Source: Fischerella muscicola PCC 7414 (GTDB lineage Bacteria; Cyanobacteriota; Cyanobacteriia; Cyanobacteriales; Nostocaceae). From it: DNA of 64,000 nt. The notes under the pieces are model-generated. The model worked only from the letters and a program-made list of their open reading frames with translations. It was not told the DNA's origin and made no database searches. Position numbers and translations under genes: made by a program. The stretch lies in contig NZ_AJLK01000033.1 in assembly GCF_000317205.1 (NCBI RefSeq), positions 1 to 64,000 on the forward strand. Direction: 5' to 3'. Below, piece after piece: positions 1-64,000 of the stretch. Within the stretch, counting starts at the first letter, position 1. Each line of letters opens with the position of its first letter.

Positions 1-133
1 TTAGTAGGTAGTCACACTCGTCACACTCCCAGACGCTTCAAACAGCGCGTCTCTACATTACTCCCCACACTCCCCACGAACCGTCAGGCAAACATAATAT
101 AAAATTTTGTTGGTATAACTTAGACCTTAACAA

Positions 134-1039
134 ATGGCACAGGGAAAAATATTACTGCAAGCTGACACATTCTGGACAAGAATCAAACAGCAGACTGAAC
201 ATGCTCTTGCTACCAATGCTATGGTTTCAATACCGACAGAATCGGAATTTATTGAGCAAAACGGTGTTTGCTTTTTGGTGCGGATTGTGTCTAACCTCGC
301 TCGTAAGGATGAACTTAAGCAGAAACAAGAAAAACAAAACAATTCCTCTGCCAAAGATTTTAATCCTTTTCTTCCCTACGAAGAAGATTTATTTGTTGCA
401 GATATTTCTGATACCCATGTGTGTATTTTAAATAAATACAACGTTGCTAAATATCACTTGCTATTGATTACCCGTGCCTTTGAAGAACAAGAAAGTTTAC
501 TGACTTTAGCAGATTTTGCTGCTATGTGGGCGTGTATGGCTCAATTTGATGGGTTGACATTCTACAATTCTGGCAAGATTGCTGGTGCTAGTCAGCGACA
601 CAAACACTTGCAACTTGTGCCATTACCACTGACACCCACAGCAGGATTGCAGCTACCAATTGCACCTCTACTCAAATCTGCTCAATTTCATAACTCGATC
701 GCAATTATACCAGGATTTGATTTTGTACATGCTTTTGCACCGCTAAATTCTCTCTGGCAGCAACCGCCATTCACCGCTGCTAAGGCAACATTAGAGTGTT
801 ATCATTCTCTACTACAGGCAGTAGGTTTAAAAGATGAACAATCCCCAGCTTACAATCTTTTGGTAACACGAGAATGGATGCTGCTCGTACCGCGATCGCA
901 AGAATGTTTTGCATCTATATCAGTCAACTCACTAGGATTTGCTGGGACTTTGTTTGTGCGAAACGAGCAACAAATGCAGACTCTCAAACAACATGGGCCG
1001 ATGAATGTGCTGAAAAATGTCGCTGTACCAATCAACTAG
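134..1039 (+). CDS. ATP adenylyltransferase-like protein (Ap4A phosphorylase family)
   Basis: A 301-residue protein resembling the yeast Apa1/Apa2 type of diadenosine tetraphosphate phosphorylase, which splits Ap4A to ADP and ATP using phosphate. The HIT-like signature GASQRHKHLQLVP lies at about residues 151-163, with His156 and His158 in the catalytic position. An N-terminal region (about 35-115) and a C-terminal ATP-transferase domain (about 190-290, containing YNLLVTREWMLLVPR) complete the fold. The length is typical of the cyanobacterial members. It stands alone: the next gene runs toward it on the other strand and the two stop codons are close. The cytosolic housekeeping role is inferred from the family. 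Confidence 0.85.
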   Translation: MAQGKILLQADTFWTRIKQQTEHALATNAMVSIPTESEFIEQNGVCFLVRIVSNLARKDELKQKQEKQNNSSAKDFNPFLPYEEDLFVADISDTHVCILNKYNVAKYHLLLITRAFEEQESLLTLADFAAMWACMAQFDGLTFYNSGKIAGASQRHKHLQLVPLPLTPTAGLQLPIAPLLKSAQFHNSIAIIPGFDFVHAFAPLNSLWQQPPFTAAKATLECYHSLLQAVGLKDEQSPAYNLLVTREWMLLVPRSQECFASISVNSLGFAGTLFVRNEQQMQTLKQHGPMNVLKNVAVPIN

Positions 1040-1046
1040 CGATCGC

Positions 1047-1373
1047 CTATGATGAGAAAGTTCCCCAATTCAGCTTTTCTCCAGTAATTTGAGTTAATTG
1101 TTCGTTAACATCAAATTGCTTAGCGCTGATATTTTCAATCCCAAAAGATTTTAAACGTGTTATATGTTCTGTGAGGAATGTGTCTAGTGAAGATGTATCC
1201 TCAAACAAATAAATTCCTCCCGTTTCTCCATAATTAGGATTTTCTATCCATATTTTACACAACAAACCTGGAGTTTCGGAAAGTTTGTGCGCTAATTCTG
1301 AATATGCTTGCGCCATCTCATTTCCCCACGGCCCATTAAAAGGGAAATTAATCTGCAAAAGCTTTAAACCCAT
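1047..1373 (-). CDS. YdhR-family putative monooxygenase
   Basis: A 108-residue protein starting MGLKLLQINFPFNGPWG. The pattern of an N-terminal 'LLQINFPF' strand, a central 'WIENPNYGETGGIYLFED' segment and a C-terminal 'LTEHITRLKSFGI' helix matches small dimeric alpha/beta-barrel proteins of the YdhR type, often annotated as mono-oxygenases. Their substrate is not established. It converges with the Ap4A phosphorylase gene, with about 7 bases between stop codons. Confidence 0.7.
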   Translation of the reverse strand: MGLKLLQINFPFNGPWGNEMAQAYSELAHKLSETPGLLCKIWIENPNYGETGGIYLFEDTSSLDTFLTEHITRLKSFGIENISAKQFDVNEQLTQITGEKLNWGTFSS

Positions 1374-1513
1374 TGTTAATCACCTCTTTTACTTCATCGG
1401 TGTCCATCTATGTGCATCTGTGTTCGTTTTCTCAAATAAGTGCTTATGCAAATTATCCATCAAAATCGACTCAAAGCCTTATTAAGTTGAGAGTCAGGGT
1501 GAAATTAATTTTG

Positions 1514-2011
1514 CTAAGCAAGAAACTGTAGTCCATACTTAGTTACAGCAACTTCAATCGCCTTTTCAATGTCAGCAGGATTTGGAGGACACAAAAGATT
1601 ACGCTTTTCTTCCTCACTCATTGGTTCCAAAATTCGCTGTCCCATTTCTGAGAAAAACTGCTCAGCTCCTGATGGTGTAATTATCATTAAAATTTTGGCA
1701 GGATTTGAACCAATGTTCTTGAAACCGTGATATTGATTTTTAGGAAAATTAAGAAATGTTCCAGAATAAGCAATAATAGTCTGATCTTCAAGCTGATACT
1801 CAATTTCTCCTTCTAAAATATAGTGTGCTTCATCAGCTTGATCATGACGATGAGAAGGAATCACACTTTGTGGTTGCATCAGAACTTCAGTTATTGAATA
1901 GGCTCCACCTGTATCTTCCCCTGTAGCCAAAAAAGTATATAAATCACCCAATGCTAAATACGTAGAACCCTTACCCCGCTGAACTAATGTTGTTTTATGG
2001 CTAGATGTCAT
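1514..2011 (-). CDS. Cupin-domain protein
   Basis: A 165-residue single-domain cupin. The first metal-binding motif is visible as IPSHRHDQADEAHYILEGE (about residues 51-69, His54, His56 and an acidic residue near 61). The second is centred on His95 (FPKNQYHGFKN). After the barrel there is a C-terminal helical tail (SEMGQRILEPMSEEEKRN). Cupins of this build are often quercetin-dioxygenase-like or sugar-binding sensors, and the substrate cannot be told from sequence. It has its own promoter region on the minus strand and no operon partner. Confidence 0.8.
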   Translation of the reverse strand: MTSSHKTTLVQRGKGSTYLALGDLYTFLATGEDTGGAYSITEVLMQPQSVIPSHRHDQADEAHYILEGEIEYQLEDQTIIAYSGTFLNFPKNQYHGFKNIGSNPAKILMIITPSGAEQFFSEMGQRILEPMSEEEKRNLLCPPNPADIEKAIEVAVTKYGLQFLA

Positions 2012-2636
2012 GGTGATTCTCCTTTGGATGCGATCGCATGTTTCTAGTTAATTAACTATTCACCCAAAGACTTTTACGCAAAGCGATCGCTATTTTTAGC
2101 TTAGAATTGTTTTCAACATAACCATTGGCGTCAAAAGTGATCGCTTATAACTGAAGACAATGCGATACTTACTCAAGTCTGACACAATATAAACTTAACC
2201 ACAGCCTGAATATTATTGACTTTGCTTGAGTAACACCAGATTACACTGGGGCAACAACTGAATAATATTTAAGATTTGTTGCCTACTAAAATCGATATTC
2301 TACCGTGCTGAGCATCAGCCAAAATAAAAGAATTTTTTCTAGCATAAGCTTTTCGAGGTTGATGACTTTGTCATGGTTTAGTTATTAACACCATGCTACG
2401 CTAAGAAATTTTTTTATTTTTTGAAAATATGCGTAAAGTTGCAAGCAGCACTTGATTAAGACTATAGAAACAAAAAATTAAGCACGCTTAGATCAACAAA
2501 AATAGTACTACAAACAGATAAAGCTCGTTGAGAAAGTTACTGTTTGATTATGAACAATAACAAAATCTCCAACCTACATTGTATCTACAGCACAAAACTT
2601 AATTTTAAAATTAATCAAAATCAAGGATAAATAAAA
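2012..2636. other. Intergenic region without a recognised gene
   Basis: About 625 bases between the divergent cupin gene and a small plus-strand ORF. It is AT-rich and contains several HIP1 sites near the cupin gene. I see no ORF with a ribosome binding site and no clear repeat; it probably holds the promoters of both flanking genes. Confidence 0.5.
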
Positions 2637-2810
2637 ATGAAAATCTGCGTAGAAAATACTAATCAAGAATCTCATCTAGCATCATTATCATTCAAAGCTG
2701 ATTCTGTTAATCAGAATATTTTTAATAAAAAACCAAAACTTTCTATGATTTGGGTAAAAGAATACAAAGGAGAACGAGAAATCTTTGTTGCCAAGTGGAT
2801 TGCTGAGTAA
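2637..2810 (+). CDS. Small hypothetical protein (57 aa)
   Basis: The reading frame starts ATGAAAATCTGCGTA and encodes 57 residues beginning MKICVENTNQESHL and ending FVAKWIAE. An AAGGA ribosome binding site lies about 11 bases upstream of the ATG. The C-terminal half (KPKLSMIWVKEYKGEREIFV) looks like folded protein and not random translation. No domain is recognised. It is too short for many gene callers. It is followed by a long perfect palindrome that could act as its terminator. Confidence 0.5.
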   Translation: MKICVENTNQESHLASLSFKADSVNQNIFNKKPKLSMIWVKEYKGEREIFVAKWIAE

Positions 2811-2884
2811 TACACAGTTGAATTCCATTGACAAATACAAGCAACAAATCTTGGGAGAAATTAAGTGCGATCGCTCCACTCCCT

Positions 2885-2916
2885 ACCGAGGGACACAAAG
2901 CTTTGTGTCCCTCGGT
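2885..2916. terminator. 32-bp perfect palindrome, probable terminator of the small gene
   Basis: Arms ACCGAGGGACACAAAG and its exact complement are fused with no loop, so the transcript would fold into a very stable hairpin. It lies 75 bases after the stop codon of the 57-residue ORF. There is no long T-run after it, so it may instead be a dispersed palindromic element. Confidence 0.55.
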
Positions 2917-3012
2917 TAGTTATTTGGTAGTACATAGGTATACAGATAGGAACATGACAAGAAAAATGCTATAAGTCAAAATAATAATAAGCTGTAATCA
3001 GGAGGCAGTGCC

Positions 3013-3321
3013 ATGTCTGGTTTAATGCAAATCATTAGAAACTTCTTTATTCGCCTAGAAGGTCTTTTATATCAATTCTTTGGTTTGATCAGAAACATCT
3101 TCTCTCAAGTATTTGGTTTTTTGGCTAGGATATTTGGATTCTCCAATCCTGGCTATTTCTTGGAAACCGATGACGCAACTACCATCAAATCATCTCAGAG
3201 CAAGCAAGTCACAGAACCTGAGTCAAAGATTACTCCAGAACCTGCAATCACTGCTCGTCGACGTCCCGACCCCAAGATGGACTATTTTCGTAAGATGGCC
3301 CAAGAAGTGAACAAAAACTAG
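3013..3321 (+). CDS. Conserved-looking hypothetical protein with hydrophobic N-terminus
   Basis: A 102-residue protein preceded by a strong ribosome binding site (CAGGAGG, 8 bases before ATG). Residues 1-50 are rich in Phe, Leu and Ile with regularly spaced Arg (for example FFIRLEGLLYQFFGLIRNIF), suggesting an amphipathic helix lying on a membrane rather than a clean transmembrane helix. Residues 55-85 are polar and probably disordered, and the tail RRRPDPKMDYFRKMAQEV looks like a short conserved motif. I recall similar short cyanobacterial proteins but no established function. A GATCCCCGACTT hairpin follows about 40 bases after the stop. Confidence 0.75.
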   Translation: MSGLMQIIRNFFIRLEGLLYQFFGLIRNIFSQVFGFLARIFGFSNPGYFLETDDATTIKSSQSKQVTEPESKITPEPAITARRRPDPKMDYFRKMAQEVNKN

Positions 3322-3360
3322 TACTCCACCCTACAAGTTCTGGGGTATTGCAAGGGGACA

Positions 3361-3391
3361 GATCCCCGACTTTTTAAAAAAGTCGGGGATC
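3361..3391. terminator. GATCCCCGACTT hairpin, probable terminator
   Basis: Inverted repeat with 12-base arms GATCCCCGACTT / AAGTCGGGGATC and a short T/A-rich loop, placed after the 102-residue gene. The same hairpin core recurs at about 22020, 38537, 39635, 61992 and 62330, so it is a dispersed repeat that may have been recruited as a terminator. Confidence 0.65.
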
Positions 3392-3508
3392 TTGCAGCGT
3401 TCCCGCAGGATAGTCTTGATTACAAACTTTTTTATAAACTTAAACTTGACAAACAAGTAGGTCAAAAGTCAAAAGTTAACTTTTGACTTTCTTTGTTGGG
3501 TAATACTA

Positions 3509-5056
3509 ATGGACATTGCAGATGTAGTTGTTATTGGTAGCGGTATTGGCGGTTTGAGTTGTGCAGCATTGCTAGCACGATATGGCTTTGATGTAATTGT
3601 TTATGAAAGCCATTCTATCGCTGGTGGTGCTGCTCATGCTTTTGAGCGTCATGGATTCAAGTTTGACTCTGGGCCATCACTTTATTCTGGACTATCTTAC
3701 AAACCTTCTGCCAACCCCCTGCGACAAGTACTAGATGCGATCGCAGAGGATTTAACATGGGTAACATACGATACATGGGGTTGTTGCCTCCCAGAAGGGG
3801 ATTTTGACACCACCGTCGGTGCTGACCAATTTTGCGAAGTTCTTTCCCAACTGCGTGGTCAGGATGCTGTAGCCGAATGGCGTCATCTTCAACGTGTAAT
3901 GGCGCCCCTAGCTAAGGCAGCTGTAGCAATTCCCCCGGCAGCAGTGCGCTATGATTTGGGTGCAACAATCACGGTCGGTCGATTTGCATTATCTATGGCG
4001 CGTCATGCGCCTAATATCAGCAAATTGACTGGGTCTTTTAGCCAAATCATAGATGGTGTTGTTCGTGATCCTTTTATTCGTAACTGGCTAGACTTGCTTT
4101 GTTTTCTGCTTTCTGGACTGCCAGCCAATGGAACCAGTGCCGCAGAGATGGCATTTATGTTTGCAGACTGGTATCGACCAGGTGTGGTACTGGATTATCC
4201 TGTTGGTGGTAGTGGTGCGATCGTAGATGCCCTGGTACGAGGACTGCAACGACATGGTGGTCAGTTGATACTTAATGCTCATGTGGAACAAGTGCTTGTA
4301 GAAAATAACCGTGCTACAGGTGTGCGTTTGCGTAATGGCAAGGTGATCCGGGCGCGTCAGGCTGTTATATCTAATGCATCGGTGTGGGATACGCTGAAAT
4401 TATTGCCAGAAAAAGCTTTGCCAAAATCGTTTCAACAACGAGCCAACACACCAGAGTGTGATAGCTTTATGCATCTACATCTAGGTATTGATGCCCAAGA
4501 ACTGCGCCCTAATTTGGCGTGTCATCATATCATAGTCAACGATTGGGAAAGAGGTGTTACCGCCGAGCAAAACGTTGTTTTGGTATCGATTCCATCTATT
4601 TTAGACCCATCGCTCGCACCCCCAGGAAAGCATGTGATTCACGCCTACACTCCTGGTAATGAACCGTATGCATTCTGGCAGGGAATGAACAGAAACAGCC
4701 AAGAATATCAGCAACAAAAGCAAAAACGCGCAGAGGTGATGTGGCAAGCCTTAGAACGAATTATTCCCGATGTGCGATCGCGCTGTGATGTTACTCTTGT
4801 GGGTACACCCCTCACCCACGAACGATTTTTACGCCGTCACCGAGGTTCCTATGGCCCAGCCATCCCAGCCGGAAAAGGTTTCTTTCCTGGTTCCACTACA
4901 CCCCTAAAAGGATTGCTATGTTGTGGAGATTCGACATTTCCTGGGATTGGTCTACCAGCAGTTGCCGCTAGCGGTATGATTACTGCCAATACACTTGCAC
5001 CTGTTAATAAGCATTTACAAATGCTCAAAGATATTGGTTATATCATGTCCGCTTGA
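3509..5056 (+). CDS. Phytoene desaturase / carotenoid isomerase-like FAD oxidoreductase
   Basis: A 515-residue flavoprotein of the CrtI/CrtISO family, which desaturates or isomerises carotenoids or related lipids at the membrane. The dinucleotide-binding motif is at residues 6-35 (VVVIGSGIGGLSCAALLARYG, ending in an acidic residue near 32). A second family signature, GGSGAIVDALVRGLQRHGG, sits near 230-250, and the C-terminal FAD motif PGIGLPAVAASGM lies near 480-495. The length fits. The main CrtH isomerase is usually encoded elsewhere and the sequence here is only moderately like it, so the exact substrate is open. ATG start; no operon partner. Confidence 0.8.
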   Translation: MDIADVVVIGSGIGGLSCAALLARYGFDVIVYESHSIAGGAAHAFERHGFKFDSGPSLYSGLSYKPSANPLRQVLDAIAEDLTWVTYDTWGCCLPEGDFDTTVGADQFCEVLSQLRGQDAVAEWRHLQRVMAPLAKAAVAIPPAAVRYDLGATITVGRFALSMARHAPNISKLTGSFSQIIDGVVRDPFIRNWLDLLCFLLSGLPANGTSAAEMAFMFADWYRPGVVLDYPVGGSGAIVDALVRGLQRHGGQLILNAHVEQVLVENNRATGVRLRNGKVIRARQAVISNASVWDTLKLLPEKALPKSFQQRANTPECDSFMHLHLGIDAQELRPNLACHHIIVNDWERGVTAEQNVVLVSIPSILDPSLAPPGKHVIHAYTPGNEPYAFWQGMNRNSQEYQQQKQKRAEVMWQALERIIPDVRSRCDVTLVGTPLTHERFLRRHRGSYGPAIPAGKGFFPGSTTPLKGLLCCGDSTFPGIGLPAVAASGMITANTLAPVNKHLQMLKDIGYIMSA

Positions 5057-5131
5057 ACACTTGTATTATGCGTTGAGGTCGGTAATGGGTAATTGGTAAT
5101 CGGAAAACCAATAGACTTCTCCGACAAATAG

Positions 5132-5163
5132 TGTACCAGACGTGCCATGGCACGTCTGGTACA
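5132..5163. repeat. ACGTGCCATGGCACGT palindrome, copy 1
   Basis: A 32-bp perfect palindrome centred on CCATGG. Imperfect copies occur at 39768-39797 and 61812-61842, each in a spacer and each embedded in the same TGTAC..GTACA frame. This is a dispersed palindromic repeat. Confidence 0.8.
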
Positions 5164-5295
5164 AGGATTTTGGGTAACGCATAATTAATTTCTGGAGATG
5201 TCTAATGACATAAACTCAATGACTAAGCTTTATATCATAAGCAATTAGCCGGACTTGATATTATTAGTCTTTTGATTATTTTCAGATAAAATGCC

Positions 5296-5323
5296 GTAGG
5301 GGCGTACGGCTGTACACCCCTAC
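5296..5323. repeat. GTAGGGGcGTAC inverted repeat
   Basis: Arms GTAGGGGCGTAC and GTACACCCCTAC around a 4-base loop, with one mismatch. It lies between the convergent oxidoreductase and hemerythrin genes and could terminate either transcript. Confidence 0.55.
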
Positions 5324-5368
5324 AAGACATTGTGATCCAAAGTGATGAATTAGTTGCAGTGATTAACT

Positions 5369-5387
5369 ATTTTGCTAGTAGCAAAAT
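5369..5387 (-). terminator. Possible terminator of the hemerythrin gene
   Basis: ATTTTGCTA and TAGCAAAAT form a 9-bp stem with a one-base centre, 6 bases after the end of the minus-strand hemerythrin gene. Confidence 0.45.
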
Positions 5388-5392
5388 GATAA

Positions 5393-6427
5393 CTACTTAG
5401 CTGCTTGCTGTTGGATTTTTTGCTTAGCAGCTTTGAATTGGCTAGCTAATTGCTCACTTTCATCGCTACTCAAGTTGTTGCGAATAGCAGCGAACATTGT
5501 GCTTTCTTCTTGACGAATGTGGTCGCCGACAGCATCCATTAGCTGTCTAACTTTATCTTTGAATTGAGAAGAAGAAGGATTAATTGCCTTGATTTCCTCT
5601 AACATCCGCTTCATTTCAGCTTGTTCGTCATACAATTCTTGAGTATCGCTTTGACCGTAGAAAGGACGTACTCTTGGGTAGACTACTTCTTCTTCAGCAA
5701 CAGCATGAGCAGTCAAGTCTTTGTAAATTTGACCAAAGTACTCTTGGATTTTTTGGGGATCGTTGCTTGCCAACAATTCAGTGAATAAGGTGTTAACTTT
5801 GTTGTGATCCAAGCGAATGACATCCTGGACGTTCATATCGCTTTTATCACTGGTTTGGGTAACAGCACTACCAACAACACCGCTTAATGCTGCCATAGCA
5901 TCTTGTACACGTGCCCAAATACCTTGGTCTGCATCTTGTCCAGTGAGTTCACGAACACCTAAGATTTCTAAAACACCTTTGAGTTGTTCTTGGTGAGCGC
6001 GGTTCTCAAAGTTAACAGTATTTAAAGGCCCAATCGCCAGCATTACATCCGCACCAACTTTTTGTGCTGCTTTGTGAATTGTCAAGCCGGACATTACTTG
6101 TTGATGCTTTAATAATTCATGCTGAAATACTTTTTCATACAAGCTTAATTCAGAGCCTTGCATCAATTGCCGAACCTTATTAATCATTTCTGTAATTGTA
6201 TTTTCTGGCTCGGCTTGAATGCCATATTGCACATTAACTGTTTCCAGAACGCCCTTATTTTTGCGGTCATCTTCGAGCATTTTCCGGAAGCGATCGGCAA
6301 TTTCGCTATCGTTAATTTCTTTCAAAAACTGTTCTTCGTTTTGAATGAGCAAATCTTGGATTGCTCTCATAGCTGCCAATTTTTCAGCAATAGCGGTACG
6401 CTTAGAATCATCTAAAGCTACAACCAT
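5393..6427 (-). CDS. Hemerythrin HHE-domain protein
   Basis: A 344-residue, mostly helical protein. The C-terminal part (about 200-320) is a hemerythrin HHE domain with the expected iron ligands: His208 in RLDHNKVNTLF, His241 and Glu245 in LTAHAVAEEEVVYPRV, and His303 and Glu307 in VGDHIRQEESTMF. Such domains bind O2, NO or other small oxidants at a di-iron site in the cytosol. The N-terminal 190 residues form a separate helical region with conserved His103, His108 and His118 (FQHELLKHQQ, TIHKA) that could be a divergent second helical bundle. GGAG-type ribosome binding site (AGGAGAATACAAG) before the ATG. Confidence 0.85.
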   Translation of the reverse strand: MVVALDDSKRTAIAEKLAAMRAIQDLLIQNEEQFLKEINDSEIADRFRKMLEDDRKNKGVLETVNVQYGIQAEPENTITEMINKVRQLMQGSELSLYEKVFQHELLKHQQVMSGLTIHKAAQKVGADVMLAIGPLNTVNFENRAHQEQLKGVLEILGVRELTGQDADQGIWARVQDAMAALSGVVGSAVTQTSDKSDMNVQDVIRLDHNKVNTLFTELLASNDPQKIQEYFGQIYKDLTAHAVAEEEVVYPRVRPFYGQSDTQELYDEQAEMKRMLEEIKAINPSSSQFKDKVRQLMDAVGDHIRQEESTMFAAIRNNLSSDESEQLASQFKAAKQKIQQQAAK

Positions 6428-6691
6428 CTTGTATTCTCCTCTAAAAAATTTGTCTCTTTACTTTTCTCAGGTTACATAAAGGTTTCAGAGAGTACCATCT
6501 TTCTTTTGAACGATAACCTCAAAACCAAGGAAATAAAAATTTCATTTTTAGGATAATTTTAAAAATAAAAATATATCTATACTTTGAGATAGATAACTAG
6601 GAAAACTATACCTCCACCGCCAGATAGATAAAATTCCTTTTCTACTTTTCTAGATTGACTCAAGGATAGTAAAACTGGAGATTGATTCGTA

Positions 6692-7432
6692 ATGTCTGAA
6701 AATCCTGGACTAGGAGAACAGGCGCTAAATAAAGCCGTAGAAATGGGTTTATCTAGTCAGTTAGATGAAGTCGAAAATCTAGATGTCAATGTCAAAGCTG
6801 AACCACTCAATCTAGTCCAAGGACAAGTGGAAGCAGTCTCTATTGACGGCGAAGGTTTGGTAATGCAGCAAGAACTCCGCATGGAGAAAATAGAGATGGA
6901 AATTAGTAGCGTTGCTATTAATCCTCTGAGTGCTGCTTTCGGCAAAATTGAATTAACTAAACCAACACAAGGCCGTGCATTGGTGGTATTAACCGAAGAG
7001 GATATCAACCGTGCCTTTAATTCTGAATATATCCGTTCTCAGCTACAAAGCCAAAAAATTCGAGTTGATGGGCAATTAATGACTGTTGTGCCGCAAAAAG
7101 TTGAGTTTCGGTTGCCTGGAGACGGTAAAGTAGCTTTGAGTGCAACCTTAGTTTTAAAAGAAAGCAATGAAACTCATAAAATCAGCTTTTCAGCAGTTCC
7201 ACGTGTGAGTGAGAATGGAGAAACATTGACACTCGAGAATGTCGAATATGGTGATAGTCAGGAAGTATCACTGGAACTGACAAAAGCTTTAGTGGATGCA
7301 ACTAGCCAAATTTTGAATTTGAAGAACTTTAATTTAGAAGGAATATACCTAAAAATCAAAAGATTAGAGGTGGAAGCAGGCAAACTCATCCTTCAAGCAG
7401 AAGCAGAAGTTGAGCAAATCCCTTCAGCATAA
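6692..7432 (+). CDS. DUF2993 (LmeA-like) protein
   Basis: A 246-residue protein matching cyanobacterial DUF2993 proteins. It starts with a short helix (GEQALNKAVEMGLSSQL), followed by alternating strands such as LVQGQVEAVSIDGEGLVM and the hallmark LTEEDINRAFNSEYI near residues 101-115. Related LmeA proteins bind phospholipids in the periplasm, but no signal peptide is visible here, so the protein may be cytosolic. The stop lies 28 bases before the probable start of the DUF2231 gene, so the two may be co-transcribed. Confidence 0.75.
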   Translation: MSENPGLGEQALNKAVEMGLSSQLDEVENLDVNVKAEPLNLVQGQVEAVSIDGEGLVMQQELRMEKIEMEISSVAINPLSAAFGKIELTKPTQGRALVVLTEEDINRAFNSEYIRSQLQSQKIRVDGQLMTVVPQKVEFRLPGDGKVALSATLVLKESNETHKISFSAVPRVSENGETLTLENVEYGDSQEVSLELTKALVDATSQILNLKNFNLEGIYLKIKRLEVEAGKLILQAEAEVEQIPSA

Positions 7433-7460
7433 AGTTACTTCAATTCTTAAAGGTGAGACT

Positions 7461-8003
7461 ATGGACACTCAAGAAAGAAACTCTACACCCTATCCTAATA
7501 TTCCAGCCTTTTTGGAAAGTGACGATAGAGAGTTTCGTGACCCTGGTGTACCTAGTACTGTAGCAGTTGCAGGTCATCCCATCCATCCTATTCTTGTGCA
7601 ATTCCCAATAGCTTTTCTTGTAGGGGCCTTGTTAACTGATGCAGTTTTTTGGTTCACAGATGATAGTTTTTGGGCAAGGGGTTCTTTTTGGTTAATCGCT
7701 GCTGGCTTGGTGGGTGGTGTGGCAGCAGCCCTCACAGGACTTATGGACTTTTTAAGAATCGGACGAGTCCGTAAGCGCACTGCTGGCTGGGCACACTTAA
7801 TCCTGAATGTGAGTGCTTTGGTGCTGACGATTATCAACCTAGTATTACGTTGGAATAACCCCATATCGGCTGTACTACCTTGGGGACTTGTAATCTCAGT
7901 ACTTGTAGCTACGCTTCTTGGCATTTCTGGCTGGTATGGCGGTGAATTAATATACCGACACAAAATTTCTGTGATTGGCAACGGAAATCCTAACCAACCT
8001 TAG
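7461..8003 (+). CDS. DUF2231 membrane protein
   Basis: A 180-residue protein with four predicted transmembrane helices and the DUF2231 signature AGHPIHPILVQFPIAFLVG near residues 37-55. His residues in GHPIHP and GWAHLILN are candidate haem or metal ligands. I chose the ATG at 7461 because AAAGGTGAG precedes it. The in-frame start at 7410 would overlap the DUF2993 gene by 23 bases and add 17 atypical residues. Function of the family is unknown. Confidence 0.75.
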   Translation: MDTQERNSTPYPNIPAFLESDDREFRDPGVPSTVAVAGHPIHPILVQFPIAFLVGALLTDAVFWFTDDSFWARGSFWLIAAGLVGGVAAALTGLMDFLRIGRVRKRTAGWAHLILNVSALVLTIINLVLRWNNPISAVLPWGLVISVLVATLLGISGWYGGELIYRHKISVIGNGNPNQP

Positions 8004-8134
8004 TGCAGCTTTGCCTACACCCCTACACCCATTTTCATTGGAGGGACTAAAGAAAAATTAAAAATTGTAAACTTTATATTTTTAATTTTCAATTTTTAAT
8101 TTTTAATTGACTTGTCCCGAACCCTGAGAAAAGC

Positions 8135-8548
8135 GTGTCAAAAAAAACACAAAGTTTTTATATTATAGTTTCTTTGCTCATCTTTACAGGGATGGGCTTT
8201 TTATTTAAATACTATACTGGTTTTGCTCATAAATGGTTCAATAATTATGGGGCTGCTGTTTTCTACGAAATATTTTGGTGCTTGTTTGCATTTCTATTTT
8301 TCCGGAGTCCAAAAGCTATTATTCAAATTCCTTTATGGGTCTTTATAATTACCTGTATATTAGAATTTCTACAACTATGGCATCCTCCCTTTTTAGAGCA
8401 AATTCGCGCTACTTTATTAGGTAAACTACTACTTGGTACAACCTTTGCTTGGTGGGATTTTCTTCATTACGCAGTAGGCTGTTTTTTAGGTTGGTTGTGG
8501 CTGCGACAATTACAAGGAAAGGGTTATGCAAAGAAAAGTCAAAGTTAA
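8135..8548 (+). CDS. DUF2809 membrane protein
   Basis: A 137-residue integral membrane protein with four hydrophobic segments and the DUF2809 pattern: [20 protein letters not shown] near the start and [15 protein letters not shown] near the end. A GTG codon at 8135 gives the best start and no strong ribosome binding site is visible. Its 3' end overlaps the next gene by 23 bases, which suggests translational coupling. Function unknown. Confidence 0.7.
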
Positions 8549-8753
8549 ACCAAAATCAAAGATGCAAAAAATAGAAGAAGCTGCCGATGGCAGTTTGATT
8601 GTACATTTAAAATCCCCGCCTGTTGATGGTAAAGCAAATGAAGAATTAATAAAAGTTTTATCTGAAAATTTTCATGTCCCACAATCTAGGATTAGAATTA
8701 AGTCTGGGTTATCATCAAGACAAAAGTTAATTGAAATAGACACTGATTTATAA
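8526..8753 (+). CDS. DUF167 (YggU-like) protein
   Basis: A 75-residue cytosolic protein of the UPF0235/YggU family, recognised by [20 protein letters not shown] (about 26-45) and the strand-turn-strand [19 protein letters not shown]. Biochemical function of the family is unknown. It overlaps the DUF2809 gene by 23 bases in another frame, and an AAGGAAAGGG stretch just before the ATG serves as ribosome binding site. Confidence 0.8.
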
Positions 8754-8940
8754 AGCCAAATAACATTTAAATAAAGTTAAGTAAAAATCAGAATTAGTGA
8801 AAAATTTAAATGATAGAATGGGAGTAAATTACAAATTGCTTTCTAAGCTCGGCAATACCCACCCTGGTTGAGATTCGCTAGATATGATGAGCATCCAACA
8901 ACCCCAATAAACTTTTAAAAATACTCTGAAATACAACAAA

Positions 8941-8971
8941 CTCGTTTTCCAGCCTCAGCTTAGAAAACGAG
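8941..8971. terminator. Probable terminator (CTCGTTTTC stem)
   Basis: CTCGTTTTC and GAAAACGAG form a 9-bp stem around a 13-base loop, 28 bases beyond the stop of the minus-strand glutathione-transferase-like gene and also downstream of the plus-strand DUF167 gene. It may serve both. Confidence 0.5.
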
Positions 8972-8998
8972 TGGGTAGATGCAAATTATATGAACAAA

Positions 8999-9619
8999 TC
9001 AATGCTGTAATTCTTCTTTAATTGAGATATATCTTGGCTGTGCTTTTACTCTTTCAATCCATGCTTGGATAGCAGGAAATTGTTTCAAATCATATCCACC
9101 TTCATCAGCTACATGGGTGTAAGCAAACAAAGCAATATCGGCAATAGTATAACGTTCGCCAACAAAAAAGTTATGACTCTGTAAATGATTTTCCATCAGT
9201 TTTAAGGCTGCATAACCAGATTCACGTTTTTGCTCTATGGCTTCCTTGTATTCTTCCGCTTTGCCTAGTATAGAAATCCAAAATCTCAATGGTGCAATGC
9301 AAGGCTTAAGGCTGCACTGTTCAAAAAACAACCATTGCATTACTTGCGCTCGTAAAAAGCGGTCATAAGGTAAAAATTCTGTGCCTTCACTTAAATAAAC
9401 TAATATGGCATTTGATTCTGCCAAATATTTATCTGGTTTCACCTCCAATAATGGAATTTTACCATTAGGATTTTTACTTAAAAACTCTGGTGTTTGAGTT
9501 TCACCTTTCAAGATATTCACCTCTACCCTCTCAAATGGCATACCAATTTGTGACAATAAAAGACGTATCTTGTAGCCATTTCCTGAAGGTAAAAAATCGT
9601 ACAATCTTAGCGTTTCCAT
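8999..9619 (-). CDS. Glutathione S-transferase family protein
   Basis: A 206-residue cytosolic protein with the two-domain GST fold. The thioredoxin-like N-terminal domain contains NPNGKIPLLEV and LAESNAILVYLSEG (glutathione-site cis-Pro and ES motifs, about residues 50-76). The C-terminal helical domain contains FVGERYTIADIALFAYTHVADEGG (N-capping box). The catalytic residue is not certain: the first strand reads RLYDFLPSGNGYKIRLLL, with a Ser and no Cys. The substrate cannot be inferred and there is no operon partner. Confidence 0.85.
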   Translation of the reverse strand: METLRLYDFLPSGNGYKIRLLLSQIGMPFERVEVNILKGETQTPEFLSKNPNGKIPLLEVKPDKYLAESNAILVYLSEGTEFLPYDRFLRAQVMQWLFFEQCSLKPCIAPLRFWISILGKAEEYKEAIEQKRESGYAALKLMENHLQSHNFFVGERYTIADIALFAYTHVADEGGYDLKQFPAIQAWIERVKAQPRYISIKEELQH

Positions 9620-9822
9620 GCCAATATATTGTGAGATGAAGGTTTTGATTATTTATGATGCAGCAAAATACAATGGTTTTTCAAAAAAACTAATAAACAG
9701 AATAAAATTTTTATAAATGCTGCAATTCTATACAAAATAAATTCTCTGAAAAACAAATTTTATTTAAGTATTATTTTTATCATTGAAATGTTTAATTAGA
9801 GTCAGCAACTAAGGATCAAACA

Positions 9823-10497
9823 ATGTGTGGAAGATTTACTTTAAGCGTATTTCCAGAAGTTTTAACCCAAATATTTGAGATCGAAAAAGTTCCTGATTTC
9901 AAGCCGCAATATAACATTGCACCTACGCAAATGGTTTTGGTGGTTTTGTATAATTCTGAAGGTCACAAGCGCGAAATTCAGCGATTACGTTGGGGTTTAA
10001 TACCTTCATGGGCGAAAGATCAGAGCATGGGGGCAAGGCTAATTAATGCTAGGGCTGAAACCGTAGCGGAAAAACCAGCGTTTCGTCGTGCTTTTAAGCG
10101 CCAACGCTGTTTAGTAGTAGCAGATGGCTTTTACGAATGGCAACAACAAGACGGTAAAAAACAGCCATATTATTTTCGTCTGTCGGATGGAAAACCTTTT
10201 GGTTTTGCAGGATTATGGGAAGAATGGCAATCTCCAGAACAAGAACAGATAAAATCTTGTACAATTTTGACAACCCAAGCTAACGAATTACTGCAAATGG
10301 TTCATGATCGTATGCCAGTAATTCTCCAACAAAAAAATTATGATTTATGGCTAGATCCCCAAGTTCATGACGTGGAATTGCTACAACCACTACTGCACCC
10401 CTACCCATCAGAGGCGATGACTAGCTATCCTGTTACAACCTTTGTGAACAGCCCCAAAAATAATAGCGCTGAGTGCATTACCCCAGTCAACACTTGA
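9823..10497 (+). CDS. SRAP-family abasic-site cross-linking protein (YedK/HMCES-like)
   Basis: A 224-residue SOS-response-associated peptidase. The conserved active site is complete: Cys2 directly after Met1 (MCGRFTL), Asn75 (LINARAET), Glu105 (DGFYEWQ) and His161 (VHDRMPVIL). Known members expose Cys2 by Met removal and form a thiazolidine cross-link with abasic sites in single-stranded DNA, protecting them during replication. The position of Cys2 fixes the start codon. Length matches the family. It stands alone upstream of ycf3. Confidence 0.92.
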   Translation: MCGRFTLSVFPEVLTQIFEIEKVPDFKPQYNIAPTQMVLVVLYNSEGHKREIQRLRWGLIPSWAKDQSMGARLINARAETVAEKPAFRRAFKRQRCLVVADGFYEWQQQDGKKQPYYFRLSDGKPFGFAGLWEEWQSPEQEQIKSCTILTTQANELLQMVHDRMPVILQQKNYDLWLDPQVHDVELLQPLLHPYPSEAMTSYPVTTFVNSPKNNSAECITPVNT

Positions 10498-10603
10498 ATC
10501 TAACGAATAGTCATACAACCGATAACTGACAACTGAATAACTGTTAAATTAGCTAATAGTTAAAAAACCCCTGCCTTTAGCGCAACCTCAATAGAGGCCT
10601 GAT

Positions 10604-11125
10604 ATGCCAAGAACTCAGAAAAACGATAATTTTATCGATAAATCTTTTACAGTCATGGCGGATCTGATCCTGAAGATCCTGCCGGCGAACAAAAAAGCCA
10701 AAGAAGCCTTTGTTTACTACCGAGATGGGATGTCGGCACAATCAGAAGGAGAATATGCCGAAGCCTTAGATAACTATAGACAAGCCTTAGAACTAGAAGA
10801 TGATTCCCTCGATCGCGGTTACATACTCTACAACATGGGATTAATCTACGCTAGTAACGGCGAACACGAAAAGGCTCTAGAGTTATATCACCAAGCACTG
10901 GAGTATAATCCCCGCTTACCACAAGCCTTAAACAACATTGCAGTAATTTATCACTACTTGGGTGAAAAAGCCAAAGAAGCAGGAGACGAAGACGGTGGCG
11001 AAGCACTGTTTGACAAAGCTGCTGACTATTGGATCAGAGCCATTCGCCTTGCTCCCAACAACTACATTGAAGCCCAAAACTGGCTGAAAACCACAGGTAG
11101 AATGCAAATTGATGTATTCTTTTAG
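10604..11125 (+). CDS. ycf3: Photosystem I assembly protein Ycf3
   Basis: A 173-residue TPR protein with the conserved N-terminus [20 protein letters not shown] and three tetratricopeptide repeats (about 35-68, 72-105 and 120-153). It is a thylakoid-associated chaperone that helps assemble PsaA/PsaB and peripheral subunits of photosystem I. Length and sequence match cyanobacterial and plastid Ycf3. It is followed, after a run of TGACCAT repeats, by gatC on the same strand. Confidence 0.95.
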
Positions 11126-11163
11126 TCCAGGGTCAATTGTCAATTGTCCAGAGTTTTTACAAA

Positions 11164-11209
11164 TGACCATTGACCATTGACCATTGACCATTGACCATTG
11201 ACCAATGAC
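11164..11209. repeat. TGACCAT heptamer tandem repeat
   Basis: Five perfect copies of TGACCAT followed by a partial one, in the short spacer between ycf3 and gatC. Such heptamer short tandem repeats are typical of filamentous cyanobacterial spacers. Confidence 0.9.
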
Positions 11210-11214
11210 TATCT

Positions 11215-11505
11215 ATGCTCGATCGCGAACAAGTCCGTAAAGTAGCCCATCTTGCTCGTTTAGAATTGACACCAGAAGAGGAAGAGCAATTCACTACCCA
11301 ACTGGCAAGCATTCTAGATTACTTTGAGCAACTCAGTGAATTGGATGTTAGTGATGTACCACCCACAACACGGGCTATTGATGTTAGCAACGTGACACGC
11401 CCTGACGATCTACAACCTTACAGCGATCGCGAAGCTATTCTTCAGAGTGCGCCAGAACAAGAAGGCGAATTTTTCAAAGTGCCGAAAATTCTCAATGAAG
11501 AATAG
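11215..11505 (+). CDS. gatC: Asp-tRNA(Asn)/Glu-tRNA(Gln) amidotransferase subunit C
   Basis: A 96-residue protein starting [19 protein letters not shown], the typical GatC opening, with [18 protein letters not shown] in the middle and an acidic, extended C-terminus. GatC wraps around and stabilises GatA in the GatCAB complex, which amidates misacylated Glu-tRNA(Gln). gatA and gatB are not in this window. The ATG begins 5 bases after the tandem repeats and no good ribosome binding site is visible. Confidence 0.92.
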
Positions 11506-11630
11506 GTTGATGGTTGGTTGTTGATGGTTGATTGTTGATGGTTGGTTGTTAATGGCTAATTGTTGGTGGTTTAAGATAATTCCCAACAAACAACAAACAA
11601 CAAACAACCACCAACACACATCCATCAAAG
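11506..11630. repeat. Degenerate tandem repeats GTTGATGGTTG / AACAAACAACA
   Basis: The gatC to GST-like spacer is made of repeats of GTTGATGGTTG followed by runs of AACAAACAAC in the complementary sense, so the transcript could fold on itself. Similar material is seen at 32400-32470 and 60510-60560. Confidence 0.75.
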
Positions 11631-11640
11631 GAGGATAACT

Positions 11641-12612
11641 ATGGGTTTGGGAATTCTCAAGGATGGTAAATGGTTATCTGAACGGGAACAGGAAGACTCA
11701 GAAGGTAAATTTATCCGTCCTTCAACTACTTTCCGTAATCAGATTACCGCTGATGGTGCGAGTGGATTTAAAGCTGAAGCAGGGCGTTATCATCTGTATA
11801 TTTCCTGGGCGTGTCCTTGGGCGTGTCGCACTGCGATTATGCGCCAACTGAAAGGACTGCAAGATATTGTTGGTATGTCTGTGGTTGCTCCCGAAATTCA
11901 CGACAACGGCTGGGAATTTGCAGATGAACCAGGCTGTATTCCTGATACAGTCAACGGCGCTGATTATCTCTGGCACATTTATCTCAAAGCTGATCCTAAC
12001 TATAGCGGGCGTGTCACAGTTCCAGTTTTATGGGATACACAAACCAATACTATTGTCAATAACGAATCCCGCGAAATTATGCGGATGTTTGATACTGAGT
12101 TTCATCATCTTGCTCAGAATAATGTAAATTTTTATCCAGAAAATTTACAAAAGATGATTGACGAGACAATAGATGCTATTTACCAACCGATTAACAATGG
12201 TGTGTATCGGGCGGGTTTTGCAACCAAGCAAGCAGCCTATGATCAAGCAGTAACAGAACTATTTGATGCTCTTGAGCATTGGGAAAAAGTTTTAGGAGAG
12301 CAACGCTATCTTTGCGGGGAGCGAATTACTGAAGCAGACTGGTGTATGTTCACAACTTTGTATCGCTTTGACCCAGTCTATTATGTGCATTTCAAATGCA
12401 ACTTACGCCGGATTGTAGATTATCCTAACTTGTGGAATTATCTCAAAGACTTGTACCAACAGCCTGGTGTCAAACAGACTTGTAACTTAGACCACATCAA
12501 GCGACATTATTACCGCAGTCATCCCAAAGTTAACCCGACTCGGATTGTTCCGAAAGGGCCACTGATTGATTTTGATGCTCCCCATAATCGCGATCGCCTG
12601 TTTGCAAAATAA
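11641..12612 (+). CDS. Glutathionyl-hydroquinone reductase (Xi-class GST, YqjG/ECM4-like)
   Basis: A 323-residue protein with the Xi-class active site YISWACPWACRT (Cys58 as predicted catalytic cysteine, second Cys at 62). Further family motifs are NNESREIMRMFDTEF near 140-154 and RITEADWCMFTTLYRFDPVYYVHFKCN near 223-249. These enzymes remove glutathione from glutathionyl-hydroquinones in the cytosol. The length equals the family norm. A consensus AAAGGAGG ribosome binding site lies 7 bases before the ATG. Confidence 0.9.
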   Translation: MGLGILKDGKWLSEREQEDSEGKFIRPSTTFRNQITADGASGFKAEAGRYHLYISWACPWACRTAIMRQLKGLQDIVGMSVVAPEIHDNGWEFADEPGCIPDTVNGADYLWHIYLKADPNYSGRVTVPVLWDTQTNTIVNNESREIMRMFDTEFHHLAQNNVNFYPENLQKMIDETIDAIYQPINNGVYRAGFATKQAAYDQAVTELFDALEHWEKVLGEQRYLCGERITEADWCMFTTLYRFDPVYYVHFKCNLRRIVDYPNLWNYLKDLYQQPGVKQTCNLDHIKRHYYRSHPKVNPTRIVPKGPLIDFDAPHNRDRLFAK

Positions 12613-12765
12613 TCTAAATATTCACCAAACGATAGCATAGTCATAGATCATGCCTTTGCTGCCATTTAATTCCCAATCCCCGATTCCCGATCTCTGATCC
12701 AGAATTGCTACCGACAACCTCTGAGTTATGGAGTAGACTAATCTCATGGTGTGAGAAGTGGGAAT

Positions 12766-13920
12766 ATGGCTAATCCACGACCGGGGGTAAGGTTACTTTC
12801 TTTGGCTTTTATTGGTGTATGTTTTTGTGTAGGCATTAATATAGGATTGGGTATCCGCTCGAAGCGATCGCAAGCCACAGATACGAACAACCTACCCAGT
12901 GAAATTGTCCCTGAGTCGAACTCACCTCCACTGATCAAAGAGCCAAGTTATATAGACACTATTACGATTCAAGCAGTAGGGGATGTGATTCCTGGTACAA
13001 ATTTTCCTAACTACAGATTGCCACGCGATCGCAACCAATTAATCCCAAAGTCCGTAAGGACACACCTCAAAAAAGCTGATATCTTGTTTGGTAACTTTGA
13101 AACCAGTTTAACAAAGCATCCCTACACTACCAAAGACATCAGTCGTGGACAGGTGTTTGCATTTCGCTCTCCACCTTCCTATGCTCAGTTGTTTGCTGAT
13201 GTCGGCTTTGATGTATTCAATATAGCTAACAATCATGCGATGGATTTTGGTCTAGTGGGATTTGCAGATACGATTAAGAATCTCTCTGCGGTTGGTATTG
13301 AAACACTAGGTCATAAAAATCAAATACTTTTGCTGCAAGCTAAAAATATTCCAGTTGCAATGATCGGGTTTGCACCCTATGAACGTTACAACTCCATTCA
13401 CGATTTTCAAACAGCAAAAGCCCTTGTACAAAAAGCCAGAAAACGTGCAGATATAGTAATTGTATCGATGCACGCAGGAGCAGAGGGAACAAAAGCATTA
13501 CGAGTGAAAAATCGGACAGAGACTTTCTACGGAGAAAATCGGGGTAACGCGGTAAAGTTTGCCAGGACAATGATTGATGCAGGAGCAGATTTAGTTCTTG
13601 GCCATGGCCCCCATGTTCCTAGAGCCATAGAAGTTTATAAAGGAAAATTGATTGCTTACTCTTTAGGAAATTTTTTAGGATATCGAACTTTATCTACAAG
13701 AGCCGAGACTGGTTACTCAATGATTTTAGAAGTTAAGTTAAATTCCCAAGGGGATTTAGTAGGAGGTAAAATTATTCCTGTACATATGGATCGGCAAGGA
13801 ATTCCCCATATTGATAAGCAATTACGAACTGTAAAACTTGTACGCAATTTGATTGCAAAAGATTTTCCAAAAACACCAGTTAAGATTAATAAAAAGGGAG
13901 AAATTACAGTAAAAAATTAA
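12766..13920 (+). CDS. CapA-family protein (poly-gamma-glutamate synthesis-like phosphoesterase fold)
   Basis: A protein of about 384 residues with a single N-terminal hydrophobic segment (LLSLAFIGVCFCVGINIGLG) that anchors it in the membrane. A CapA/PgsA domain follows, with visible metallophosphoesterase-type motifs: AVGDVIPG, FGNFETSL, NIANNHAMDFG, VSMHAGAEG and LGHGPHVPR, then YSLGNF. Members act outside the cytoplasmic membrane in capsule or cell-wall polymer metabolism; the polymer here is unknown. A GTG at 12751 would add five residues; I preferred the ATG at 12766 but neither has a strong ribosome binding site. Confidence 0.82.
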   Translation: MANPRPGVRLLSLAFIGVCFCVGINIGLGIRSKRSQATDTNNLPSEIVPESNSPPLIKEPSYIDTITIQAVGDVIPGTNFPNYRLPRDRNQLIPKSVRTHLKKADILFGNFETSLTKHPYTTKDISRGQVFAFRSPPSYAQLFADVGFDVFNIANNHAMDFGLVGFADTIKNLSAVGIETLGHKNQILLLQAKNIPVAMIGFAPYERYNSIHDFQTAKALVQKARKRADIVIVSMHAGAEGTKALRVKNRTETFYGENRGNAVKFARTMIDAGADLVLGHGPHVPRAIEVYKGKLIAYSLGNFLGYRTLSTRAETGYSMILEVKLNSQGDLVGGKIIPVHMDRQGIPHIDKQLRTVKLVRNLIAKDFPKTPVKINKKGEITVKN

Positions 13921-13929
13921 ATTCACCCT

Positions 13930-14148
13930 TCATCCTTCATACTTCCCCTGAATTTCAGATACCTGAGATTCTGACTCTTCCATTACTAAGCCAGTGGCTT
14001 TTTGCCATTCCTCAACAGTGAAATTATAGCCCTGTTGTTGCGCCATTTGTACAAAAGCTTCTAGGTCTGATGCCGAATTAAGTGTTTCCCTTAAATTAGG
14101 ATTAGTTTGAGCGGCTCTAAATAGTCTAATCACTTCTTGTTTGGACAT
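13930..14148 (-). CDS. Nif11-like small peptide (possible RiPP-precursor-type leader)
   Basis: About 72 residues starting MSKQEVIRLFRAAQTNPNLRE, with LEAFVQMAQQQGYNFTVEEWQ in the middle, the pattern of the Nif11 domain seen in cyanobacterial nitrogen-fixation clusters and as leader of RiPP precursors. There is no Gly-Gly cleavage motif and no Cys-rich core after the domain, so it may be a stand-alone Nif11 protein. AGAAG lies 5 bases before the chosen ATG; an in-frame ATG ten codons upstream (14178) lacks a ribosome binding site. No modifying enzyme or exporter is adjacent. Confidence 0.65.
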   Translation of the reverse strand: MSKQEVIRLFRAAQTNPNLRETLNSASDLEAFVQMAQQQGYNFTVEEWQKATGLVMEESESQVSEIQGKYEG

Positions 14149-14329
14149 AGGTCTTCTAAGGTTTCTCAATTTAGTCATTAGTAAATAGAATTTGTAAGGG
14201 AGGTGTAAAAATTTGAAAAAAAATATATATTGGGATAGGTAGTATTGTTTTATATGCCTACTCCAAGCTCTAAAATTTAAAATTAGTATAAGTTTTTCAT
14301 TTGCTAATCAATTCCTAATTATTTTGTTC

Positions 14330-14554
14330 TTACACCCAATCAAGATGTTTATTAATTTTTTGTATCTTTATCAATAAACATGCTCCTTCGGCACAACAGC
14401 CATGCTTCTGCATAGCAAAAGCAGCATTTAGAATGATATTGCTACCTGCTTGTAAAGTCAAAGTAGCTGTACGATGAGTTTGGCTTGTTAATTGTGTGCT
14501 GTCCACATTCACTTGTACGGTAGATTGTGGAATTATTTGTAGATTCAGTATCAC
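14330..14554 (-). CDS. Doubtful small ORF (74 aa)
   Basis: A 74-residue frame from a GTG codon, containing TATLTLQAGSNIILNAAFAMQ and a Cys pair in KHGCCAEGACLL. No domain is recognised and the ribosome binding site is poor. It is listed because it lies on the same strand just upstream of the Nif11-like gene and its composition is protein-like. It could equally be chance. Confidence 0.3.
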   Translation of the reverse strand: MILNLQIIPQSTVQVNVDSTQLTSQTHRTATLTLQAGSNIILNAAFAMQKHGCCAEGACLLIKIQKINKHLDWV

Positions 14555-14778
14555 CTTGAGGACAGATATTATGATTACTCAGTTAACCGTCATTTTACTG
14601 AAAATAATCGAAAACCTCTGTCAGAAATATTACTGATAATCATGTAATTTTTTTTTGAATGTCTCTACTTTACGCCACAACGGCTTGATTGTCTACACTA
14701 TTACCCCATAATAATACTGAGAATGATATAAAATTTAGGATAAAAATATAACACTATATTTAGCGCAAGAGTGTAGTT

Positions 14779-15300
14779 ATGGAAATGGCTAGGACAGAGT
14801 TTATTCTTTATGTAGCAACAAGTATTGATGGATACATTGCCAGATTAGATGGGAGTGTCGATTGGCTACCAGCACCTGACGAAAATAGCTATGCTAGGTT
14901 TTATGACTCGATTGATGCTTTAGTAATGGGTTCCACCACTTACGAACAAGTTTTGAGCTTTGGAGATTGGCCATATCCAGGCAAAGTATCCTATGTTTTG
15001 ACGAGTCGGAATTTATTAACGACGCGCACAGACGTATTTTTTGTCAAAGGTGGTATCGAAGAAGTTTTAGAGGATGTGAATCGCAAGGGGTATAAAAGAG
15101 TTTGGTTAGTAGGAGGTGCAAAAGTAGCGTCCTCATTCATGAATCGGGGATTAGTAGATGAGTACATCATCGTAGTGATTCCAACCATCTTAGGGTCAGG
15201 TATTTCTCTTTACCAATCAGTACAGGAATTGAAGCTTGATTTAATTGAGCTAAAATCTTATCCTTCAGGTCTTGTAGAGCTACGTTACAAGCAGAATTAA
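14779..15300 (+). CDS. RibD C-terminal / dihydrofolate-reductase-like protein
   Basis: A 173-residue protein of the RibD C-terminal fold, with FILYVATSIDGYIARLDGSVDWL at the start, ALVMGSTTYEQVLSFG near 55-70 and the nucleotide-binding VWLVGGAKVASSFMNRGLVDEY near 110-131. Family members are NAD(P)H-dependent reductases, with many of unknown substrate (YyaP/YwjB-like). A second ATG two codons downstream is possible. Confidence 0.85.
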   Translation: MEMARTEFILYVATSIDGYIARLDGSVDWLPAPDENSYARFYDSIDALVMGSTTYEQVLSFGDWPYPGKVSYVLTSRNLLTTRTDVFFVKGGIEEVLEDVNRKGYKRVWLVGGAKVASSFMNRGLVDEYIIVVIPTILGSGISLYQSVQELKLDLIELKSYPSGLVELRYKQN

Positions 15301-15320
15301 AGACACTGTATAAGAATATC

Positions 15321-15836
15321 TCAAATTCCAAAAGCAAACTCACCCACTAGTTCCCACGGCCCACCTTTGTAATGCCAAAGTAGCAGCCCTTCCCCGTACC
15401 CGTCAAAGGATTCCCAACTGCCTATGAGTTGGTTGTACAATTGACGAGCTGCTTGTGGAGTGACTTTGTTCTGGATCGTGACATGGGGACGGTATGCTTG
15501 CCGATCCTGTGGACTTAGCCATAAACTCCAAGCCTCGGCGAGGAATTTTTGCAGCCGAACCAACTCGGGACAGTCTACCACCACAGCTACACCTCTACCC
15601 AGAAAACGCAAGTTTGGAAAGCAAACAGGTAAAAGCGGAGTATGCAGACAGACATCTTGCAGAGTCTGCTGGATAGATGATTCTTCCTCACCAGGTAGCA
15701 TATGGAAAAGAGTCACATGTGCAGGCAGGAAGTTCCTCTCTGAGGGAAAATACTGCTGACGCAGCCTGTCGAGGAAGTCGAAGGCAATAGGATCGAGCTT
15801 GAGCGTCACAATCAAAGGCGAAGATGGTAACGGCAT
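15321..15836 (-). CDS. 2'-5' RNA ligase / LigT-like phosphoesterase family protein
   Basis: A protein of about 171 residues with two HxTx motifs, AHVTLFHM and PHVTIQNK, the duplicated catalytic signature of the 2H phosphoesterase superfamily (LigT, ThpR, cyclic phosphodiesterases). Such enzymes act on 2'-5' linkages or cyclic phosphates in RNA or nucleotides. I chose the ATG at 15836; a TTG eleven codons upstream (15869) is an alternative and neither has a clear ribosome binding site. It converges with the reductase gene. Confidence 0.8.
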   Translation of the reverse strand: MPLPSSPLIVTLKLDPIAFDFLDRLRQQYFPSERNFLPAHVTLFHMLPGEEESSIQQTLQDVCLHTPLLPVCFPNLRFLGRGVAVVVDCPELVRLQKFLAEAWSLWLSPQDRQAYRPHVTIQNKVTPQAARQLYNQLIGSWESFDGYGEGLLLWHYKGGPWELVGEFAFGI

Positions 15837-16015
15837 ATCGAGTAATTTGAGGGATGGTTGCGATCGCAATGGTATGACGTTCGTTTATTCAATCTGTTGA
15901 AAGAGTGAATTTGTTTAACAACTTATAGCGAGAGAACCTCTGTCTAGAGAATGTTTTAGCTGATGAGCTAGATGGAGTAAAAATAGGATGCTAAATCTCA
16001 TGAATATTGTATTCT

Positions 16016-16465
16016 ATGAAACTAAATTATTTAACGAAACGGCTCTCAACTGTAGGACGTTGGATAGCTACAATTCTGTTTTGTGTATCAGCGATCGCCT
16101 TCGTTTGGCAAGGTGCGTTTTTCTCCAATACCGCAGCAATGGCTGATCCTGCTGTCAACTTGATCGCATCGTCAAACCTGGATAATCAGGTTAAAGGAAA
16201 AACCAATGAAGATGCTGGACGAGCCAAGAATTTCATCCGCGATACAGCAGATAAGGTTGAGCAAACTGCTAAGACAAATGCTAAGCGAGTAGAGCAAGCA
16301 ACAGATGACAACGGTAGTTTTGTTGAGCGCAAAGCCAAGAGAGATGCGGCTCGAATTGAGAAAAGAGCAGAGGAAGATGCAGCTCGGACTCAAAAAGCAG
16401 TAGACAATACCAAGAATGCTGTTGAAAGCGCTGTTGATAGCATCAAAGATGCTTTTAGCAAATAG
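16016..16465 (+). CDS. Exported coiled-coil protein, function unknown
   Basis: A protein of about 149 residues with a signal-like N-terminus (RWIATILFCVSAIAFVWQG, then a possible cleavage after AAMA near residue 43). The rest is highly charged and Ala-rich: repeats such as KGKTNEDAGRAKNF, DKVEQTAKTNAKRVEQ and RDAARIEKRAEEDAAR predict a long helix or coiled coil, similar to CsbD- or LEA-like stress proteins. ATG at 16016 chosen over TTG at 16007. A stress-protective role in the periplasm is inference only. Confidence 0.7.
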   Translation: MKLNYLTKRLSTVGRWIATILFCVSAIAFVWQGAFFSNTAAMADPAVNLIASSNLDNQVKGKTNEDAGRAKNFIRDTADKVEQTAKTNAKRVEQATDDNGSFVERKAKRDAARIEKRAEEDAARTQKAVDNTKNAVESAVDSIKDAFSK

Positions 16466-16713
16466 AGAATAGATCCTGGTTTGAAAGATCAATGTGCATT
16501 GTTTTCTTCATCGCATCTACTTGAATAGATATCTTGTAAAAATCAGGATAATTCTTAATTACGAACACAGATGAACACAGATTTTATTCGTGTTTATCTG
16601 TGTTAGTTTTTCCGAAAATACACTTTCTCTTGCTAATTTTCCATAAAAATACTCTGCTACCTGGTGCGCTTTCCTCTGCGATTCTCTGCGTTTAAAAACC
16701 CTATAATTTCTTC

Positions 16714-17321
16714 TCACAAGAACTGCCGCATCAAATTAGCTAACCCTTCACCACTTTCAACAATCTTTTGCAGCGATCGCTTCACATCTTCTTTTGCCTC
16801 ACTTTGCCAACAATATAATTTTTCTGCTAGCTTTGGCACTTGCTGTAGCGAGTTTTGCACAACAGCATCTTGCAGCCGTTGCAAGGCTATTTCTTCCAAT
16901 TCTTTTAGGTGCTGGGTGCTGAGTAGCCATTCCTGTTGTGGACTAACTTCATGTTCCTCAACCAAAGTTATGATTTCGCTAACAATTATCGATAAAGCAT
17001 TACCGCTTGACATCGTATATTTCAATGAGTGCGAGTGCGATCGCACATCTGCTTGGGTGTATTAGCAAATATGGCATTGAGTTTTTCAAAAAGCAGCCTG
17101 CGAAGTAAGATTTTGTCTGGAAGCGGCAATTCAAAAGTAGTTTGGATAATTTTATCAAGATAAATATCTCCAGATATACCTTGCGTCTCAGCAATAAATT
17201 TGTACACAACATCTTTATTGAAGGCTAGAACATAAACAACGTTAGTAAAATTTGGAATCGCCTTCAGAAGGCGAAATAATTGCATAATCGGATAATATAA
17301 GTCCTCAAGCGGACATGACAT
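16714..17321 (-). pseudogene. Decayed KAP-family P-loop NTPase gene
   Basis: Two overlapping minus-strand frames look like pieces of one KAP NTPase. The frame at 17321-17022 contains LFRLLKAIPNFTNVVYVLAF and FELPLPDKILLRRLLFEKL, typical of the segment just after Walker B in KAP proteins. The frame at 17046-16714 contains EEHEVSPQQEWLLSTQHLKEL and LAEKLYCWQSEAKEDVKRSLQ, typical of the KAP C-terminus. The Walker A region is missing, the expected D-D-x-D-R-L just before LFRLL is out of frame, and the central part between the two segments is deleted. Complete KAP proteins are membrane-linked P-loop ATPases. Assignment is from memory of the family. Confidence 0.7.
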
Positions 17322-17354
17322 AACCTATTTCGCATCATGCTGCATAAAAAAATG

Positions 17355-17385
17355 AAATCCTTCCCCCTGAAGGAGGGAAGGATTT
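17355..17385. terminator. Bidirectional terminator after the MFS gene
   Basis: AAATCCTTCCC and GGGAAGGATTT form an 11-bp stem with a 9-base loop. T-runs follow on both strands (ATTTTTTG on plus; TTTCATTTTTTT on minus). It lies about 50 bases after the stop of the minus-strand MFS gene. Confidence 0.75.
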
Positions 17386-17432
17386 TTTGAATAGTGAACA
17401 TGAGTTCGTTACATCGGAATCTAACCCTTGTG

Positions 17433-18902
17433 TTAAGCCGCGATTTTCTCTGCTGAAACTAGTGCTAGTTTTGGCTTCAAGGGCAGAATTTTTCCCATCA
17501 CATGAATAATTGGCTTGCTGCGCGGTTCTCGAACAAATACCAGAGGTAACAGCGCGACTAATCGCACGGCAGCTGAAAGGGCAAATAATCCAGGTAAGCC
17601 ACCAATAATATCTAGCTGCGCTAACAAACCACCAACTGTCGAACCTAAACCACCACTAACACCAGTAACAGCTGCTGCGATCGCAAAATACTGAGAAGGA
17701 CGATCCAGTGGTGCCATTTCCATCTGAATATTACTGTTGCACAACTCGATCGCTGCTCCAAAACCACCAGTTACTATGTGGATGAGCGGTAGCCATAGCC
17801 ATACAGAAATTGAGTTATTCCCGGCCCCCAACCAGAATAAGGGTGTTACTGCTATTAAAACGCCAATTAATAATAACAGTGGACGATTTCCTACCCTGTC
17901 CGCCAGTTTACCCCAGAGTACTAACATAACTAAGTTGGCCCCTGCTACCAAACTGGTATAAATTGTGACTGTACTGAGGTTTAAACCTAAGTTTTTCAGC
18001 ATGTAAAGGTTAAAAAATGGGGCGCTGAGGTTCATTGCGAACGTCCACAGACCAAAATAAAGCAGAAATTTCAAGAAATTAAGGTCTTTAAAAATACTAA
18101 AGCCCTTTGGTTGACCAGTGCGAGAATTTTCGTCCTGTTGGAGTGAAGCTTCGCCAGAGTGGAAATTTTGCGGATTGACATCTACCATCCAAAACTGACA
18201 CGCCAAACTGATTAGACCAATTACTACTCCTAGCAACAACAGTATGCCGTAACCTTGGACTGTACCACCAGGCCAGGTGGAAACAGCAAATCCGAGCAAT
18301 GGCACAGACAACAGATTAGCTAAGCTAGCGGCACTACTGCGAAAGCCAAAATAACGCCCTCGCAAGCGAGGGGGAACTAAAGCAGCCATCCAGCTAAACC
18401 AGGCGCAACCGCCCAAGGCTCCTAAGACATTGGTGACTAGAATTATTCCCAGCGTCCAGGTTACTAGGTGGTGGGGTGCAGTATTAGAACAGGAAAACCA
18501 GGCTATACCCGCCACTAAAATCAACCAAAGTAGCCTAGATGGGCCGAAAATAACCAGGGTATACCAATGGCGGCTAGAAGTGCGATCGGCAAGATAAGCC
18601 CCCAGTGGTTGTAAGAAATTTACCAGCAGGGGAATTGAAGACAGCAAGCCAATTTCCACTGGACTAGCACCCAGTTGGAGTAAAAAGTTAACCAGCAATA
18701 CACCACCGGTAATATTGGAAAAAATGGTAGCAAACACTCCATCTAGGGTTGATGCCTTCAAGCTAGTTCGAGTGGCTTGCTTAGAAATTTTCGGCGGTGA
18801 GTTTGTCTTGAGTGTCGGATCTGGTACTGTTAGGGAATTTAGTAGTTCTATATGAGGCAGGTGTTCTAGTACTTCTTCTGTAGAGGTAGATAGAGTCTTC
18901 AC
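17433..18902 (-). CDS. MFS transporter
   Basis: A 489-residue major facilitator protein with about 12 hydrophobic helices after a polar N-terminal tail of some 55 residues. The loop 2-3 signature is visible as LGAYLADRTSSRHW, and a second copy as LWGKLADRVGNRPLLLL. PPRLRGRYFGFRSSAASL is a characteristic cytoplasmic loop of a subgroup found in cyanobacteria. The substrate cannot be inferred. No co-transcribed neighbour. Confidence 0.85.
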   Translation of the reverse strand: MKTLSTSTEEVLEHLPHIELLNSLTVPDPTLKTNSPPKISKQATRTSLKASTLDGVFATIFSNITGGVLLVNFLLQLGASPVEIGLLSSIPLLVNFLQPLGAYLADRTSSRHWYTLVIFGPSRLLWLILVAGIAWFSCSNTAPHHLVTWTLGIILVTNVLGALGGCAWFSWMAALVPPRLRGRYFGFRSSAASLANLLSVPLLGFAVSTWPGGTVQGYGILLLLGVVIGLISLACQFWMVDVNPQNFHSGEASLQQDENSRTGQPKGFSIFKDLNFLKFLLYFGLWTFAMNLSAPFFNLYMLKNLGLNLSTVTIYTSLVAGANLVMLVLWGKLADRVGNRPLLLLIGVLIAVTPLFWLGAGNNSISVWLWLPLIHIVTGGFGAAIELCNSNIQMEMAPLDRPSQYFAIAAAVTGVSGGLGSTVGGLLAQLDIIGGLPGLFALSAAVRLVALLPLVFVREPRSKPIIHVMGKILPLKPKLALVSAEKIAA

Positions 18903-19385
18903 TAGAGGAAAATATTACTTAGTTATTTAAAGTTGGACAAGCAAAGATTAGCCCACCTGTCTCGGTGGTTATAACCTGAACAATACGCTGACAATCAAGG
19001 CTGAGTAACAGCCAGAAGAATGATAGATTTTTCAATCTATCGAAATAAAAATTAAAATATAATGTTCTGTCTAAAGACTCAAGCGTCTATGTTTACGAAT
19101 AGTTAAACATTACGACGTGTTAAACGCACAAAAGAAAATTGAAGTACTCAAGTACCCGTTAATTTCTTTTGAAGCATAGTTTTCCAACTTCAAGATATTG
19201 CCAAACGATAGGCTGAGCTTGGAGAAGGTGAAGAAATTTACGAGCAGTGAGTAAAGTTGCTCTTTTTATGGAATTGTAACATTATATTTCTTATCTAATT
19301 ATGATTATAATTGTTTAGAAATAATTTGCAATCATCTAGAAAAATTTAAGTATACTTTACATCATATAGGCATAGATTTTACCAT
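18903..19385. other. Intergenic region upstream of the MFS gene
   Basis: About 480 AT-rich bases without a credible ORF. It presumably holds the MFS promoter. It ends at the insertion-sequence remnant described next. Confidence 0.5.
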
Positions 19386-19390
19386 CTCAA

Positions 19391-19467
19391 TGCGTCCGGT
19401 TCTTTGAGTCTCCCTGTGAAGCAAGCATCCCATCTACTTTTTAGTGGTGGGGTGGGAGTGTCAAACT
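19391..19467 (+). mobile_element. Right-end remnant of an IS200/IS605-type element
   Basis: The stretch TCTCCCTGTGAAGCAAGCAT followed by CCCATCTACT, a short T loop and AGTGGTGGG, then GGGAGTGTCAA, resembles the 3' end of cyanobacterial tnpB-type elements, where a subterminal hairpin precedes a short conserved end. The hairpin at 19429-19450 has one bulge. No tnpA or tnpB coding sequence remains upstream. The fatty-acid hydroxylase gene begins about 70 bases further on. Confidence 0.6.
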
Positions 19468-19538
19468 AACACTGCTTGCGATAGAAGTTAGGAAGAATTA
19501 GAAATGTTACGCTTCAATCTGTAAATTAACTGAATTGA

Positions 19539-20315
19539 GTGCAAAATTTGTTCTTGATTTTAGAGAAATTCGGGTTATATTGGTTGGCATTTTTCGGGAT
19601 TATTCTAGTCCGATACTTTCTCATTGCAGGCGGAGCATACTGGTTGTTCTATTCAGTGATGGGAAAGTATTTTGTGAAGCGGGGGTTACATCTGAAACTT
19701 GCCCAGTGGAAATCCATTCGACACGATATTGAACTCTCAGTTCTCTCTGCGGTATTTTTTGGACTTTGTGCCGCGCTTATTCTGTCAGCATACGATTCGG
19801 GCGTCACACTCTTGTATACTTCTGTAAGCCAGTATGGGCTGTGGTACATAGGAGTCAGCTTTGTTGCAGTACTTATCCTCCAAGATACGTACTTTTACTT
19901 TATCCATCGAGCGTTTCACTACCCCTCACTTTTTAAGTGGCTGCACTATGGTCATCATCGTTCGGGACATCCAACACCTTGGACATCCTTCGCGTTCGAC
20001 TTGCCAGAAGCGGTTGTACAAGGTCTTTTTTTTGTAGGAATTGTCTTCCTGATTCCACTTCATTTCATCACCTTGATTGCGGTGCTGATGACAATGACAG
20101 TATGGGCAGTGTTGACTCACCTCGGATTTGAACTGTTTCCCTCATGGTTTTTCCGCCAATGGTTTGGCAAGTGGTTCATTGGTTCGACGCATCACTCAAT
20201 ACATCACCGTAAGTATAGGGTACACTACGGGCTATACTTCACGTTCTGGGACAAACTGCTTGGTACTCACGATCCTAATTATGAGAATGAGTTTACTTCT
20301 CCTTCAAGAAAGTAA
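19539..20315 (+). CDS. Sterol desaturase / fatty acid hydroxylase family protein
   Basis: A 258-residue membrane protein with four to five hydrophobic helices and the full set of di-iron histidine clusters: HRAFH (123-127), HYGHH (136-140), His194 in THLGFE, and HHSIHH (218-223). Members are O2-dependent hydroxylases or desaturases of sterols, fatty acids or carotenoids; the substrate here is unknown. The start is a GTG at 19539 with no strong ribosome binding site; the closeness of an insertion-sequence end suggests the native upstream region may have been replaced. Confidence 0.85.
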   Translation: MQNLFLILEKFGLYWLAFFGIILVRYFLIAGGAYWLFYSVMGKYFVKRGLHLKLAQWKSIRHDIELSVLSAVFFGLCAALILSAYDSGVTLLYTSVSQYGLWYIGVSFVAVLILQDTYFYFIHRAFHYPSLFKWLHYGHHRSGHPTPWTSFAFDLPEAVVQGLFFVGIVFLIPLHFITLIAVLMTMTVWAVLTHLGFELFPSWFFRQWFGKWFIGSTHHSIHHRKYRVHYGLYFTFWDKLLGTHDPNYENEFTSPSRK

Positions 20316-20610
20316 TCTAAGTAAAAAATACCATAAGTCTGTGCCCTTTGCGACCTCCTTTGCGAACCTTTGCGTTTAAAAACACTACGAATTATGTTTC
20401 AACCTTAAATTTTGCTGAAACCTGCATCAGAATACTTTCGTTTAACTTTTAAAGAATTAATTGAATAAGTTTGAACTATGAAGAAAAACTCAAATTAAAT
20501 ACTAATTGAGATGATGCGATCGCTTCATGAAATTATAATGGTTAAGAAACTTTATGCCTGTTATTTACGTCAAATTTAATGAATTATAAACTATATTTTT
20601 GTTATAGTAT
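20316..20610. other. Spacer with a dispersed 'CCTTTGCGTTTAAAAAC' motif
   Basis: Holds a copy (about 20340-20390) of the spacer motif with repeated CTTTGCG words ending in GCGTTTAAAAAC, also seen at 16665-16700 and, more distantly, at 25025-25065. No gene seen. Confidence 0.5.
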
Positions 20611-20739
20611 ATGAAATTTATAAAGTCATTTGTTTTGGGAGCGATCGCTACTTTTGGAGTTTTGTCTACAGGCTGTCAAATTCAGCAATCACAAGGTTTA
20701 ATTACCAAGGCTTGGGGGACGTGGAAGCCTGTTTTTTAA
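20611..20739 (+). pseudogene. Truncated lipoprotein gene
   Basis: A 42-residue frame starting MKFIKSFVLGAIATFGVLST with a lipobox ending in Cys22 (LSTGC), then QIQQSQGLITKAWGTWKPVF and stop. The signal peptide and lipobox look genuine, but the mature part is cut by a palindromic element (20714-20767) whose T-run supplies the stop. This is best read as a lipoprotein gene interrupted by an inserted palindrome. Confidence 0.55.
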
Positions 20740-20767
20740 AAAACATGTCCGACAACGCCACGCCCCC
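20714..20767. repeat. Nested palindromic element inside the lipoprotein fragment
   Basis: Outer arms GGGGGACGTGG and CCACGCCCCC enclose a perfect 16-bp palindrome TGTTTTTTAAAAAACA (20730-20745). The stop codon of the truncated lipoprotein lies in the inner palindrome. Confidence 0.7.
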
Positions 20768-21186
20768 GGTAATTAGGTAATAGGTAGTGGGTAATTGGTA
20801 AGAACTTGTTGGAGTCTTTGCAATTACCAATTGACGATTACCAGTTACCGGCAATTCCTGCAACCATATCTTGGGCGAATCCCCGTATATTTATGTCGGG
20901 GAGTGCCCTCAAAACAATACTAATAAGTTTCCATATAGTTACGCCCCCATAATTATTAGCTTTATCAAAAAAAGTTAATTATTAATAAGAATAAACAGTT
21001 AAAATTTACATGAAAATCTAAATTTAGTATCAACACAGCCGATTTATAAGCTTTTTTTAATCACTTATTGATGTTTCTAAAATCAATAAAAAGACTAAAA
21101 TTTAGTTATGCACTAATGTCGAATTTCAGGTGTGTCAAGCTAGCTCTTGACGAGGGAAAATCTCTGCTTTTTATTTGCATTGCTTA

Positions 21187-21437
21187 GAGTTATTTATAAA
21201 GTAAAAATAAAATAACTGTAGGGTGTGTTAGGCACGTATTTTAAGCGGCTAACGCACCGCCAATGAGATGGTGCGTGATAGCAAAGCCATAACACAACGC
21301 CTCTTTCTTTATGCCGGGAAACCCTTACTTTACAGAAGCCGCTACGCGTCTACGCGTCTACGGCAGTCGCTCATGGGGGAAACGCCTCACCACCGCACTG
21401 GCTCTCCTACTTAAGATTGACTTTATAAATAGTCTCT
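21187..21437. mobile_element. MITE-like element with ATTTATAAAGT terminal repeats, copy A (interrupted)
   Basis: Terminal inverted repeats AGAGTTATTTATAAAGT and ACTTTATAAATAGTCTCT bound a region whose inner part starts GTAGGGTGTGTTA and contains AACGCACC and GATGGTGCGT words. A second copy lies at 63141-63306 without the block at about 21295-21408, which here carries GC-rich words (CTACGCGTCTACG, CATGGGGGAAACGCC). No transposase is encoded. The reading frame across this region at 21311-21514 is not a gene. Confidence 0.7.
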
Positions 21438-21835
21438 TAAGAGTGGACGATAAAAGCACTATATTTTATATATTTTATGTTATTTTTTATATTCACGTAA
21501 GTAACAAAAACTAACATATAGGTTAATAAGTGTTACTTTATACTATTTATATTTATTATGCCAGTTATACTGTTTTTCAGGTTCTACCTGGGAATTACTT
21601 AGAAGTGGCTCTGCCACTTCTTTTTCTGTAACCTATTGTGTCGATGTATTTTCTCACTAGTTTAACAGTCGCATCATTTATTTAATTCCATATATCGATA
21701 CAAAAACCACAATAAATTTAAATATAACATATAGATTTATACACAATTATGTAAATTAGTAATAAAGGTGTATTAAACTTAGAAAGAACATGCTATTGAT
21801 TGTCAGGTAACAGCTTTAAACAGAGTTCTAATTAA

Positions 21836-21931
21836 AAAACCATTCGCTATTATGAAAGCCTTGGTCTACTCAAATTATCAGGACATACAGAAGGAAGTTT
21901 CCGGCAGTTTTCCTGGGATGTCCTGAAATGA
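21836..21931 (+). pseudogene. MerR-family regulator remnant (HTH fragment)
   Basis: An in-frame stretch between two stop codons translates as KTIRYYESLGLLKLSGHTEG followed by SFRQFSWDVLK. This is the helix-turn-helix and first wing of a MerR-type regulator (IRYYE..GLL.....T..G.RQF). No start codon remains, the first helix is lost, and a TGA follows directly. It lies 330 bases before a His-rich lipoprotein gene, which fits loss of a metal-responsive regulator. Confidence 0.72.
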
Positions 21932-21978
21932 TTGATGTTGTAGCGCAGTTAAGTCCAGTGTTAACTTTTAAGGCTTGA

Positions 21979-22081
21979 TATAGCAATCCTATATGATTTG
22001 TGAGAATCGCAAAGCCAATATCCCCGGCTTCTTAAATCAGTCGGGGATCTTGTCTCTCACGAATGATTGAGGAATGCTATA
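21979..22081 (+). mobile_element. 103-bp MITE-like element, copy 1
   Basis: Bounded by TATAGCAATCC and GGAATGCTATA. Inside are ATATGATTTGTGAGAAT, a GATCCCCGACTT-type hairpin (22020-22048) and TCACGAATGATT. An inverted copy of exactly the same length is at 38505-38607 and a 73-bp derivative at 62307-62379. No coding capacity. Confidence 0.8.
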
Positions 22082-22262
22082 GCTGTTGAGTTGATTTATT
22101 ACTTCTCCTCACCTACTCGTAGTCCACCATACTAATATTGATAGATTTGTAGTGGGGACTTTAGTCCTCAAATTTACTACGAACAATTTCATGATGATTT
22201 CATTTCAATATGACAAACTTTAGCTATACTCTCACCTATTAATAATACAGAGCAAGATTTCT

Positions 22263-23150
22263 ATGAAATATTCTATTGCTGGAATTGCTGCGATCGCAGT
22301 TTTATTACTTAATCAAGGTTGCTCATCACAAGTTAAGTCTGGAGAAACTGCTTCCCAAGAGAATACAATAGTATCAGCTAATCATCATGGACACGCTACT
22401 GAACAAATGCATCATGACAATCATTCAAACAATCATCATAATGGTAATCACGTCTCTACCCAAGCAAAATTAACTGCTCTTACAAATATTGTTGCAAATC
22501 AGCCTCTACCTTTAGTAATTAACATCCAAGATTCCCAAGGCAAATCTATCAGCAAATTTGACAAATTTCAAGAACAGTTGATGCATTTAATTGTTGTCAG
22601 TGATGATTTAAAATTTTTCAATCACTTGCATCCAAATTACAAAGGAAATGGGCGTTTTGAAATTAATACTAATTTCCCTGAACCTAATAACTATACAATT
22701 TTTAGTGATTATAAGCCATCTGGTGAACAAGAACAGGTTACTGTGATGAAAATCACAGTACCTGGTTCAACTCCTGTACCTCAAGAGTTAGCAAAATACA
22801 GCAACACGAAAATTTTAGCTGATACTAAAGTCAACCTGAATTTTTCTCAACCAACTCTCAAGGCTGGTGAGAAAGTCAACTTAAAGTTTGCTCTCAAAGA
22901 CAGTGGTAATAATCAACTAATTAAAGATTTACAACCATATTTAGGAGAAAAAGGACATTTAGTTATCATCAAAAGTTCTTCTCCTTTGACAGTAACAGAT
23001 TATATTCATGCTCATGCGCGTAAAGATTCTCCTGATGGACAGGTGGATTTTGTAACTAGTTTTCCTGAAGCAGGAACATACAAACTTTGGATGCAATTTA
23101 ATCGCAACGGCAAAGTTAACACTGCTGATTTTTGGGTGAATGTGCAATAG
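22263..23150 (+). CDS. His-rich metal-binding-type lipoprotein
   Basis: A 295-residue lipoprotein: signal peptide with lipobox ending at Cys20 (LLLNQGCSS). A His/Asn-rich segment follows at about 40-63 (NHHGHATEQMHHDNHSNNHH), very probably a metal-binding tail. The C-terminal region (about 65-295) has two similar beta-rich halves, each with a His-containing core (MHLIVVSDDLKFFNHLHPNY and LVIIKSSSPLTVTDYIHAHA) and a strand pair ending in FPEAGTYKLW or FPEPNNYTIF, as in YtkA-like copper-associated domains. It acts on the periplasmic side. An upstream MerR remnant and a downstream broken ABC transporter suggest a former metal-resistance locus. Confidence 0.8.
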   Translation: MKYSIAGIAAIAVLLLNQGCSSQVKSGETASQENTIVSANHHGHATEQMHHDNHSNNHHNGNHVSTQAKLTALTNIVANQPLPLVINIQDSQGKSISKFDKFQEQLMHLIVVSDDLKFFNHLHPNYKGNGRFEINTNFPEPNNYTIFSDYKPSGEQEQVTVMKITVPGSTPVPQELAKYSNTKILADTKVNLNFSQPTLKAGEKVNLKFALKDSGNNQLIKDLQPYLGEKGHLVIIKSSSPLTVTDYIHAHARKDSPDGQVDFVTSFPEAGTYKLWMQFNRNGKVNTADFWVNVQ

Positions 23151-23242
23151 TTCGGCAAGATATCTTGAAATTATGTTAAAAATACAAGAGTACTACAAAG
23201 TAAAATTTTCATCTGCATAAACCGCGATGCAGTAAGTTCGCC

Positions 23243-24033
23243 ATGCGAATATTGGAAGCTTACAACCTCAAAAAGACTTATCGTCAAAACATTCTCGCAG
23301 TCCAAAATGTTTCCTTAACTATTGCATCTGGTGAAGTTTTAGCATTTCTTGGCCCTAATGGTGCAGGCAAAACAACAACGATTAAAATGATCGCTGGACT
23401 AATTCAACCCGATGCAGGTTCGGTGAGAATAGCTGGAAGTGATCCTCATCGCAACCCAGCAGCACTAGAAAAATTAGGTGCAGTCTTGGAAGGAAATCGT
23501 AACGTTTATTGGCGATTAACTCCCGAAGAAAATTTGGAATATTTCGGAGTGCTGAAAGGACTCACTCGACGACAAGCACGCCACTCAGGAAAAGCACTAT
23601 AATTATAATGCTCGGCAGTCTCTTTATGATCATGGCGTTTACTGGAAGCCGTCTCAACTTCCCTCCAGCATTGCTTTTACCGCTTGTCACCGTTTTACTA
23701 GGAGCTTATGGCATTGCTTTAACATTAGGGTCTTTAGCATTATTGCTCAAGCGTGTTCAACAATTGTTTGCCATCATTCAGTTTCTACCATTATTTTTGC
23801 TGGCGACTCCTACGGAAACTTGGACAGAACCTCTACAATTTTTGGCAAATTTATTGCCGATGACTCCCGGCGCAGGATTACTGCGCGACTTAATGGCAAG
23901 AGGTGAAAGTTTAAATTTCACAAACTTGGCTATAGCTTTTGTAAATGGAGGAGTGTATTTCGCTGTGGGTTTATTGCTTTTTCGTGTCGCCGAACGTGCG
24001 GCGAAGAAAAGAGGAATTTTGAGTGGTTATTAA
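23243..24033 (+). pseudogene. ABC transporter remnant: ATPase 5' part joined to permease 3' part
   Basis: The first frame (23243-23602) encodes a normal ABC ATPase start with Walker A GPNGAGKTT (residues 37-45) and the Q-loop region, but stops after 119 residues (ENLEYFGVLKGLTRRQARHS) before the signature motif and Walker B. From about 23600, in another frame to 24033, the sequence encodes the C-terminal half of an ABC-2-type permease (LLLPLVTVLLGAYGIALTLG, ending ERAAKKRGILSGY). A deletion has removed the 3' end of the ATPase gene and the 5' end of the permease gene. The longest frame through the permease part (from 23509) begins inside the ATPase. Not functional as a transporter. Confidence 0.85.
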
Positions 24034-24049
24034 TTTCACAGTAGAGATG

Positions 24050-24850
24050 CTACACAGTCCACCTTTCCACCCCTTCACTCCTAATTAAAGTCGCAGAATC
24101 TTCATCTAAAAACAAAGTTGCTTGTGGTTGCTTACGAAGAATAGAAGCAGGACATTCTATGTTTATATCTCCTTGCAAAATTTGTTTGACAATTTCAGCT
24201 TTATGCTTTCCTGGTGCAAGACAAAGAATTTTTTTGGCAGAACAAATTGTAGGAATAGTAACAGTAAAAGCATATTTCGGTACAGCTTCTAAACTAGGAA
24301 AATGGCCTTGTTTTACTTGTTGTTGGTGATTCGCTTGATCTAATTTCACTAGTTTCACGCTATAAGGATCTTGGAAACTAGCCACAGATGGATCATTGAA
24401 AGCAATGTGTCCATTTTCTCCCACACCCAAGCAACATAAATCAATTGGTTGTGCTTGCAATAATTTGCTGTAGCGATCGCATTCCAATATAGGTTCTAGA
24501 GTGTCACCCTCAATATAGTGAAATTCTTTCAGATTGACTCGTTTATGAAAACGTTCCCAGAGGTAGCGGCGAAAACTAGCAGAATGATCAGCAGAAATCC
24601 CTAAATACTCATCCAAATGAAAACAAGTAACCTGCGACCAATCAATACCACCTAATGCTATCAATGCATCAAGGAATTTAATCTGAGAATTACCTGTAGC
24701 CAGTAATACAGCAGCATTACCATTTTGTTGTAGAACATCCTGTAAATAATTCTGTGCAATTTCTGCGACATTCTGAGCTAATTCAGTTTCACAGCTATCA
24801 ATTTGCACATTCAAGTCATTAACACGAAAAACTTTTTTGGCAGTAGACAT
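24050..24850 (-). CDS. nagB: Glucosamine-6-phosphate deaminase-like protein
   Basis: A 266-residue sugar-phosphate isomerase-fold enzyme. Motifs include LLATGNSQIKFLDAL (phosphate loop), CFHLDEYLGIS with the catalytic Asp-Glu pair, and CLGVGENGHIAFNDPS. The family converts glucosamine-6-phosphate to fructose-6-phosphate and ammonia in the cytosol. The length equals that of bacterial NagB. No nagA or transporter is adjacent. Starts MSTAKKVFRVNDLNVQ. Confidence 0.85.
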   Translation of the reverse strand: MSTAKKVFRVNDLNVQIDSCETELAQNVAEIAQNYLQDVLQQNGNAAVLLATGNSQIKFLDALIALGGIDWSQVTCFHLDEYLGISADHSASFRRYLWERFHKRVNLKEFHYIEGDTLEPILECDRYSKLLQAQPIDLCCLGVGENGHIAFNDPSVASFQDPYSVKLVKLDQANHQQQVKQGHFPSLEAVPKYAFTVTIPTICSAKKILCLAPGKHKAEIVKQILQGDINIECPASILRKQPQATLFLDEDSATLIRSEGVERWTV

Positions 24851-25238
24851 TGAATTATGAACTATGAATTATAAATTATGAATCAGGGAGTGTGTAAATG
24901 ATGAACAATGAAAGAGGAAAAATATAATTGATTGTTCATCAATTCTTACTCACTTTTGAATTCTAATAGAAGATTCTTACTACAACAATTCATGAATTAT
25001 TAGCGAATTCTCTATAAAAAAACTCAGCGCCCCTCTGCGCTGACTCAGCGTTCCTCTGCGTTTGAGATCACTACAATTTTACACAAAGCCGTACTTAACT
25101 TAACTCAATCCTGAGCAAGGAAAGCTAAGGGTATCTACAAAGCTGAAATGAGAAACTTTCTACTAATTAAATAGCAAACAGACAAAAAGAACAGCTCTAA
25201 TCGCTACAATAAAGATTTGCAGTATTCTGCATCAGCTT

Positions 25239-26600
25239 ATGAAACTTCCTATCGTAGCTATTATTGGCCGCCCAAATGTGGGCAAATCGACTCTTGTCAA
25301 TCGTTTGGCAGGGGAGCAATCTGCTATTGTTTATGACCAACCAGGAGTAACACGCGATCGCACATACTTACCTGCCTTTTGGCGCGATCGCGAATTTATG
25401 GTTGTTGATACTGGTGGTTTAGTCTTTAATGATGATACTGAATTTTTACCACTAATTCGCCAACAGGCTATGGCTGCCCTTGCGGAAGCCAGTGCGGCTA
25501 TTTTTGTAGTTGATGGTCATACTGGGCCAACAGCAGGCGACGAAGAAATCGCTACATGGTTGCGACAACAACCCGTACCCGTACTGTTGGCTGTGAATAA
25601 ATGTGAATCTCCAGAACAAGGTTTAATGCAAGCTGCCGAATTCTGGAATTTAGGATTAGGTGAACCTTTCCCCATCTCCGCTATTCATGGTAGCGGTACA
25701 GGAGATTTACTAGACGCCTTAGTAAATTATTTACAACCAGTCCAGGATATTCCTGACATCGATGAAATCAAAATCGCAATTGTCGGACGTCCAAATGTTG
25801 GCAAATCAAGCTTATTGAACGCTTTTGTTGGTGAAGAAAGAGCGATTGTTAGCCCAATTTCCGGTACTACCCGCGATGCAATTGATACCGAAATTGAACG
25901 TAACGGACAAATCTATCGTTTGATCGACACAGCCGGAATTCGCAAAAAGAAAAATGTAGAATACGGCCCGGAATTTTTTAGTATCAATCGTGCTTTTAAA
26001 GCAATTCGTCGCGCCGATGTCGTTTTATTGGTAATTGATGCTATTGATGGTGTCACCGACCAAGACCAAAAGTTAGCCGGACGGGTAATCGAAGAAGGAC
26101 GGGCCTGCGTTGTTGTGGTGAATAAGTGGGATGCGGTAGACAAAGACTCTTACACCATCTACGATTACGAAAAACATTTACAAGAAAGGCTGCATTTTAC
26201 TGAGTGGTCAGAAACTATCTTTGTCAGCGCTTTAACTGGACAAAGGGTAGAGAAGATTTTGGAATTGGTAAATCAGGCAGCCGAGGAACATAAGCGTCGC
26301 GTCAGTACCTCGGTAATCAACGAAGTTCTCGAAGAAGCAGTTCGCTGGCATTCGCCACCAGTCAGCCGCAGTGGCAAACAGGGCAAAATTTATTACGGTA
26401 CGCAAGTTAGCACTCAGCCACCTACAATAGCATTGTTTGTCAATGATGCTAAACGTTTTAACGACAACTACCGTCGCTATATTGAGCGACAATTCCGGCA
26501 ACAACTAGGATTTAAGGGTACTCCAATCCGATTGATCTGGCGGAGTAAAAAAGCTCGAGATGTGGAAAATGCTAATAATAACAGAGCTACCCGCGTATAA
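25239..26600 (+). CDS. der: Ribosome biogenesis GTPase Der (EngA)
   Basis: A 453-residue protein with two successive G domains, each with GRPNVGKS (residues 10-17 and about 182-189), DTGG or DTAG switch motifs, and NKCE / NKWD base-recognition motifs. A C-terminal KH-like domain follows (about 350-440). Der binds the 50S subunit precursor and is essential for its maturation. Length and domain order are typical. The spacer to the EcfT-like gene downstream contains repeated AATTATGAATTC-type words, so co-transcription is possible. Confidence 0.95.
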
Positions 26601-26670
26601 AATTATGAATTCTGAATTATGAATTCTCAATTCAGCAATTCATAATTCATCATTCATCATTCATAATTTC
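26601..26670. repeat. ATTATGAATTC / CATTCATAATT inverted tandem repeats
   Basis: The spacer after der is built of the words AATTATGAATTC and CATTCATAATT in both senses and can fold into a hairpin. Related words occur at 24855-24890 upstream of nagB. Confidence 0.65.
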
Positions 26671-26673
26671 ACA

Positions 26674-27615
26674 ATGGATTTACTGCGATCGCTACCAATA
26701 GGCCTTTATCTAGAACAACCACAAACTTGGTTACACAAACTCGATCCGCGCATCAAGTTTTTTTGGTTGATGAGCTTTCTGACTACCTACGTTTTTGCTA
26801 ACAACTTGTGGCGGGTATTACTGGTGGTATTGTTGATTATTGCTACCTTAATCGCCAGAATTCCCAAGCGAGTTTGGCAGCAGCAGATGGGTTGGTTATT
26901 AATGCTATGCTTTTTTGTGTTAGTGATTGCTGCTATTAGCCCTGATGGTTTGGGTATAAGCTATCAACCCCGCCTACCAGAAAACGATTTCATTTTAACC
27001 GAGCAATCCAATCCTGCTACTTCTACTACTCCAACTCCAACTATTGAAACTTCACCTACTCAGGAGCGACAAAAATATAGTTACGTACTGTTTGAAAAAG
27101 GAGCAATAAAAGTAACTCGTCGTTCTTTAGATTTAGCAATCAGCCTAAGTACGATATTATTTACTGTTATTTATAGTACTAATTTATACTTACTAACAAC
27201 CGCACCGGAAGAAATTACAGCTGCGCTTGAAAGCTTAATGCAACCCCTGCAAAAATTTAATATACCTGTAACTGAAATCACATTAATGTTGACTTTATCG
27301 TTACGGTTTATACCTTTAGTCCTAGAAGAAGTACAGAATTTAATTCGCTCGATTATGACAAGAGCAATCAATTGGAAAAAATTAGGATTAAAAGGAGCAG
27401 TTAAAGTTTGGATGCTTGTAGCAGAGAGACTTTTGCAAAACCTGCTACTGAGAGCAGAACAAATGGCAAACGCCATGATGGTCAGAGGTTTTACTAGTCC
27501 TAATGAACATCGAGTCCAATGGCACGACTTACGGCTCAAAAGACGCGACTGGCTAGCGATCGCAACTTTAATTCTGTTTTGGGGAGTGCGGCTGGCGATA
27601 GGTAATGAGGTTTAG
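26674..27615 (+). CDS. EcfT/CbiQ-family transmembrane protein
   Basis: A 313-residue membrane protein of the energy-coupling factor (ECF) transporter scaffold family. The N-terminus has LDPRIKFFWLMSFL, the typical T-protein opening. There are about six hydrophobic helices. The coupling motif near 260-280 reads AEQMANAMMVRGF, with the conserved A-R-G type signature that contacts the ATPases. A Pro/Thr-rich loop (about 105-135) is an insert. No ECF ATPase or S component is adjacent. The substrate is unknown. Confidence 0.85.
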   Translation: MDLLRSLPIGLYLEQPQTWLHKLDPRIKFFWLMSFLTTYVFANNLWRVLLVVLLIIATLIARIPKRVWQQQMGWLLMLCFFVLVIAAISPDGLGISYQPRLPENDFILTEQSNPATSTTPTPTIETSPTQERQKYSYVLFEKGAIKVTRRSLDLAISLSTILFTVIYSTNLYLLTTAPEEITAALESLMQPLQKFNIPVTEITLMLTLSLRFIPLVLEEVQNLIRSIMTRAINWKKLGLKGAVKVWMLVAERLLQNLLLRAEQMANAMMVRGFTSPNEHRVQWHDLRLKRRDWLAIATLILFWGVRLAIGNEV

Positions 27616-27637
27616 TGGAAGTAGTGGAGATGGGGTG

Positions 27638-27677
27638 GTGAGGAGTGTGAGGAGTGTGAGGAGTGTGAGGAGTGTGG
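27638..27677. repeat. GTGAGGAGT nonamer tandem repeat
   Basis: Four perfect copies of GTGAGGAGT plus a partial copy, in the spacer before the hydroxyphenylpyruvate dioxygenase gene. Confidence 0.9.
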
Positions 27678-27829
27678 AATAACTACTAACTACTAACCAC
27701 TAACCAATGACAATTGAGAATTGACAATTGACCAATAACAAATAATCTTGCTTAGGAATGACCAGAAAATCCAGCAAAAAAGGCAAAATAACGAGACAGA
27801 TAGGCTGTCGTGCTGGATTCTCCTAGCTT

Positions 27830-28906
27830 ATGAAAATTAATTGGGTTCACTTTTACGTGGAAGATGCCAAAGCTTGGCGTGATTGGTTTGTCAGTCATCT
27901 TGGTTTTCAGGCGGTTGAAAGTTCGACACTTTTAACCCCCTTTATAAATACAAACAACGGGAGTTGTTTTCACACTTGTACAGAAGCAGTCAAAAGTGGT
28001 TCAGTTTGCTTTTTGTTGTCTTCACCACTGTCATCTACAAGTCCAGTGGCAGATTTTCTGCGTCACCATCCCCCCGGTGTAGCAGATGTTGCTTTTGTTA
28101 TTGAAGATGTAGAAGCTGTGATCGCTCGCGCTCAAGCATACAGTGCTAAAGTCTTACAACCCATCCAACACTATCAACAAGGAGACAGATACATTAAGTG
28201 GAGCAAAATAGCTGCTTGGGGTTCTCTGACACATACGTTGATAGAAAAATGGGAAGATAGGGAGAAGATTTCACCCCATCACCCTATCACTGCAATAGAT
28301 CACATTGTCCTCAATGTCGCAGTGGGTGATCTTGAGCGTGCAGTGACTTGGTATGAAAAAATTCTTGATTTTCAACCCCAGCAGACATTTAAAATTCAAA
28401 CCGATTACTCGTCTTTGTATAGCCAAGTGATGGTTTCTCGCTACGGCGATGTCCAATTGCCTATTAATGAACCCGCTTCAGCTAATTCTCAAATTCAGGA
28501 ATTTCTAAATGTTAATCGAGGCCCAGGAATTCAACATATTGCTTTACGAACTGCGAATATTGTAACTGCGATCGCTCAATTTCGTGCTTGTGGTTTATCC
28601 TTGCTCCCAGTTCCCCAAAGCTATTACTCACAGCTTAAAGAACGTCCAGAATTTCCCCTTTCTAGTGCAGAACTAGAAGCGATCGCTCAACAAGAAATTT
28701 TGGTGGACTGGAACCAAAAGACTCCCCATGCTTTATTACTGCAAATTTTCACCCAGCCTATATTTGGACAGCCAACTTTTTTCTTTGAATTTATAGAACG
28801 CCGTCGCCAAGCTCAAGGTTTCGGTGAAGGCAATTTTCAAGCTTTATTTGAAGCGATCGAACGAGAACAAATTAAACGGGGTAGCTTGTTAGAGGCTAAG
28901 GAGTAG
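27830..28906 (+). CDS. hppD: 4-hydroxyphenylpyruvate dioxygenase
   Basis: A 358-residue enzyme with two vicinal-oxygen-chelate halves. The iron ligands are visible as His158 (AIDHIVLNV), His236 (GPGIQHIALRT) and Glu320 (FFFEFIERR). It converts 4-hydroxyphenylpyruvate to homogentisate, the precursor of tocopherols in cyanobacteria. Length matches the bacterial enzymes. No other tocopherol genes are adjacent. Confidence 0.9.
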   Translation: MKINWVHFYVEDAKAWRDWFVSHLGFQAVESSTLLTPFINTNNGSCFHTCTEAVKSGSVCFLLSSPLSSTSPVADFLRHHPPGVADVAFVIEDVEAVIARAQAYSAKVLQPIQHYQQGDRYIKWSKIAAWGSLTHTLIEKWEDREKISPHHPITAIDHIVLNVAVGDLERAVTWYEKILDFQPQQTFKIQTDYSSLYSQVMVSRYGDVQLPINEPASANSQIQEFLNVNRGPGIQHIALRTANIVTAIAQFRACGLSLLPVPQSYYSQLKERPEFPLSSAELEAIAQQEILVDWNQKTPHALLLQIFTQPIFGQPTFFFEFIERRRQAQGFGEGNFQALFEAIEREQIKRGSLLEAKE

Positions 28907-28914
28907 GGGAAGTG

Positions 28915-29500
28915 TAGTTCAGTTATCAGTTATCAGTTATCAAATTCTATTACTCACTGCGGCTGGTACTAACCAACCACTAACCACTATTGTACAGACG
29001 CGAGGAACATCGCGTCTCTACCCACTAACCCTACCCTTACCTTAAGCCACTACCCTGCCTTAAGCCCTCCGGGTACTCTACCTTGAAGCCGGGCTTCGCC
29101 CGTCTACGGGGGTTCGCATACCCTTACCTTAAGCCCATGAGCGCGTCTACGTGACCCAAAGCCCAGCCACTGCGGTGGACTCTTCTGCCGGCATAAAGGA
29201 GCCACTGCGCCCTTGGGGGTTCCAACAGTTGTAGCACGTGGCGTCACGTGGCGTCCAAGACTGCGACCCCCTCACCGCTTCGCGTCTACGTGTCTACGGG
29301 TTCGTCAGTCGCTCATGGGGGACTCACCGGCCCCCACGACCGACAGGGAGGAGCCAGTGCGGTGGACGGGTTTCCCGGCATAAAGCACCTGGCGTTGAGG
29401 ATTGGGGGCTAGGGGTCCCCTTTGGGGTTGGGGGAGGGACCCCCCTTGGGGCGCGCTGACTCACCACTAACCACTAACCACTAACAATCAACAACCATCT
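28915..29500. repeat. Mosaic of palindromic and GC-rich dispersed repeats
   Basis: A 600-base spacer with no credible gene. In order: AGTTATCAGTTATC repeats; a palindrome TGTACAGACGCGAGGAACATCGCGTCTCTA (arms of 8-9 bases, 28991-29020); ACCTTAAGCC repeats; several inverted words (AAGCCGGGCTTCGCCCG, AGCCACTGCGGTGGACT, CGCGTCTACGTG); a GGGGTTCC / GGACCCC block; and ACTAACC repeats at the end. It is much richer in G+C than the flanking genes. The open frame at 29238-29459 is a by-product. Confidence 0.75.
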
Positions 29501-29581
29501 GATTAGTAATTCTAAACACATTCATTAAATATTTAAAACTCTAACATCACTACATCTGGGCTAGTCTGAAGGTAAATTTTA

Positions 29582-30304
29582 ATGTTATTTTTCAAAAAAA
29601 TGTTAAGACTTATTACAGACTTCGACGGCCCAATTATGGATGTCTCAGAACGATATTACCGCGTATATCAGTTCTGCTTAGAGGAAATCCGCCGTCCGGG
29701 GCAAAAAGTGCAAGAACTTTCTAAAGCAGAATTTTGGCAAATGAAGCGCCAACGCGTGCCAGAAACACAAATCGGTATGATTTCTGGTTTAGATGAGTTA
29801 CAAGCACAAGAGTTTTCTAGCCTGCGTCGCAAAACAGTACATACAGAACCTTATTTCCGGTACGATCGCCTAGCAGTTGGTGCTGTGGATGCGTTGTTAA
29901 AAATTCAACAAGCTGGCATCGATTTAGCGGTGATGACTATGCGCCGAGTTTGGGAGCTAGATTATGCTTTTAAACAGTATGATTTAGGTAAATTTTTCCC
30001 CGAAAATCGCTGTTATTGTCTGAGTAATGACTATGTAAAAACCCGTGACATTGATGATAAACCCTTATTAATGGCACGAGCATTAAAAGAACTACCAACT
30101 GCTACAGATACATGGATGGTAGGAGACACAGAAGCGGATATTACTGCTGCCAAAAAGAACGGTATAAAGGCAATCGGAGTGGAAAGTGGTATTCGCGATC
30201 GCGCACAATTAAAACTTTATCAGCCAGATTTTATTGTTAAAGATTTCAGTGTAGCTGTTGATTTAGTTTTAGAGCCAGCGTTACAACTCACTAGAACTTG
30301 GTAA
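29582..30304 (+). CDS. HAD-superfamily hydrolase
   Basis: A 240-residue haloacid-dehalogenase-type protein. The nucleophile motif is LITDFDGPIMDVSE (residues 11-24), followed by a helical cap, motif II-type LAVMTMRR and the acid motif WMVGDTEADITAAKKNGIKAIGV. The order is normal for phosphoglycolate-phosphatase-like HADs. The second position after the nucleophile is Asp, as expected for phosphatases. Substrate unknown. The ATG at 29582 is used; an internal ATG at codon 7 is possible. Confidence 0.82.
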   Translation: MLFFKKMLRLITDFDGPIMDVSERYYRVYQFCLEEIRRPGQKVQELSKAEFWQMKRQRVPETQIGMISGLDELQAQEFSSLRRKTVHTEPYFRYDRLAVGAVDALLKIQQAGIDLAVMTMRRVWELDYAFKQYDLGKFFPENRCYCLSNDYVKTRDIDDKPLLMARALKELPTATDTWMVGDTEADITAAKKNGIKAIGVESGIRDRAQLKLYQPDFIVKDFSVAVDLVLEPALQLTRTW

Positions 30305-30305
30305 T

Positions 30306-30362
30306 AGATAATGGGTAATGGGTAATGGGCCGATTACCAATTACCTATTACCAATTACCTAT
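30306..30362. repeat. TAATGGG / ATTACC inverted tandem repeats
   Basis: Copies of TAATGGG on one side and ATTACCAATTACC on the other form a hairpin between two convergent genes, where it could terminate both transcripts. Similar arrangements are at 20770-20850 and 36328-36366. Confidence 0.75.
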
Positions 30363-30991
30363 TACTTAAGGAAACTACTAATTAACCACAACAATACAAA
30401 AGTCACTACCGTAGAAAATTGGTTTGGTGTCAAACTAACAAACTGCTGTATTTGTGGTATTGCCCAACTAGCAATCATTCCTCCGGCAATTAAACCTGTG
30501 ATTAAACCAAATAGGATAAATAAAACTGCTCGACCAAACTTACCTTCCTTGCGATTGATGAAGTAAATACTAATACCTACACCAACCACTAACGCCATCG
30601 ATAAAATTTGATCGCTACCACCTGGATAAAATACGCTTATAGCACTTAAACCCAGATACCAAATACCAGGTAAAAGCACATCGGCTGGTGTTGGTTTATC
30701 TAGAAACTTTTGCAGCCAGACAGGCGACTGTTCGCGAGAGACGGGAGTTTCTTTCGGAGGTGCTTGTACAAGGCGTTCTGGAAATCGGATACGTTCAGGT
30801 ACTTTAATCTTTCCTTCTTGGCGCATCCGCAAGCGATCCATCAAAATCGCATCGTAAGCTGCTTCGATGACTTCTACACGCTTGCTATCGCCGCTATATT
30901 GCTGCAAGAGGCGATTACGAACATCTTGAATTTCATCGAAGCTAGCTTCTTCAGATACCCCAAGTTTTTCGTAGGGACTTTGCTCGCTCAT
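30362..30991 (-). CDS. CPP1-like J-domain membrane protein
   Basis: A 209-residue protein with a J-like N-terminal domain (SPYEKLGVSEEASFDEIQDV, no HPD motif) and a charged linker. Three hydrophobic helices follow in the C-terminal half (ending VVTFVLLWLISSFLK). This is the architecture of cyanobacterial relatives of CPP1, the plant chloroplast chaperone-like protein that protects protochlorophyllide oxidoreductase. A thylakoid or plasma-membrane chaperone role is inferred from the plant homologue. Confidence 0.82.
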   Translation of the reverse strand: MSEQSPYEKLGVSEEASFDEIQDVRNRLLQQYSGDSKRVEVIEAAYDAILMDRLRMRQEGKIKVPERIRFPERLVQAPPKETPVSREQSPVWLQKFLDKPTPADVLLPGIWYLGLSAISVFYPGGSDQILSMALVVGVGISIYFINRKEGKFGRAVLFILFGLITGLIAGGMIASWAIPQIQQFVSLTPNQFSTVVTFVLLWLISSFLK

Positions 30992-31033
30992 GGTGAGTTT
31001 ATTACTTTAGCCTTTCTCGGCAGCAGTCTTTAA

Positions 31034-31672
31034 TTTGCAGAAAAAATAACTTGAGATTTTGTGTCGGTCGAAACCAATGTTTCGGTCGATTTATATATCA
31101 TACCTGGATAGTAGCATGGGTAAGCAGAATCGACCTGGTAGTTTTAACTATAGACACTTTAACATATTGCCATAACTCCGTGTATCCCCTCATGTCGTTC
31201 ACAATTTCAAGCTCTACTCTAGAATTTAAGTTAAAAATACCTAAAAGCCTTTCTTTTATGAAAGAAATATCTTTTATATTTCAAATTTGGTTGTTGACTG
31301 TACCTTGATAAAGTTTTAAATAGGAAGCCTTACATTCCCATGTGTCATAAAGCCGCATATAGATTTAAAATTAATAGCGTTGAAATTACTAAGTAAGTGC
31401 GATACAAAAGTATCTTACTTGACTTAGGTTTGTGGCTGAAGTGAGAGCATCTACTTAACTATAAACCAAGGTTAACAACTATTAGCCTAAAACACTTCAG
31501 GGTGGCATTATGATAATATTCGCACTCTAGTTGTCGAAAATCCTGATTAAACTAGTATTTGGATTATCAGGAAATTTATGCCTTAACCTTGTAGATTTTA
31601 TTTGCTCCTAAGCAGGAAATGCGTTTTTAGCGCGACCTGTATGTTTATCCTAATAACTTTTTGTGCAAAGTG
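31034..31672. other. Intergenic region upstream of the response regulator
   Basis: About 640 bases without a convincing ORF, AT-rich from about 31200. It contains the inverted word CTTTCTTTTATGAAAGAAA (31249-31267). It must hold the promoters of the CPP1-like gene and of the response regulator gene. Confidence 0.5.
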
Positions 31673-32398
31673 ATGGTCATGGCTCCCGCCAAGATTCTTG
31701 TAGTTGATGACGACCCTGCGGTTCGGAATTTAATCCAACGCTTTTTGATGAAGCAGAACTATCAGGTGGAGGCTGCTGAAGATGGTAAAACTGCTCTAGC
31801 TCTGTTTGAGCAATTTAATCCAGATTTAGTCATTTTGGATGTTAATTTACCAGACGTGATCGGCTTTAACCTCTGCCAAGAAATGCAAAGCCGCAATGGT
31901 GTTTTTGTTCTGATGTTAACTAGCCGTGCAGATGAAGCTGACAAGATTCGCGGCTTTTCCAAAGGTGCTGATGACTATCTCACCAAGCCATTTGGTCTGG
32001 GAGAACTGGAAGTCAGAGTTGCAGCTATTTTGCGGCGTCAGCGGGTTGTAACCACAGCAGAACAAAAACGCCTCATCTTTGAAAAGTTGATGATTGACCC
32101 GGTGCGGCGAGAGGTAACGCTCAATCATGAACCAGTACCCTTAACCGCCTTAGAGTTTGACTTGTTGCATTTTTTGGCTAGTCATCCAGGTCGAGTTTGG
32201 CGAAGAGCTGAACTAATCCAGGAAGTGTGGGATTATGAATACGTCGGCGACCAACGGGTTGTGGATGTACACATAGGTCAAATTCGCAAGAAAATAGAAG
32301 TTGATGCTAGCCAGCCAGCATTAATTCAGACTGTACGTGGTGTTGGCTACAAATTTGAATGTCCTCCTCAATCTCAACAGCCTGACAAACCACAATAG
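31673..32398 (+). CDS. OmpR/PhoB-family response regulator
   Basis: About 241 residues. The receiver domain (about 1-120) has the acidic pocket VVDDDP, the phospho-acceptor Asp56 (LVILDVNLP), Thr/Ser and Lys in LTSRAD and YLTKPF. The winged-helix DNA-binding domain (about 135-230) ends in VDVHIGQIRKKI and TVRGVGYKFE. No histidine kinase is adjacent, so it is an orphan regulator. It is not clearly RpaA or RpaB. Start chosen at ATG 31673; ATG 31679 and TTG 31661 are alternatives. Confidence 0.88.
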   Translation: MVMAPAKILVVDDDPAVRNLIQRFLMKQNYQVEAAEDGKTALALFEQFNPDLVILDVNLPDVIGFNLCQEMQSRNGVFVLMLTSRADEADKIRGFSKGADDYLTKPFGLGELEVRVAAILRRQRVVTTAEQKRLIFEKLMIDPVRREVTLNHEPVPLTALEFDLLHFLASHPGRVWRRAELIQEVWDYEYVGDQRVVDVHIGQIRKKIEVDASQPALIQTVRGVGYKFECPPQSQQPDKPQ

Positions 32399-32399
32399 T

Positions 32400-32475
32400 C
32401 ATTAGTTGTTAGTTGATAGTTGATAGTTGGTAGTTGTTTGTAATCACAACCAACAAACAACTACCAACTATTAAC
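32400..32475. repeat. GTTGATAGTTG / CAACTACCAAC inverted repeats
   Basis: Tandem TTAGTTGATAGTTGATAG words followed by their complement CAAACAACTACCAACTA. The segment would fold into a long hairpin after the response regulator gene. Confidence 0.65.
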
Positions 32476-32727
32476 AATTGTCACTAGTTTTGCGACCTAG
32501 AGCAACTACTTGAAATTTCATACAGCTTTGCTTGATTTTTTGGTTTTGATGCTTACCCTAAACCAATGGCCGCTTCTGTTCACGAAAAATTAGCTATTTG
32601 GATTACCATGTGTAAAATGTGACCTAAAGAGCATAATCCATTTATAGCACTACTTAATTGAAGCACCCATGACCAAGCTGTCTACTAAATTAGCTTTTAG
32701 GCATAATTTAGTCAAAGATATTTCTAC

Positions 32728-32925
32728 TTAGCAGTGATGAAACAAAGTTTCTAAATATACACGAGCAGCGCGGCGATCGCTATCCCCATTTTGGAGTAAA
32801 AACAACGACAGCGCTGCCGTTAATACTCGGTTTTGATCCCAATCAGGATGCTTTTCTAAGTAGGTTTTGAGAGACTCATGTAGTGTTTCAGGAATTTCTG
32901 TAAAAATGCTGACAGTTGTATTCAT
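32728..32925 (-). CDS. DUF2811 small protein
   Basis: A 65-residue protein starting MNTTVSIFTEIPETLHESLK, the DUF2811 signature, with HPDWDQNRVLTAALSLFLLQNG and a C-terminal RRAARVYLETLF. It looks like a ribbon-helix-helix-like or antitoxin-like helical protein but no function is established. The start at 32925 is decided by the consensus AAGGAGAAAAACCTC just upstream; an in-frame ATG nine codons earlier (32952) would bury this site. Confidence 0.8.
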   Translation of the reverse strand: MNTTVSIFTEIPETLHESLKTYLEKHPDWDQNRVLTAALSLFLLQNGDSDRRAARVYLETLFHHC

Positions 32926-33076
32926 GAGGTTTTTCTCCTTGGCAGTGTCCATTGACTAGGAAATCTTGCTTTGAGTTAGAGCCACAGGATGAGAGTGTGT
33001 AGTCCTTTGCCTGTCCAATAATTCTGTAGTCAAGTCAAGCAATTTTGGATTTAAGATTTGCGATTTTGGATTAAGT

Positions 33077-33165
33077 AATCCAAAATCCGTCTTGAAAAGC
33101 TTTGAGGTTCCCTCCGGGACGCTTCGCGTCTACAAACTTTTCGCAAAATCCAAAATCTAAAATTG
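33077..33165. repeat. AATCCAAAATCCGTCTTGAA spacer element, copy A
   Basis: Begins AATCCAAAATCCGTCTTGAA, continues through TTCCCTCCGGGACGCTTCGC and GTCTACAAACTTTTCGCAAA, and ends in AATCTAAAAT. It is flanked by complementary TTTTGGATT words. The same sequence with a 74-bp insertion is found at 41265-41423. Noncoding. Confidence 0.8.
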
Positions 33166-33374
33166 GCACGGTCAATGGTCATTTCACACAGACATTCAGA
33201 GCAGATTAAAAAGGTAAGCCGCATCATTTTGCGGCAAAAGGGGGTAGGGTTGTCAATGCTGCGAAATGTTAAGAACAAGTTTATGAAAAAAATATACTTA
33301 CGAAATTATAGGGCTTTTAAGTATTTTTTGTAATACTTCTTAATAGAAACTCAGTCTTATATATCTTCAGCAGT

Positions 33375-33545
33375 TGTGAATAAACAATCCCCAGGCAAGA
33401 GTTAGGAAGCCCATACCATCGTCGAGTCTCTGTGGAAAACTAGGAAATAGCCTGTGGAAACTCTGTGGAATCAGTGAGGAAAATTTCATAGAATAATAAG
33501 AATTACAAAAAGATTAGATTTGTTTATTTTGATAATTAGTTTTTA
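33375..33545. other. Cluster of DnaA-box-like sites beside an AT-rich stretch
   Basis: TGTGAATAA at 33375 matches the general DnaA box on the complementary strand (TTATTCACA). TGTGGAAAA at 33431 matches the cyanobacterial form TTTTCCACA, and TGTGGAAAC (33453) and TGTGGAATC (33464) are one or two bases off. A strongly AT-rich stretch (33481-33545) follows. dnaA and dnaN are not nearby, so calling it an origin would be premature. Confidence 0.35.
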
Positions 33546-33632
33546 GTCATAGTTCTCTGACAAAATGTGAGCCACGTAATCAGTTATCAGTTATCAGTTA
33601 TTGTTCACTGTTCACTGATAACTGTTCACTGA

Positions 33633-34283
33633 TTAACGACGACGCTCCTGTAATTTACGATACACAGATTTCAAGTCAACTTGATGGTGAGCAAGAGCGA
33701 CCAGGGTATGGTAAAACAAATCTGCAACCTCTGCTGCGATCGCATCGTCATCATTATCCTTAAACGCCATGACGACCTCTGCGCTTTCCTCGCCAATTTT
33801 TTTCAAAATCTTGTTATCGCCACCTGCCAATAGTTTACAAGTGTATGAACTTTCCTGAGGATAATCACGGCGATCGCAAATTACAGCAAATAATTGTGAC
33901 AAAGTATCAGCAGGTGGTGGAGTGATTTTCCCTTCTACCTGATGAAAACAACTGCGTTCACCAGTATGACAGGCAATCTCTCCCACCTGCTCAACTCCAA
34001 TTAATAGTGCATCACTGTCACAGTCGTAACGAAGACTTTGCACCTTCTGAACGTGGCCAGAAGTTCCTCCCTTGTGCCATAACTCCTGACGGGAACGACT
34101 CCAAAACCAAGTTTCTCCTGTTTCTAAGGTCTTTTGTAATGACTCCCGATTCATCCACGCCATCATCAAAACAGTACCATCTAGATAGTCTTGGACAATT
34201 GCCGGGACAAGACCGTGCGAATCGTAGCGAATTTGATCAACAGGGATAACTTGGTGTTGGGGATTGCTTGCAGAAAAAAACAT
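33633..34283 (-). CDS. hisIE: Bifunctional phosphoribosyl-AMP cyclohydrolase / phosphoribosyl-ATP pyrophosphatase
   Basis: A 216-residue fusion. The N-terminal HisI part (about 1-120) has [29 protein letters not shown] and the metal-binding Cys/His stretch [13 protein letters not shown]. The C-terminal HisE part (about 122-216) has [18 protein letters not shown] and the acidic residues of the all-alpha NTP pyrophosphatase fold. It catalyses steps 2 and 3 of histidine synthesis in the cytosol. Length is usual for cyanobacteria. Other his genes are not in the window. Confidence 0.95.
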
Positions 34284-34384
34284 ACCAGCTGCTTGAAAAA
34301 AAGCGAGAATGATTCATGGGTTCACGATACCATTCTAAAGAGGGCAACTGGCATTTTGCGCCGGAAAATATTTTCTAGTCAGCC

Positions 34385-34573
34385 TTAGACAACATAACTC
34401 TTATGCATAGCAGACTGCATCTTAACAGCACTTAAAGCGACCTGATGAGCCTTTGTAGCTTCACCATACCAATGAATAGCCGAGTTATAAGCCGCCCGGT
34501 AAATATCCTGGTATGCCTCGGATAAGCGAGTGCGAATCTCCACAGGCAAGTCTTGGTTGGACTTGTATAACAT
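34385..34573 (-). CDS. ChaB-family small protein
   Basis: A 62-residue protein starting MLYKSNQDLPVEIRTRLSEA, with YQDIYRAAYNSAIHWYGEAT and AHQVALSAVKMQSA, which follows the ChaB pattern (N-D-L-P...A..I....N.A........A...AW.AVK). ChaB is linked to cation transport regulation in E. coli, but its role is not well proven. It lies between the divergent hemL gene and hisIE on the hisIE strand. Confidence 0.75.
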   Translation of the reverse strand: MLYKSNQDLPVEIRTRLSEAYQDIYRAAYNSAIHWYGEATKAHQVALSAVKMQSAMHKSYVV

Positions 34574-34681
34574 ATTGTTATTTTCTTGGTTCGGATAACT
34601 TTATACGATATAAGTTCTGAGAAGACTTAACCCCTATCCCAAGACAGACCTTTATTATTTCCCACCGTTTAGGAGAGAACC

Positions 34682-35980
34682 TTGGTAAATACAACAATTA
34701 AAACAACAAAATCACAAGAAATCTTCGCTGCTGCTCAAAACCTCATGCCAGGAGGGGTAAACTCTCCAGTTCGCGCCTTCAAATCTGTGGGAGGACAACC
34801 GATAGTTTTTGATCATGTTAAAGGCGCATACATTTGGGATGTAGATGGCAATCAATACATCGACTACGTAGGTACTTGGGGACCAGCTATTTGTGGTCAT
34901 GCTCACCCAGAAGTGATTGCAGCGCTGCATGAAGCCCTAGAAAAAGGCACTAGTTTTGGTGCGCCTTGCGTACTGGAAAATGTCTTAGCAGAAATGGTGA
35001 TCGATGCTGTTCCTAGCATTGAAATGGTAAGATTTGTTAACTCCGGCACTGAAGCTTGTATGGCAGTATTGCGATTAATGCGGGCTTTCACTGGACGGGA
35101 AAAAGTCATCAAATTTGAGGGTTGCTACCACGGTCATGCTGATATGTTTCTGGTAAAAGCAGGTTCCGGTGTTGCTACCCTGGGTTTACCAGACTCTCCT
35201 GGCGTTCCCAAATCGGTAACAAGTAATACTCTAACTGCACCTTTCAATGATTTGGAAGCCGTCAAAGCTTTGTTTGAAGAAAACCGTGATCAAATCGCTG
35301 GAATCATTCTAGAACCAGTGGTAGGTAATGCTGGGTTCATTCCTCCCGATGCTGGATTCTTAGAAGGATTACGGGAACTTACCCACGAACACGGTGCTTT
35401 ATTGGTATTTGACGAGGTAATGACAGGTTTCCGTATCGCCTACGGTGGCGCTCAAGAAAAGTTTGGTATTACCCCTGATCTGACAACCTTAGGCAAAGTT
35501 ATCGGTGGTGGTTTACCCGTAGGAGCCTATGGTGGCCGTCGGGATATCATGTCAATGGTAGCCCCTGCTGGCCCGATGTATCAAGCAGGGACTCTTTCTG
35601 GTAATCCCTTGGCCATGACTGCGGGTATTAAGACCCTGGAATTACTACAAAAATCTGGTACTTACGAGTACTTAGATAAGATTACCAAGAAGTTGGCAAA
35701 CGGTTTGTTGCAAATTGCTCAAGAAACTGGTCATCCAGCTTGCGGCGGTTCCATCAGTGCTATGTTTGGTTTGTTCTTTACTGCTGGTCCCGTTCATAAC
35801 TACGAAGATGCCAAGAAATCTGATCTGGCTAAATTTGCTCGTTTCCATCGCGGTATGTTAGAGCATGGTATTTACTTGGCACCATCACAATTTGAAGCTG
35901 GATTCACTTCTTTTGCTCACACAGAGGAAGATATTGACAGAACGTTAGAAGCAGCTAGGGATGTAATGTCTCAACTGTAA
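34682..35980 (+). CDS. hemL: Glutamate-1-semialdehyde 2,1-aminomutase
   Basis: A 432-residue PLP-dependent enzyme that makes 5-aminolevulinate from glutamate-1-semialdehyde for haem and chlorophyll synthesis. Visible motifs: [14 protein letters not shown] near 17-30, [22 protein letters not shown], and the PLP-lysine region [18 protein letters not shown] near 268-285. The start is a TTG at 34682, supported by AGGAGAG 4 bases before it and by the conserved N-terminus [11 protein letters not shown] 28-bp palindrome follows the stop. Confidence 0.95.
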
Positions 35981-35986
35981 AAATAG

Positions 35987-36014
35987 CAACCCCGCCCACT
36001 AGTGGGCGGGGTTG
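35987..36014. terminator. Terminator between hemL and the metallothionein gene
   Basis: A perfect 28-bp palindrome with half-site CAACCCCGCCCACT, 7 bases after the hemL stop and about 30 bases after the end of the minus-strand metallothionein gene. It probably ends both transcripts. Confidence 0.75.
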
Positions 36015-36043
36015 AAGTTTATATAAGCAGGAATAACAGCTAA

Positions 36044-36205
36044 CTAACAGCCACAACCACTGTGACCACAGCCTTTCGTCGTTTTATGGCCGTCAGCACA
36101 GGCTTCACAGCAGTAGTATTTACTATCTTTTTGAATCGCATCTTCAATAGAAACGATGCATAGGCAAGATTCACAGGCACATTTCATTTGGGTTACGGTA
36201 GTCAT
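36044..36205 (-). CDS. smtA: Metallothionein (SmtA/BmtA family)
   Basis: A 53-residue protein on the minus strand starting MTTVTQMKCACESCLC and ending KGCGHSGCGC. It has ten cysteines (9, 11, 14, 16, 32, 33, 36, 46, 51, 53) and His40 and His48, spaced as in cyanobacterial SmtA, which holds a Zn4Cys9His2 cluster. It binds Zn and Cd in the cytosol. AAGGAG lies 7 bases before the ATG. Upstream there is an ArsR/SmtB-type palindrome. No smtB gene is adjacent, unlike the Synechococcus locus. Confidence 0.92.
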   Translation of the reverse strand: MTTVTQMKCACESCLCIVSIEDAIQKDSKYYCCEACADGHKTTKGCGHSGCGC

Positions 36206-36242
36206 TGCTTTCTCCTTTATGTCCTCTCGTCAAAATATTAAT

Positions 36243-36266
36243 ATACTTGAACATATATTCATGTAT
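36243..36266. promoter_or_regulatory. Putative ArsR/SmtB-type operator
   Basis: ATAC, one base, TGAA, six bases, TTCA, one base, GTAT: a 24-bp dyad about 38 bases before the metallothionein ATG. The TGAA-N6-TTCA core is the form bound by SmtB, ZiaR and AztR-type zinc sensors. The regulator itself is not in the window. Confidence 0.65.
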
Positions 36267-36366
36267 GCACTTAATAAAAGTTTAATTGGTTACATAATCT
36301 GCCTGGGGCAACAGATGCTTGATCTTGGGTAATGGGCCAATTACCAATTACCCATTACCCATTACC

Positions 36367-36424
36367 AAAGCGGTGGGACGATTTTCCTCCCCACCCACGA
36401 GGGGATAGTGTTTCCCGCCGCTTT
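36367..36424. repeat. AAAGCGGTGGGA inverted-repeat element
   Basis: Outer arms AAAGCGGTGGGA and TCCCGCCGCTTT (one mismatch) enclose a second pair of C- and G-rich arms (CCTCCCC / GAGGGG). It is preceded by TAATGGG / ATTACC words. It looks like a small palindromic mobile repeat. Confidence 0.65.
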
Positions 36425-36598
36425 TAATAAAATTACGTAAGTCTACTATTGCTTCATCTCAGCTTAGCCTAGCTTTAGCAACTCTTCAAAGGATTTCCAG
36501 CAAAAATTACCTGGTGAAAGTAGCTTTTGATCTAAATAATTGAGATCGGAGTGAGTGTAACACTCCCCGTGAATCTTCGTGCAGCGAGTTGACAGTGC

Positions 36599-38215
36599 AT
36601 GAGCTACTGCGTAAATCCTAACTGTCCCAATCCAGAAAACTTGGCGTATAGCGAGAGGTGTCAGTCTTGTGGCTCGCGATTGCTGTTACGTTCGCGCTAC
36701 CGGGTAGTAAAAGCTCTAGGTCAAGGTGGTTTTGGAGCAACCTTTTTAGCCAATGATGAAGCCTTACCAGGCGAACCGAGTTGCGTAATCAAGCAATTAC
36801 GTCCATCAGGAACCGCACCCCACGTTCTACAAATGGCACGGGAGTTGTTTGAAAGAGAAGCTGTGACTTTAGGCAAGATTGGCAATCATCCGCAAGTACC
36901 ACGCTTGCTAGATTACTTTGAAGAGCGCGAACAATTCTATTTGGTTCAGGAATATATTAGCGGCTCCACCATACAGCAAGAGGTTAAACACATAGGAGTA
37001 TTCACTGAAGCAGCAGTGAAGCAATTTTTGAGTGAGATCCTGCCATTACTGGAATATATACACGAACGCAAGGTAATACATCGTGATATCAAACCTGCCA
37101 ATATAATTCGCCGCGCTCAAGATAGTAGATTAGTCCTCATAGACTTTGGTGCTGTTACCAACCAAGTCAGACAAGCTGTGGTGAACTACTCAGAACACAC
37201 AGCATTAACTGCATATGCAATTGGCACTCCTGGTTTTGCGCCTCCCGAGCAAATGGCAATGCGTCCAGTCTACGCCAGTGATATCTACGCCTTGGGGATT
37301 ACATGTGTTTATCTACTAACCAGCAAATCTCCTAAAGATTTGGAATATAACCCCACCACAGGCGAAATTATATGGGAACATCACGTACATGTGAGTGACC
37401 ATCTAGCAGACGTGTTGCGGAAAATGCTGGAAGTCTCTGTACGCAATCGCTACCAAACAGCCGAAGAAGTACTCAGAGCATTAGAACTAGAACCGTATTT
37501 AGAGAGTTTGTCGAAAAGTTTGGTTTCTCAACCAAGCGGCGGTGTTAAAGAACGAACAGTTCAGCGTTTAGAAGATTCTGGTATTTATAGCAGCAATCCT
37601 TCCGGTGTCTCTGGCATGAGTGTGGCACAGGTAGCAGCAGCAATTCGAGCAAGACGGGCTAAAATCACAGAAGGTGCTGGTGTTACCCATGCAGGGGGAA
37701 CACGACAACGAACGCTAACCACAAAATCAACGACTTTGGCTAGCAGTTGTAGTAGTTCTCAAGGTCAAAAAGCTCAGGCTATGCGCCAATTAGATAGCCA
37801 AAATTTGATTGCAGCTTATCTAAAAGGGAGACGAGATTTTGCCCTACATAATTTAAATTTGCTCAATTTGCAAGGTGCCAATTTATCAGAAACAAATTTC
37901 CATTCTTCTCAACTGCAAAGAGTCAACCTCCAAGGAGCTAATCTCCACAATAGCGATTTTGGCAGAGCTAGTCTCAATCGAGCGAATCTTAGAGATAGTA
38001 ATTTAACCAAAGCTTACCTGAATAATGCTGATTTAGAAGGAGCAGACTTACGAGGCGCGGATCTCAGCTATGCCTATCTGCAAAACGCCAACCTGCGGGG
38101 AGCTAATTTGTGTGGCGCTAATTTGACTGGTGCGAAAATTTCTGAAGAACAACTAGCACTAGCCAAAACGAATTGGATGACGGTACGTCCCAATGGCAGA
38201 CGAGGGTTGTTATAA
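36599..38215 (+). CDS. spkB: Ser/Thr protein kinase with Cys motif and pentapeptide repeats (SpkB-like)
   Basis: A 538-residue protein. The N-terminus has a zinc-finger-like Cys set (Cys4, Cys9, Cys21, Cys24: YCVNPNCP and CQSCGSR) as in Synechocystis SpkB. The kinase domain (about 34-300) shows GQGGFGATF, VIKQL, HRDIKPANI, DFGAV and an APPEQ-type activation segment. A linker of about 115 residues leads to a run of pentapeptide repeats (about 420-525), with units such as ANLSE, ANLHN, ADLEG, ADLRG and ANLRG. Cytosolic. SpkB in Synechocystis is linked to oxidative-stress response through the Cys motif; orthology is inferred from architecture. Confidence 0.85.
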   Translation: MSYCVNPNCPNPENLAYSERCQSCGSRLLLRSRYRVVKALGQGGFGATFLANDEALPGEPSCVIKQLRPSGTAPHVLQMARELFEREAVTLGKIGNHPQVPRLLDYFEEREQFYLVQEYISGSTIQQEVKHIGVFTEAAVKQFLSEILPLLEYIHERKVIHRDIKPANIIRRAQDSRLVLIDFGAVTNQVRQAVVNYSEHTALTAYAIGTPGFAPPEQMAMRPVYASDIYALGITCVYLLTSKSPKDLEYNPTTGEIIWEHHVHVSDHLADVLRKMLEVSVRNRYQTAEEVLRALELEPYLESLSKSLVSQPSGGVKERTVQRLEDSGIYSSNPSGVSGMSVAQVAAAIRARRAKITEGAGVTHAGGTRQRTLTTKSTTLASSCSSSQGQKAQAMRQLDSQNLIAAYLKGRRDFALHNLNLLNLQGANLSETNFHSSQLQRVNLQGANLHNSDFGRASLNRANLRDSNLTKAYLNNADLEGADLRGADLSYAYLQNANLRGANLCGANLTGAKISEEQLALAKTNWMTVRPNGRRGLL

Positions 38216-38504
38216 TCCCTCTGTTAAGAAAGAGGGTACAGGGCAGAGGGCAGAAGGGAAGAAGATTTGCTTTGTTTCTTTCATTCGTAGCTCCTGGTGT
38301 GCCACCAGTGCGCCTGCTTCTAAGAAACATTTCTGTTTATTTAACGTGAGTTCGATTAATATTATCAGACTAAAAAATTGAATCGCCCACAAGTAAATCA
38401 GTGAACAGTTATCACCCTCGTCACCAGGTTGAATCTGGTAACAAGTTGGGAATTGCTTTGTGTAAATTCAATTGTTTAATCAGTATTGTTTAAATAAACA
38501 GTCA
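38216..38504. other. Spacer downstream of the kinase gene
   Basis: No gene seen. It contains a purine-rich stretch with AGGGCAGAGGGCAGA words (about 38228-38262) and leads into the 103-bp MITE-like element. Confidence 0.45.
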
Positions 38505-38607
38505 TATAACATTCCTAAATCATTCGTGAAAGACAAGATCCCCGACTTCTTAAATAAGTCGGGGATCTGGGCTTTGCTATTCTCACAAATCATATAGGAT
38601 TGCTATA
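38505..38607 (-). mobile_element. 103-bp MITE-like element, copy 2 (inverted)
   Basis: The reverse complement of the element at 21979-22081: same length, same ends (TATAACATTCC ... GGATTGCTATA in this orientation), same inner hairpin (38537-38567) and the same ATTCTCACAAATCATATAGG arm. About 10 differences are visible between the two. Confidence 0.8.
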
Positions 38608-38851
38608 TATTATTAAGCTAACTAAAGCAAATATTCTAAATCTTTTCTCAACATTAAGTAGTATTGCGGTTACTTTAAACTGAAGAGAAACTTTAATCTG
38701 GGAGAGGGAAAAGTTCATGATTGTCTATTGCTTGATGCTTAAACTTACAGCATCAAGCATGTCAGACACTGTTTCAGATTATAAGATTCAGAATAATTGT
38801 TCATAACTGACTTCAAAAATAGATATTTTTTAGCAATATAAAGGCTAATAT

Positions 38852-39586
38852 ATGATTGCTGAATTTTCAGAAAATGAATTAGAAAAGCGGCTGAGTTTAT
38901 ATCAAGTATTCCTTAAGTTGTATGAACACCATAGTAGCTTTTTAGATGAAATTCTTCAGTTAGAAAATTTACCTCAGCCGTCGTCTACAGGAGTGCAGGG
39001 GTGTTATCTACAAGGTGTAATTGATGGTTCTGCTGTTTATGTTATTACTAATTTATGTGAGAGTAAGACGCAAACATTATTACAACCACAGTATATTTGG
39101 ACTATAGGGCGCGATCGCACCTGTGGTATTTGTGTTTGTGACAAACGCGTGTCTCGACGTCATGCAGCTATTCAGTATATTGAAAATGCTGATTACTCAG
39201 GCTTTTACCTTGTTGACTTTAGTAGTACCAATGGTACTTTTGTGAATGGCGAACCTGTTTATCGCCCAATCAAACTACAAGATGGTGATCATATTCGGCT
39301 AGGTAGCATGACTTTTTCTTTTTATATGAATTTGACACCACCCCAAGTATTGCCTAGAGTTGCAGTTGAGTTATTGATGCAACTAGTTACACGCAAAAGT
39401 GGTGATGGTGATGAGGCACAAATAAATAGAAAAGTATCTCTGGAGAACTTAGATAATACTTTAGAAGCTTTGAGAGAGATTCCAATAATTAATAGTGAAG
39501 AAATTGCAGTATCGCTAAGTCAAAAACAGCAATCAGAAATTTTAGATAATTTCTTCAGTAAACAAATGCCTAGTAATTCTATATAA
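38852..39586 (+). CDS. FHA-domain protein
   Basis: A 244-residue protein with a forkhead-associated domain at about 75-155: WTIGRDRTCGICV, RVSRRHAAIQY and the phosphothreonine-binding loop SSTNGTFVNGEPV are all present, so it should bind phosphothreonine peptides. The N-terminal 70 residues and C-terminal 80 residues are helical and unassigned. It follows the SpkB-like kinase on the same strand but 640 bases away, so a functional link (kinase and phospho-reader) is only a suggestion. Confidence 0.88.
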   Translation: MIAEFSENELEKRLSLYQVFLKLYEHHSSFLDEILQLENLPQPSSTGVQGCYLQGVIDGSAVYVITNLCESKTQTLLQPQYIWTIGRDRTCGICVCDKRVSRRHAAIQYIENADYSGFYLVDFSSTNGTFVNGEPVYRPIKLQDGDHIRLGSMTFSFYMNLTPPQVLPRVAVELLMQLVTRKSGDGDEAQINRKVSLENLDNTLEALREIPIINSEEIAVSLSQKQQSEILDNFFSKQMPSNSI

Positions 39587-39634
39587 TGACTGTTTTTACA
39601 GATTTGATGATTATTTTATTAACTTTGACTACAT

Positions 39635-39663
39635 AACCCCGACTTCTTTGAGAAGTCGGGGTT
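39635..39663. terminator. AACCCCGACTTCTT hairpin
   Basis: Arms AACCCCGACTTCT and AGAAGTCGGGGTT. It lies about 50 bases after the FHA gene and belongs to the dispersed GATCCCCGACTT family, with a changed outer base pair. Confidence 0.6.
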
Positions 39664-39718
39664 CGTGTTTTTCTGGCAGAAAATGCTTAGCACTTAGCAG
39701 TTAGTTTTTGACTACTAA

Positions 39719-39797
39719 TGTACAGACGCGAGGAACATCGCGTCTGTACCTACTAACTAATAACTACTGTACAGACGTGCCATGGCACGTCTGGTAC
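39719..39797. repeat. Two adjacent palindromes of the TGTACAGACG family
   Basis: First TGTACAGACGCGAGGAACAT followed by CGCGTCTGTACC (39719-39750), then an ACGTGCCATGGCACGT palindrome (39768-39797) with one arm one base shorter. They lie between the convergent FHA and recA genes. Confidence 0.75.
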
Positions 39798-39812
39798 AAC
39801 CACTAACCAATA

Positions 39813-40892
39813 CTATTCTTCTTCAGAAGCATCATCCATATCTTCGTCTTCGTCTTCGTTTGTCTTCCTAACAGAGTTAGCGGAAACAACAGCTCCTTTT
39901 TCTAATTTTTCCCGTACTATTTGCTTAATTTGTTCAGCAAATTCCGGTTTTTCTTCTAAGTACTTAATGGCGTTATCTCGACCTTGGGAAATATTGTCGC
40001 CATTGTAGCTATACCATGCTCCCTTGCGGTTGAGTACGCCAGTTTCTTCTGCTAAATCCACAAGACAACCCAAGGTAGAAATACCTCTACCAAAAATAAT
40101 GTCAAATTCTGCAACTCTAAAAGGTGGCGCGACTTTATTTTTAGCAACTTTGACTTTGACGCGATTACCAAATTCCTCGGTTCCTTTTTTCAGGGTTTGA
40201 ATCCGACGAATATCCAAGCGTACCGAAGCGTAATATTTAAGAGCATTACCACCAGTTGTAGTTTCTGGATTACCGTAGCTAACACCAATTTTTTGTCGTA
40301 ACTGGTTGAGGAAAATTACTGTGCAACCAGATTTACCAATATTACCAGTTATTTTACGCAGAGCTTGGCTCATCAATCTTGCCTGAAGACCAACGTGGGC
40401 ATCGCCCATATCACCTTCGATTTCCGCGCGAGGAACTAAGGCTGCTACCGAGTCAATGACAACTATATCTACTGCTGCTGAGCGAACGAGTTGATCGACA
40501 ATTTCTAATGCTGCTTCTCCTGTATCTGGTTGAGAAACCAATAAGTTTTCTGTATCTACACCTAAAGCTGCGGCGTAGGTGGGGTCGAGGGCGTGTTCTG
40601 CATCAACATAGGCAGCAATACCGCCATTTTTTTGTACTTCTGCAACGGCGTGTAGTGCTAATGTCGTTTTACCAGAACTTTCTGGGCCATAAATCTCTAT
40701 CACTCGACCTTTGGGTAAACCACCGCCTAATGCCAAATCCAATGTCAGCGCCCCACTGGAAATGGTTTCTACCCGCATCCGGGTAGCGTCGCCCAAGCGC
40801 ATGATTGTTCCTTTGCCAAAAGTACGCTCAATCTGGTTGAGTACCATGTTGAGCGCTTTTTGCTTGCCAGCATTATCAGTATTAACAGCCAT
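39813..40892 (-). CDS. recA: Recombinase RecA
   Basis: A 359-residue RecA. Walker [10 protein letters not shown] (about residues 69-77), Walker [19 protein letters not shown]2 loop [20 protein letters not shown], and an acidic C-terminal tail ([14 protein letters not shown]). It forms filaments on single-stranded DNA for recombination and repair. Length is normal. A LexA-like box lies upstream. Confidence 0.97.
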
Positions 40893-40943
40893 TCCTACCT
40901 CTATATATATGGATTTAGGGAGTGTTGCTTGGGAAGATTTAAT

Positions 40944-40957
40944 AGAACAGATATACT
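40944..40957 (-). promoter_or_regulatory. Putative LexA box upstream of recA
   Basis: On the minus strand the site reads AGTATATCTGTTCT, one base from the cyanobacterial LexA form RGTACNNNDGTWCB, about 52 bases before the recA start. SOS control of recA is plausible but varies among cyanobacteria. Confidence 0.5.
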
Positions 40958-41264
40958 ATTTTGACATTTTCCTGCGGCTAATCGCTACATAGTTTAGCGC
41001 GGGCTGATCAATAATTGCTAGGACTGGGGATTATACCATTTTGGATTTTAGAATGGGACATCTAATCTGGGTATAGGTTCTGTAGATCCTGTTGCAATCA
41101 TTTCTAAAATTGGTATTTGGTATTAAATTTTGTATTGTCTATCTTGGTTATTATGCAACATGTAGTAGCTAGATGCCTGCTCAAATGCTAGTACAAGCAT
41201 ATTTTTACGTTTATTTACAGAACATTGTTGACTGATATCTTACACCAGTACAAGTCCCGGAACG

Positions 41265-41423
41265 AATCCAAAATCCGTCTTGAAAAGCTTTGAGGTTCCC
41301 TCCGGGACGCTGCTTTGTAGACGCCCGCAGGGCGGCTTCAAGGTTAGAGTACGGAGGAAACCTCCGCACCCTTAGGGAAGCCACTTCGTGTCTACAAACT
41401 TTTCGCAAAATCTAAAATCCAAA
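41265..41423. repeat. AATCCAAAATCCGTCTTGAA spacer element, copy B with 74-bp insertion
   Basis: Same start and end as the copy at 33077-33165, but between GGGACGCT and TCGTGTCTACAAAC there are 74 extra bases (41312-41385). These contain GTAGACGCCCGCAGGGCGGC and an ACGGAGGAAACCTCCG hairpin. The element ends a few bases before the xseA start codon. Confidence 0.8.
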
Positions 41424-41428
41424 ATCGA

Positions 41429-42661
41429 ATGACTGCTGATTTTACTGACTTTTTGATTCCTGATACAGCTGTTAGCGTCGCTGGTTTGACTGACTATATC
41501 CGCTTGCTACTAGAACAAGATGAACAATTACGGCAAATTTGGGTAATTGGAGAAGTTTCTAGTGCTAACAACCACCGCAGTGGCTTATTTTTTACTTTGC
41601 AAGATCCTGATGGCCAAGCAGCAATTAAATGTGTGGTATGGAGTGGGCAATTACCTAAACTAATGCAAAGACCAACTGTGGGTGAGCAGTTGATTGTTTT
41701 GGGCAGTATAAGGCTATACCCAGCACGGGGTGAATATCAACTTTCTGTTTGGCAAGCTTTACCTGCTGGTGTGGGTTTGCAGGCGCTACGTTACCAACAA
41801 CTGCGAAACCGTCTAGAAGCAGAAGGATTACTTGATCCACAAAGGAAGCGATCGCTTCCTTCTCATCCCCAAACAATTGCTGTTGTCACTTCACCCACTG
41901 CTGCTGCTTGGGGGGATATCCAAAAGACTCTCAAACAAAGATACCCTGGTTTACATGTTTTATTTTCTCCTGCGACAGTTCAGGGTGAGCAAGCACCGGA
42001 GTCTATTGTTAAGGCTATTGAACGGGTAGAAAGAGATGGACGAGCTGAGGTGATCATTTTATCGCGGGGAGGGGGTGCGGTGGAGGAATTGGCTTGTTTT
42101 AATGATGAGCGGGTAGTGCGAGCAGTGGCTAATTGTACAATTCCTATCATTACTGGAATTGGGCATCAAAGGGATGAGTCTTTGGTAGATTTAGTTGCAG
42201 ATGAGAATGTGCATACTCCCACTGCGGCGGCAGAACGAGTTGTTCCGGCACTGGCGGATTTATATAATCAGCATCAACACAGAGTTGTGAGTTTGCAGCA
42301 AGCTGTGCAACGGGAGTTAGAAACGGCTGATGATCAACTGCAAGGACTGCGAGAACGTTTGCAGCGTTTACGGTTGGATAAGCAGGTACAGCAACAAATG
42401 CAGGCGCTGATTTGGCAACGTCAGAAATTGGTGCAAATTACGTCTGGTAAGTTACAACAAGCTACTCAACATTTGGAGATGTTACGACAGAAGTTAACAA
42501 CTCTTGACCCCAAGGCTGTGTTACACCGTGGTTATGCGGTAGTCAGGCAAGAAGATGGGATGATTGTTCGCAATGCGAGTGAGTTAGCTATGGGGCAGGA
42601 GTTGGTGATACAGTTGGGTCAGGGTGAGGTGAAAGTAAGGGTTACGGGTAAAAAAGAGTAA
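41429..42661 (+). CDS. xseA: Exodeoxyribonuclease VII large subunit
   Basis: A 410-residue protein: N-terminal OB-fold (about 15-115, [20 protein letters not shown]), then the catalytic domain with [17 protein letters not shown] and [22 protein letters not shown]. The [16 protein letters not shown] segment is followed by a long coiled coil (about 270-365) and the C-terminal HRGYAVVR. With XseB it degrades single-stranded DNA to oligonucleotides. Its 5' region directly abuts a repeat element. xseB follows 41 bases downstream. Confidence 0.95.
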
Positions 42662-42702
42662 GAAGTTTAAACCACAGAGACGCAGAGGACGCAGAGAGTT
42701 TG

Positions 42703-42942
42703 ATGGCTAGACGTGCTAATTCTTCTAATTCTAAGTCTGTAGAGGCTGAGGTCTGGAATTATGAGGCGAAGGTTGCTGAGATAGAGGGTATTATTGATCG
42801 GATTGAGGGGGGTGAGTTGGAATTGGCTGATGTGTTTGAGCAATTTGCTCAAGCTGTTGAGTATTTGCGTGAGTGTGAAAGTTTTTTACGTCAGCGACAA
42901 CAGCAAGTAGATTTGTTGATTGAAACTTTGGATAATAAGTAG
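42703..42942 (+). CDS. xseB: Exodeoxyribonuclease VII small subunit
   Basis: A 79-residue protein: after a Ser/Asn-rich start ([15 protein letters not shown]) comes the XseB helical hairpin, [20 protein letters not shown], followed by [20 protein letters not shown]. It coats the coiled coil of XseA in the nuclease complex. ATG at 42703 follows AGAGAGTTTG. The spacer to xseA carries the dispersed word CACAGAGACGCAGAGGACGC. Confidence 0.92.
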
Positions 42943-42988
42943 TTGGGGATTTGGTTTGAGTAATTGACTGTAGATGCTACGAGTTGAG

Positions 42989-43162
42989 TCAGTTGTTTGT
43001 AGAGGTTGAGGTAACTATTGATACTGGCTGTTCTATTTCACTGATAGGAGCGGGTTTCATTTCGCCGCGAAAGTCTAGTATTTGTACTAGAAGCAGGTAA
43101 GCGATCGCTAAAATCAAAGAAAAAACGCCTGTAATAATTGCGACAATTTTTGAACGATTCAT
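42989..43162 (-). CDS. Small single-pass membrane protein (57 aa)
   Basis: The minus strand encodes MNRSKIVAIITGVFSLILAI followed by AYLLLVQILDFRGEMKPAPI and a polar tail ending SIVTSTSTNN. A single hydrophobic helix (about 6-29) predicts a membrane anchor. TAGGAAA lies 8 bases before the ATG. It converges with xseB, about 45 bases apart. I believe similar small proteins are found in other cyanobacteria, but no function is known. Confidence 0.65.
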   Translation of the reverse strand: MNRSKIVAIITGVFSLILAIAYLLLVQILDFRGEMKPAPISEIEQPVSIVTSTSTNN

Positions 43163-43225
43163 TTGTATTTCCTATATGAAAGTTAGAACGAGAGAGCAGC
43201 CTCATTGCGTTCTATTTTCTACTAA

Positions 43226-44227
43226 CTATGATATTACACTGAATTTTCTTTTTGTGTTGAGCAAGTATTGATTCAGGGAACTGATAATTTTTTTGAGAAA
43301 CAACATTATAAAAAATATTCTTTCTGTATGTCTAAATCCAAAAACATTTTGAATCAAATTATATGCTGTTCGTTGACTGTTATGTTTAAAATCAGGAGAT
43401 AATATTAAAGTTTTTTCCAAGAATTGCAGGTACATTCCATAGTCAACTTTTAATGATTCTCGTGCCAGTTCAAAATAAGATAAAGCTAATGCACAACGAT
43501 ACTTAATTGTTAATTGGTTTGACTGTATTAGCTTGTTTTGTGCTTTTTGTAATACTAAACTTTGGGATTCTATCCAACGAGATTTGCTACAAGTGGAAAC
43601 TGTCACATTGCCGTATCTTCTATACACTGAATAGCAACCTGGTTGATATACTACTTTGGCACCATTCATTACTACTGATAAGAAAAAATCTCGATCCTGT
43701 GCAGCTGATAAGCTTTCATCCCATCCACCACTGTTTTCGATGGCGCTTCTTCTGTAGAGTAAAGAAGCAACCGCAGTCCACCAATTTGCTAGTAACGACT
43801 CAAGAATATCAGCTTGTGTTGCAGCAATTTCTATGCGACCTAAAAAACTTGTTCCATCTGAATTGTGATATTGATGTCTCCAATCACCATAAACAACATC
43901 TGCTCCAGTCGTTTCTAAATAACTTACTTGTCTGGCAATTTTTTCAGGTAATATATAGTCATCTGCATCTAGGTACTGGATATACTCTCCTTTTGATATC
44001 TGAAAGCCATAGTTTCTGACATGATTTCCGCCTTGATGAGGTAGAGATTTCCAGATAAGTTTATCACCGTAGCTTTTGATAATTTCTAATGAATTATCAG
44101 TTGAACCATCATCAATAACAATAATTTCGAGATGAGGATATGTCTGCTGTAAGCAGCTATCAATTGCTTCCTGCAACCATTTTTCTGCATTAAAACAAGG
44201 AATGATTATTGAGACAAGTTTTGGCAT
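43226..44227 (-). CDS. Glycosyltransferase family 2
   Basis: A 333-residue protein with a GT-A fold: VSIIIPCFNAEKWLQEAIDS at the start, DDGSTDNSLEII near 37-48 and the metal-binding LDADDYILPEKIARQ near 84-98. WDESLSAAQDRDFFLSVVM follows in the acceptor region. It transfers a sugar from an NDP-sugar, probably at the cytosolic face of the membrane. It is the last gene of the minus-strand polysaccharide cluster; 400 bases separate it from the Wzt-like gene, so it may have its own promoter. Confidence 0.88.
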   Translation of the reverse strand: MPKLVSIIIPCFNAEKWLQEAIDSCLQQTYPHLEIIVIDDGSTDNSLEIIKSYGDKLIWKSLPHQGGNHVRNYGFQISKGEYIQYLDADDYILPEKIARQVSYLETTGADVVYGDWRHQYHNSDGTSFLGRIEIAATQADILESLLANWWTAVASLLYRRSAIENSGGWDESLSAAQDRDFFLSVVMNGAKVVYQPGCYSVYRRYGNVTVSTCSKSRWIESQSLVLQKAQNKLIQSNQLTIKYRCALALSYFELARESLKVDYGMYLQFLEKTLILSPDFKHNSQRTAYNLIQNVFGFRHTERIFFIMLFLKKIISSLNQYLLNTKRKFSVIS

Positions 44228-44624
44228 TTGTATTTGACTGGATGTGTTGGAATATATTCATCAATAATTAAAACCACAGAAATAATATGGTTTTGAAATT
44301 ATGCAAGATACAGTTAATATTTTGAATATAGCAATGGTTAAACCAGGAAATATAAATTTTTCCATAAAATATTTTTGCGATTGCAATATTTAATGGAAAT
44401 CATGTTGATATGATTGCTCGTGTCCTTTGATTTCTCATGAAGAGATGTTAACGAACATATCCAATATCATGTTCGTTTGAATGCTTATACTGTCACGTAG
44501 GCTGGTAATAGGTAATAAGAAAAACCAATGATCAACAACGAAGCATAAGATTGTAAGCAACTAGCTAAACTTAATATAGTACTATTAAAAATTTGACACA
44601 ATAAACGCTTGGTTGCAGTACTAT
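44228..44624. other. Spacer inside the polysaccharide cluster
   Basis: About 400 AT-rich bases without an ORF or clear repeat. A promoter for the downstream (minus-strand) glycosyltransferase is likely here. Confidence 0.45.
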
Positions 44625-45902
44625 TTAATTCATAACTTTCCATTCTCGGGGTTGATAAAATAAAGATTGACTAGTAATCGTATTTGATTTCACTGTAAAT
44701 CTAAAAGATTCGACTGCATCAAAAGAGTAAGCACCTTCTTTAATAAAAACTTTAGTATTGTAGACACCAGGATTCAAACAGCAAAAAGGCATATACATTT
44801 GTAGTTCATTTTTGCCTGGTAAGACCTCTAAATACTCATTATCGTTGGCAGCAGTGAGATATAAGATCCGTCCATTTTCTCCACCAACATCTGTAATTGT
44901 GACGCATAAATTAGCATTAGTTACTCTCCGATGTGCTTTGCATTCTACACATAGAGAAATAGACTCACCACTTGTAGGTGTTGCTACAATATTGCCTTGT
45001 GCATCTTTAAAATATACAGAAGTAATATCTATACCTGTGCTTTCACTCTCAGATTTATCCGGCAAAACCAAATAACCTGGAGATTTTTCTGTCCCAGCTA
45101 GACACAAATCTTCTTCATATTTACGCACTACAGTATCTATATCGCCGGTAGTAATTAATTTACCTTTTGATATATACACTGCCGAAGTACAGACATTTAA
45201 AATAGCTGGTGGATTATGAGAAACTAAAATAAAAGCAGTGCCGTTATCTCGAAGTTTAGCTAGTCTGCGATGGCATTTCATTCTAAACTTAATATCTCCA
45301 ACTGCTAAGACTTCATCAATTAGTAAAATGTCTGGCTCTATATGGACAGCACAAGCAAATCCTAGTCGTGCTGCCATACCAGAACTATAGGTTTGTACAG
45401 GTGCATCAATAGCATCAGCAATTTCAGCGAAATCTATGACATCCTGAAATCTTTCTTCAATTTCTTTTGTAGATAGACCCAAAATTGACATATTAGCATA
45501 AATATTTTCTCGCCCTGTCAAAATTGGATTAAACCCTGCTCCTAAGGCAATTAATGGTGCTATTCTACCTCTAACTCTGACTCTGCCAGTATCGGGCTTA
45601 ATTAAGCCACTAATAATGCGTAGTATGGTACTTTTACCAGCTCCATTTGAGCCTATTAACGCTAGTGCTTCTCCTCGTCTTAATTGAAAGCTAATATCTT
45701 TCAGTGCCCAAAATTCTTTTGGTCTTAAGACATCACTGTTTCTATTGACGCCAAACAGTTCTGTGGTGATATCTTGCACACCATATAATAAAGATTTTTT
45801 TAAGTTTCTACAAAATTTTTTAGAAACATTCTCTACTGAAATTACTACCTCAGAATCGTCTTGAGGCTGGATAGAAATCTTTTTTTCGATTAAATCAGTC
45901 AT
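44625..45902 (-). CDS. Polysaccharide ABC exporter ATPase with C-terminal substrate domain (Wzt-like)
   Basis: A 425-residue protein. The ABC domain (about 15-260) has Walker A GSNGAGKS, the signature region YSSGMAARLGFACAV and Walker B DILLIDEVLAVGD. An extra domain (about 275-425: beta-rich, with VYFKDAQGNIVATPTSGESI, LYLTAANDNEYLEVLPGKN and CCLNPGVYNTKVF) resembles the carbohydrate-binding domain of Wzt from E. coli O8/O9a, which reads the capped end of the glycan before export. Its stop-to-start distance to the permease gene is 2 bases, so the two are translationally coupled. Confidence 0.9.
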   Translation of the reverse strand: MTDLIEKKISIQPQDDSEVVISVENVSKKFCRNLKKSLLYGVQDITTELFGVNRNSDVLRPKEFWALKDISFQLRRGEALALIGSNGAGKSTILRIISGLIKPDTGRVRVRGRIAPLIALGAGFNPILTGRENIYANMSILGLSTKEIEERFQDVIDFAEIADAIDAPVQTYSSGMAARLGFACAVHIEPDILLIDEVLAVGDIKFRMKCHRRLAKLRDNGTAFILVSHNPPAILNVCTSAVYISKGKLITTGDIDTVVRKYEEDLCLAGTEKSPGYLVLPDKSESESTGIDITSVYFKDAQGNIVATPTSGESISLCVECKAHRRVTNANLCVTITDVGGENGRILYLTAANDNEYLEVLPGKNELQMYMPFCCLNPGVYNTKVFIKEGAYSFDAVESFRFTVKSNTITSQSLFYQPREWKVMN

Positions 45903-45904
45903 GA

Positions 45905-46777
45905 TTAAGAACTTACTCTTTCAACTACGAAAGGCATGGCAAGACGAAAAGCGATCCAAGTCAGTAGTAAACCAATAATAGTAATTGTACTGACTACCCA
46001 AAATCCTAAAGGTTCTGATACTACTCCTGTGGTTGCTAACTCTCGAGTTGTGACTAATAGAGGAGTTACAGGATTAAGCTTCACTAAATATCCAAATGTT
46101 CCTTCGTTAGGAACTGCATAGACTACTGGAGTTAAAAATAGCCAAAATCCTGTGATTAAACTTAGCCCTTTGGATATATCTTGATATAAAACTCCAAAAG
46201 GGGCTAATAAAATACCAATGAATGTTCCTAGTAAAACTAGGTGAATTAATGCTACTGGCGCTATAATCACCGTCCAACTTACGGAAACACGAAAAAATAT
46301 AAATAATGCCACTATCAAAATTGTTTTTATGCCAAAGTTAAAAAACACTTCGCCTAGCTTTGCTAAAATCAGTGCTTCTCGAGGGAAATTAACTCTGGCT
46401 AACATTGGCTTGGCAACTGTCACGGCTTGCACTGGGCCGTTTAATGCTTCTACAAATGTTTGCCACAGAGCAGTGCTGAACATGACGTAAGCTGGATAAG
46501 GTATATCTGTCACCCCGACATTAATAACTTGGGCATTATTGGCAAGGGTAAAACTAGCTGCCATGACAATAGGGGGTAAGAAAGCCCAGGCTATTCCTAA
46601 AAATGATTGACGGTACTGGGCACTAATATCACGTACCATTAGTCGCCAGGCGAGTTCACGAGAAGCGAGTAAGTCTCGCCACATTTGTTGGAGTAATCGG
46701 AGGGGATGTTTCAGGCTACTTTCTGGTGTATGAATCACCTCAGGTAGCTGATGTTTTGAATGCATGTTTGGCTTCAA
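45905..46777 (-). CDS. Polysaccharide ABC exporter permease (Wzm-like, ABC-2 type)
   Basis: A 290-residue membrane protein with about six transmembrane helices. The N-terminal WRDLLASRELAWRLMVRDIS followed by AQYRQSFLGIAWAFLPPIVM is the gate-helix region typical of Wzm/TagG permeases. It forms a dimer with the Wzt-like ATPase encoded 2 bases downstream and moves a lipid-linked glycan across the plasma membrane. Confidence 0.9.
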   Translation of the reverse strand: MKPNMHSKHQLPEVIHTPESSLKHPLRLLQQMWRDLLASRELAWRLMVRDISAQYRQSFLGIAWAFLPPIVMAASFTLANNAQVINVGVTDIPYPAYVMFSTALWQTFVEALNGPVQAVTVAKPMLARVNFPREALILAKLGEVFFNFGIKTILIVALFIFFRVSVSWTVIIAPVALIHLVLLGTFIGILLAPFGVLYQDISKGLSLITGFWLFLTPVVYAVPNEGTFGYLVKLNPVTPLLVTTRELATTGVVSEPLGFWVVSTITIIGLLLTWIAFRLAMPFVVERVSS

Positions 46778-46913
46778 AGTTTTTCACCCTACTACACTGT
46801 ATTAATTGCCAATCACAGGTGGGTGTTATCCACTTTTCTATTGACTGAGATATTGTCAATTTAGACTGTGATGTGGCAAGATTTGGATTTTTATTTACTG
46901 ACAATAAAAAAGA

Positions 46914-48404
46914 CTACCGCGATCGCAGTTTTCTGGCAACGCTTCGGGGTATATATAAAGGGTCATATGAAGATTTGATGATGATTGCCCGGAGTCTGCC
47001 AAAATATTTGTCACTGGGGTTGCAAGGGTAACAAGATAGATGAGGGACAGCTTGAGAAATCAAATCGAGCTGATACTTGCCATTGAGGCGACGGTTTTCG
47101 GCAATACTAAGCATTAAAGCATAGGTGCGAGCAGCGTTAACAATGGGGATTCTCTGGATATTACTAAGGTCATACAATTGTTCTTTGGAACTTTGCCAGC
47201 CGGCTAGGCGTTGTTCGATGTAAAACCTGTCTCGCCAATCCATATGTGCTTGGGGAGTTTGCTTCACCCATTCTAACCACTGACGTATACCTGCGATCGC
47301 ACTTGAGTTCAACGGTTCGCCATAGGTTTGGGCAATTTGTTGGGTGCAGATTTCGGTGTCGTCTATGGTATTAGGCAGAGAATTACGCCACATTGCTTTA
47401 CCCACTTCCATGCACCAACCACCAACAGAAATTCCCTCTAGGGAATCTCGTACACTTTGGAGAAAAGGCAAGGCGTCACCCTGTGAAACATGTCCTGCGC
47501 TATGTTCAGTAACGAGATGCTGACGGTTGGCTTGACTGTTGCGTCCATGCAAAAAGATGTGCTTATATCCGAGTTTTTTTGCTAGGGTAGCTGGGAGAAT
47601 GCGATCGGCTACTGACATTCTGGCAGCAATCCGGGTAAAGGGTGCGATGTTGATACCGCCACGATATGCCATTGCTAGTACTAATCGTGAATCAACACCC
47701 GCCGAAAGTCCTAACCACACTTTGCTTTGTTTTTGATAAAGTCGCCGCAGTGCTGTGATCATACTTTGGCTCAACAGTTCCAAAGCCTCTTCATAGTCAA
47801 GATCAGGATTGATTGGCGGTAGCAAAGGTCGGGGTTGAATGCTACCGTCTTTGAGTTCAATAACTTGACTAGGTAAAAGACGACTGATGTCTACAAAGCG
47901 TGAAAGTGGTGGTGTAAACCACGACAGCCCTTGTTGGTAATATAACTGCCGAGAATCAGCTTTGGGTGACAGTATATCAGCAAGTAAAGCTGGACTACTT
48001 GATACCCAGACTTGACCGTCGCGTGTTGTTCCATAAAAGCAACCGAGAAGGCCGGAGGCATCCATGTGTACCTTGCCATTACCGATTAACACCCAACGAC
48101 CTGCCCAACTGGCATAGAGGTTAGGTACATCGGCGCTGGCTGTCTGAGCAATCTCTGCTAGTGGTTCGGAACGGGATTCTAGGGTTTCCACAGCCACTCC
48201 CAAGATTACCCAAGTAGTCCCGTTTGCATCGGTTGTCCAACTAGCAAGGAGTTCGGGACAATAGGAAATCCATGTGGAGGCGTCGAACTGGCAACAATGC
48301 CAGTCTTCATATACACGAAAACTTTCTGGTCCAATCACAAACTGGCGACGGTGAGGCCGCATCATTAATGGGGAATTATTAGTAAGCACAGATTCTTTTT
48401 GCAT
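46914..48404 (-). CDS. Asparagine-synthase-like protein lacking the glutaminase cysteine
   Basis: A 496-residue protein. Residues about 95-200 resemble the glutaminase-like half of asparagine synthases (YASWAGRWVLIG, DASGLLGCFYGTT) but there is no catalytic Cys2, so it cannot use glutamine in the normal way. Residues 205-490 hold the PP-loop ATPase part: LGLSAGVDSRLVLAMAY, where canonical SGG-x-DS is SAG-V-DS. Such proteins occur in polysaccharide and lasso-peptide clusters as amide-forming enzymes. Here it is between the exporter genes and two glycosyltransferases, so modification of a sugar or acceptor is the likely role. Confidence 0.78.
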   Translation of the reverse strand: MQKESVLTNNSPLMMRPHRRQFVIGPESFRVYEDWHCCQFDASTWISYCPELLASWTTDANGTTWVILGVAVETLESRSEPLAEIAQTASADVPNLYASWAGRWVLIGNGKVHMDASGLLGCFYGTTRDGQVWVSSSPALLADILSPKADSRQLYYQQGLSWFTPPLSRFVDISRLLPSQVIELKDGSIQPRPLLPPINPDLDYEEALELLSQSMITALRRLYQKQSKVWLGLSAGVDSRLVLAMAYRGGINIAPFTRIAARMSVADRILPATLAKKLGYKHIFLHGRNSQANRQHLVTEHSAGHVSQGDALPFLQSVRDSLEGISVGGWCMEVGKAMWRNSLPNTIDDTEICTQQIAQTYGEPLNSSAIAGIRQWLEWVKQTPQAHMDWRDRFYIEQRLAGWQSSKEQLYDLSNIQRIPIVNAARTYALMLSIAENRRLNGKYQLDLISQAVPHLSCYPCNPSDKYFGRLRAIIIKSSYDPLYIPRSVARKLRSR

Positions 48405-48440
48405 GGAGGTTGTGTCCTTGGTTTGGCAGGCACACCCTGA

Positions 48441-49514
48441 TTAACTCTGGGATGAGGCCGTCATAGTAGATGTTGGTGGCTGTTGTGGAGGGATTTGATT
48501 TGGCGATCCTTGCAAGTATTTTTTTGCATAGCGAGAGGTAAGATAATGGTTTAACGCCTTATCTATTTGTCGGAGAATTTTCCCTACCACTCGAGAGCCA
48601 AGTTTGCCAAGGGGAAGTTTACGGACGAGGGGGTTGACAATTGTCATATCTCGCCGCCATCCTAAGCGTTTGTACTTGTTTTGGAAGTATTCATCTTCGC
48701 TCAGATTCCACTTATCACGTAAGCGTTTCAAACTTGCTAGTTCCCAAGCATCACTCCACCGCAGCATATAAAAGTGTAGGTCTGTCCATTTTAAGGGCGG
48801 GCCTGGTACATAGGTTACTAAGGATTCAGGTTCCAAGTAGACTGTACCGCCAGCCTCGTTAACCATAATACACAAATCTACGTGTTCTTTCGTATTCAAC
48901 AGTCCTTCATCTAAAAGACCAATCTGATCAAATATTTCTGTGCGTACCATCATACAGTGAAACTCTGCTAACCCGGTTTGTTGCCGTTGCAGTTGGGGAC
49001 GTACATCTGCTACTTTCCGTCCTTGCTTATAAATTTTTTCAATTATTCGCCGTCTGGTAGTCTCGCCTTTAGTTTCTACTTTCACACCAGATTCTCCACC
49101 TGCACAATGCACTTCTGTGTGTAGTGGTAGGTATTGACAGATGAGGGGACTAACTATAGTGGCCCCAGTTGCTTCAGCACAATCTATCAATGGCTGCAAC
49201 CAACCAGGTGTAACTACAACATCGTTATCTATAAAGACAACATATTTACTGTTAACTTGACGTAAACCGATGTTTCTAGCATGGTTGGGGGAAAGGTAGT
49301 GATCAGTGCGAATTAGTTGAAATTTCTTCTCAACTGCTTGAGTTGCGAGGTAATTTTTGATGTGAGTAGGTGAACCTCCATCAACATAGATTAACTTGAA
49401 GGGGTTATTTGTGTTTTCGTAAATACTTTCCAAGGATTCACGAGTGTAGCTAAAACGCTCACGAGGAACAACGACAATAGTAACTTCTGGCTCAAGAATT
49501 TGAGATTGATTCAT
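48441..49514 (-). CDS. Glycosyltransferase family 2 (divergent)
   Basis: A 357-residue protein with a GT2-like N-terminus: VTIVVVPRERFSYTRESLES, LIYVDGGSPTHIKNYLA and the metal-site FIDNDVVVTPGWLQPLIDCA. GLLDEGLLNTKEHVDLCIMV follows in the acceptor part and YAKKYLQGSPNQIPPQQPPT forms a polar C-terminal tail. It probably adds a sugar in the same pathway. The gap to the asparagine-synthase-like gene is 36 bases, so they are likely one transcript. Confidence 0.82.
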   Translation of the reverse strand: MNQSQILEPEVTIVVVPRERFSYTRESLESIYENTNNPFKLIYVDGGSPTHIKNYLATQAVEKKFQLIRTDHYLSPNHARNIGLRQVNSKYVVFIDNDVVVTPGWLQPLIDCAEATGATIVSPLICQYLPLHTEVHCAGGESGVKVETKGETTRRRIIEKIYKQGRKVADVRPQLQRQQTGLAEFHCMMVRTEIFDQIGLLDEGLLNTKEHVDLCIMVNEAGGTVYLEPESLVTYVPGPPLKWTDLHFYMLRWSDAWELASLKRLRDKWNLSEDEYFQNKYKRLGWRRDMTIVNPLVRKLPLGKLGSRVVGKILRQIDKALNHYLTSRYAKKYLQGSPNQIPPQQPPTSTMTASSQS

Positions 49515-49591
49515 GGTTTCAGCCTTTTTGAAATATGCAGAAAAAAGTTAAGTGAACTGTTGTGAAGAATTTTGACTAGCCTTTATCTCTT

Positions 49592-50881
49592 TTAGGTGTA
49601 TTTAGGACTAGCGATGGAATCTATGCTTTGCTCTGAGCATGGCTGTAATTTATCTACTATGACTTGCTGATAAATTTTTACTAGTTCATCATTGAGGTGA
49701 TTAATGTCGTAATGCTTTTCTACATAAGCACGACCAGCTTTACCCATTTGTTCCCATAATTCTGGATGCTCAATTAAATAAGTTAGTTTATCTGCAATCG
49801 CATCTGCATCTCGCTCTGTAACTAATAAACCAGAAATACCATCTTGAACTAGTTCTGGAATGCCACCGTGCCGAGTAGCAATGACTGGTAAACCCATAGC
49901 CATTGCTTCTTTGAGGGTATTTACAGGAGCATCTTGATTACCATCTTTAGCGGTGACACTGGGAGCAATAAAAATGTGAGTATTATCGATAATTTGAATA
50001 ATCTCTTGTTGATTTTTCCAACCTAAGAGCTTGATTTTTTCTGCCGCATCCAGTTCTGTAATTACTTGCTGCAAATGTGCTTTTAAGTGTCCATCGCCAA
50101 TGATATTGTATTCTAGGTTGGGATAGGTTTTTAATACTTTGGCAACGGCACGAATGGCATACTCTATTCCTTTCTTTTCAACCAAGCGACCAGTCGTAGC
50201 AATACAGATTTTGCCATCTGCTACAGGCTTGCGTACCCGAAAAGTAAATCGACTACAATCTATTCCAGAACCGTGAACAATTATTTTCTTTTCATCACAA
50301 CCTAGTTGAATTGCTCGCTGACGAAAAAACTCACAATTTGCTAGAAAAAAATCTCCTTTGAGAAACAGTTGATTGTATATTTTCTCTCCATACTCTTTGA
50401 CATACCAGCTGATATCATAGCCCCGAAAAGAAGTCACTAACTTACCTTTGATCGCACCAATTTCACGATAAATTATTCCCTCGTTGCCCAGGATGCCAAA
50501 TTGACAGTGAATGATATCGTATGGTTCTGCATCTAACAAAGGAATAATTGAGTATAAAATTCTTAGAACTGGTGCATCTTTGTTGAACTTTAAAAATTTG
50601 AGCGATCGCAATATTACTAATGGAGCTTTATGAAAATTTGTAATAATTAACCACAGTGCTTTGAGCAGCCGCCAAAGTTTATTATGAGGCATGTGAGGAG
50701 CATAAAAAGTGCATTTTAGCAAGTCATATTTTTCTACATCTGGATGAAATTTAGTAGTATCATCAGGTCTATAACCGTAAATATGAACTTCATGCCCTCG
50801 GCAAATTAAGCCTGTAATTTGATTCAAAATAAATGTTTCCGATATGACCGGAAATTTATTAACTATGAAGGCTATTTTCAT
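49592..50881 (-). CDS. Glycosyltransferase family 4
   Basis: A 429-residue GT-B enzyme, colanic-acid-type. N-terminal domain with FIVNKFPVISETFILNQITG, the link IHCQFGILGNEGIIYREIG, and the C-terminal nucleotide-sugar domain with GRLVEKKGIEYAIRAVAKVL, APSVTAKDGNQDAPVNTLKE and AMAMGLPVIATRHGGIPELV, where the E of the E-x7-E motif is visible. It is the first gene of the cluster on the minus strand. Confidence 0.9.
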   Translation of the reverse strand: MKIAFIVNKFPVISETFILNQITGLICRGHEVHIYGYRPDDTTKFHPDVEKYDLLKCTFYAPHMPHNKLWRLLKALWLIITNFHKAPLVILRSLKFLKFNKDAPVLRILYSIIPLLDAEPYDIIHCQFGILGNEGIIYREIGAIKGKLVTSFRGYDISWYVKEYGEKIYNQLFLKGDFFLANCEFFRQRAIQLGCDEKKIIVHGSGIDCSRFTFRVRKPVADGKICIATTGRLVEKKGIEYAIRAVAKVLKTYPNLEYNIIGDGHLKAHLQQVITELDAAEKIKLLGWKNQQEIIQIIDNTHIFIAPSVTAKDGNQDAPVNTLKEAMAMGLPVIATRHGGIPELVQDGISGLLVTERDADAIADKLTYLIEHPELWEQMGKAGRAYVEKHYDINHLNDELVKIYQQVIVDKLQPCSEQSIDSIASPKYT

Positions 50882-51158
50882 ATGCTGACGTTACCAATCA
50901 CTAGCTGTTGCTCAACAGACAAACAATTTAGTTGCACTATATTACATGTACTTTTAAACCTAATTATTTTTTGCTATTCAGAAATAGTGTCAGAGACATC
51001 TTCATTATTTTTTTACAAAAAAGCAGAATAATTAAATTTTTTTTGAAATGAAAAAACTCATGCTGATAAAATACCGAGATATGATATTTGTACTGCTCAA
51101 AATCAATATTTTTTAACCGCGAAGACACAAAGTTCACAAAGGTAACAGTTACCACCCT

Positions 51159-52757
51159 ATGCTTGTGGAGTCGCTACGATCAAAATCAGTGACTTTGCTG
51201 GAATCAAGTTCTATGTCTTTAACTGAAGAAATTCTTTCGCAATTACCAGGTGATGTTTTAGGGGGATTGCGTCGTAGCGATCGCATTTTATCATCCATGA
51301 GAGAAGGTAAAGTTCCAGTACCGACGGTAGTCAGAGAAAATCAACAAGAGTTGGGTGCTGTCGATTGGGATATTTTAATTTGCGGTGGTACTTTAGGGAT
51401 TTTAATTGGCTGCGCCCTTGCCCTGCAAGGATTGCGGGTAGCATTGATAGAACGGGGTAGATTGCGGGGGAGAGATCAAGAATGGAATATTTCCCGTAAA
51501 GAATTGCAAGTATTCTTAGAATTATCTCTATTAACAGATGCAGAATTAGAAAAAGCGATCGCTACAGAATACAACCCTGCCAGAGTTGGCTTTGATAACC
51601 GCGTCGAGATTTGGGTAGAAAATGTATTAAATATTGGTATAGATCCAGTGTATTTACTGGAAACTTTAAAACAAAAATTTCTGGCAGCTGGTGGAAATTT
51701 ATTTGAAAACACACCTTTTGTAGAAGCGGTAGTTCACCCAGATGGAGTGATAGTCAACAATCAATACAAAGCTAGGTTGTTAATCGATGCAATGGGACAC
51801 TTTTCTCCCATTACCCAACAAGCGCGACAAGGACGAAAACCAGATGCGGTGTGTTTGGTAGTTGGTAGTTGTGCCCAAGGTTTTCCAGAAAATCACACTG
51901 GCGATTTAATTTTATCTTTTACACCGATTCAAAAGCAGTGCCAATACTTTTGGGAAGCTTTTCCTGCTAGAGATGGCAGAACTACTTACATGTTTACCTA
52001 TATGGATGCAGATCCACAACACATAGGATTAGAAGCTTTGTTTGAAGAATATCTGCGCTTCATGCCAAAATATCAAGGTGTGGAATTGTCACAACTAACA
52101 TTCCAACGGGCGCTATTTGGTTTCTTTCCCTCCTATCGTCAAAGCCCACTGCATACACCTTGGAGTCGCATTCTCCCCATCGGAGATAGTAGTGGAAATC
52201 AATCTCCTTTAAGTTTTGGTGGCTTTGGGGCGATGGTGCGTCACTTGTACAGATTAACCCAAGGTATTCATGAAGCACTGCAAACTGATCAACTATCTGC
52301 TAATGCGTTAGCACTACTGCAACCATATCAACCTAGCTTGAGTGTAACTTGGCTATTTCAAAAGGCCATGAGTGTTGGTGTCAATCAAAAAATTGCTCCT
52401 GAACAAATTAATGAGTTGCTATCAGCAGTATTTTCACAAATGCAACAATCGGGTGACATGGTTTTAAAACCATTTTTACAAGATATCGTACAGTTTCCTG
52501 CCCTAACACAAACCTTATTAAAAACAAGTGTTGCCCATCCAGGTATTGTTGCTAAAGTTATCTCCCAAGTAGGTTTACCAGCCTTATTAGATTGGATGGT
52601 ACATTACGGAAATTTAGGCGTATATTCGGCGCTATTTTGGCTCAGTCAAAGATTAGAACCTTGGGAGAAATATTTACCCAACATTCCTAAATACTATTGG
52701 CATCGCTGGGTTGATGCTTGGAAATATGGTTCTGGTGGTGATTATTTGGATGAGTAG
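51159..52757 (+). CDS. cruP: Lycopene cyclase CruP-like FAD oxidoreductase
   Basis: A 532-residue flavoprotein. The FAD motif WDILICGGTLGILIGCALAL begins at about residue 71 and is followed by LRVALIERG. Later segments (LLIDAMGHFSPITQQARQ, ILPIGDSSGNQSPLSFGGFG) match the CruA/CruP group. The N-terminus LPGDVLGGLRRSDRILSSMR and length (about 530, shorter than CruA) favour CruP, reported as a paralogous cyclase or cyclase-related protein also found in plants. A second ATG at 51213 is an alternative start. Confidence 0.72.
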   Translation: MLVESLRSKSVTLLESSSMSLTEEILSQLPGDVLGGLRRSDRILSSMREGKVPVPTVVRENQQELGAVDWDILICGGTLGILIGCALALQGLRVALIERGRLRGRDQEWNISRKELQVFLELSLLTDAELEKAIATEYNPARVGFDNRVEIWVENVLNIGIDPVYLLETLKQKFLAAGGNLFENTPFVEAVVHPDGVIVNNQYKARLLIDAMGHFSPITQQARQGRKPDAVCLVVGSCAQGFPENHTGDLILSFTPIQKQCQYFWEAFPARDGRTTYMFTYMDADPQHIGLEALFEEYLRFMPKYQGVELSQLTFQRALFGFFPSYRQSPLHTPWSRILPIGDSSGNQSPLSFGGFGAMVRHLYRLTQGIHEALQTDQLSANALALLQPYQPSLSVTWLFQKAMSVGVNQKIAPEQINELLSAVFSQMQQSGDMVLKPFLQDIVQFPALTQTLLKTSVAHPGIVAKVISQVGLPALLDWMVHYGNLGVYSALFWLSQRLEPWEKYLPNIPKYYWHRWVDAWKYGSGGDYLDE

Positions 52758-52758
52758 C

Positions 52759-53385
52759 TTAAGTCTTTTTGCTAGCTGTAGCTATCATTAATCCCCAGAG
52801 AATATCGAAACGAACTCTTGTTGAACGACGAATCACAAAATTACTATTTTCAAGCAAGTGGTGAAATTCAGCTTGGGTGTAACACTGCTTATGAGCCGGA
52901 TCAAAAATCTTAAGTATAATATCGCAAATTTTACAAAGCAAATAATCTCTACACCAATCCAGAATGATAACTTTACCTTCAGGCTTAAGGACACGTCTCA
53001 TCTCTGTTAATGCAGCAGCTGGTTCATCAAAGTAATGAAATGAATTGGCAGATACAATCACATCGAAACTATTGCTGGCAAATGGTAATGCTTTTGCAGT
53101 CGCGGTATAAAACTCGACTTGAGGGTAAGGACTACATTTTTGTTTAGCTATTGCCAGCATCTTCTCTGAAATATCTATTCCAACAATGTGTTGTGTTGAA
53201 TGTTCACTCAACAGTAACCTTTCAAACTCACCAGTGCCACACGCCACATCAAGTACACTATCCAAGGGTGATATCTCTGCCCAGGTTTTGAGAAAGGACA
53301 GTGTCTTAGAAATATAACTTTTCCATCGGAGATCGTAAACGGCTGCTACTTGATCATATTGGTTGCGAACTGTGTTTTCAATCAT
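52759..53385 (-). CDS. Class I SAM-dependent methyltransferase
   Basis: A 208-residue enzyme with the Rossmann SAM motif VLDVACGTGEFERLLL (about 44-59), motif II with NSFDVIVSANSFHYFDEP and motif III RVLKPEGKVIILDWC. This is the UbiE/Coq5-like subtype. The substrate cannot be told. Stop codons of this gene and cruP are 1 base apart, so the pair is convergent. The phytochelatin-synthase-like gene ends 11 bases before its start on the same strand, so those two are probably co-transcribed. Confidence 0.88.
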   Translation of the reverse strand: MIENTVRNQYDQVAAVYDLRWKSYISKTLSFLKTWAEISPLDSVLDVACGTGEFERLLLSEHSTQHIVGIDISEKMLAIAKQKCSPYPQVEFYTATAKALPFASNSFDVIVSANSFHYFDEPAAALTEMRRVLKPEGKVIILDWCRDYLLCKICDIILKIFDPAHKQCYTQAEFHHLLENSNFVIRRSTRVRFDILWGLMIATASKKT

Positions 53386-53396
53386 CTTTTAACCTT

Positions 53397-54143
53397 TCAC
53401 CTGACATTTTCTCCTTTACTAACAAATACAAACCCCCGGGTTTTACCTGAAACTGCATCAATAGTATTCATTGCCTTCCACAAGTCTGTTGTCTTTACCC
53501 AAACAGGCGGATATTTGTAACGGGATACATCCATAATTAAAAATCTATCTGTTTGTTCATTGTAAGCAGCTAACGGGGAAATATGTCCGCCTTTTTCTTG
53601 TCCAATTTCTTTACGTAAATAGTTCACTAAAATCAAATTACCAGGCTGTTTTAAATTTTCTGCTGCTTGTTTACGAAACTTTTCTAAGCTAGTATCAGCA
53701 GCGTGGTAGACTTGTACTTTAACGCCGTAACTTGCTAGTAGTTGCCCCATTTGGTTTAATGTCATTCCCATACGAGCAACAACTTCAGGACTGATAACTT
53801 TTCGTGTCGCTTCGTTGTTAAAAAAGTTTTCCTGAGTAAATACTTTATACGGTTTATATTCGGGTGCTTCCGGTGCAGGAACTCCCAAACTATTCAGCAC
53901 CATAACTATGCTGGCAACTCCACAGTAAGCTTGATTATTTTGAGTGACAAATTGTGTGCTGAGAGGAAAGAAGTCTTGCCGAGAACGACTGTTAATTAAT
54001 AGTTTTTCCCCTTCGGGTGTAGTAAAGCCAATTAAATTTGGTGTCAAAGTTAGAGTTTGGGCAATAGCACTGCCACTAGTAGTGTATATTCCTAAAATTA
54101 GAGTGTTTATGGTTGTTGGAATAATATGGAGTTTAGAAAACAT
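53397..54143 (-). CDS. Phytochelatin-synthase-like peptidase (glutathione hydrolase type)
   Basis: A 248-residue protein with the papain-like catalytic triad Cys74 (AYCGVASIVM), His187 (GGHISPLAAY) and Asp205 (LIMDVSRY), each four residues further than in the Nostoc enzyme. It has only the catalytic half of the plant enzyme. Cyanobacterial members mainly remove Gly from glutathione or its conjugates and make little phytochelatin. A hydrophobic N-terminus (about 8-29, ending SAIAQT) may be a signal peptide for export to the periplasm. Confidence 0.88.
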   Translation of the reverse strand: MFSKLHIIPTTINTLILGIYTTSGSAIAQTLTLTPNLIGFTTPEGEKLLINSRSRQDFFPLSTQFVTQNNQAYCGVASIVMVLNSLGVPAPEAPEYKPYKVFTQENFFNNEATRKVISPEVVARMGMTLNQMGQLLASYGVKVQVYHAADTSLEKFRKQAAENLKQPGNLILVNYLRKEIGQEKGGHISPLAAYNEQTDRFLIMDVSRYKYPPVWVKTTDLWKAMNTIDAVSGKTRGFVFVSKGENVR

Positions 54144-54222
54144 AAACTAAGTTTGCTGTGAATAGTATGATTTTATGTCTGATGTGAGTTAGTGGTGGGG
54201 GAGGAATGGTTTTGAAATATCG

Positions 54223-54275
54223 AACACAGATGCACACCGATAAACACAGATAGTCTATCGGTGTGCATCTGTGTT
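54223..54275. repeat. 20-bp perfect inverted repeat of ACACAGAT words
   Basis: Arms AACACAGATGCACACCGATA (54223-54242) and its exact complement (54256-54275) with a 13-base loop. The words CACAGATG and CATCTGTG recur at about 1390-1430 and 16560-16615, so this belongs to a dispersed family. Confidence 0.85.
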
Positions 54276-54350
54276 TATCTGTGTTCGTTTACCCAAAAAT
54301 ACTTTGTCATTGCTGCGAAGTTAGATTAGACGTATTTCAGTTTAAAATCC

Positions 54351-55247
54351 TCATAATCCTTTCGATTTTCTAAACTCACTCACAACTTCTTTAATATCAC
54401 GCAACTCCCCTTCAACTAAATAATTCATTTGCTGCATTTCGTCAGCTGAAATCTTGCCACTAAGTTGGGATATAGCAGTTCTTAACTTGGGATACTTTTG
54501 TAATGTTTGTTGACGTGCGATCGCTACTGCTTGGTAAGGTGGAAAATACTGTTTATCATCCTTTAGCACTACCAACCCTAACCGAGATATTTGACCATCA
54601 GTGGAATTACCATTAATCATATCAACTTGTTTTTGCAATAGCGCCCGATATATTAATCCTAAATCCATAATCCGGGGAGATTGAGCAAAACGTAAATTAT
54701 AGGTTTTGGCTAAACCTGGAAAACCATCTTCTCTTTCCATAAATTCATAACCAAAACCACCCCGCCATTGAGGTGTATATTGAGCAGCTTCAGAGAGAGT
54801 TTTCAGATTATAGCGCTTTGCATCTTCACCACGTATCACCATCGCAAAAGTATTTTCAAAACCCAAAGGTGGCATCACTTCTAAATTAAATTTCTGGGCG
54901 TAGGCTTGTTTTAACTTTTCATAAACAATTTTTGGATCTTTAATATCTTTCTGTTTTAATATAGTTACAAATGCTGTACCTGTGTACTCTACATAAGCAT
55001 CGATTTTGCCAGCAACCAGAGCATTATGAGTCACCAAAGCACTAGTAAAACGGCGTTGCTCAACTTTTAAATTAGTTGTAGCTGCTATTTGTTGTGCTAA
55101 AAGTTCGCTTAAAATATCTTGTTCAGTAAAACCTTTAGAAGCAACAACAATATCCCCTCCAACACTACTTATTTTCCCTGTTTGGCAACTAGCTAGTGTA
55201 ACTATTAAAGCAAAACTTAAAAGGCATAATGCTAAAAATCTTTTCAT
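54351..55247 (-). CDS. Glycine betaine/osmolyte ABC transporter substrate-binding lipoprotein
   Basis: A lipoprotein of about 298 residues starting MKRFLALCLLSFALIVTLAS, with Cys21 directly after (lipobox LASC). The rest is an OpuAC-type binding protein: VVASKGFTEQDILSELLAQQ, DAYVEYTGTAFVTIL and MINGNSTDGQISRLGL match the OsmF/ProX group. I chose the ATG at 55247 because it places the signal peptide at the N-terminus; an ATG 21 codons upstream (55310) lies in a repeat. No permease or ATPase is adjacent, so it is an orphan component. Confidence 0.85.
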   Translation of the reverse strand: MKRFLALCLLSFALIVTLASCQTGKISSVGGDIVVASKGFTEQDILSELLAQQIAATTNLKVEQRRFTSALVTHNALVAGKIDAYVEYTGTAFVTILKQKDIKDPKIVYEKLKQAYAQKFNLEVMPPLGFENTFAMVIRGEDAKRYNLKTLSEAAQYTPQWRGGFGYEFMEREDGFPGLAKTYNLRFAQSPRIMDLGLIYRALLQKQVDMINGNSTDGQISRLGLVVLKDDKQYFPPYQAVAIARQQTLQKYPKLRTAISQLSGKISADEMQQMNYLVEGELRDIKEVVSEFRKSKGL

Positions 55248-55403
55248 AAATCTGTGTTTATCTTTTCTTGGTGTCTTAGTGTCTTCTTGTTGCAAAAATG
55301 GTTTTTTCACTACAAAGACACAAAGACACTCAGAATAAAACTATTTGTAGTAAGCGCTGTAGACGCGAAGCGGCTTCAAGGCAGAGTAGCGCTTACTACG
55401 AAC

Positions 55404-56690
55404 TTATGAGACAGTTACACTTGCCATTACTTTATCAACAATCTGCAACGCCGTATCTACTTCTTTTTCACTCACAATTAAGGGTGGTACAAACCGGATG
55501 ACTTTAGCCCCGGCTGGTACAAGTAACAAACCTTCGTTAATAGCTGCTTTGACGACATCGCCTGCGGTAAGTTCAATGTCTGCTTTTAATTCCATACCGT
55601 TGATTAAACCCCAACCGCGTACATCAACGATGTGATTTGGATATTTGCTAGCCAACACTCTTAAACCAGTTCGCAGTTGTTCACCCCGTTGTTGAACATT
55701 CTGTAAAATATTCTCTTTTTCTAAGGTTTGGCAGACAGCTAAAGCCACACCACAGGCCAAAGGATTGCCGCCAAAGGTGCTAGCATGTTCTCCTGGTTGG
55801 AAGACATCGCAGAATTTTTTGCTGATCATTGCGCCAATGGGAACACCGCCACCCAAACCTTTGGCACTGGTAAAGATATCCGGTTCTACGCCAAGATATT
55901 CATAACCCCATAACTTGCCACTGCGCCCCATCCCGACTTGCACTTCATCGAAAATCAGTAAGACGCCTGTCTCATCGCAAATTTGCCGTAATTTCTGGAA
56001 GTAGTCGACATCTCCCGGACGAACTCCGCCTTCTCCTTGTAATGGTTCAATCAGAATCGCAGCAACGCGGTAATCACCTTCATCCAATTCGCTAATTGCT
56101 GCTTCTACCGCTGCAATATCGTTGTATGGTACATAGTGGAATCCCGGTACTAAGGGATCAAAGTTCTTTTGATACTTCGGCTGGCCTGTGGCGGTAATAG
56201 TTGCTAGTGTTCGTCCGTGGAAGCTGGAGTGAGTGGTGAGAATAATAGGACGTTCGATTTGCAACAGTATATGTGCGTATTTACGCGCTAGTTTAATTGC
56301 AGCTTCGTTTGCTTCTGCCCCCGAATTGCAGAAAAACACGCGATCGCCACAGGAATGCTCAACTATCCATTTTGCCAATTCTCCCTGTTCAGGGATGTAG
56401 TATAAGTTAGAAACGTGATGCAGTTTTTGCATCTGTCGTGTCACCGCTTCTACCATTGCTGGATGAGCATGTCCTAAGGTACATGTGGCGATTCCTGCGA
56501 CAAAATCGAGATATTCCCGTCCTTGGGTATCCCAAACGCGGCAGCCTGCACCTCGTTCCAAAGCGAGGGGAAACCGCCCATAGGTAGACATAACAACTGC
56601 ATCAAAACTATCAGCATCAAAGGCGCTAGATAATGCAGAACCTGACTCTGAAGTAATGGGGTGTTGTTGAACAAGAGTTTCTAGGCTCAC
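55404..56690 (-). CDS. argD: Acetylornithine aminotransferase
   Basis: A 428-residue class III aminotransferase. Motifs: EYLDFVAGIATCTLGHAHPA, HHVSNLYYIPEQGELAKWIV, SGAEANEAAIKLAR, LIFDEVQVGMGRSGKLW and the PLP-Lys region TSAKGLGGGVPIGAM. These fit ArgD of the arginine pathway. The N-terminus is about 25 residues longer than in E. coli. No other arg genes are adjacent. Confidence 0.9.
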   Translation of the reverse strand: MSLETLVQQHPITSESGSALSSAFDADSFDAVVMSTYGRFPLALERGAGCRVWDTQGREYLDFVAGIATCTLGHAHPAMVEAVTRQMQKLHHVSNLYYIPEQGELAKWIVEHSCGDRVFFCNSGAEANEAAIKLARKYAHILLQIERPIILTTHSSFHGRTLATITATGQPKYQKNFDPLVPGFHYVPYNDIAAVEAAISELDEGDYRVAAILIEPLQGEGGVRPGDVDYFQKLRQICDETGVLLIFDEVQVGMGRSGKLWGYEYLGVEPDIFTSAKGLGGGVPIGAMISKKFCDVFQPGEHASTFGGNPLACGVALAVCQTLEKENILQNVQQRGEQLRTGLRVLASKYPNHIVDVRGWGLINGMELKADIELTAGDVVKAAINEGLLLVPAGAKVIRFVPPLIVSEKEVDTALQIVDKVMASVTVS

Positions 56691-56831
56691 CTGCTTAGCT
56701 CCCTAAATTCTTTATTGTAGGGTGATTCACTGGTCTGATAGAAATCTGTCAAAATTTCTTATCTTTACCTCATACTTCATCTTAAGCTGTCACTCAGTTA
56801 TCCTCAAAACGAGTGGCGATGGTGAATAATT

Positions 56832-57896
56832 GTGTACTCAACTCTGGAACAGAAATATCAACGCATCCAAAAAGAGTTAATGGCAGGGGCAATTGCTCTT
56901 GGTGGTGTCTTTCTGATTGGTACTCTATGGTACGCCCTAGTTGAGGGCTGGTCATGGCAAGATGCAGCATATATGACAATCATCACCTTAGCTACTGTGG
57001 GCTATGGTGAAACAAGACCACTAGGCGATCGAGGACGATTATTTACCATCGCCCTAATTTTAATGGGGGTAATCACTATCGGTTACATCGTCAACCGATT
57101 TACAGAAGCAGTCATTCAAGGCTACTTTCAAGAAGGAATTCGACTTCGACAAGTGCGGCGGGCAATGGAATCTTTATCAGGGCATTACATCATCTGTGGA
57201 TTTAGTCGGACTGGTCGACAAATTGCCACAGAATTTCAAGCAGAAGGCGTCTCTTTTGTGGTTATTGACTCTGATGTTGAATCTGTACGGAAAGCACAGG
57301 AGCAGGGTTATACTATATACCAGGGCGATGCTACGTTAGATGAAACCCTCATAAGAGTAGGTATTGAAAGAGCAACTTGTATAGTTGCAGCCCTTCCTTC
57401 TGATGCAGAAAATTTATACATAGTTTTATCCGCAAAATTTTTGAACCCAGGCATTCGAGCGATCGCCCGCGCTAGTACAGAAGAAGCTTTGCAAAAGTTG
57501 CAACGCGCTGGTGCAGATGCTGTTATTTCTCCTTATATTACTGGTGGGAAGCGCATGGCGGCGGCTGCCCTCAGACCCCAAGTTATGGACTTTGTGGACG
57601 GAATTATCTCAGGTACAGACCGACAGTTATACATGGAAGAATTTTTGCTTGATCCAAAAGTTTGTCCAGTGGTAGGAATGACTTTAGGACAAGCTAGGTT
57701 GCGAGCGCAAACAGGTGCATTAATACTTGCTGTCCGGCGCAATGATGGCACTCTCATCGGCGGTCCCACTCCTGATACAGTATTTATGCCCGCAGATGTG
57801 TTAATTGCTATGGGTACACCAGAACAACTGCGCGCCCTCAATCAACTTCTAGGGCCAATTGGTTCTAAGCAGTTACGGAGACCAAAAAAGATTTAG
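56832..57896 (+). CDS. Two-helix potassium channel with RCK/TrkA domains
   Basis: A 354-residue membrane protein. The pore part has two helices (about 18-40 and 68-90) around the selectivity filter TVGYGE (55-60). An RCK N-terminal Rossmann domain follows from about 113 (YIICGFSRTGRQIATEFQ, IDSD, GDATLDETL) and an RCK C-terminal domain covers about 265-340. It gives a ligand-gated K+ channel like MthK. The start is GTG at 56832; no strong ribosome binding site is visible. Gene is divergent from argD. Confidence 0.9.
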   Translation: MYSTLEQKYQRIQKELMAGAIALGGVFLIGTLWYALVEGWSWQDAAYMTIITLATVGYGETRPLGDRGRLFTIALILMGVITIGYIVNRFTEAVIQGYFQEGIRLRQVRRAMESLSGHYIICGFSRTGRQIATEFQAEGVSFVVIDSDVESVRKAQEQGYTIYQGDATLDETLIRVGIERATCIVAALPSDAENLYIVLSAKFLNPGIRAIARASTEEALQKLQRAGADAVISPYITGGKRMAAAALRPQVMDFVDGIISGTDRQLYMEEFLLDPKVCPVVGMTLGQARLRAQTGALILAVRRNDGTLIGGPTPDTVFMPADVLIAMGTPEQLRALNQLLGPIGSKQLRRPKKI

Positions 57897-58493
57897 TACC
57901 TTTTGCCTTCTTTATTGATAAAGTTTCATCTTGAAATTTTGATATTCAATGGCAGATAAGCCAGTTAACTTAATTAAGGGAAAATCATTAAATCTTTACA
58001 TTATGAAAATATTTTTACTATTCCAAATTAGTATTGACTAACTGCTTGGATTGATAGTATTCCGATGCCAAATTAACTAAATTTATTTTGAAATAATTAT
58101 TTATTGGTTTATTCTCAAAGTTCTGAATTTCAGAATAATTAACTTTTTATACATCTTTAAACAATAAAAAGTAAATGCTTAAGTGGCTTATCTGTTCTTG
58201 CATTCAGTTTCAATATTCATCAAAAATTACAATATCTATCAAATAGATGATTATCAAAAATCAGCAATGCTGGTAGGCTGTTTGATAGCAGTCTCACGCA
58301 AGCTAGTAAGTTTAGTTTTTTAACCTTTGTCTACTAGATATTTATTCCTAACCTACTATATTAATCACTTATGACAAAGATAAATATATTCAACAGATAA
58401 TCAGTGAAAAGCTTTAACTAAAAGGATTTTTAACTTTTGTAGAGATGCGATGAACTGCGTTTCTACAAACTTTTGACTTTAGGGTATGGAAAG
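57897..58493. other. Intergenic region with one inverted repeat
   Basis: About 600 AT-rich bases without a credible ORF. Near the 3' end is an imperfect palindrome TTTGTAGAGATGCGATG with TTTCTACAAA (58436-58469), a divergent member of the TGTAGAGACG family. Confidence 0.5.
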
Positions 58494-59723
58494 ATGTCTA
58501 AAACTTGGCTAGAGCAACTACAGCAAATAACCATTGTGGTTGCAGATGCGAGGGATATCAGAGCAATTGAAAATTTGAAGCCGCAAGATGCTATAACCAA
58601 TCCTGCTTTGATTACTGCTGCTGCTCAAATGCCTGAATACGAAGATATATTTCATCAAACTTTGTTGCAAGCAAAGCAAGATGCAGATGCAGGAGCAACA
58701 ATTGATCAGATTGTGTCTTTAGCAGTAGATTGTTTGCTTGTGTGGTTTGGACAGAAAATTCTCCAAACAATCACAGGTCGAGTATCAACAGAAATTGATG
58801 CGCGATTGTGCTACGATACGGAAGCAATCATTGCCAAAGCGCGTTATCTTGTTTCTCTGTACGAAGCAAATAATATTTCTAGAGAAAGAATTTTAATGAA
58901 AATTGCCTCTACTTGGGAGGGCATTCGTGCAGCTGAGGTTTTAGAAAAAGAAGGGATTCATTGTCATTTAAACTTACTATTTGGTATTCATCAAGCGATC
59001 GCCTGTGCGGAAGCTGGTGTGACTTTAGTTTCTACTTTGGTAGGGCGAATTGGAGATTGGTTCAAAAAAGAATCGGGACGTGAGTTTTATCCAGCCGCAA
59101 GAGATCCGGGAGTTCTATCAGTCAGCCAATTCTATAACTACTATAAAAAATTTGGCTATCAAACCCAAATTATGGTGGCTGGCTTTCGTAACATTGATCA
59201 AATTGCAGAATTAGCAGGTTGTGACTTACTAGCAATTTCACCCGTGCTGCTGGAAAAATTGCAATCCACAACAGGAGAATTGCCACGTCAACTTGTTCCG
59301 GCTCATGCTGCCGAAGCTCATTTCAGAAAAATACATGTTGATAAATACACTTTTTACAATATGCATGAAGCCGATCGCATGGCATACCAAAAACTAGAAG
59401 AGGGAATTGTTGGTATGTCAAAAACACTGGTTGCTCTAGAAAAACTTTTAGCACAATGGTTGGAATGTTTAGAAAACAAGTATATAAATAGCTGTAGCTG
59501 TCTCAGTTTAGGAAACATCTTTCGAGTCTACGACTTCGACGGTGATGGCTTCATCAGTCGTGAAGAGTGGACAGGAATCGATGCAGTATTCGATGCTCTA
59601 GATGTAAATCATGATGGGATCATCACTCCTGAAGAAATGGCAGGTGGATTAGGAGTAGCCTTTCACTTGTCATTCAATTCACTTCAGGTCTCCGACAAAA
59701 GGTGTGAGATCAAAAATTTATAG
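58494..59723 (+). CDS. tal: Transaldolase with C-terminal EF-hand pair
   Basis: A 409-residue protein. The transaldolase barrel (about 1-325) has the Schiff-base lysine Lys136 in ILMKIASTWEG, plus DAITNPALI and HLNLLFGIHQA. Two complete EF-hand loops follow: DFDGDGFISREE at 347-358 and DVNHDGIITPEE at 370-381. The enzyme works in the pentose-phosphate pathway; the EF-hands suggest calcium sensing. ATG at 58494 chosen over TTG at 58473 because the barrel normally starts MSKTWLEQL. The next gene begins 10 bases after the stop. Confidence 0.9.
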   Translation: MSKTWLEQLQQITIVVADARDIRAIENLKPQDAITNPALITAAAQMPEYEDIFHQTLLQAKQDADAGATIDQIVSLAVDCLLVWFGQKILQTITGRVSTEIDARLCYDTEAIIAKARYLVSLYEANNISRERILMKIASTWEGIRAAEVLEKEGIHCHLNLLFGIHQAIACAEAGVTLVSTLVGRIGDWFKKESGREFYPAARDPGVLSVSQFYNYYKKFGYQTQIMVAGFRNIDQIAELAGCDLLAISPVLLEKLQSTTGELPRQLVPAHAAEAHFRKIHVDKYTFYNMHEADRMAYQKLEEGIVGMSKTLVALEKLLAQWLECLENKYINSCSCLSLGNIFRVYDFDGDGFISREEWTGIDAVFDALDVNHDGIITPEEMAGGLGVAFHLSFNSLQVSDKRCEIKNL

Positions 59724-59733
59724 GGGAAATTCT

Positions 59734-60372
59734 GTGGTTTTAAAACTATATTTGCTGCGGCACGGCGAAACAATTTACAGCCAAACTGGGGGATACTGTG
59801 GAGAGCTAGACCCAGAGTTAACACCAGAAGGAACACTCATGGCTAAAGCATTCGCCGAAGCACACAGTTCCATACCTTGGACAGCAATTTATGCCAGTCC
59901 CAAAAAGCGTACCGTTGCTACAGCCAAACCATTGTGTGATGCCATAGGGATGAAAATGGAACTGCGGGATGGGCTAAAAGAAATTAATTATGGCAAATGG
60001 GAAGGTCAAAATGTCGATTTTGTCAAGCAGTACTACCTAGATGATTACCTGCGTTGGTTAGCCGAACCAGCTTGGAACCCACCTACAGGAGGAGAAACAG
60101 CAGTACAAATTGCTAGTCGTGCTTCCCTTGTGATTGCAGAAATTCAGGAAAAATATCCAGAAGGTAATGTTTTAGTAGTTTCTCATAAAGCAACTATCCG
60201 AATTGTACTTTGCAACTTATTAGGTATTGATTTAGGACGCTATCGCGATCGCATCGATATGCCAGCTACCTCAGTCAGCATCGTCAAATTTGATATTCAT
60301 GGCCCGATGCTGCAAGTATTAGGCGATCGTAATTATATGCCAGAAGAATTGCGCTTACGACCAGGGACTTAG
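59734..60372 (+). CDS. Histidine phosphatase family protein (phosphoglycerate-mutase-like)
   Basis: A protein of about 212 residues with LYLLRHGETIYSQTGGYCGE (phospho-histidine motif RHGE), second catalytic region VVSHKATIRIVLCN and conserved Arg/Glu in YASPKKRTVATAKPL and EINYGKWEG. This looks like a phosphatase (CobC/SixA/2,3-BPG-phosphatase type) and not a mutase. GTG at 59734 is chosen since AGGGGAAATTCT precedes it; another GTG at 59704 would overlap tal. Likely co-transcribed with tal. Confidence 0.85.
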   Translation: MVLKLYLLRHGETIYSQTGGYCGELDPELTPEGTLMAKAFAEAHSSIPWTAIYASPKKRTVATAKPLCDAIGMKMELRDGLKEINYGKWEGQNVDFVKQYYLDDYLRWLAEPAWNPPTGGETAVQIASRASLVIAEIQEKYPEGNVLVVSHKATIRIVLCNLLGIDLGRYRDRIDMPATSVSIVKFDIHGPMLQVLGDRNYMPEELRLRPGT

Positions 60373-60396
60373 GAGGTGGGGAGGTGGGGAGGTGGG
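60373..60396. repeat. GAGGTGGG octamer tandem repeat
   Basis: Three tandem GAGGTGGG units right after the phosphatase stop, followed by CCGGCCCCCACTCC and CGGTCGTGGGGATTAGGGG, the same words seen at 29330-29420. Confidence 0.8.
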
Positions 60397-60562
60397 GAAC
60401 TCACCGGCCCCCACTCCCTGTCGGTCGTGGGGATTAGGGGCAGTGGGGAGATGGGGAGTGTCAGGAGTGTGAGGAGTAAGAGATAACTACTAAGCACTAA
60501 CCACCGACAAATAACAAACAACAAACAACAACCAACCACTAACAACTAACCACTAACTAATT

Positions 60563-61786
60563 ATGAAAATTTTAGTACTTAATTCTGGGTCAAGTAGCCA
60601 GAAAAGTTGTTTATATGAAATAGTTGGGCAGCAGTTACCAGGGCATCCACCAAAACCAGTTTGGCAAGCTAGTGTAGACTGGACTCATCATCAAGGATTT
60701 GCTGAACTCGAAGTTAAAACTGCTGAGAACGCAGTTTGCAAAGAAAAAATTCAGGCTGATTCCTATACATCTGTAACTGAACGTGTGTTACAGACTCTGC
60801 TTGAGGGTGAAACACAGGTAATCAAAGAAGCTAAGGAAATTGATGCTGTTGGTCATCGGGTAGTACATGGTGGTCAAGAATATAATCAGGCAACTTTAGT
60901 GACAAAAGAAGTCAAAGCAGCCATCAGACGTTTAGCAAGTTTTGCCCCAATTCACAATCCAGCCAATTTGGAGGGAATAGAAGCAACTGAGAAGGTATTT
61001 CCTGAGGCTGCCCAAGTGGCAGTATTTGATACAGGCTTTCACAGCCAAATCCCTCTAAGCGCGGCTGTTTACCCCGGTCCTTATGCATGGTATGAAAAAG
61101 AAGGTATCCGTCGTTACGGTTTTCACGGTATTAGTCACCAGTATTGTTCCCAACGGACAGCACAATTATTAGGCAAAGACTTAAATTCCTTGCGCCTGAT
61201 TACATGTCATTTAGGCAATGGTTGCTCTTTGACAGCAATTAAAGATGGCAAAAGTATTGATACAACAATGGGATTTACTCCCTTGGATGGGTTGATGATG
61301 GGGACTCGTTGCGGTTCTCTCGATCCTGGTATTTTAATTTACCTTTTACGCCATCAAGGAATAGATGCTGACAAATTAGATGATATTCTCAATCACGACT
61401 CTGGGTTAAAAGGCATTTCAGGCATTTCTGGTGATATGCGTGCTATCCAAACTGCTATTGGCGAAGGTAATACCCGTGCCCAGTTAGCTTTTGATATGTA
61501 TATTCATAGATTGCGATCGCACATTGGTTCGATGTTGGCTGTACTGGGAGGATTAGACGCGATTGTGTTTACTGGTGGCATCGGGGAAAATCATTCCTTA
61601 ACGCGATCAGCAGCCTGTGAAGCCTTTGCCTTTTTAGGACTAAAAGTTGATGAAACCAAAAATCAAGCTTCACCCAAAGATGAAGATATTGCAGCAGTAG
61701 ATTCCAGTATTCGCGTTTTAGTCATCCAAACTCAAGAAGATTGGGCGATCGCTGAGGAATGCTGGCATTTATTGCACAAAAGTTAA
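60563..61786 (+). CDS. ackA: Acetate kinase
   Basis: A 407-residue ASKHA-fold kinase. Start motif MKILVLNSGSSSQKSCL, GHRVVHGG near residue 100, the signature FDTGFH, RRYGFHGISH and LGNGCSLTAI. Then TTMGFTPLDGLMMGTRCGSL and FTGGIGEN near the C-terminus. It interconverts acetate plus ATP and acetyl-phosphate. The partner pta is not adjacent. The upstream spacer is made of AACAAAC- and ACTAACCACTAAC-type repeats. Confidence 0.95.
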   Translation: MKILVLNSGSSSQKSCLYEIVGQQLPGHPPKPVWQASVDWTHHQGFAELEVKTAENAVCKEKIQADSYTSVTERVLQTLLEGETQVIKEAKEIDAVGHRVVHGGQEYNQATLVTKEVKAAIRRLASFAPIHNPANLEGIEATEKVFPEAAQVAVFDTGFHSQIPLSAAVYPGPYAWYEKEGIRRYGFHGISHQYCSQRTAQLLGKDLNSLRLITCHLGNGCSLTAIKDGKSIDTTMGFTPLDGLMMGTRCGSLDPGILIYLLRHQGIDADKLDDILNHDSGLKGISGISGDMRAIQTAIGEGNTRAQLAFDMYIHRLRSHIGSMLAVLGGLDAIVFTGGIGENHSLTRSAACEAFAFLGLKVDETKNQASPKDEDIAAVDSSIRVLVIQTQEDWAIAEECWHLLHKS

Positions 61787-61811
61787 TAGTTAGTAGTTAG
61801 TTGTTAGTGGT

Positions 61812-61842
61812 TGTACCAGACGTGCCATGGCACGTCTGTACA
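61812..61842. repeat. ACGTGCCATGGCACGT palindrome, copy 3
   Basis: TTGTACCAGACGTGCC and GGCACGTCTGTACA around AT, 26 bases after ackA. One arm lacks one C relative to the copy at 5132-5163. Confidence 0.8.
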
Positions 61843-62306
61843 TTGGTTATTTCTAAAGCCTAATACCTTCTGCCATTTGCCTTCTTTTCAAACTAGATGT
61901 GAATTGTCAAAGGATACAAGGTGCGATCGCTCATTTAGCAAATTGAATTATTAAATAGTAGTTCACCAAATTGATTTTGACAGTTTGGCTAGATCCCCGA
62001 CTTTTTTAAAAAGTCGGGGATCTGAGGTCTCGCAAGCTGTCAAAACTTGTGTGGTAGAGTAGTAGTCCTAATCTCTTTACCCACAATTGAGAAATAGAAA
62101 AAAACGCAGATTTACTGCGCTTTGTTAAAGGATGATTCAATTCACTCATTCGTTGGCAACTTTTTCTCAAGAATGCGTACGTACTCAAGACACCTAAAAG
62201 CCTTAGTTTCAGTTTATGATTATCCACGTTATTTTCTAGTTTTTCCAGAGCAGATAAGCCAGTTAACCTACCCAGTTAAGCCAGATAGTTCTTATAAAAT
62301 ATTCTC
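61843..62306. other. Spacer with hairpins between ackA and a hypothetical gene
   Basis: No credible gene. It contains a GATCCCCGACTT hairpin (61992-62022) and continues to the short 73-bp MITE-like element at 62307. Open frames at 62006-62227 and 62122-62346 are by-products. Confidence 0.55.
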
Positions 62307-62379
62307 TATAGCAATTCTCACATCGCCCAGATCCCCGACTTTTTAGAAAAGTCGGGGATCTTGTTTTAGGATTGCTATA
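62307..62379 (+). mobile_element. MITE-like element, 73-bp derivative (copy 3)
   Basis: Ends TATAGCAATTC and GGATTGCTATA with the GATCCCCGACTT hairpin (62330-62360) between. It lacks about 30 bases (ATATGATTTGTG and CACGAATGA parts) present in the 103-bp copies. Confidence 0.75.
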
Positions 62380-62522
62380 AAGTTAAAACTTTTTTCTTCC
62401 TTTCTGCCTTACCCGAAGGGCAAATCAACACTATCTACCGCATTTTCTTTTCATACAACTTAAAAAATGTCTGCGATAGATAAATAACAAAGTCTAAATA
62501 TAAAAACAAATCCAAAATACGA

Positions 62523-62801
62523 TCACTGCTGCGGCAGAGAACAATACATACGGAATGTTTCGCGTCTTAAAACAATACATGAAGTTTCAGAGCTATTTCC
62601 ATAAGTTTCATTATTATTAACAGCTTTATTCTTGATTAATGCTGTAGTCGAAATAGCGGCACATACTAAAGCAAAAGTCCCAATTAATATAGTTTTTGGC
62701 TTAATTTTTGGATTGATTTTTTTCTGAATATTGGATACTTTCGATTGACAACAAACCTGTTTTGGAGACCAAAAATGGTTATCAAAGTCGTAGTAACTCA
62801 T
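62523..62801 (-). CDS. Hypothetical membrane-anchored protein (92 aa)
   Basis: A 92-residue frame starting MSYYDFDNHFWSPKQVCCQS, with one hydrophobic helix at about 37-57 (TILIGTFALVCAAISTTALI) and a polar C-terminus ending RETFRMYCSLPQQ. AAGGAG lies 12 bases before the ATG. Four Cys residues are spread along it (CC at 17-18, and two near the C-terminus). No domain recognised. Confidence 0.55.
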   Translation of the reverse strand: MSYYDFDNHFWSPKQVCCQSKVSNIQKKINPKIKPKTILIGTFALVCAAISTTALIKNKAVNNNETYGNSSETSCIVLRRETFRMYCSLPQQ

Positions 62802-62819
62802 CTATTTAATTAGCTCCTT

Positions 62820-63140
62820 AGCTATCTGAAAGTAAGAATTCAATAGTCACTTTGCCAATAATTATGAATTATTGTAGACGTTGGCGTTCAGTCAATGATA
62901 TACCATCTCGCTCAAAAGTGTTTATATAAATATTAAGTAATTATGAGTTTTCTTTAATAACTCATTTCTATAGATAATCAATATATGAGTTATAAAAATC
63001 TATATGTGAATAGAAAAATAAAACTTTCTTGCTTATAGAGAAACAATAGGTAGTGAAACTAAGTTAATTGACTCAATGCTAGAGTTTTTATTTCATAAAT
63101 AGCCAAAATAATCACAAAATCACTATTTAAGCGAATCACT
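62820..63140. other. AT-rich spacer without a recognised feature
   Basis: Very AT-rich, no ORF with a ribosome binding site. I see nothing in it apart from probable promoter material for the 92-residue gene. Confidence 0.4.
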
Positions 63141-63306
63141 GAGAGCTTATTTATAAAGTCAATATTAAGTAGGGTGTGTTACGGCTATGCAAGGATTTCG
63201 GAGTTTGAGAAAGTGAGGATTAGCCGTAACGCACCGAGAAAGATGGTGCGTTAAGCGTTGCTATAACGCACCCTACAATTTAAGGTTTACTTTATAAATT
63301 ATCTCT
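63141..63306. mobile_element. MITE-like element with ATTTATAAAGT terminal repeats, copy B (intact)
   Basis: Terminal repeats GAGAGCTTATTTATAAAGT and ACTTTATAAATTATCTCTG, with inner arms GTAGGGTGTGTTA and TAACGCACCCTAC. The centre holds a further pair GTTACGGCTA / TAGCCGTAAC. It ends 4 bases before the YihY gene stop. Copy A is at 21187-21437. Confidence 0.75.
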
Positions 63307-63309
63307 GAC

Positions 63310-64000
63310 TTAAAAATTATTGTGATTATTAGCTCTCATTACTTTCCCCACCGTGACATTTAACTGTGCCCCAATCAGTAGAACCAAAGAACTGAGATTG
63401 AGCCACAACAGCAACACAATCCCTGCACTCAATGCTCCATAGGTCAAATTATAGTTTCCGAAATTGCTGACATAGACTCGAAATAATTTAGAAACACCTG
63501 CCCACAGTAAAGCTCCAATAATTGCCCCAGGCATAATAGGAGTACCGTTGAACCATTGACTTGGACCATGACGATAAATAATACTAAATGCATAAGCGAT
63601 AATCATCAAGGTTAAAAGCCAACGGAACCAAGACCAAGCAGATAAAAATATTGCTCCAAATATTTGTGTACTATCTAACACAAATTGCACAATTAGGTCA
63701 CTGATAAATACTAACAAAGAAGCAGTTAAAACTAAACCAATGGTAGCAATTGTTAGGAGCAAAGAAATTAACTTCGCTTTCCAAAAAGGTTGTTTGAGAT
63801 TTGGTGGAATCTGATAAATCTCATCCATTGCGTTCATAGCCGCACTAATTGCTCCAGAAGCAAGCCAAAGGGCAACGAGAAAACTAATATAAACTAATTC
63901 TCTACTTTGAGGTAGTTGTATTTGTCCAGTAAATTCTTTCAGTAGCAGTGGAACTTGTTCTGGGGCAAAATTAAGTACTTGGTGAGCTAAAGTATCAACT
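63310..64000 (-). CDS. YihY/BrkB-family membrane protein (5' end beyond window)
   Basis: The coding frame stays open to the window edge: before the internal ATG at 63837 there are 54 further codons, reading VDTLAHQVLNFAPEQVPLLL and so on to SFLVALWLASGAISAAMNAM. The visible 229 residues have about five transmembrane helices and the BrkB-like motifs ASGAISAAMNAMDEIYQIPP, APGAIIGALLWAGVSKLFRV and YGALSAGIVLLLWLNLSSLV. Function in cyanobacteria is unknown (the family was once called ribonuclease BN). The protein is partial. Confidence 0.85.
   Translation of the reverse strand, partial: VDTLAHQVLNFAPEQVPLLLKEFTGQIQLPQSRELVYISFLVALWLASGAISAAMNAMDEIYQIPPNLKQPFWKAKLISLLLTIATIGLVLTASLLVFISDLIVQFVLDSTQIFGAIFLSAWSWFRWLLTLMIIAYAFSIIYRHGPSQWFNGTPIMPGAIIGALLWAGVSKLFRVYVSNFGNYNLTYGALSAGIVLLLWLNLSSLVLLIGAQLNVTVGKVMRANNHNNF

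Follow-up and report, generated by a model that had tools for sequence, protein, structure and literature searches.

In the 64,000-nucleotide window analysed here (Fischerella muscicola PCC 7414), we found an optional gene of a conserved polysaccharide export operon whose 496-residue product is predicted to retain the whole two-domain fold (Ntn and PP-loop) of asparagine and beta-lactam synthetases and carries an altered catalytic set. We propose, with a probability of roughly 40%, that this protein is an accessory, glutamine-independent, ATP-dependent tailoring enzyme of the exported glycan, with an amide or ester as the probable product; ATP use, acyl activation, the amide or ester product and the glycan substrate are elements that we infer. 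The protein belongs to a group that we name the DSR clade, defined by an Arg directly after the PP-loop Ser/Thr and by the lack of Cys2. The operon has the order GT4-GT2-X-Wzm-Wzt-GT2, where X is the window gene:

49592-50881, minus strand: GT4 glycosyltransferase, operon partner (Pfam PF00534; order conserved in relatives).
48441-49514, minus strand: GT2 glycosyltransferase, immediate upstream partner (Pfam PF00535; conserved neighbour).
46914-48404, minus strand: DSR-clade protein with the asparagine-synthetase fold, 496 aa, lacking Cys2 (ORF and translation, hhalign, AlphaFold2, PDB fold match).
45905-46777, minus strand: Wzm-type ABC permease for polysaccharide export, preceding Wzt (NCBIfam NF050109, Wzm/RfbD, E 4.5e-12; 46 bits, under the cut-off of 380).
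44625-45902, minus strand: Wzt ABC ATPase with C-terminal Wzt_C (Pfam ABC_tran and PF14524).
43226-44227, minus strand: GT2 glycosyltransferase at the operon end (Pfam PF00535; conserved).

The pyrophosphate loop of the window protein reads S234-A-G-V-D-S239, followed by R240, and there is no Cys in residues 1-30, which confirms the observation of an earlier note on this DNA (Cys2 absent, SAG-V-DS in place of SGG-x-DS). In an alignment of nine sequences (A1), the loop is SAG[VI]DSR in 7/9, with TGGIDSR and TAGYDSR found once each (1/9). Eight homologues in related genomes keep the ORF at 50-95% identity, and the loop and Cys changes are thus neither sequencing nor chance features. The dN/dS of the window gene against five orthologues was 0.12-0.23 (two of the five pairs had dS >1), while the adjacent GT2 and GT4 genes span a similar range (0.10-0.23) and Wzm and Wzt (0.05-0.12) and RecA (0.04) mostly lie lower. 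The window gene is therefore under purifying selection, and on these values we reject a decayed gene.

A Pfam scan of the window protein returned no family at E up to 1, and all NCBIfam matches were sub-threshold: the best was to macrolactam cyclases (NF033561, 32.4 bits against a cut-off of 300), asparagine synthase (TIGR01536) scored 13.5 bits against a cut-off of 267.1, and the WbpS-type family (TIGR03108) gave no match at E up to 1. Likewise, a single-protein phmmer search of the PDB yielded just three chance matches, all to antibodies. Alignment of the clade profile to the AsnB set with hhalign gave a probability of 99.3%, and a search with the profile A3 detected NAD synthetase (E 6e-4) and, more weakly, QueC and beta-lactam synthetase. 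The C-terminal half alone aligned weakly in profile-profile comparison (local E 0.0026, probability 11%; global E 6e-5, probability 37%). The same genome (6.9 Mb) encodes a separate canonical MCGI...SGGIDST protein on contig C62 and, on contig C109, a lasso-like cyclase that scores under its family cut-off.

When AlphaFold2 was given nine close rows, the model had a pLDDT of 49; with 34 diverse rows (alignment A5), the model was confident (mean pLDDT 91.6, pTM 0.90). Foldseek against the PDB ranked beta-lactam synthetase 1mc1 first (E 4.7e-14), followed by carbapenam synthetase, TsnB9, AS-B (E 2.7e-11) and human ASNS. VIA-align comparison of the predicted model gave Z 22.0 for carbapenam synthetase 1q15 (384 residues, rmsd 4.2), 21.9 for TsnB9 (7ylz), 21.7 for AS-B 1ct9 (359 residues, rmsd 3.7) and 21.4 for beta-lactam synthetase 1m1z, with matches spanning model residues 19/20 to ~462. 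Because these Z scores are tied at 21-22 over nearly the same span, both domains are predicted to be present and no single known enzyme is closest. The identification of the protein as an asparagine-synthase homologue, made in the earlier note, is thus supported by both hhalign and the full-length fold match; the likeness to beta-lactam synthetase raised there extends to the same two-domain fold, at a level shared with AS-B and TsnB9. We see no support for counting the protein among the beta-lactam synthetases.

The extent of the change had been understated: besides Cys2 and the canonical loop, the protein also appears to lack the residues of the glutamine pocket, the Asp of the S-G-x-G-x-D-E loop and the catalytic Lys. 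Columns were counted in A5, from which the plasmid rows were left out, among them a Pseudorhodobacter homologue (L032) with the loop TAGTNTR. The relevant segments of the window protein are:

48339-48353, minus strand: HRRQF, residues 18-22; residue 20 aligns with the N-terminal Cys of AS-B and TsnB9.
47685-47705, minus strand: SAGVDSR, residues 234-240, altered pyrophosphate loop followed by Arg240 (sequence and column counts).
47397-47423, minus strand: GGWCMEVGK, residues 328-336, counterpart of the AsnB loop S-G-x-G-x-D-E (hhalign and column counts).
47196-47216, minus strand: E-x-R-x-x-x-W, residues 397-403, a new clade motif (column counts).
47007-47027, minus strand: PCNPSDK, residues 460-466, at about the catalytic Lys position (fold-alignment end points).

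VIA-align matched model residue 20 to chain residue 1 (1ct9) or 2 (7ylz), and Cys occurs at this column in 0/34 rows of A5. Twelve canonical comparators each have Cys2, N-G-E, Asp103, the loop Asp and the loop Glu (12/12), with Lys (9) or Arg (3) at the RPK position. By contrast, Gly alone of the glutamine pocket N-G-E appears to be kept in A5 (G69, 34/34), the columns flanking it being mostly hydrophobic or variable in a register set by sequence. The AS-B loop SGEGSDE carries Glu348, Asp351 and Glu352 (counted on the alignment); in the clade, the loop Asp falls at a gap in the profile alignment, Asp is absent from the adjacent column 332 of A5, and Glu333 is kept in 19/34 rows (Ala or Gly in 14/34). 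Strong conservation is found elsewhere: G236, D238, S239 and R240 are each present in 34/34 rows, the new motif is kept at E397 (26/34), R399 (30/34) and W403 (33/34), and D392 (32/34) and R439 (31/34) are further conserved positions.

The catalytic Lys, which we take to be K449 of AS-B and K443 of beta-lactam synthetase, would lie at about residues 460-466, a placement based on the end points of the fold alignment (model 462-464 against chain 440-448 of the bacterial structures) and on the lack of a conserved Lys there. Columns 460-466 of A5 hold Lys in at most 6/34 rows and Arg in 0/34, and Lys plus Arg together reach at most 12/34 in any column from 440 to 471. Lys/Arg at 472 (25/34) and at 336 (28/34) could be substitutes as judged from the alignment. 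A catalytic Lys is described at Lys-466 of human ASNS and at its AS-B counterpart (PMC6748925). With equivalents of the catalytic Lys and the loop Asp apparently absent, canonical adenylation cannot be assumed. The Pseudorhodobacter homologue (L032:11878-13323), whose loop is degenerate, is perhaps a naturally inactive form.

Across 43 collected members, gathered with the clade's own profiles, Arg follows the loop in 43/43 (0/13 comparators) and a Met-Cys start is found in 0/43 (7/13 comparators). In a 55-row tree, the 43 members fall on one side of a branch with support of 100/99, and 16 cyanobacterial rows, including the window protein, form a clade with support of 100/100. The comparators in this tree were AsnB-type and three lasso-like proteins; near copies and fragments (L017, L020, L037, L055, L057, L074 and L128) and the short row L060 were left out, and L056, L058, L071, L082 and L133 are long-branch rows. 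The three lasso-like cyclases lie on the AsnB side, have loops of the form SGG[MR]DS[ST] and score 152-175 bits, below the NF033561 cut-off of 300; the tree therefore compares the clade with lasso-like proteins and not with proven lasso cyclases. The phylogeny suggested in the earlier note thus sets the clade apart, and special kinship with lasso cyclases, which the note had named for comparison, finds no support in the family score of the window protein or, with sub-threshold comparators, in the tree; we set a lasso cyclase aside as unsupported.

Clade members occur in cyanobacteria, proteobacteria, an actinobacterium, a haloarchaeon and prophages. Searching plasmid records by tblastn revealed homologues with 23-24% identity in Pseudorhodobacter, Rubrobacter, Rhizobium and Natrinema (where annotated, as 'hypothetical protein'); a prophage copy as query also found an E. 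coli plasmid and Microvirga, and profile searches of cyanobacteria added further members. No match was obtained by tblastn of phage records at E 1e-3 with the window protein and the prophage copy L036, or by blastn of E. coli genomes with the plasmid gene. Searches of Pfam and NCBIfam turned up no named family corresponding to this clade, and no description of it was found in the titles and abstract openings of the open-licence PMC literature. The fold and the remote family are already known, and the DSR clade is a separate, unnamed branch. One genome carries two diverged DSR copies 2 kb apart (L120:7585-9078 and 11001-12473, with TAGYDSR and SGGRDSR); the proteins between and beside them have no Pfam match, and similar ones were seen by eye in L119 and L123.

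Homologues (E <= 1e-3) are present in 9/100 related genomes, its own included, among them Fischerella thermalis PCC 7521 with a 95% identical copy. Eight of the nine carriers, again including its own, have the order GT4-GT2-X-Wzm-Wzt-GT2, in some with an extra gene before the last GT2; in the ninth (G052), the gene stands alone at ~50% identity. In the 100 genomes, the operon genes GT2, GT4 and Wzm were found in 46 (E <= 1e-80), 43 (E <= 1e-120) and 41 (E <= 1e-60), respectively. Pairing the strongest 62 of 80 GT2 places with all 58 Wzm places within 4 kb gave at least 35 GT2-Wzm pairs in 33 genomes. Their gap is <600 bases in 24 pairs (23 genomes), 1055-1297 in 3/35 (one a tandem GT2 in G011) and 1670-1783 in 8/35, the last being exactly the genomes with a window-gene homologue in the operon. 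Two genomes of one genus (G005 and G057) have an unrelated ORF of 203-207 aa on the other strand at the GT2-Wzm junction (L160:4554-5177, L161:4182-4793), which shows that this junction takes different inserts. Reading eight gene-less operons revealed the order GT4-GT2-Wzm-Wzt in 8/8 and the last GT2 in 6/8 (not L160 and L161), and a GT4+GT2 tree of 19 loci implies at least two presence changes among the 16 operon loci. Like-ordered operons mostly lack the window gene, which is therefore an accessory component of an export operon that is itself conserved.

No uronate-forming gene is present in the window operon. A promoter scan of the operon found 23 sites against 26.6 expected, none above chance, and terminator-like sites numbered 10 against 5.6 expected. 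A plus-strand ORF divergent from the operon (window 51159-52757) also lies beside it in L017, L018, L020, L022 and L023 and is possibly a stable flank. In another Wzm/Wzt cluster (L122:1460-6777), several extra genes lie between two Wzt-like genes, one of them a sulfotransferase by Pfam (L122:5902-6777).

The association with glycan genes extends beyond this operon. In the clade-1 loci L077 (Wzx by Pfam) and L078, GT4-GT2-X is accompanied by a Wzx flippase instead of Wzm/Wzt, in L078 with one membrane protein in between; a flippase also adjoins the gene in L119 and is one gene away in L120 and L123 (Pfam). At least two glycan genes lie within 5 kb in 12/15 clade-1 loci against 0/20 arbitrary stretches of five genomes, and at least one in 13/15 against 3/20, with none within 5 kb of L024 and L121. 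The 12/15 loci are not independent because they are partly orthologous operons (the window and L018 come from one genus, L019 and L021-L024 from the same family, and 6/7 are orthologous operons). The glycan reference set was taken partly from the window operon, L032, L034, L035, L045 and L046, so that the window locus, L034, L035 and L045 score self-matches; without the self-matching loci, 11/14 clade-1 loci have at least two glycan genes, while clade 2 has at least one in 2/8 (L124 and L126) and two in 0/8. In clade 3, at least one was found in 4/10 and at least two in 3/10, and prophage loci have 0/4; some of the stretches ended at contig ends.

A dehydrogenase match within 5 kb was found in 2/40 labelled loci, one of which is the reference itself. 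In L126, a UDP-glucose/GDP-mannose dehydrogenase lies directly upstream of a distant DSR homologue, and on the E. coli plasmid pCE1537-B a distant homologue is part of a capsule cluster in which wecB, wecC and a 75-aa ORF precede it. The Natrinema homologue has a flippase directly upstream, and Wzy_C proteins lie within ~3.3 kb of the gene in L080, L124 and L132; the annotated neighbours of the Rubrobacter homologue include no glycan gene. The pCE1537-B protein (L045:13053-15398) has an extra N-terminal part of 300 aa without a Pfam match, and the plasmid, which carries an ABC-type capsule cluster, is typed as mobilizable.

Scans of viral contigs identified five distinct contigs with a DSR gene, four of them mutually related. 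In these four (L036-L039 from IMG/VR; gene at around 8000-9515), the gene directly follows a tail-module BppU and/or beta-helix protein (Pfam), and a lysin comes after it, directly or one or two genes later (PHROGs identifies it as an endolysin in L036 and L038, Pfam as an amidase in L037 and L039); the next gene in L036 and L037 is O-antigen-ligase-like (Wzy_C). In the fifth (L040:2740-4317), the gene is close to a tail protein (PHROGs) bearing the carbohydrate-esterase domain SASA. Our guess is that the prophage copies serve lysogenic conversion of the surface glycan. An AsnB-family gene, asnH of Lactobacillus casei, is described as affecting phage sensitivity (PMC3885529).

Together, these data lead us to the following model. 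The GT4/GT2 pair would build a polysaccharide that Wzm/Wzt exports, and the synthetase domain would bind ATP via its altered pyrophosphate loop. It would then activate a carboxylate, most simply a uronic acid or other acidic substituent of the glycan or of a nucleotide-sugar precursor, which would be joined to an amine, or possibly a hydroxyl, straight from solution without glutamine hydrolysis. Since the glutaminase nucleophile appears to be lost, glutamine is probably not used, in agreement with the non-glutamine donor proposed in the earlier note. Arg240, Lys/Arg336, Arg399 and Glu397 would be needed to take over the work of the catalytic Lys and loop Asp because these usual residues seem to be missing. 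The absence of the gene from a like-ordered operon in most relatives is as expected of a decoration gene. WbpS/WbqG, AsnB-family enzymes that make uronamides in surface glycans (PMC7468200), are a precedent for action on sugar carboxylates (PMC7468200, PMC3684757). A bolder extension, which we regard as rather doubtful, is that an arginine-based set (the DSR loop, Lys/Arg336 and ExR...W) replaces Cys2, the loop Asp and Lys449 and that the enzyme gives exported glycans an amide or ester not described so far; the gene would then be an optional switch of surface chemistry, which phages would also carry for lysogenic conversion.

The main rival to a tailoring enzyme is a pseudoenzyme, i.e., a catalytically dead fold that would serve the glycosyltransferase/export complex as a scaffold or regulator, whether or not it binds ATP. 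The missing glutamine pocket, loop Asp and catalytic Lys would fit such a protein, as would the 14/34 rows with Ala or Gly at Glu333 and the TAGTNTR loop of L032. However, D238, S239 and R240 are invariant in A5, and R399, W403, D392 and R439 are conserved without being obviously needed by a scaffold; together with a dN/dS of 0.12-0.23, this makes the pseudoenzyme unlikely in our view. The loss of activity contemplated in the earlier note agrees with the missing catalytic Lys and loop Asp, whereas dN/dS and the 34/34 conservation of G236, D238, S239 and R240 oppose simple decay. We consider it quite unlikely that the protein uses ATP for another outcome, namely intramolecular lactam or lactone closure of the kind catalysed by beta-lactam or lasso synthetases, or ester or acyl transfer to a non-glycan partner. 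Beta-lactam and carbapenam synthetases do take the top Foldseek ranks, and the macrolactam cyclases of the weak NF033561 match (32 bits) share the lack of the Cys; yet VIA-align places AS-B and TsnB9 level with them, the NF033561 score is far under 300, the tree separates the clade from the three (sub-threshold) lasso-like cyclases, and 0/5 of the other operon genes scanned resemble peptide or beta-lactam biosynthesis.

An ammonia-dependent uronamide maker, resembling WbpS without its glutaminase and using free ammonia, seems improbable. AsnB-family uronamide enzymes are described in glycan clusters (PMC7468200), and UDP-sugar dehydrogenases lie near two distant homologues (pCE1537-B and L126), but these are the only two such cases, the window operon has none, and the catalytic Lys appears to be missing. 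That the protein is an ordinary glutamine-dependent asparagine synthetase, mis-started or mis-sequenced, is hardly credible: it shares the fold and remote homology, but the clade as collected lacks Cys2, the pocket Asn and Glu and a conserved Lys for catalysis, the TIGR01536 score is 13.5 bits against 267, and the genome has the separate MCGI...SGGIDST protein on C62. We reject it on the residues and the TIGR01536 score.

If the tailoring enzyme is real, surface polysaccharides would have a tailoring enzyme that needs no glutamine, shares the fold of asparagine synthetase and differs from the known members in its catalytic set, and carriers and non-carriers would form a natural experiment with polymers differing by one substituent. 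The prophage copies beside tail-fibre-type genes would then suggest that the same chemistry may matter in phage-host recognition. Should the protein instead be a pseudoenzyme, a dead fold would have been retained widely, and the label 'asparagine synthase' would have to be given to such genes with caution.

Among known systems, plasmid proteins recorded as 'hypothetical' or 'asparagine synthase-related protein' (for example QCC61358.1 and WP_193958546.1) belong to the same DSR clade at 16-22% identity to the window protein, and their records give no glycan function. Lasso macrolactam cyclases (NF033561) resemble it in an N-terminal domain without Cys2 and in the weak profile match, whereas the three lasso-like comparators lie on the other side of the tree and keep SGG[MR]DS[ST]. 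WbpS/WbqG (eps_aminotran_1, TIGR03108; PMC7468200) share the AsnB family, a glycan cluster and possibly a sugar carboxylate substrate; WbpS is described as a glutamine amidotransferase (PMC3684757), while the window protein lacks both a TIGR03108 match and Cys2. With AsnB (1ct9, TIGR01536), the fold and remote homology are common, but the window clade is without Cys2, the pocket Asn and Glu, the loop Asp and the conserved Lys. Beta-lactam and carbapenam synthetases (1jgt, 1mb9 and 1q15) are not known to have an N-terminal Cys either, and their two-domain fold is shared by the predicted model over residues 19/20-462. Where beta-lactam synthetase has K443, the clade shows no conserved Lys, and an Arg follows its loop. 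The setting differs as well, the window gene lying among polysaccharide genes and not antibiotic genes: Pfam assigns four of the five other operon genes scanned to glycan or ABC families, and NCBIfam marks the fifth as Wzm-like.
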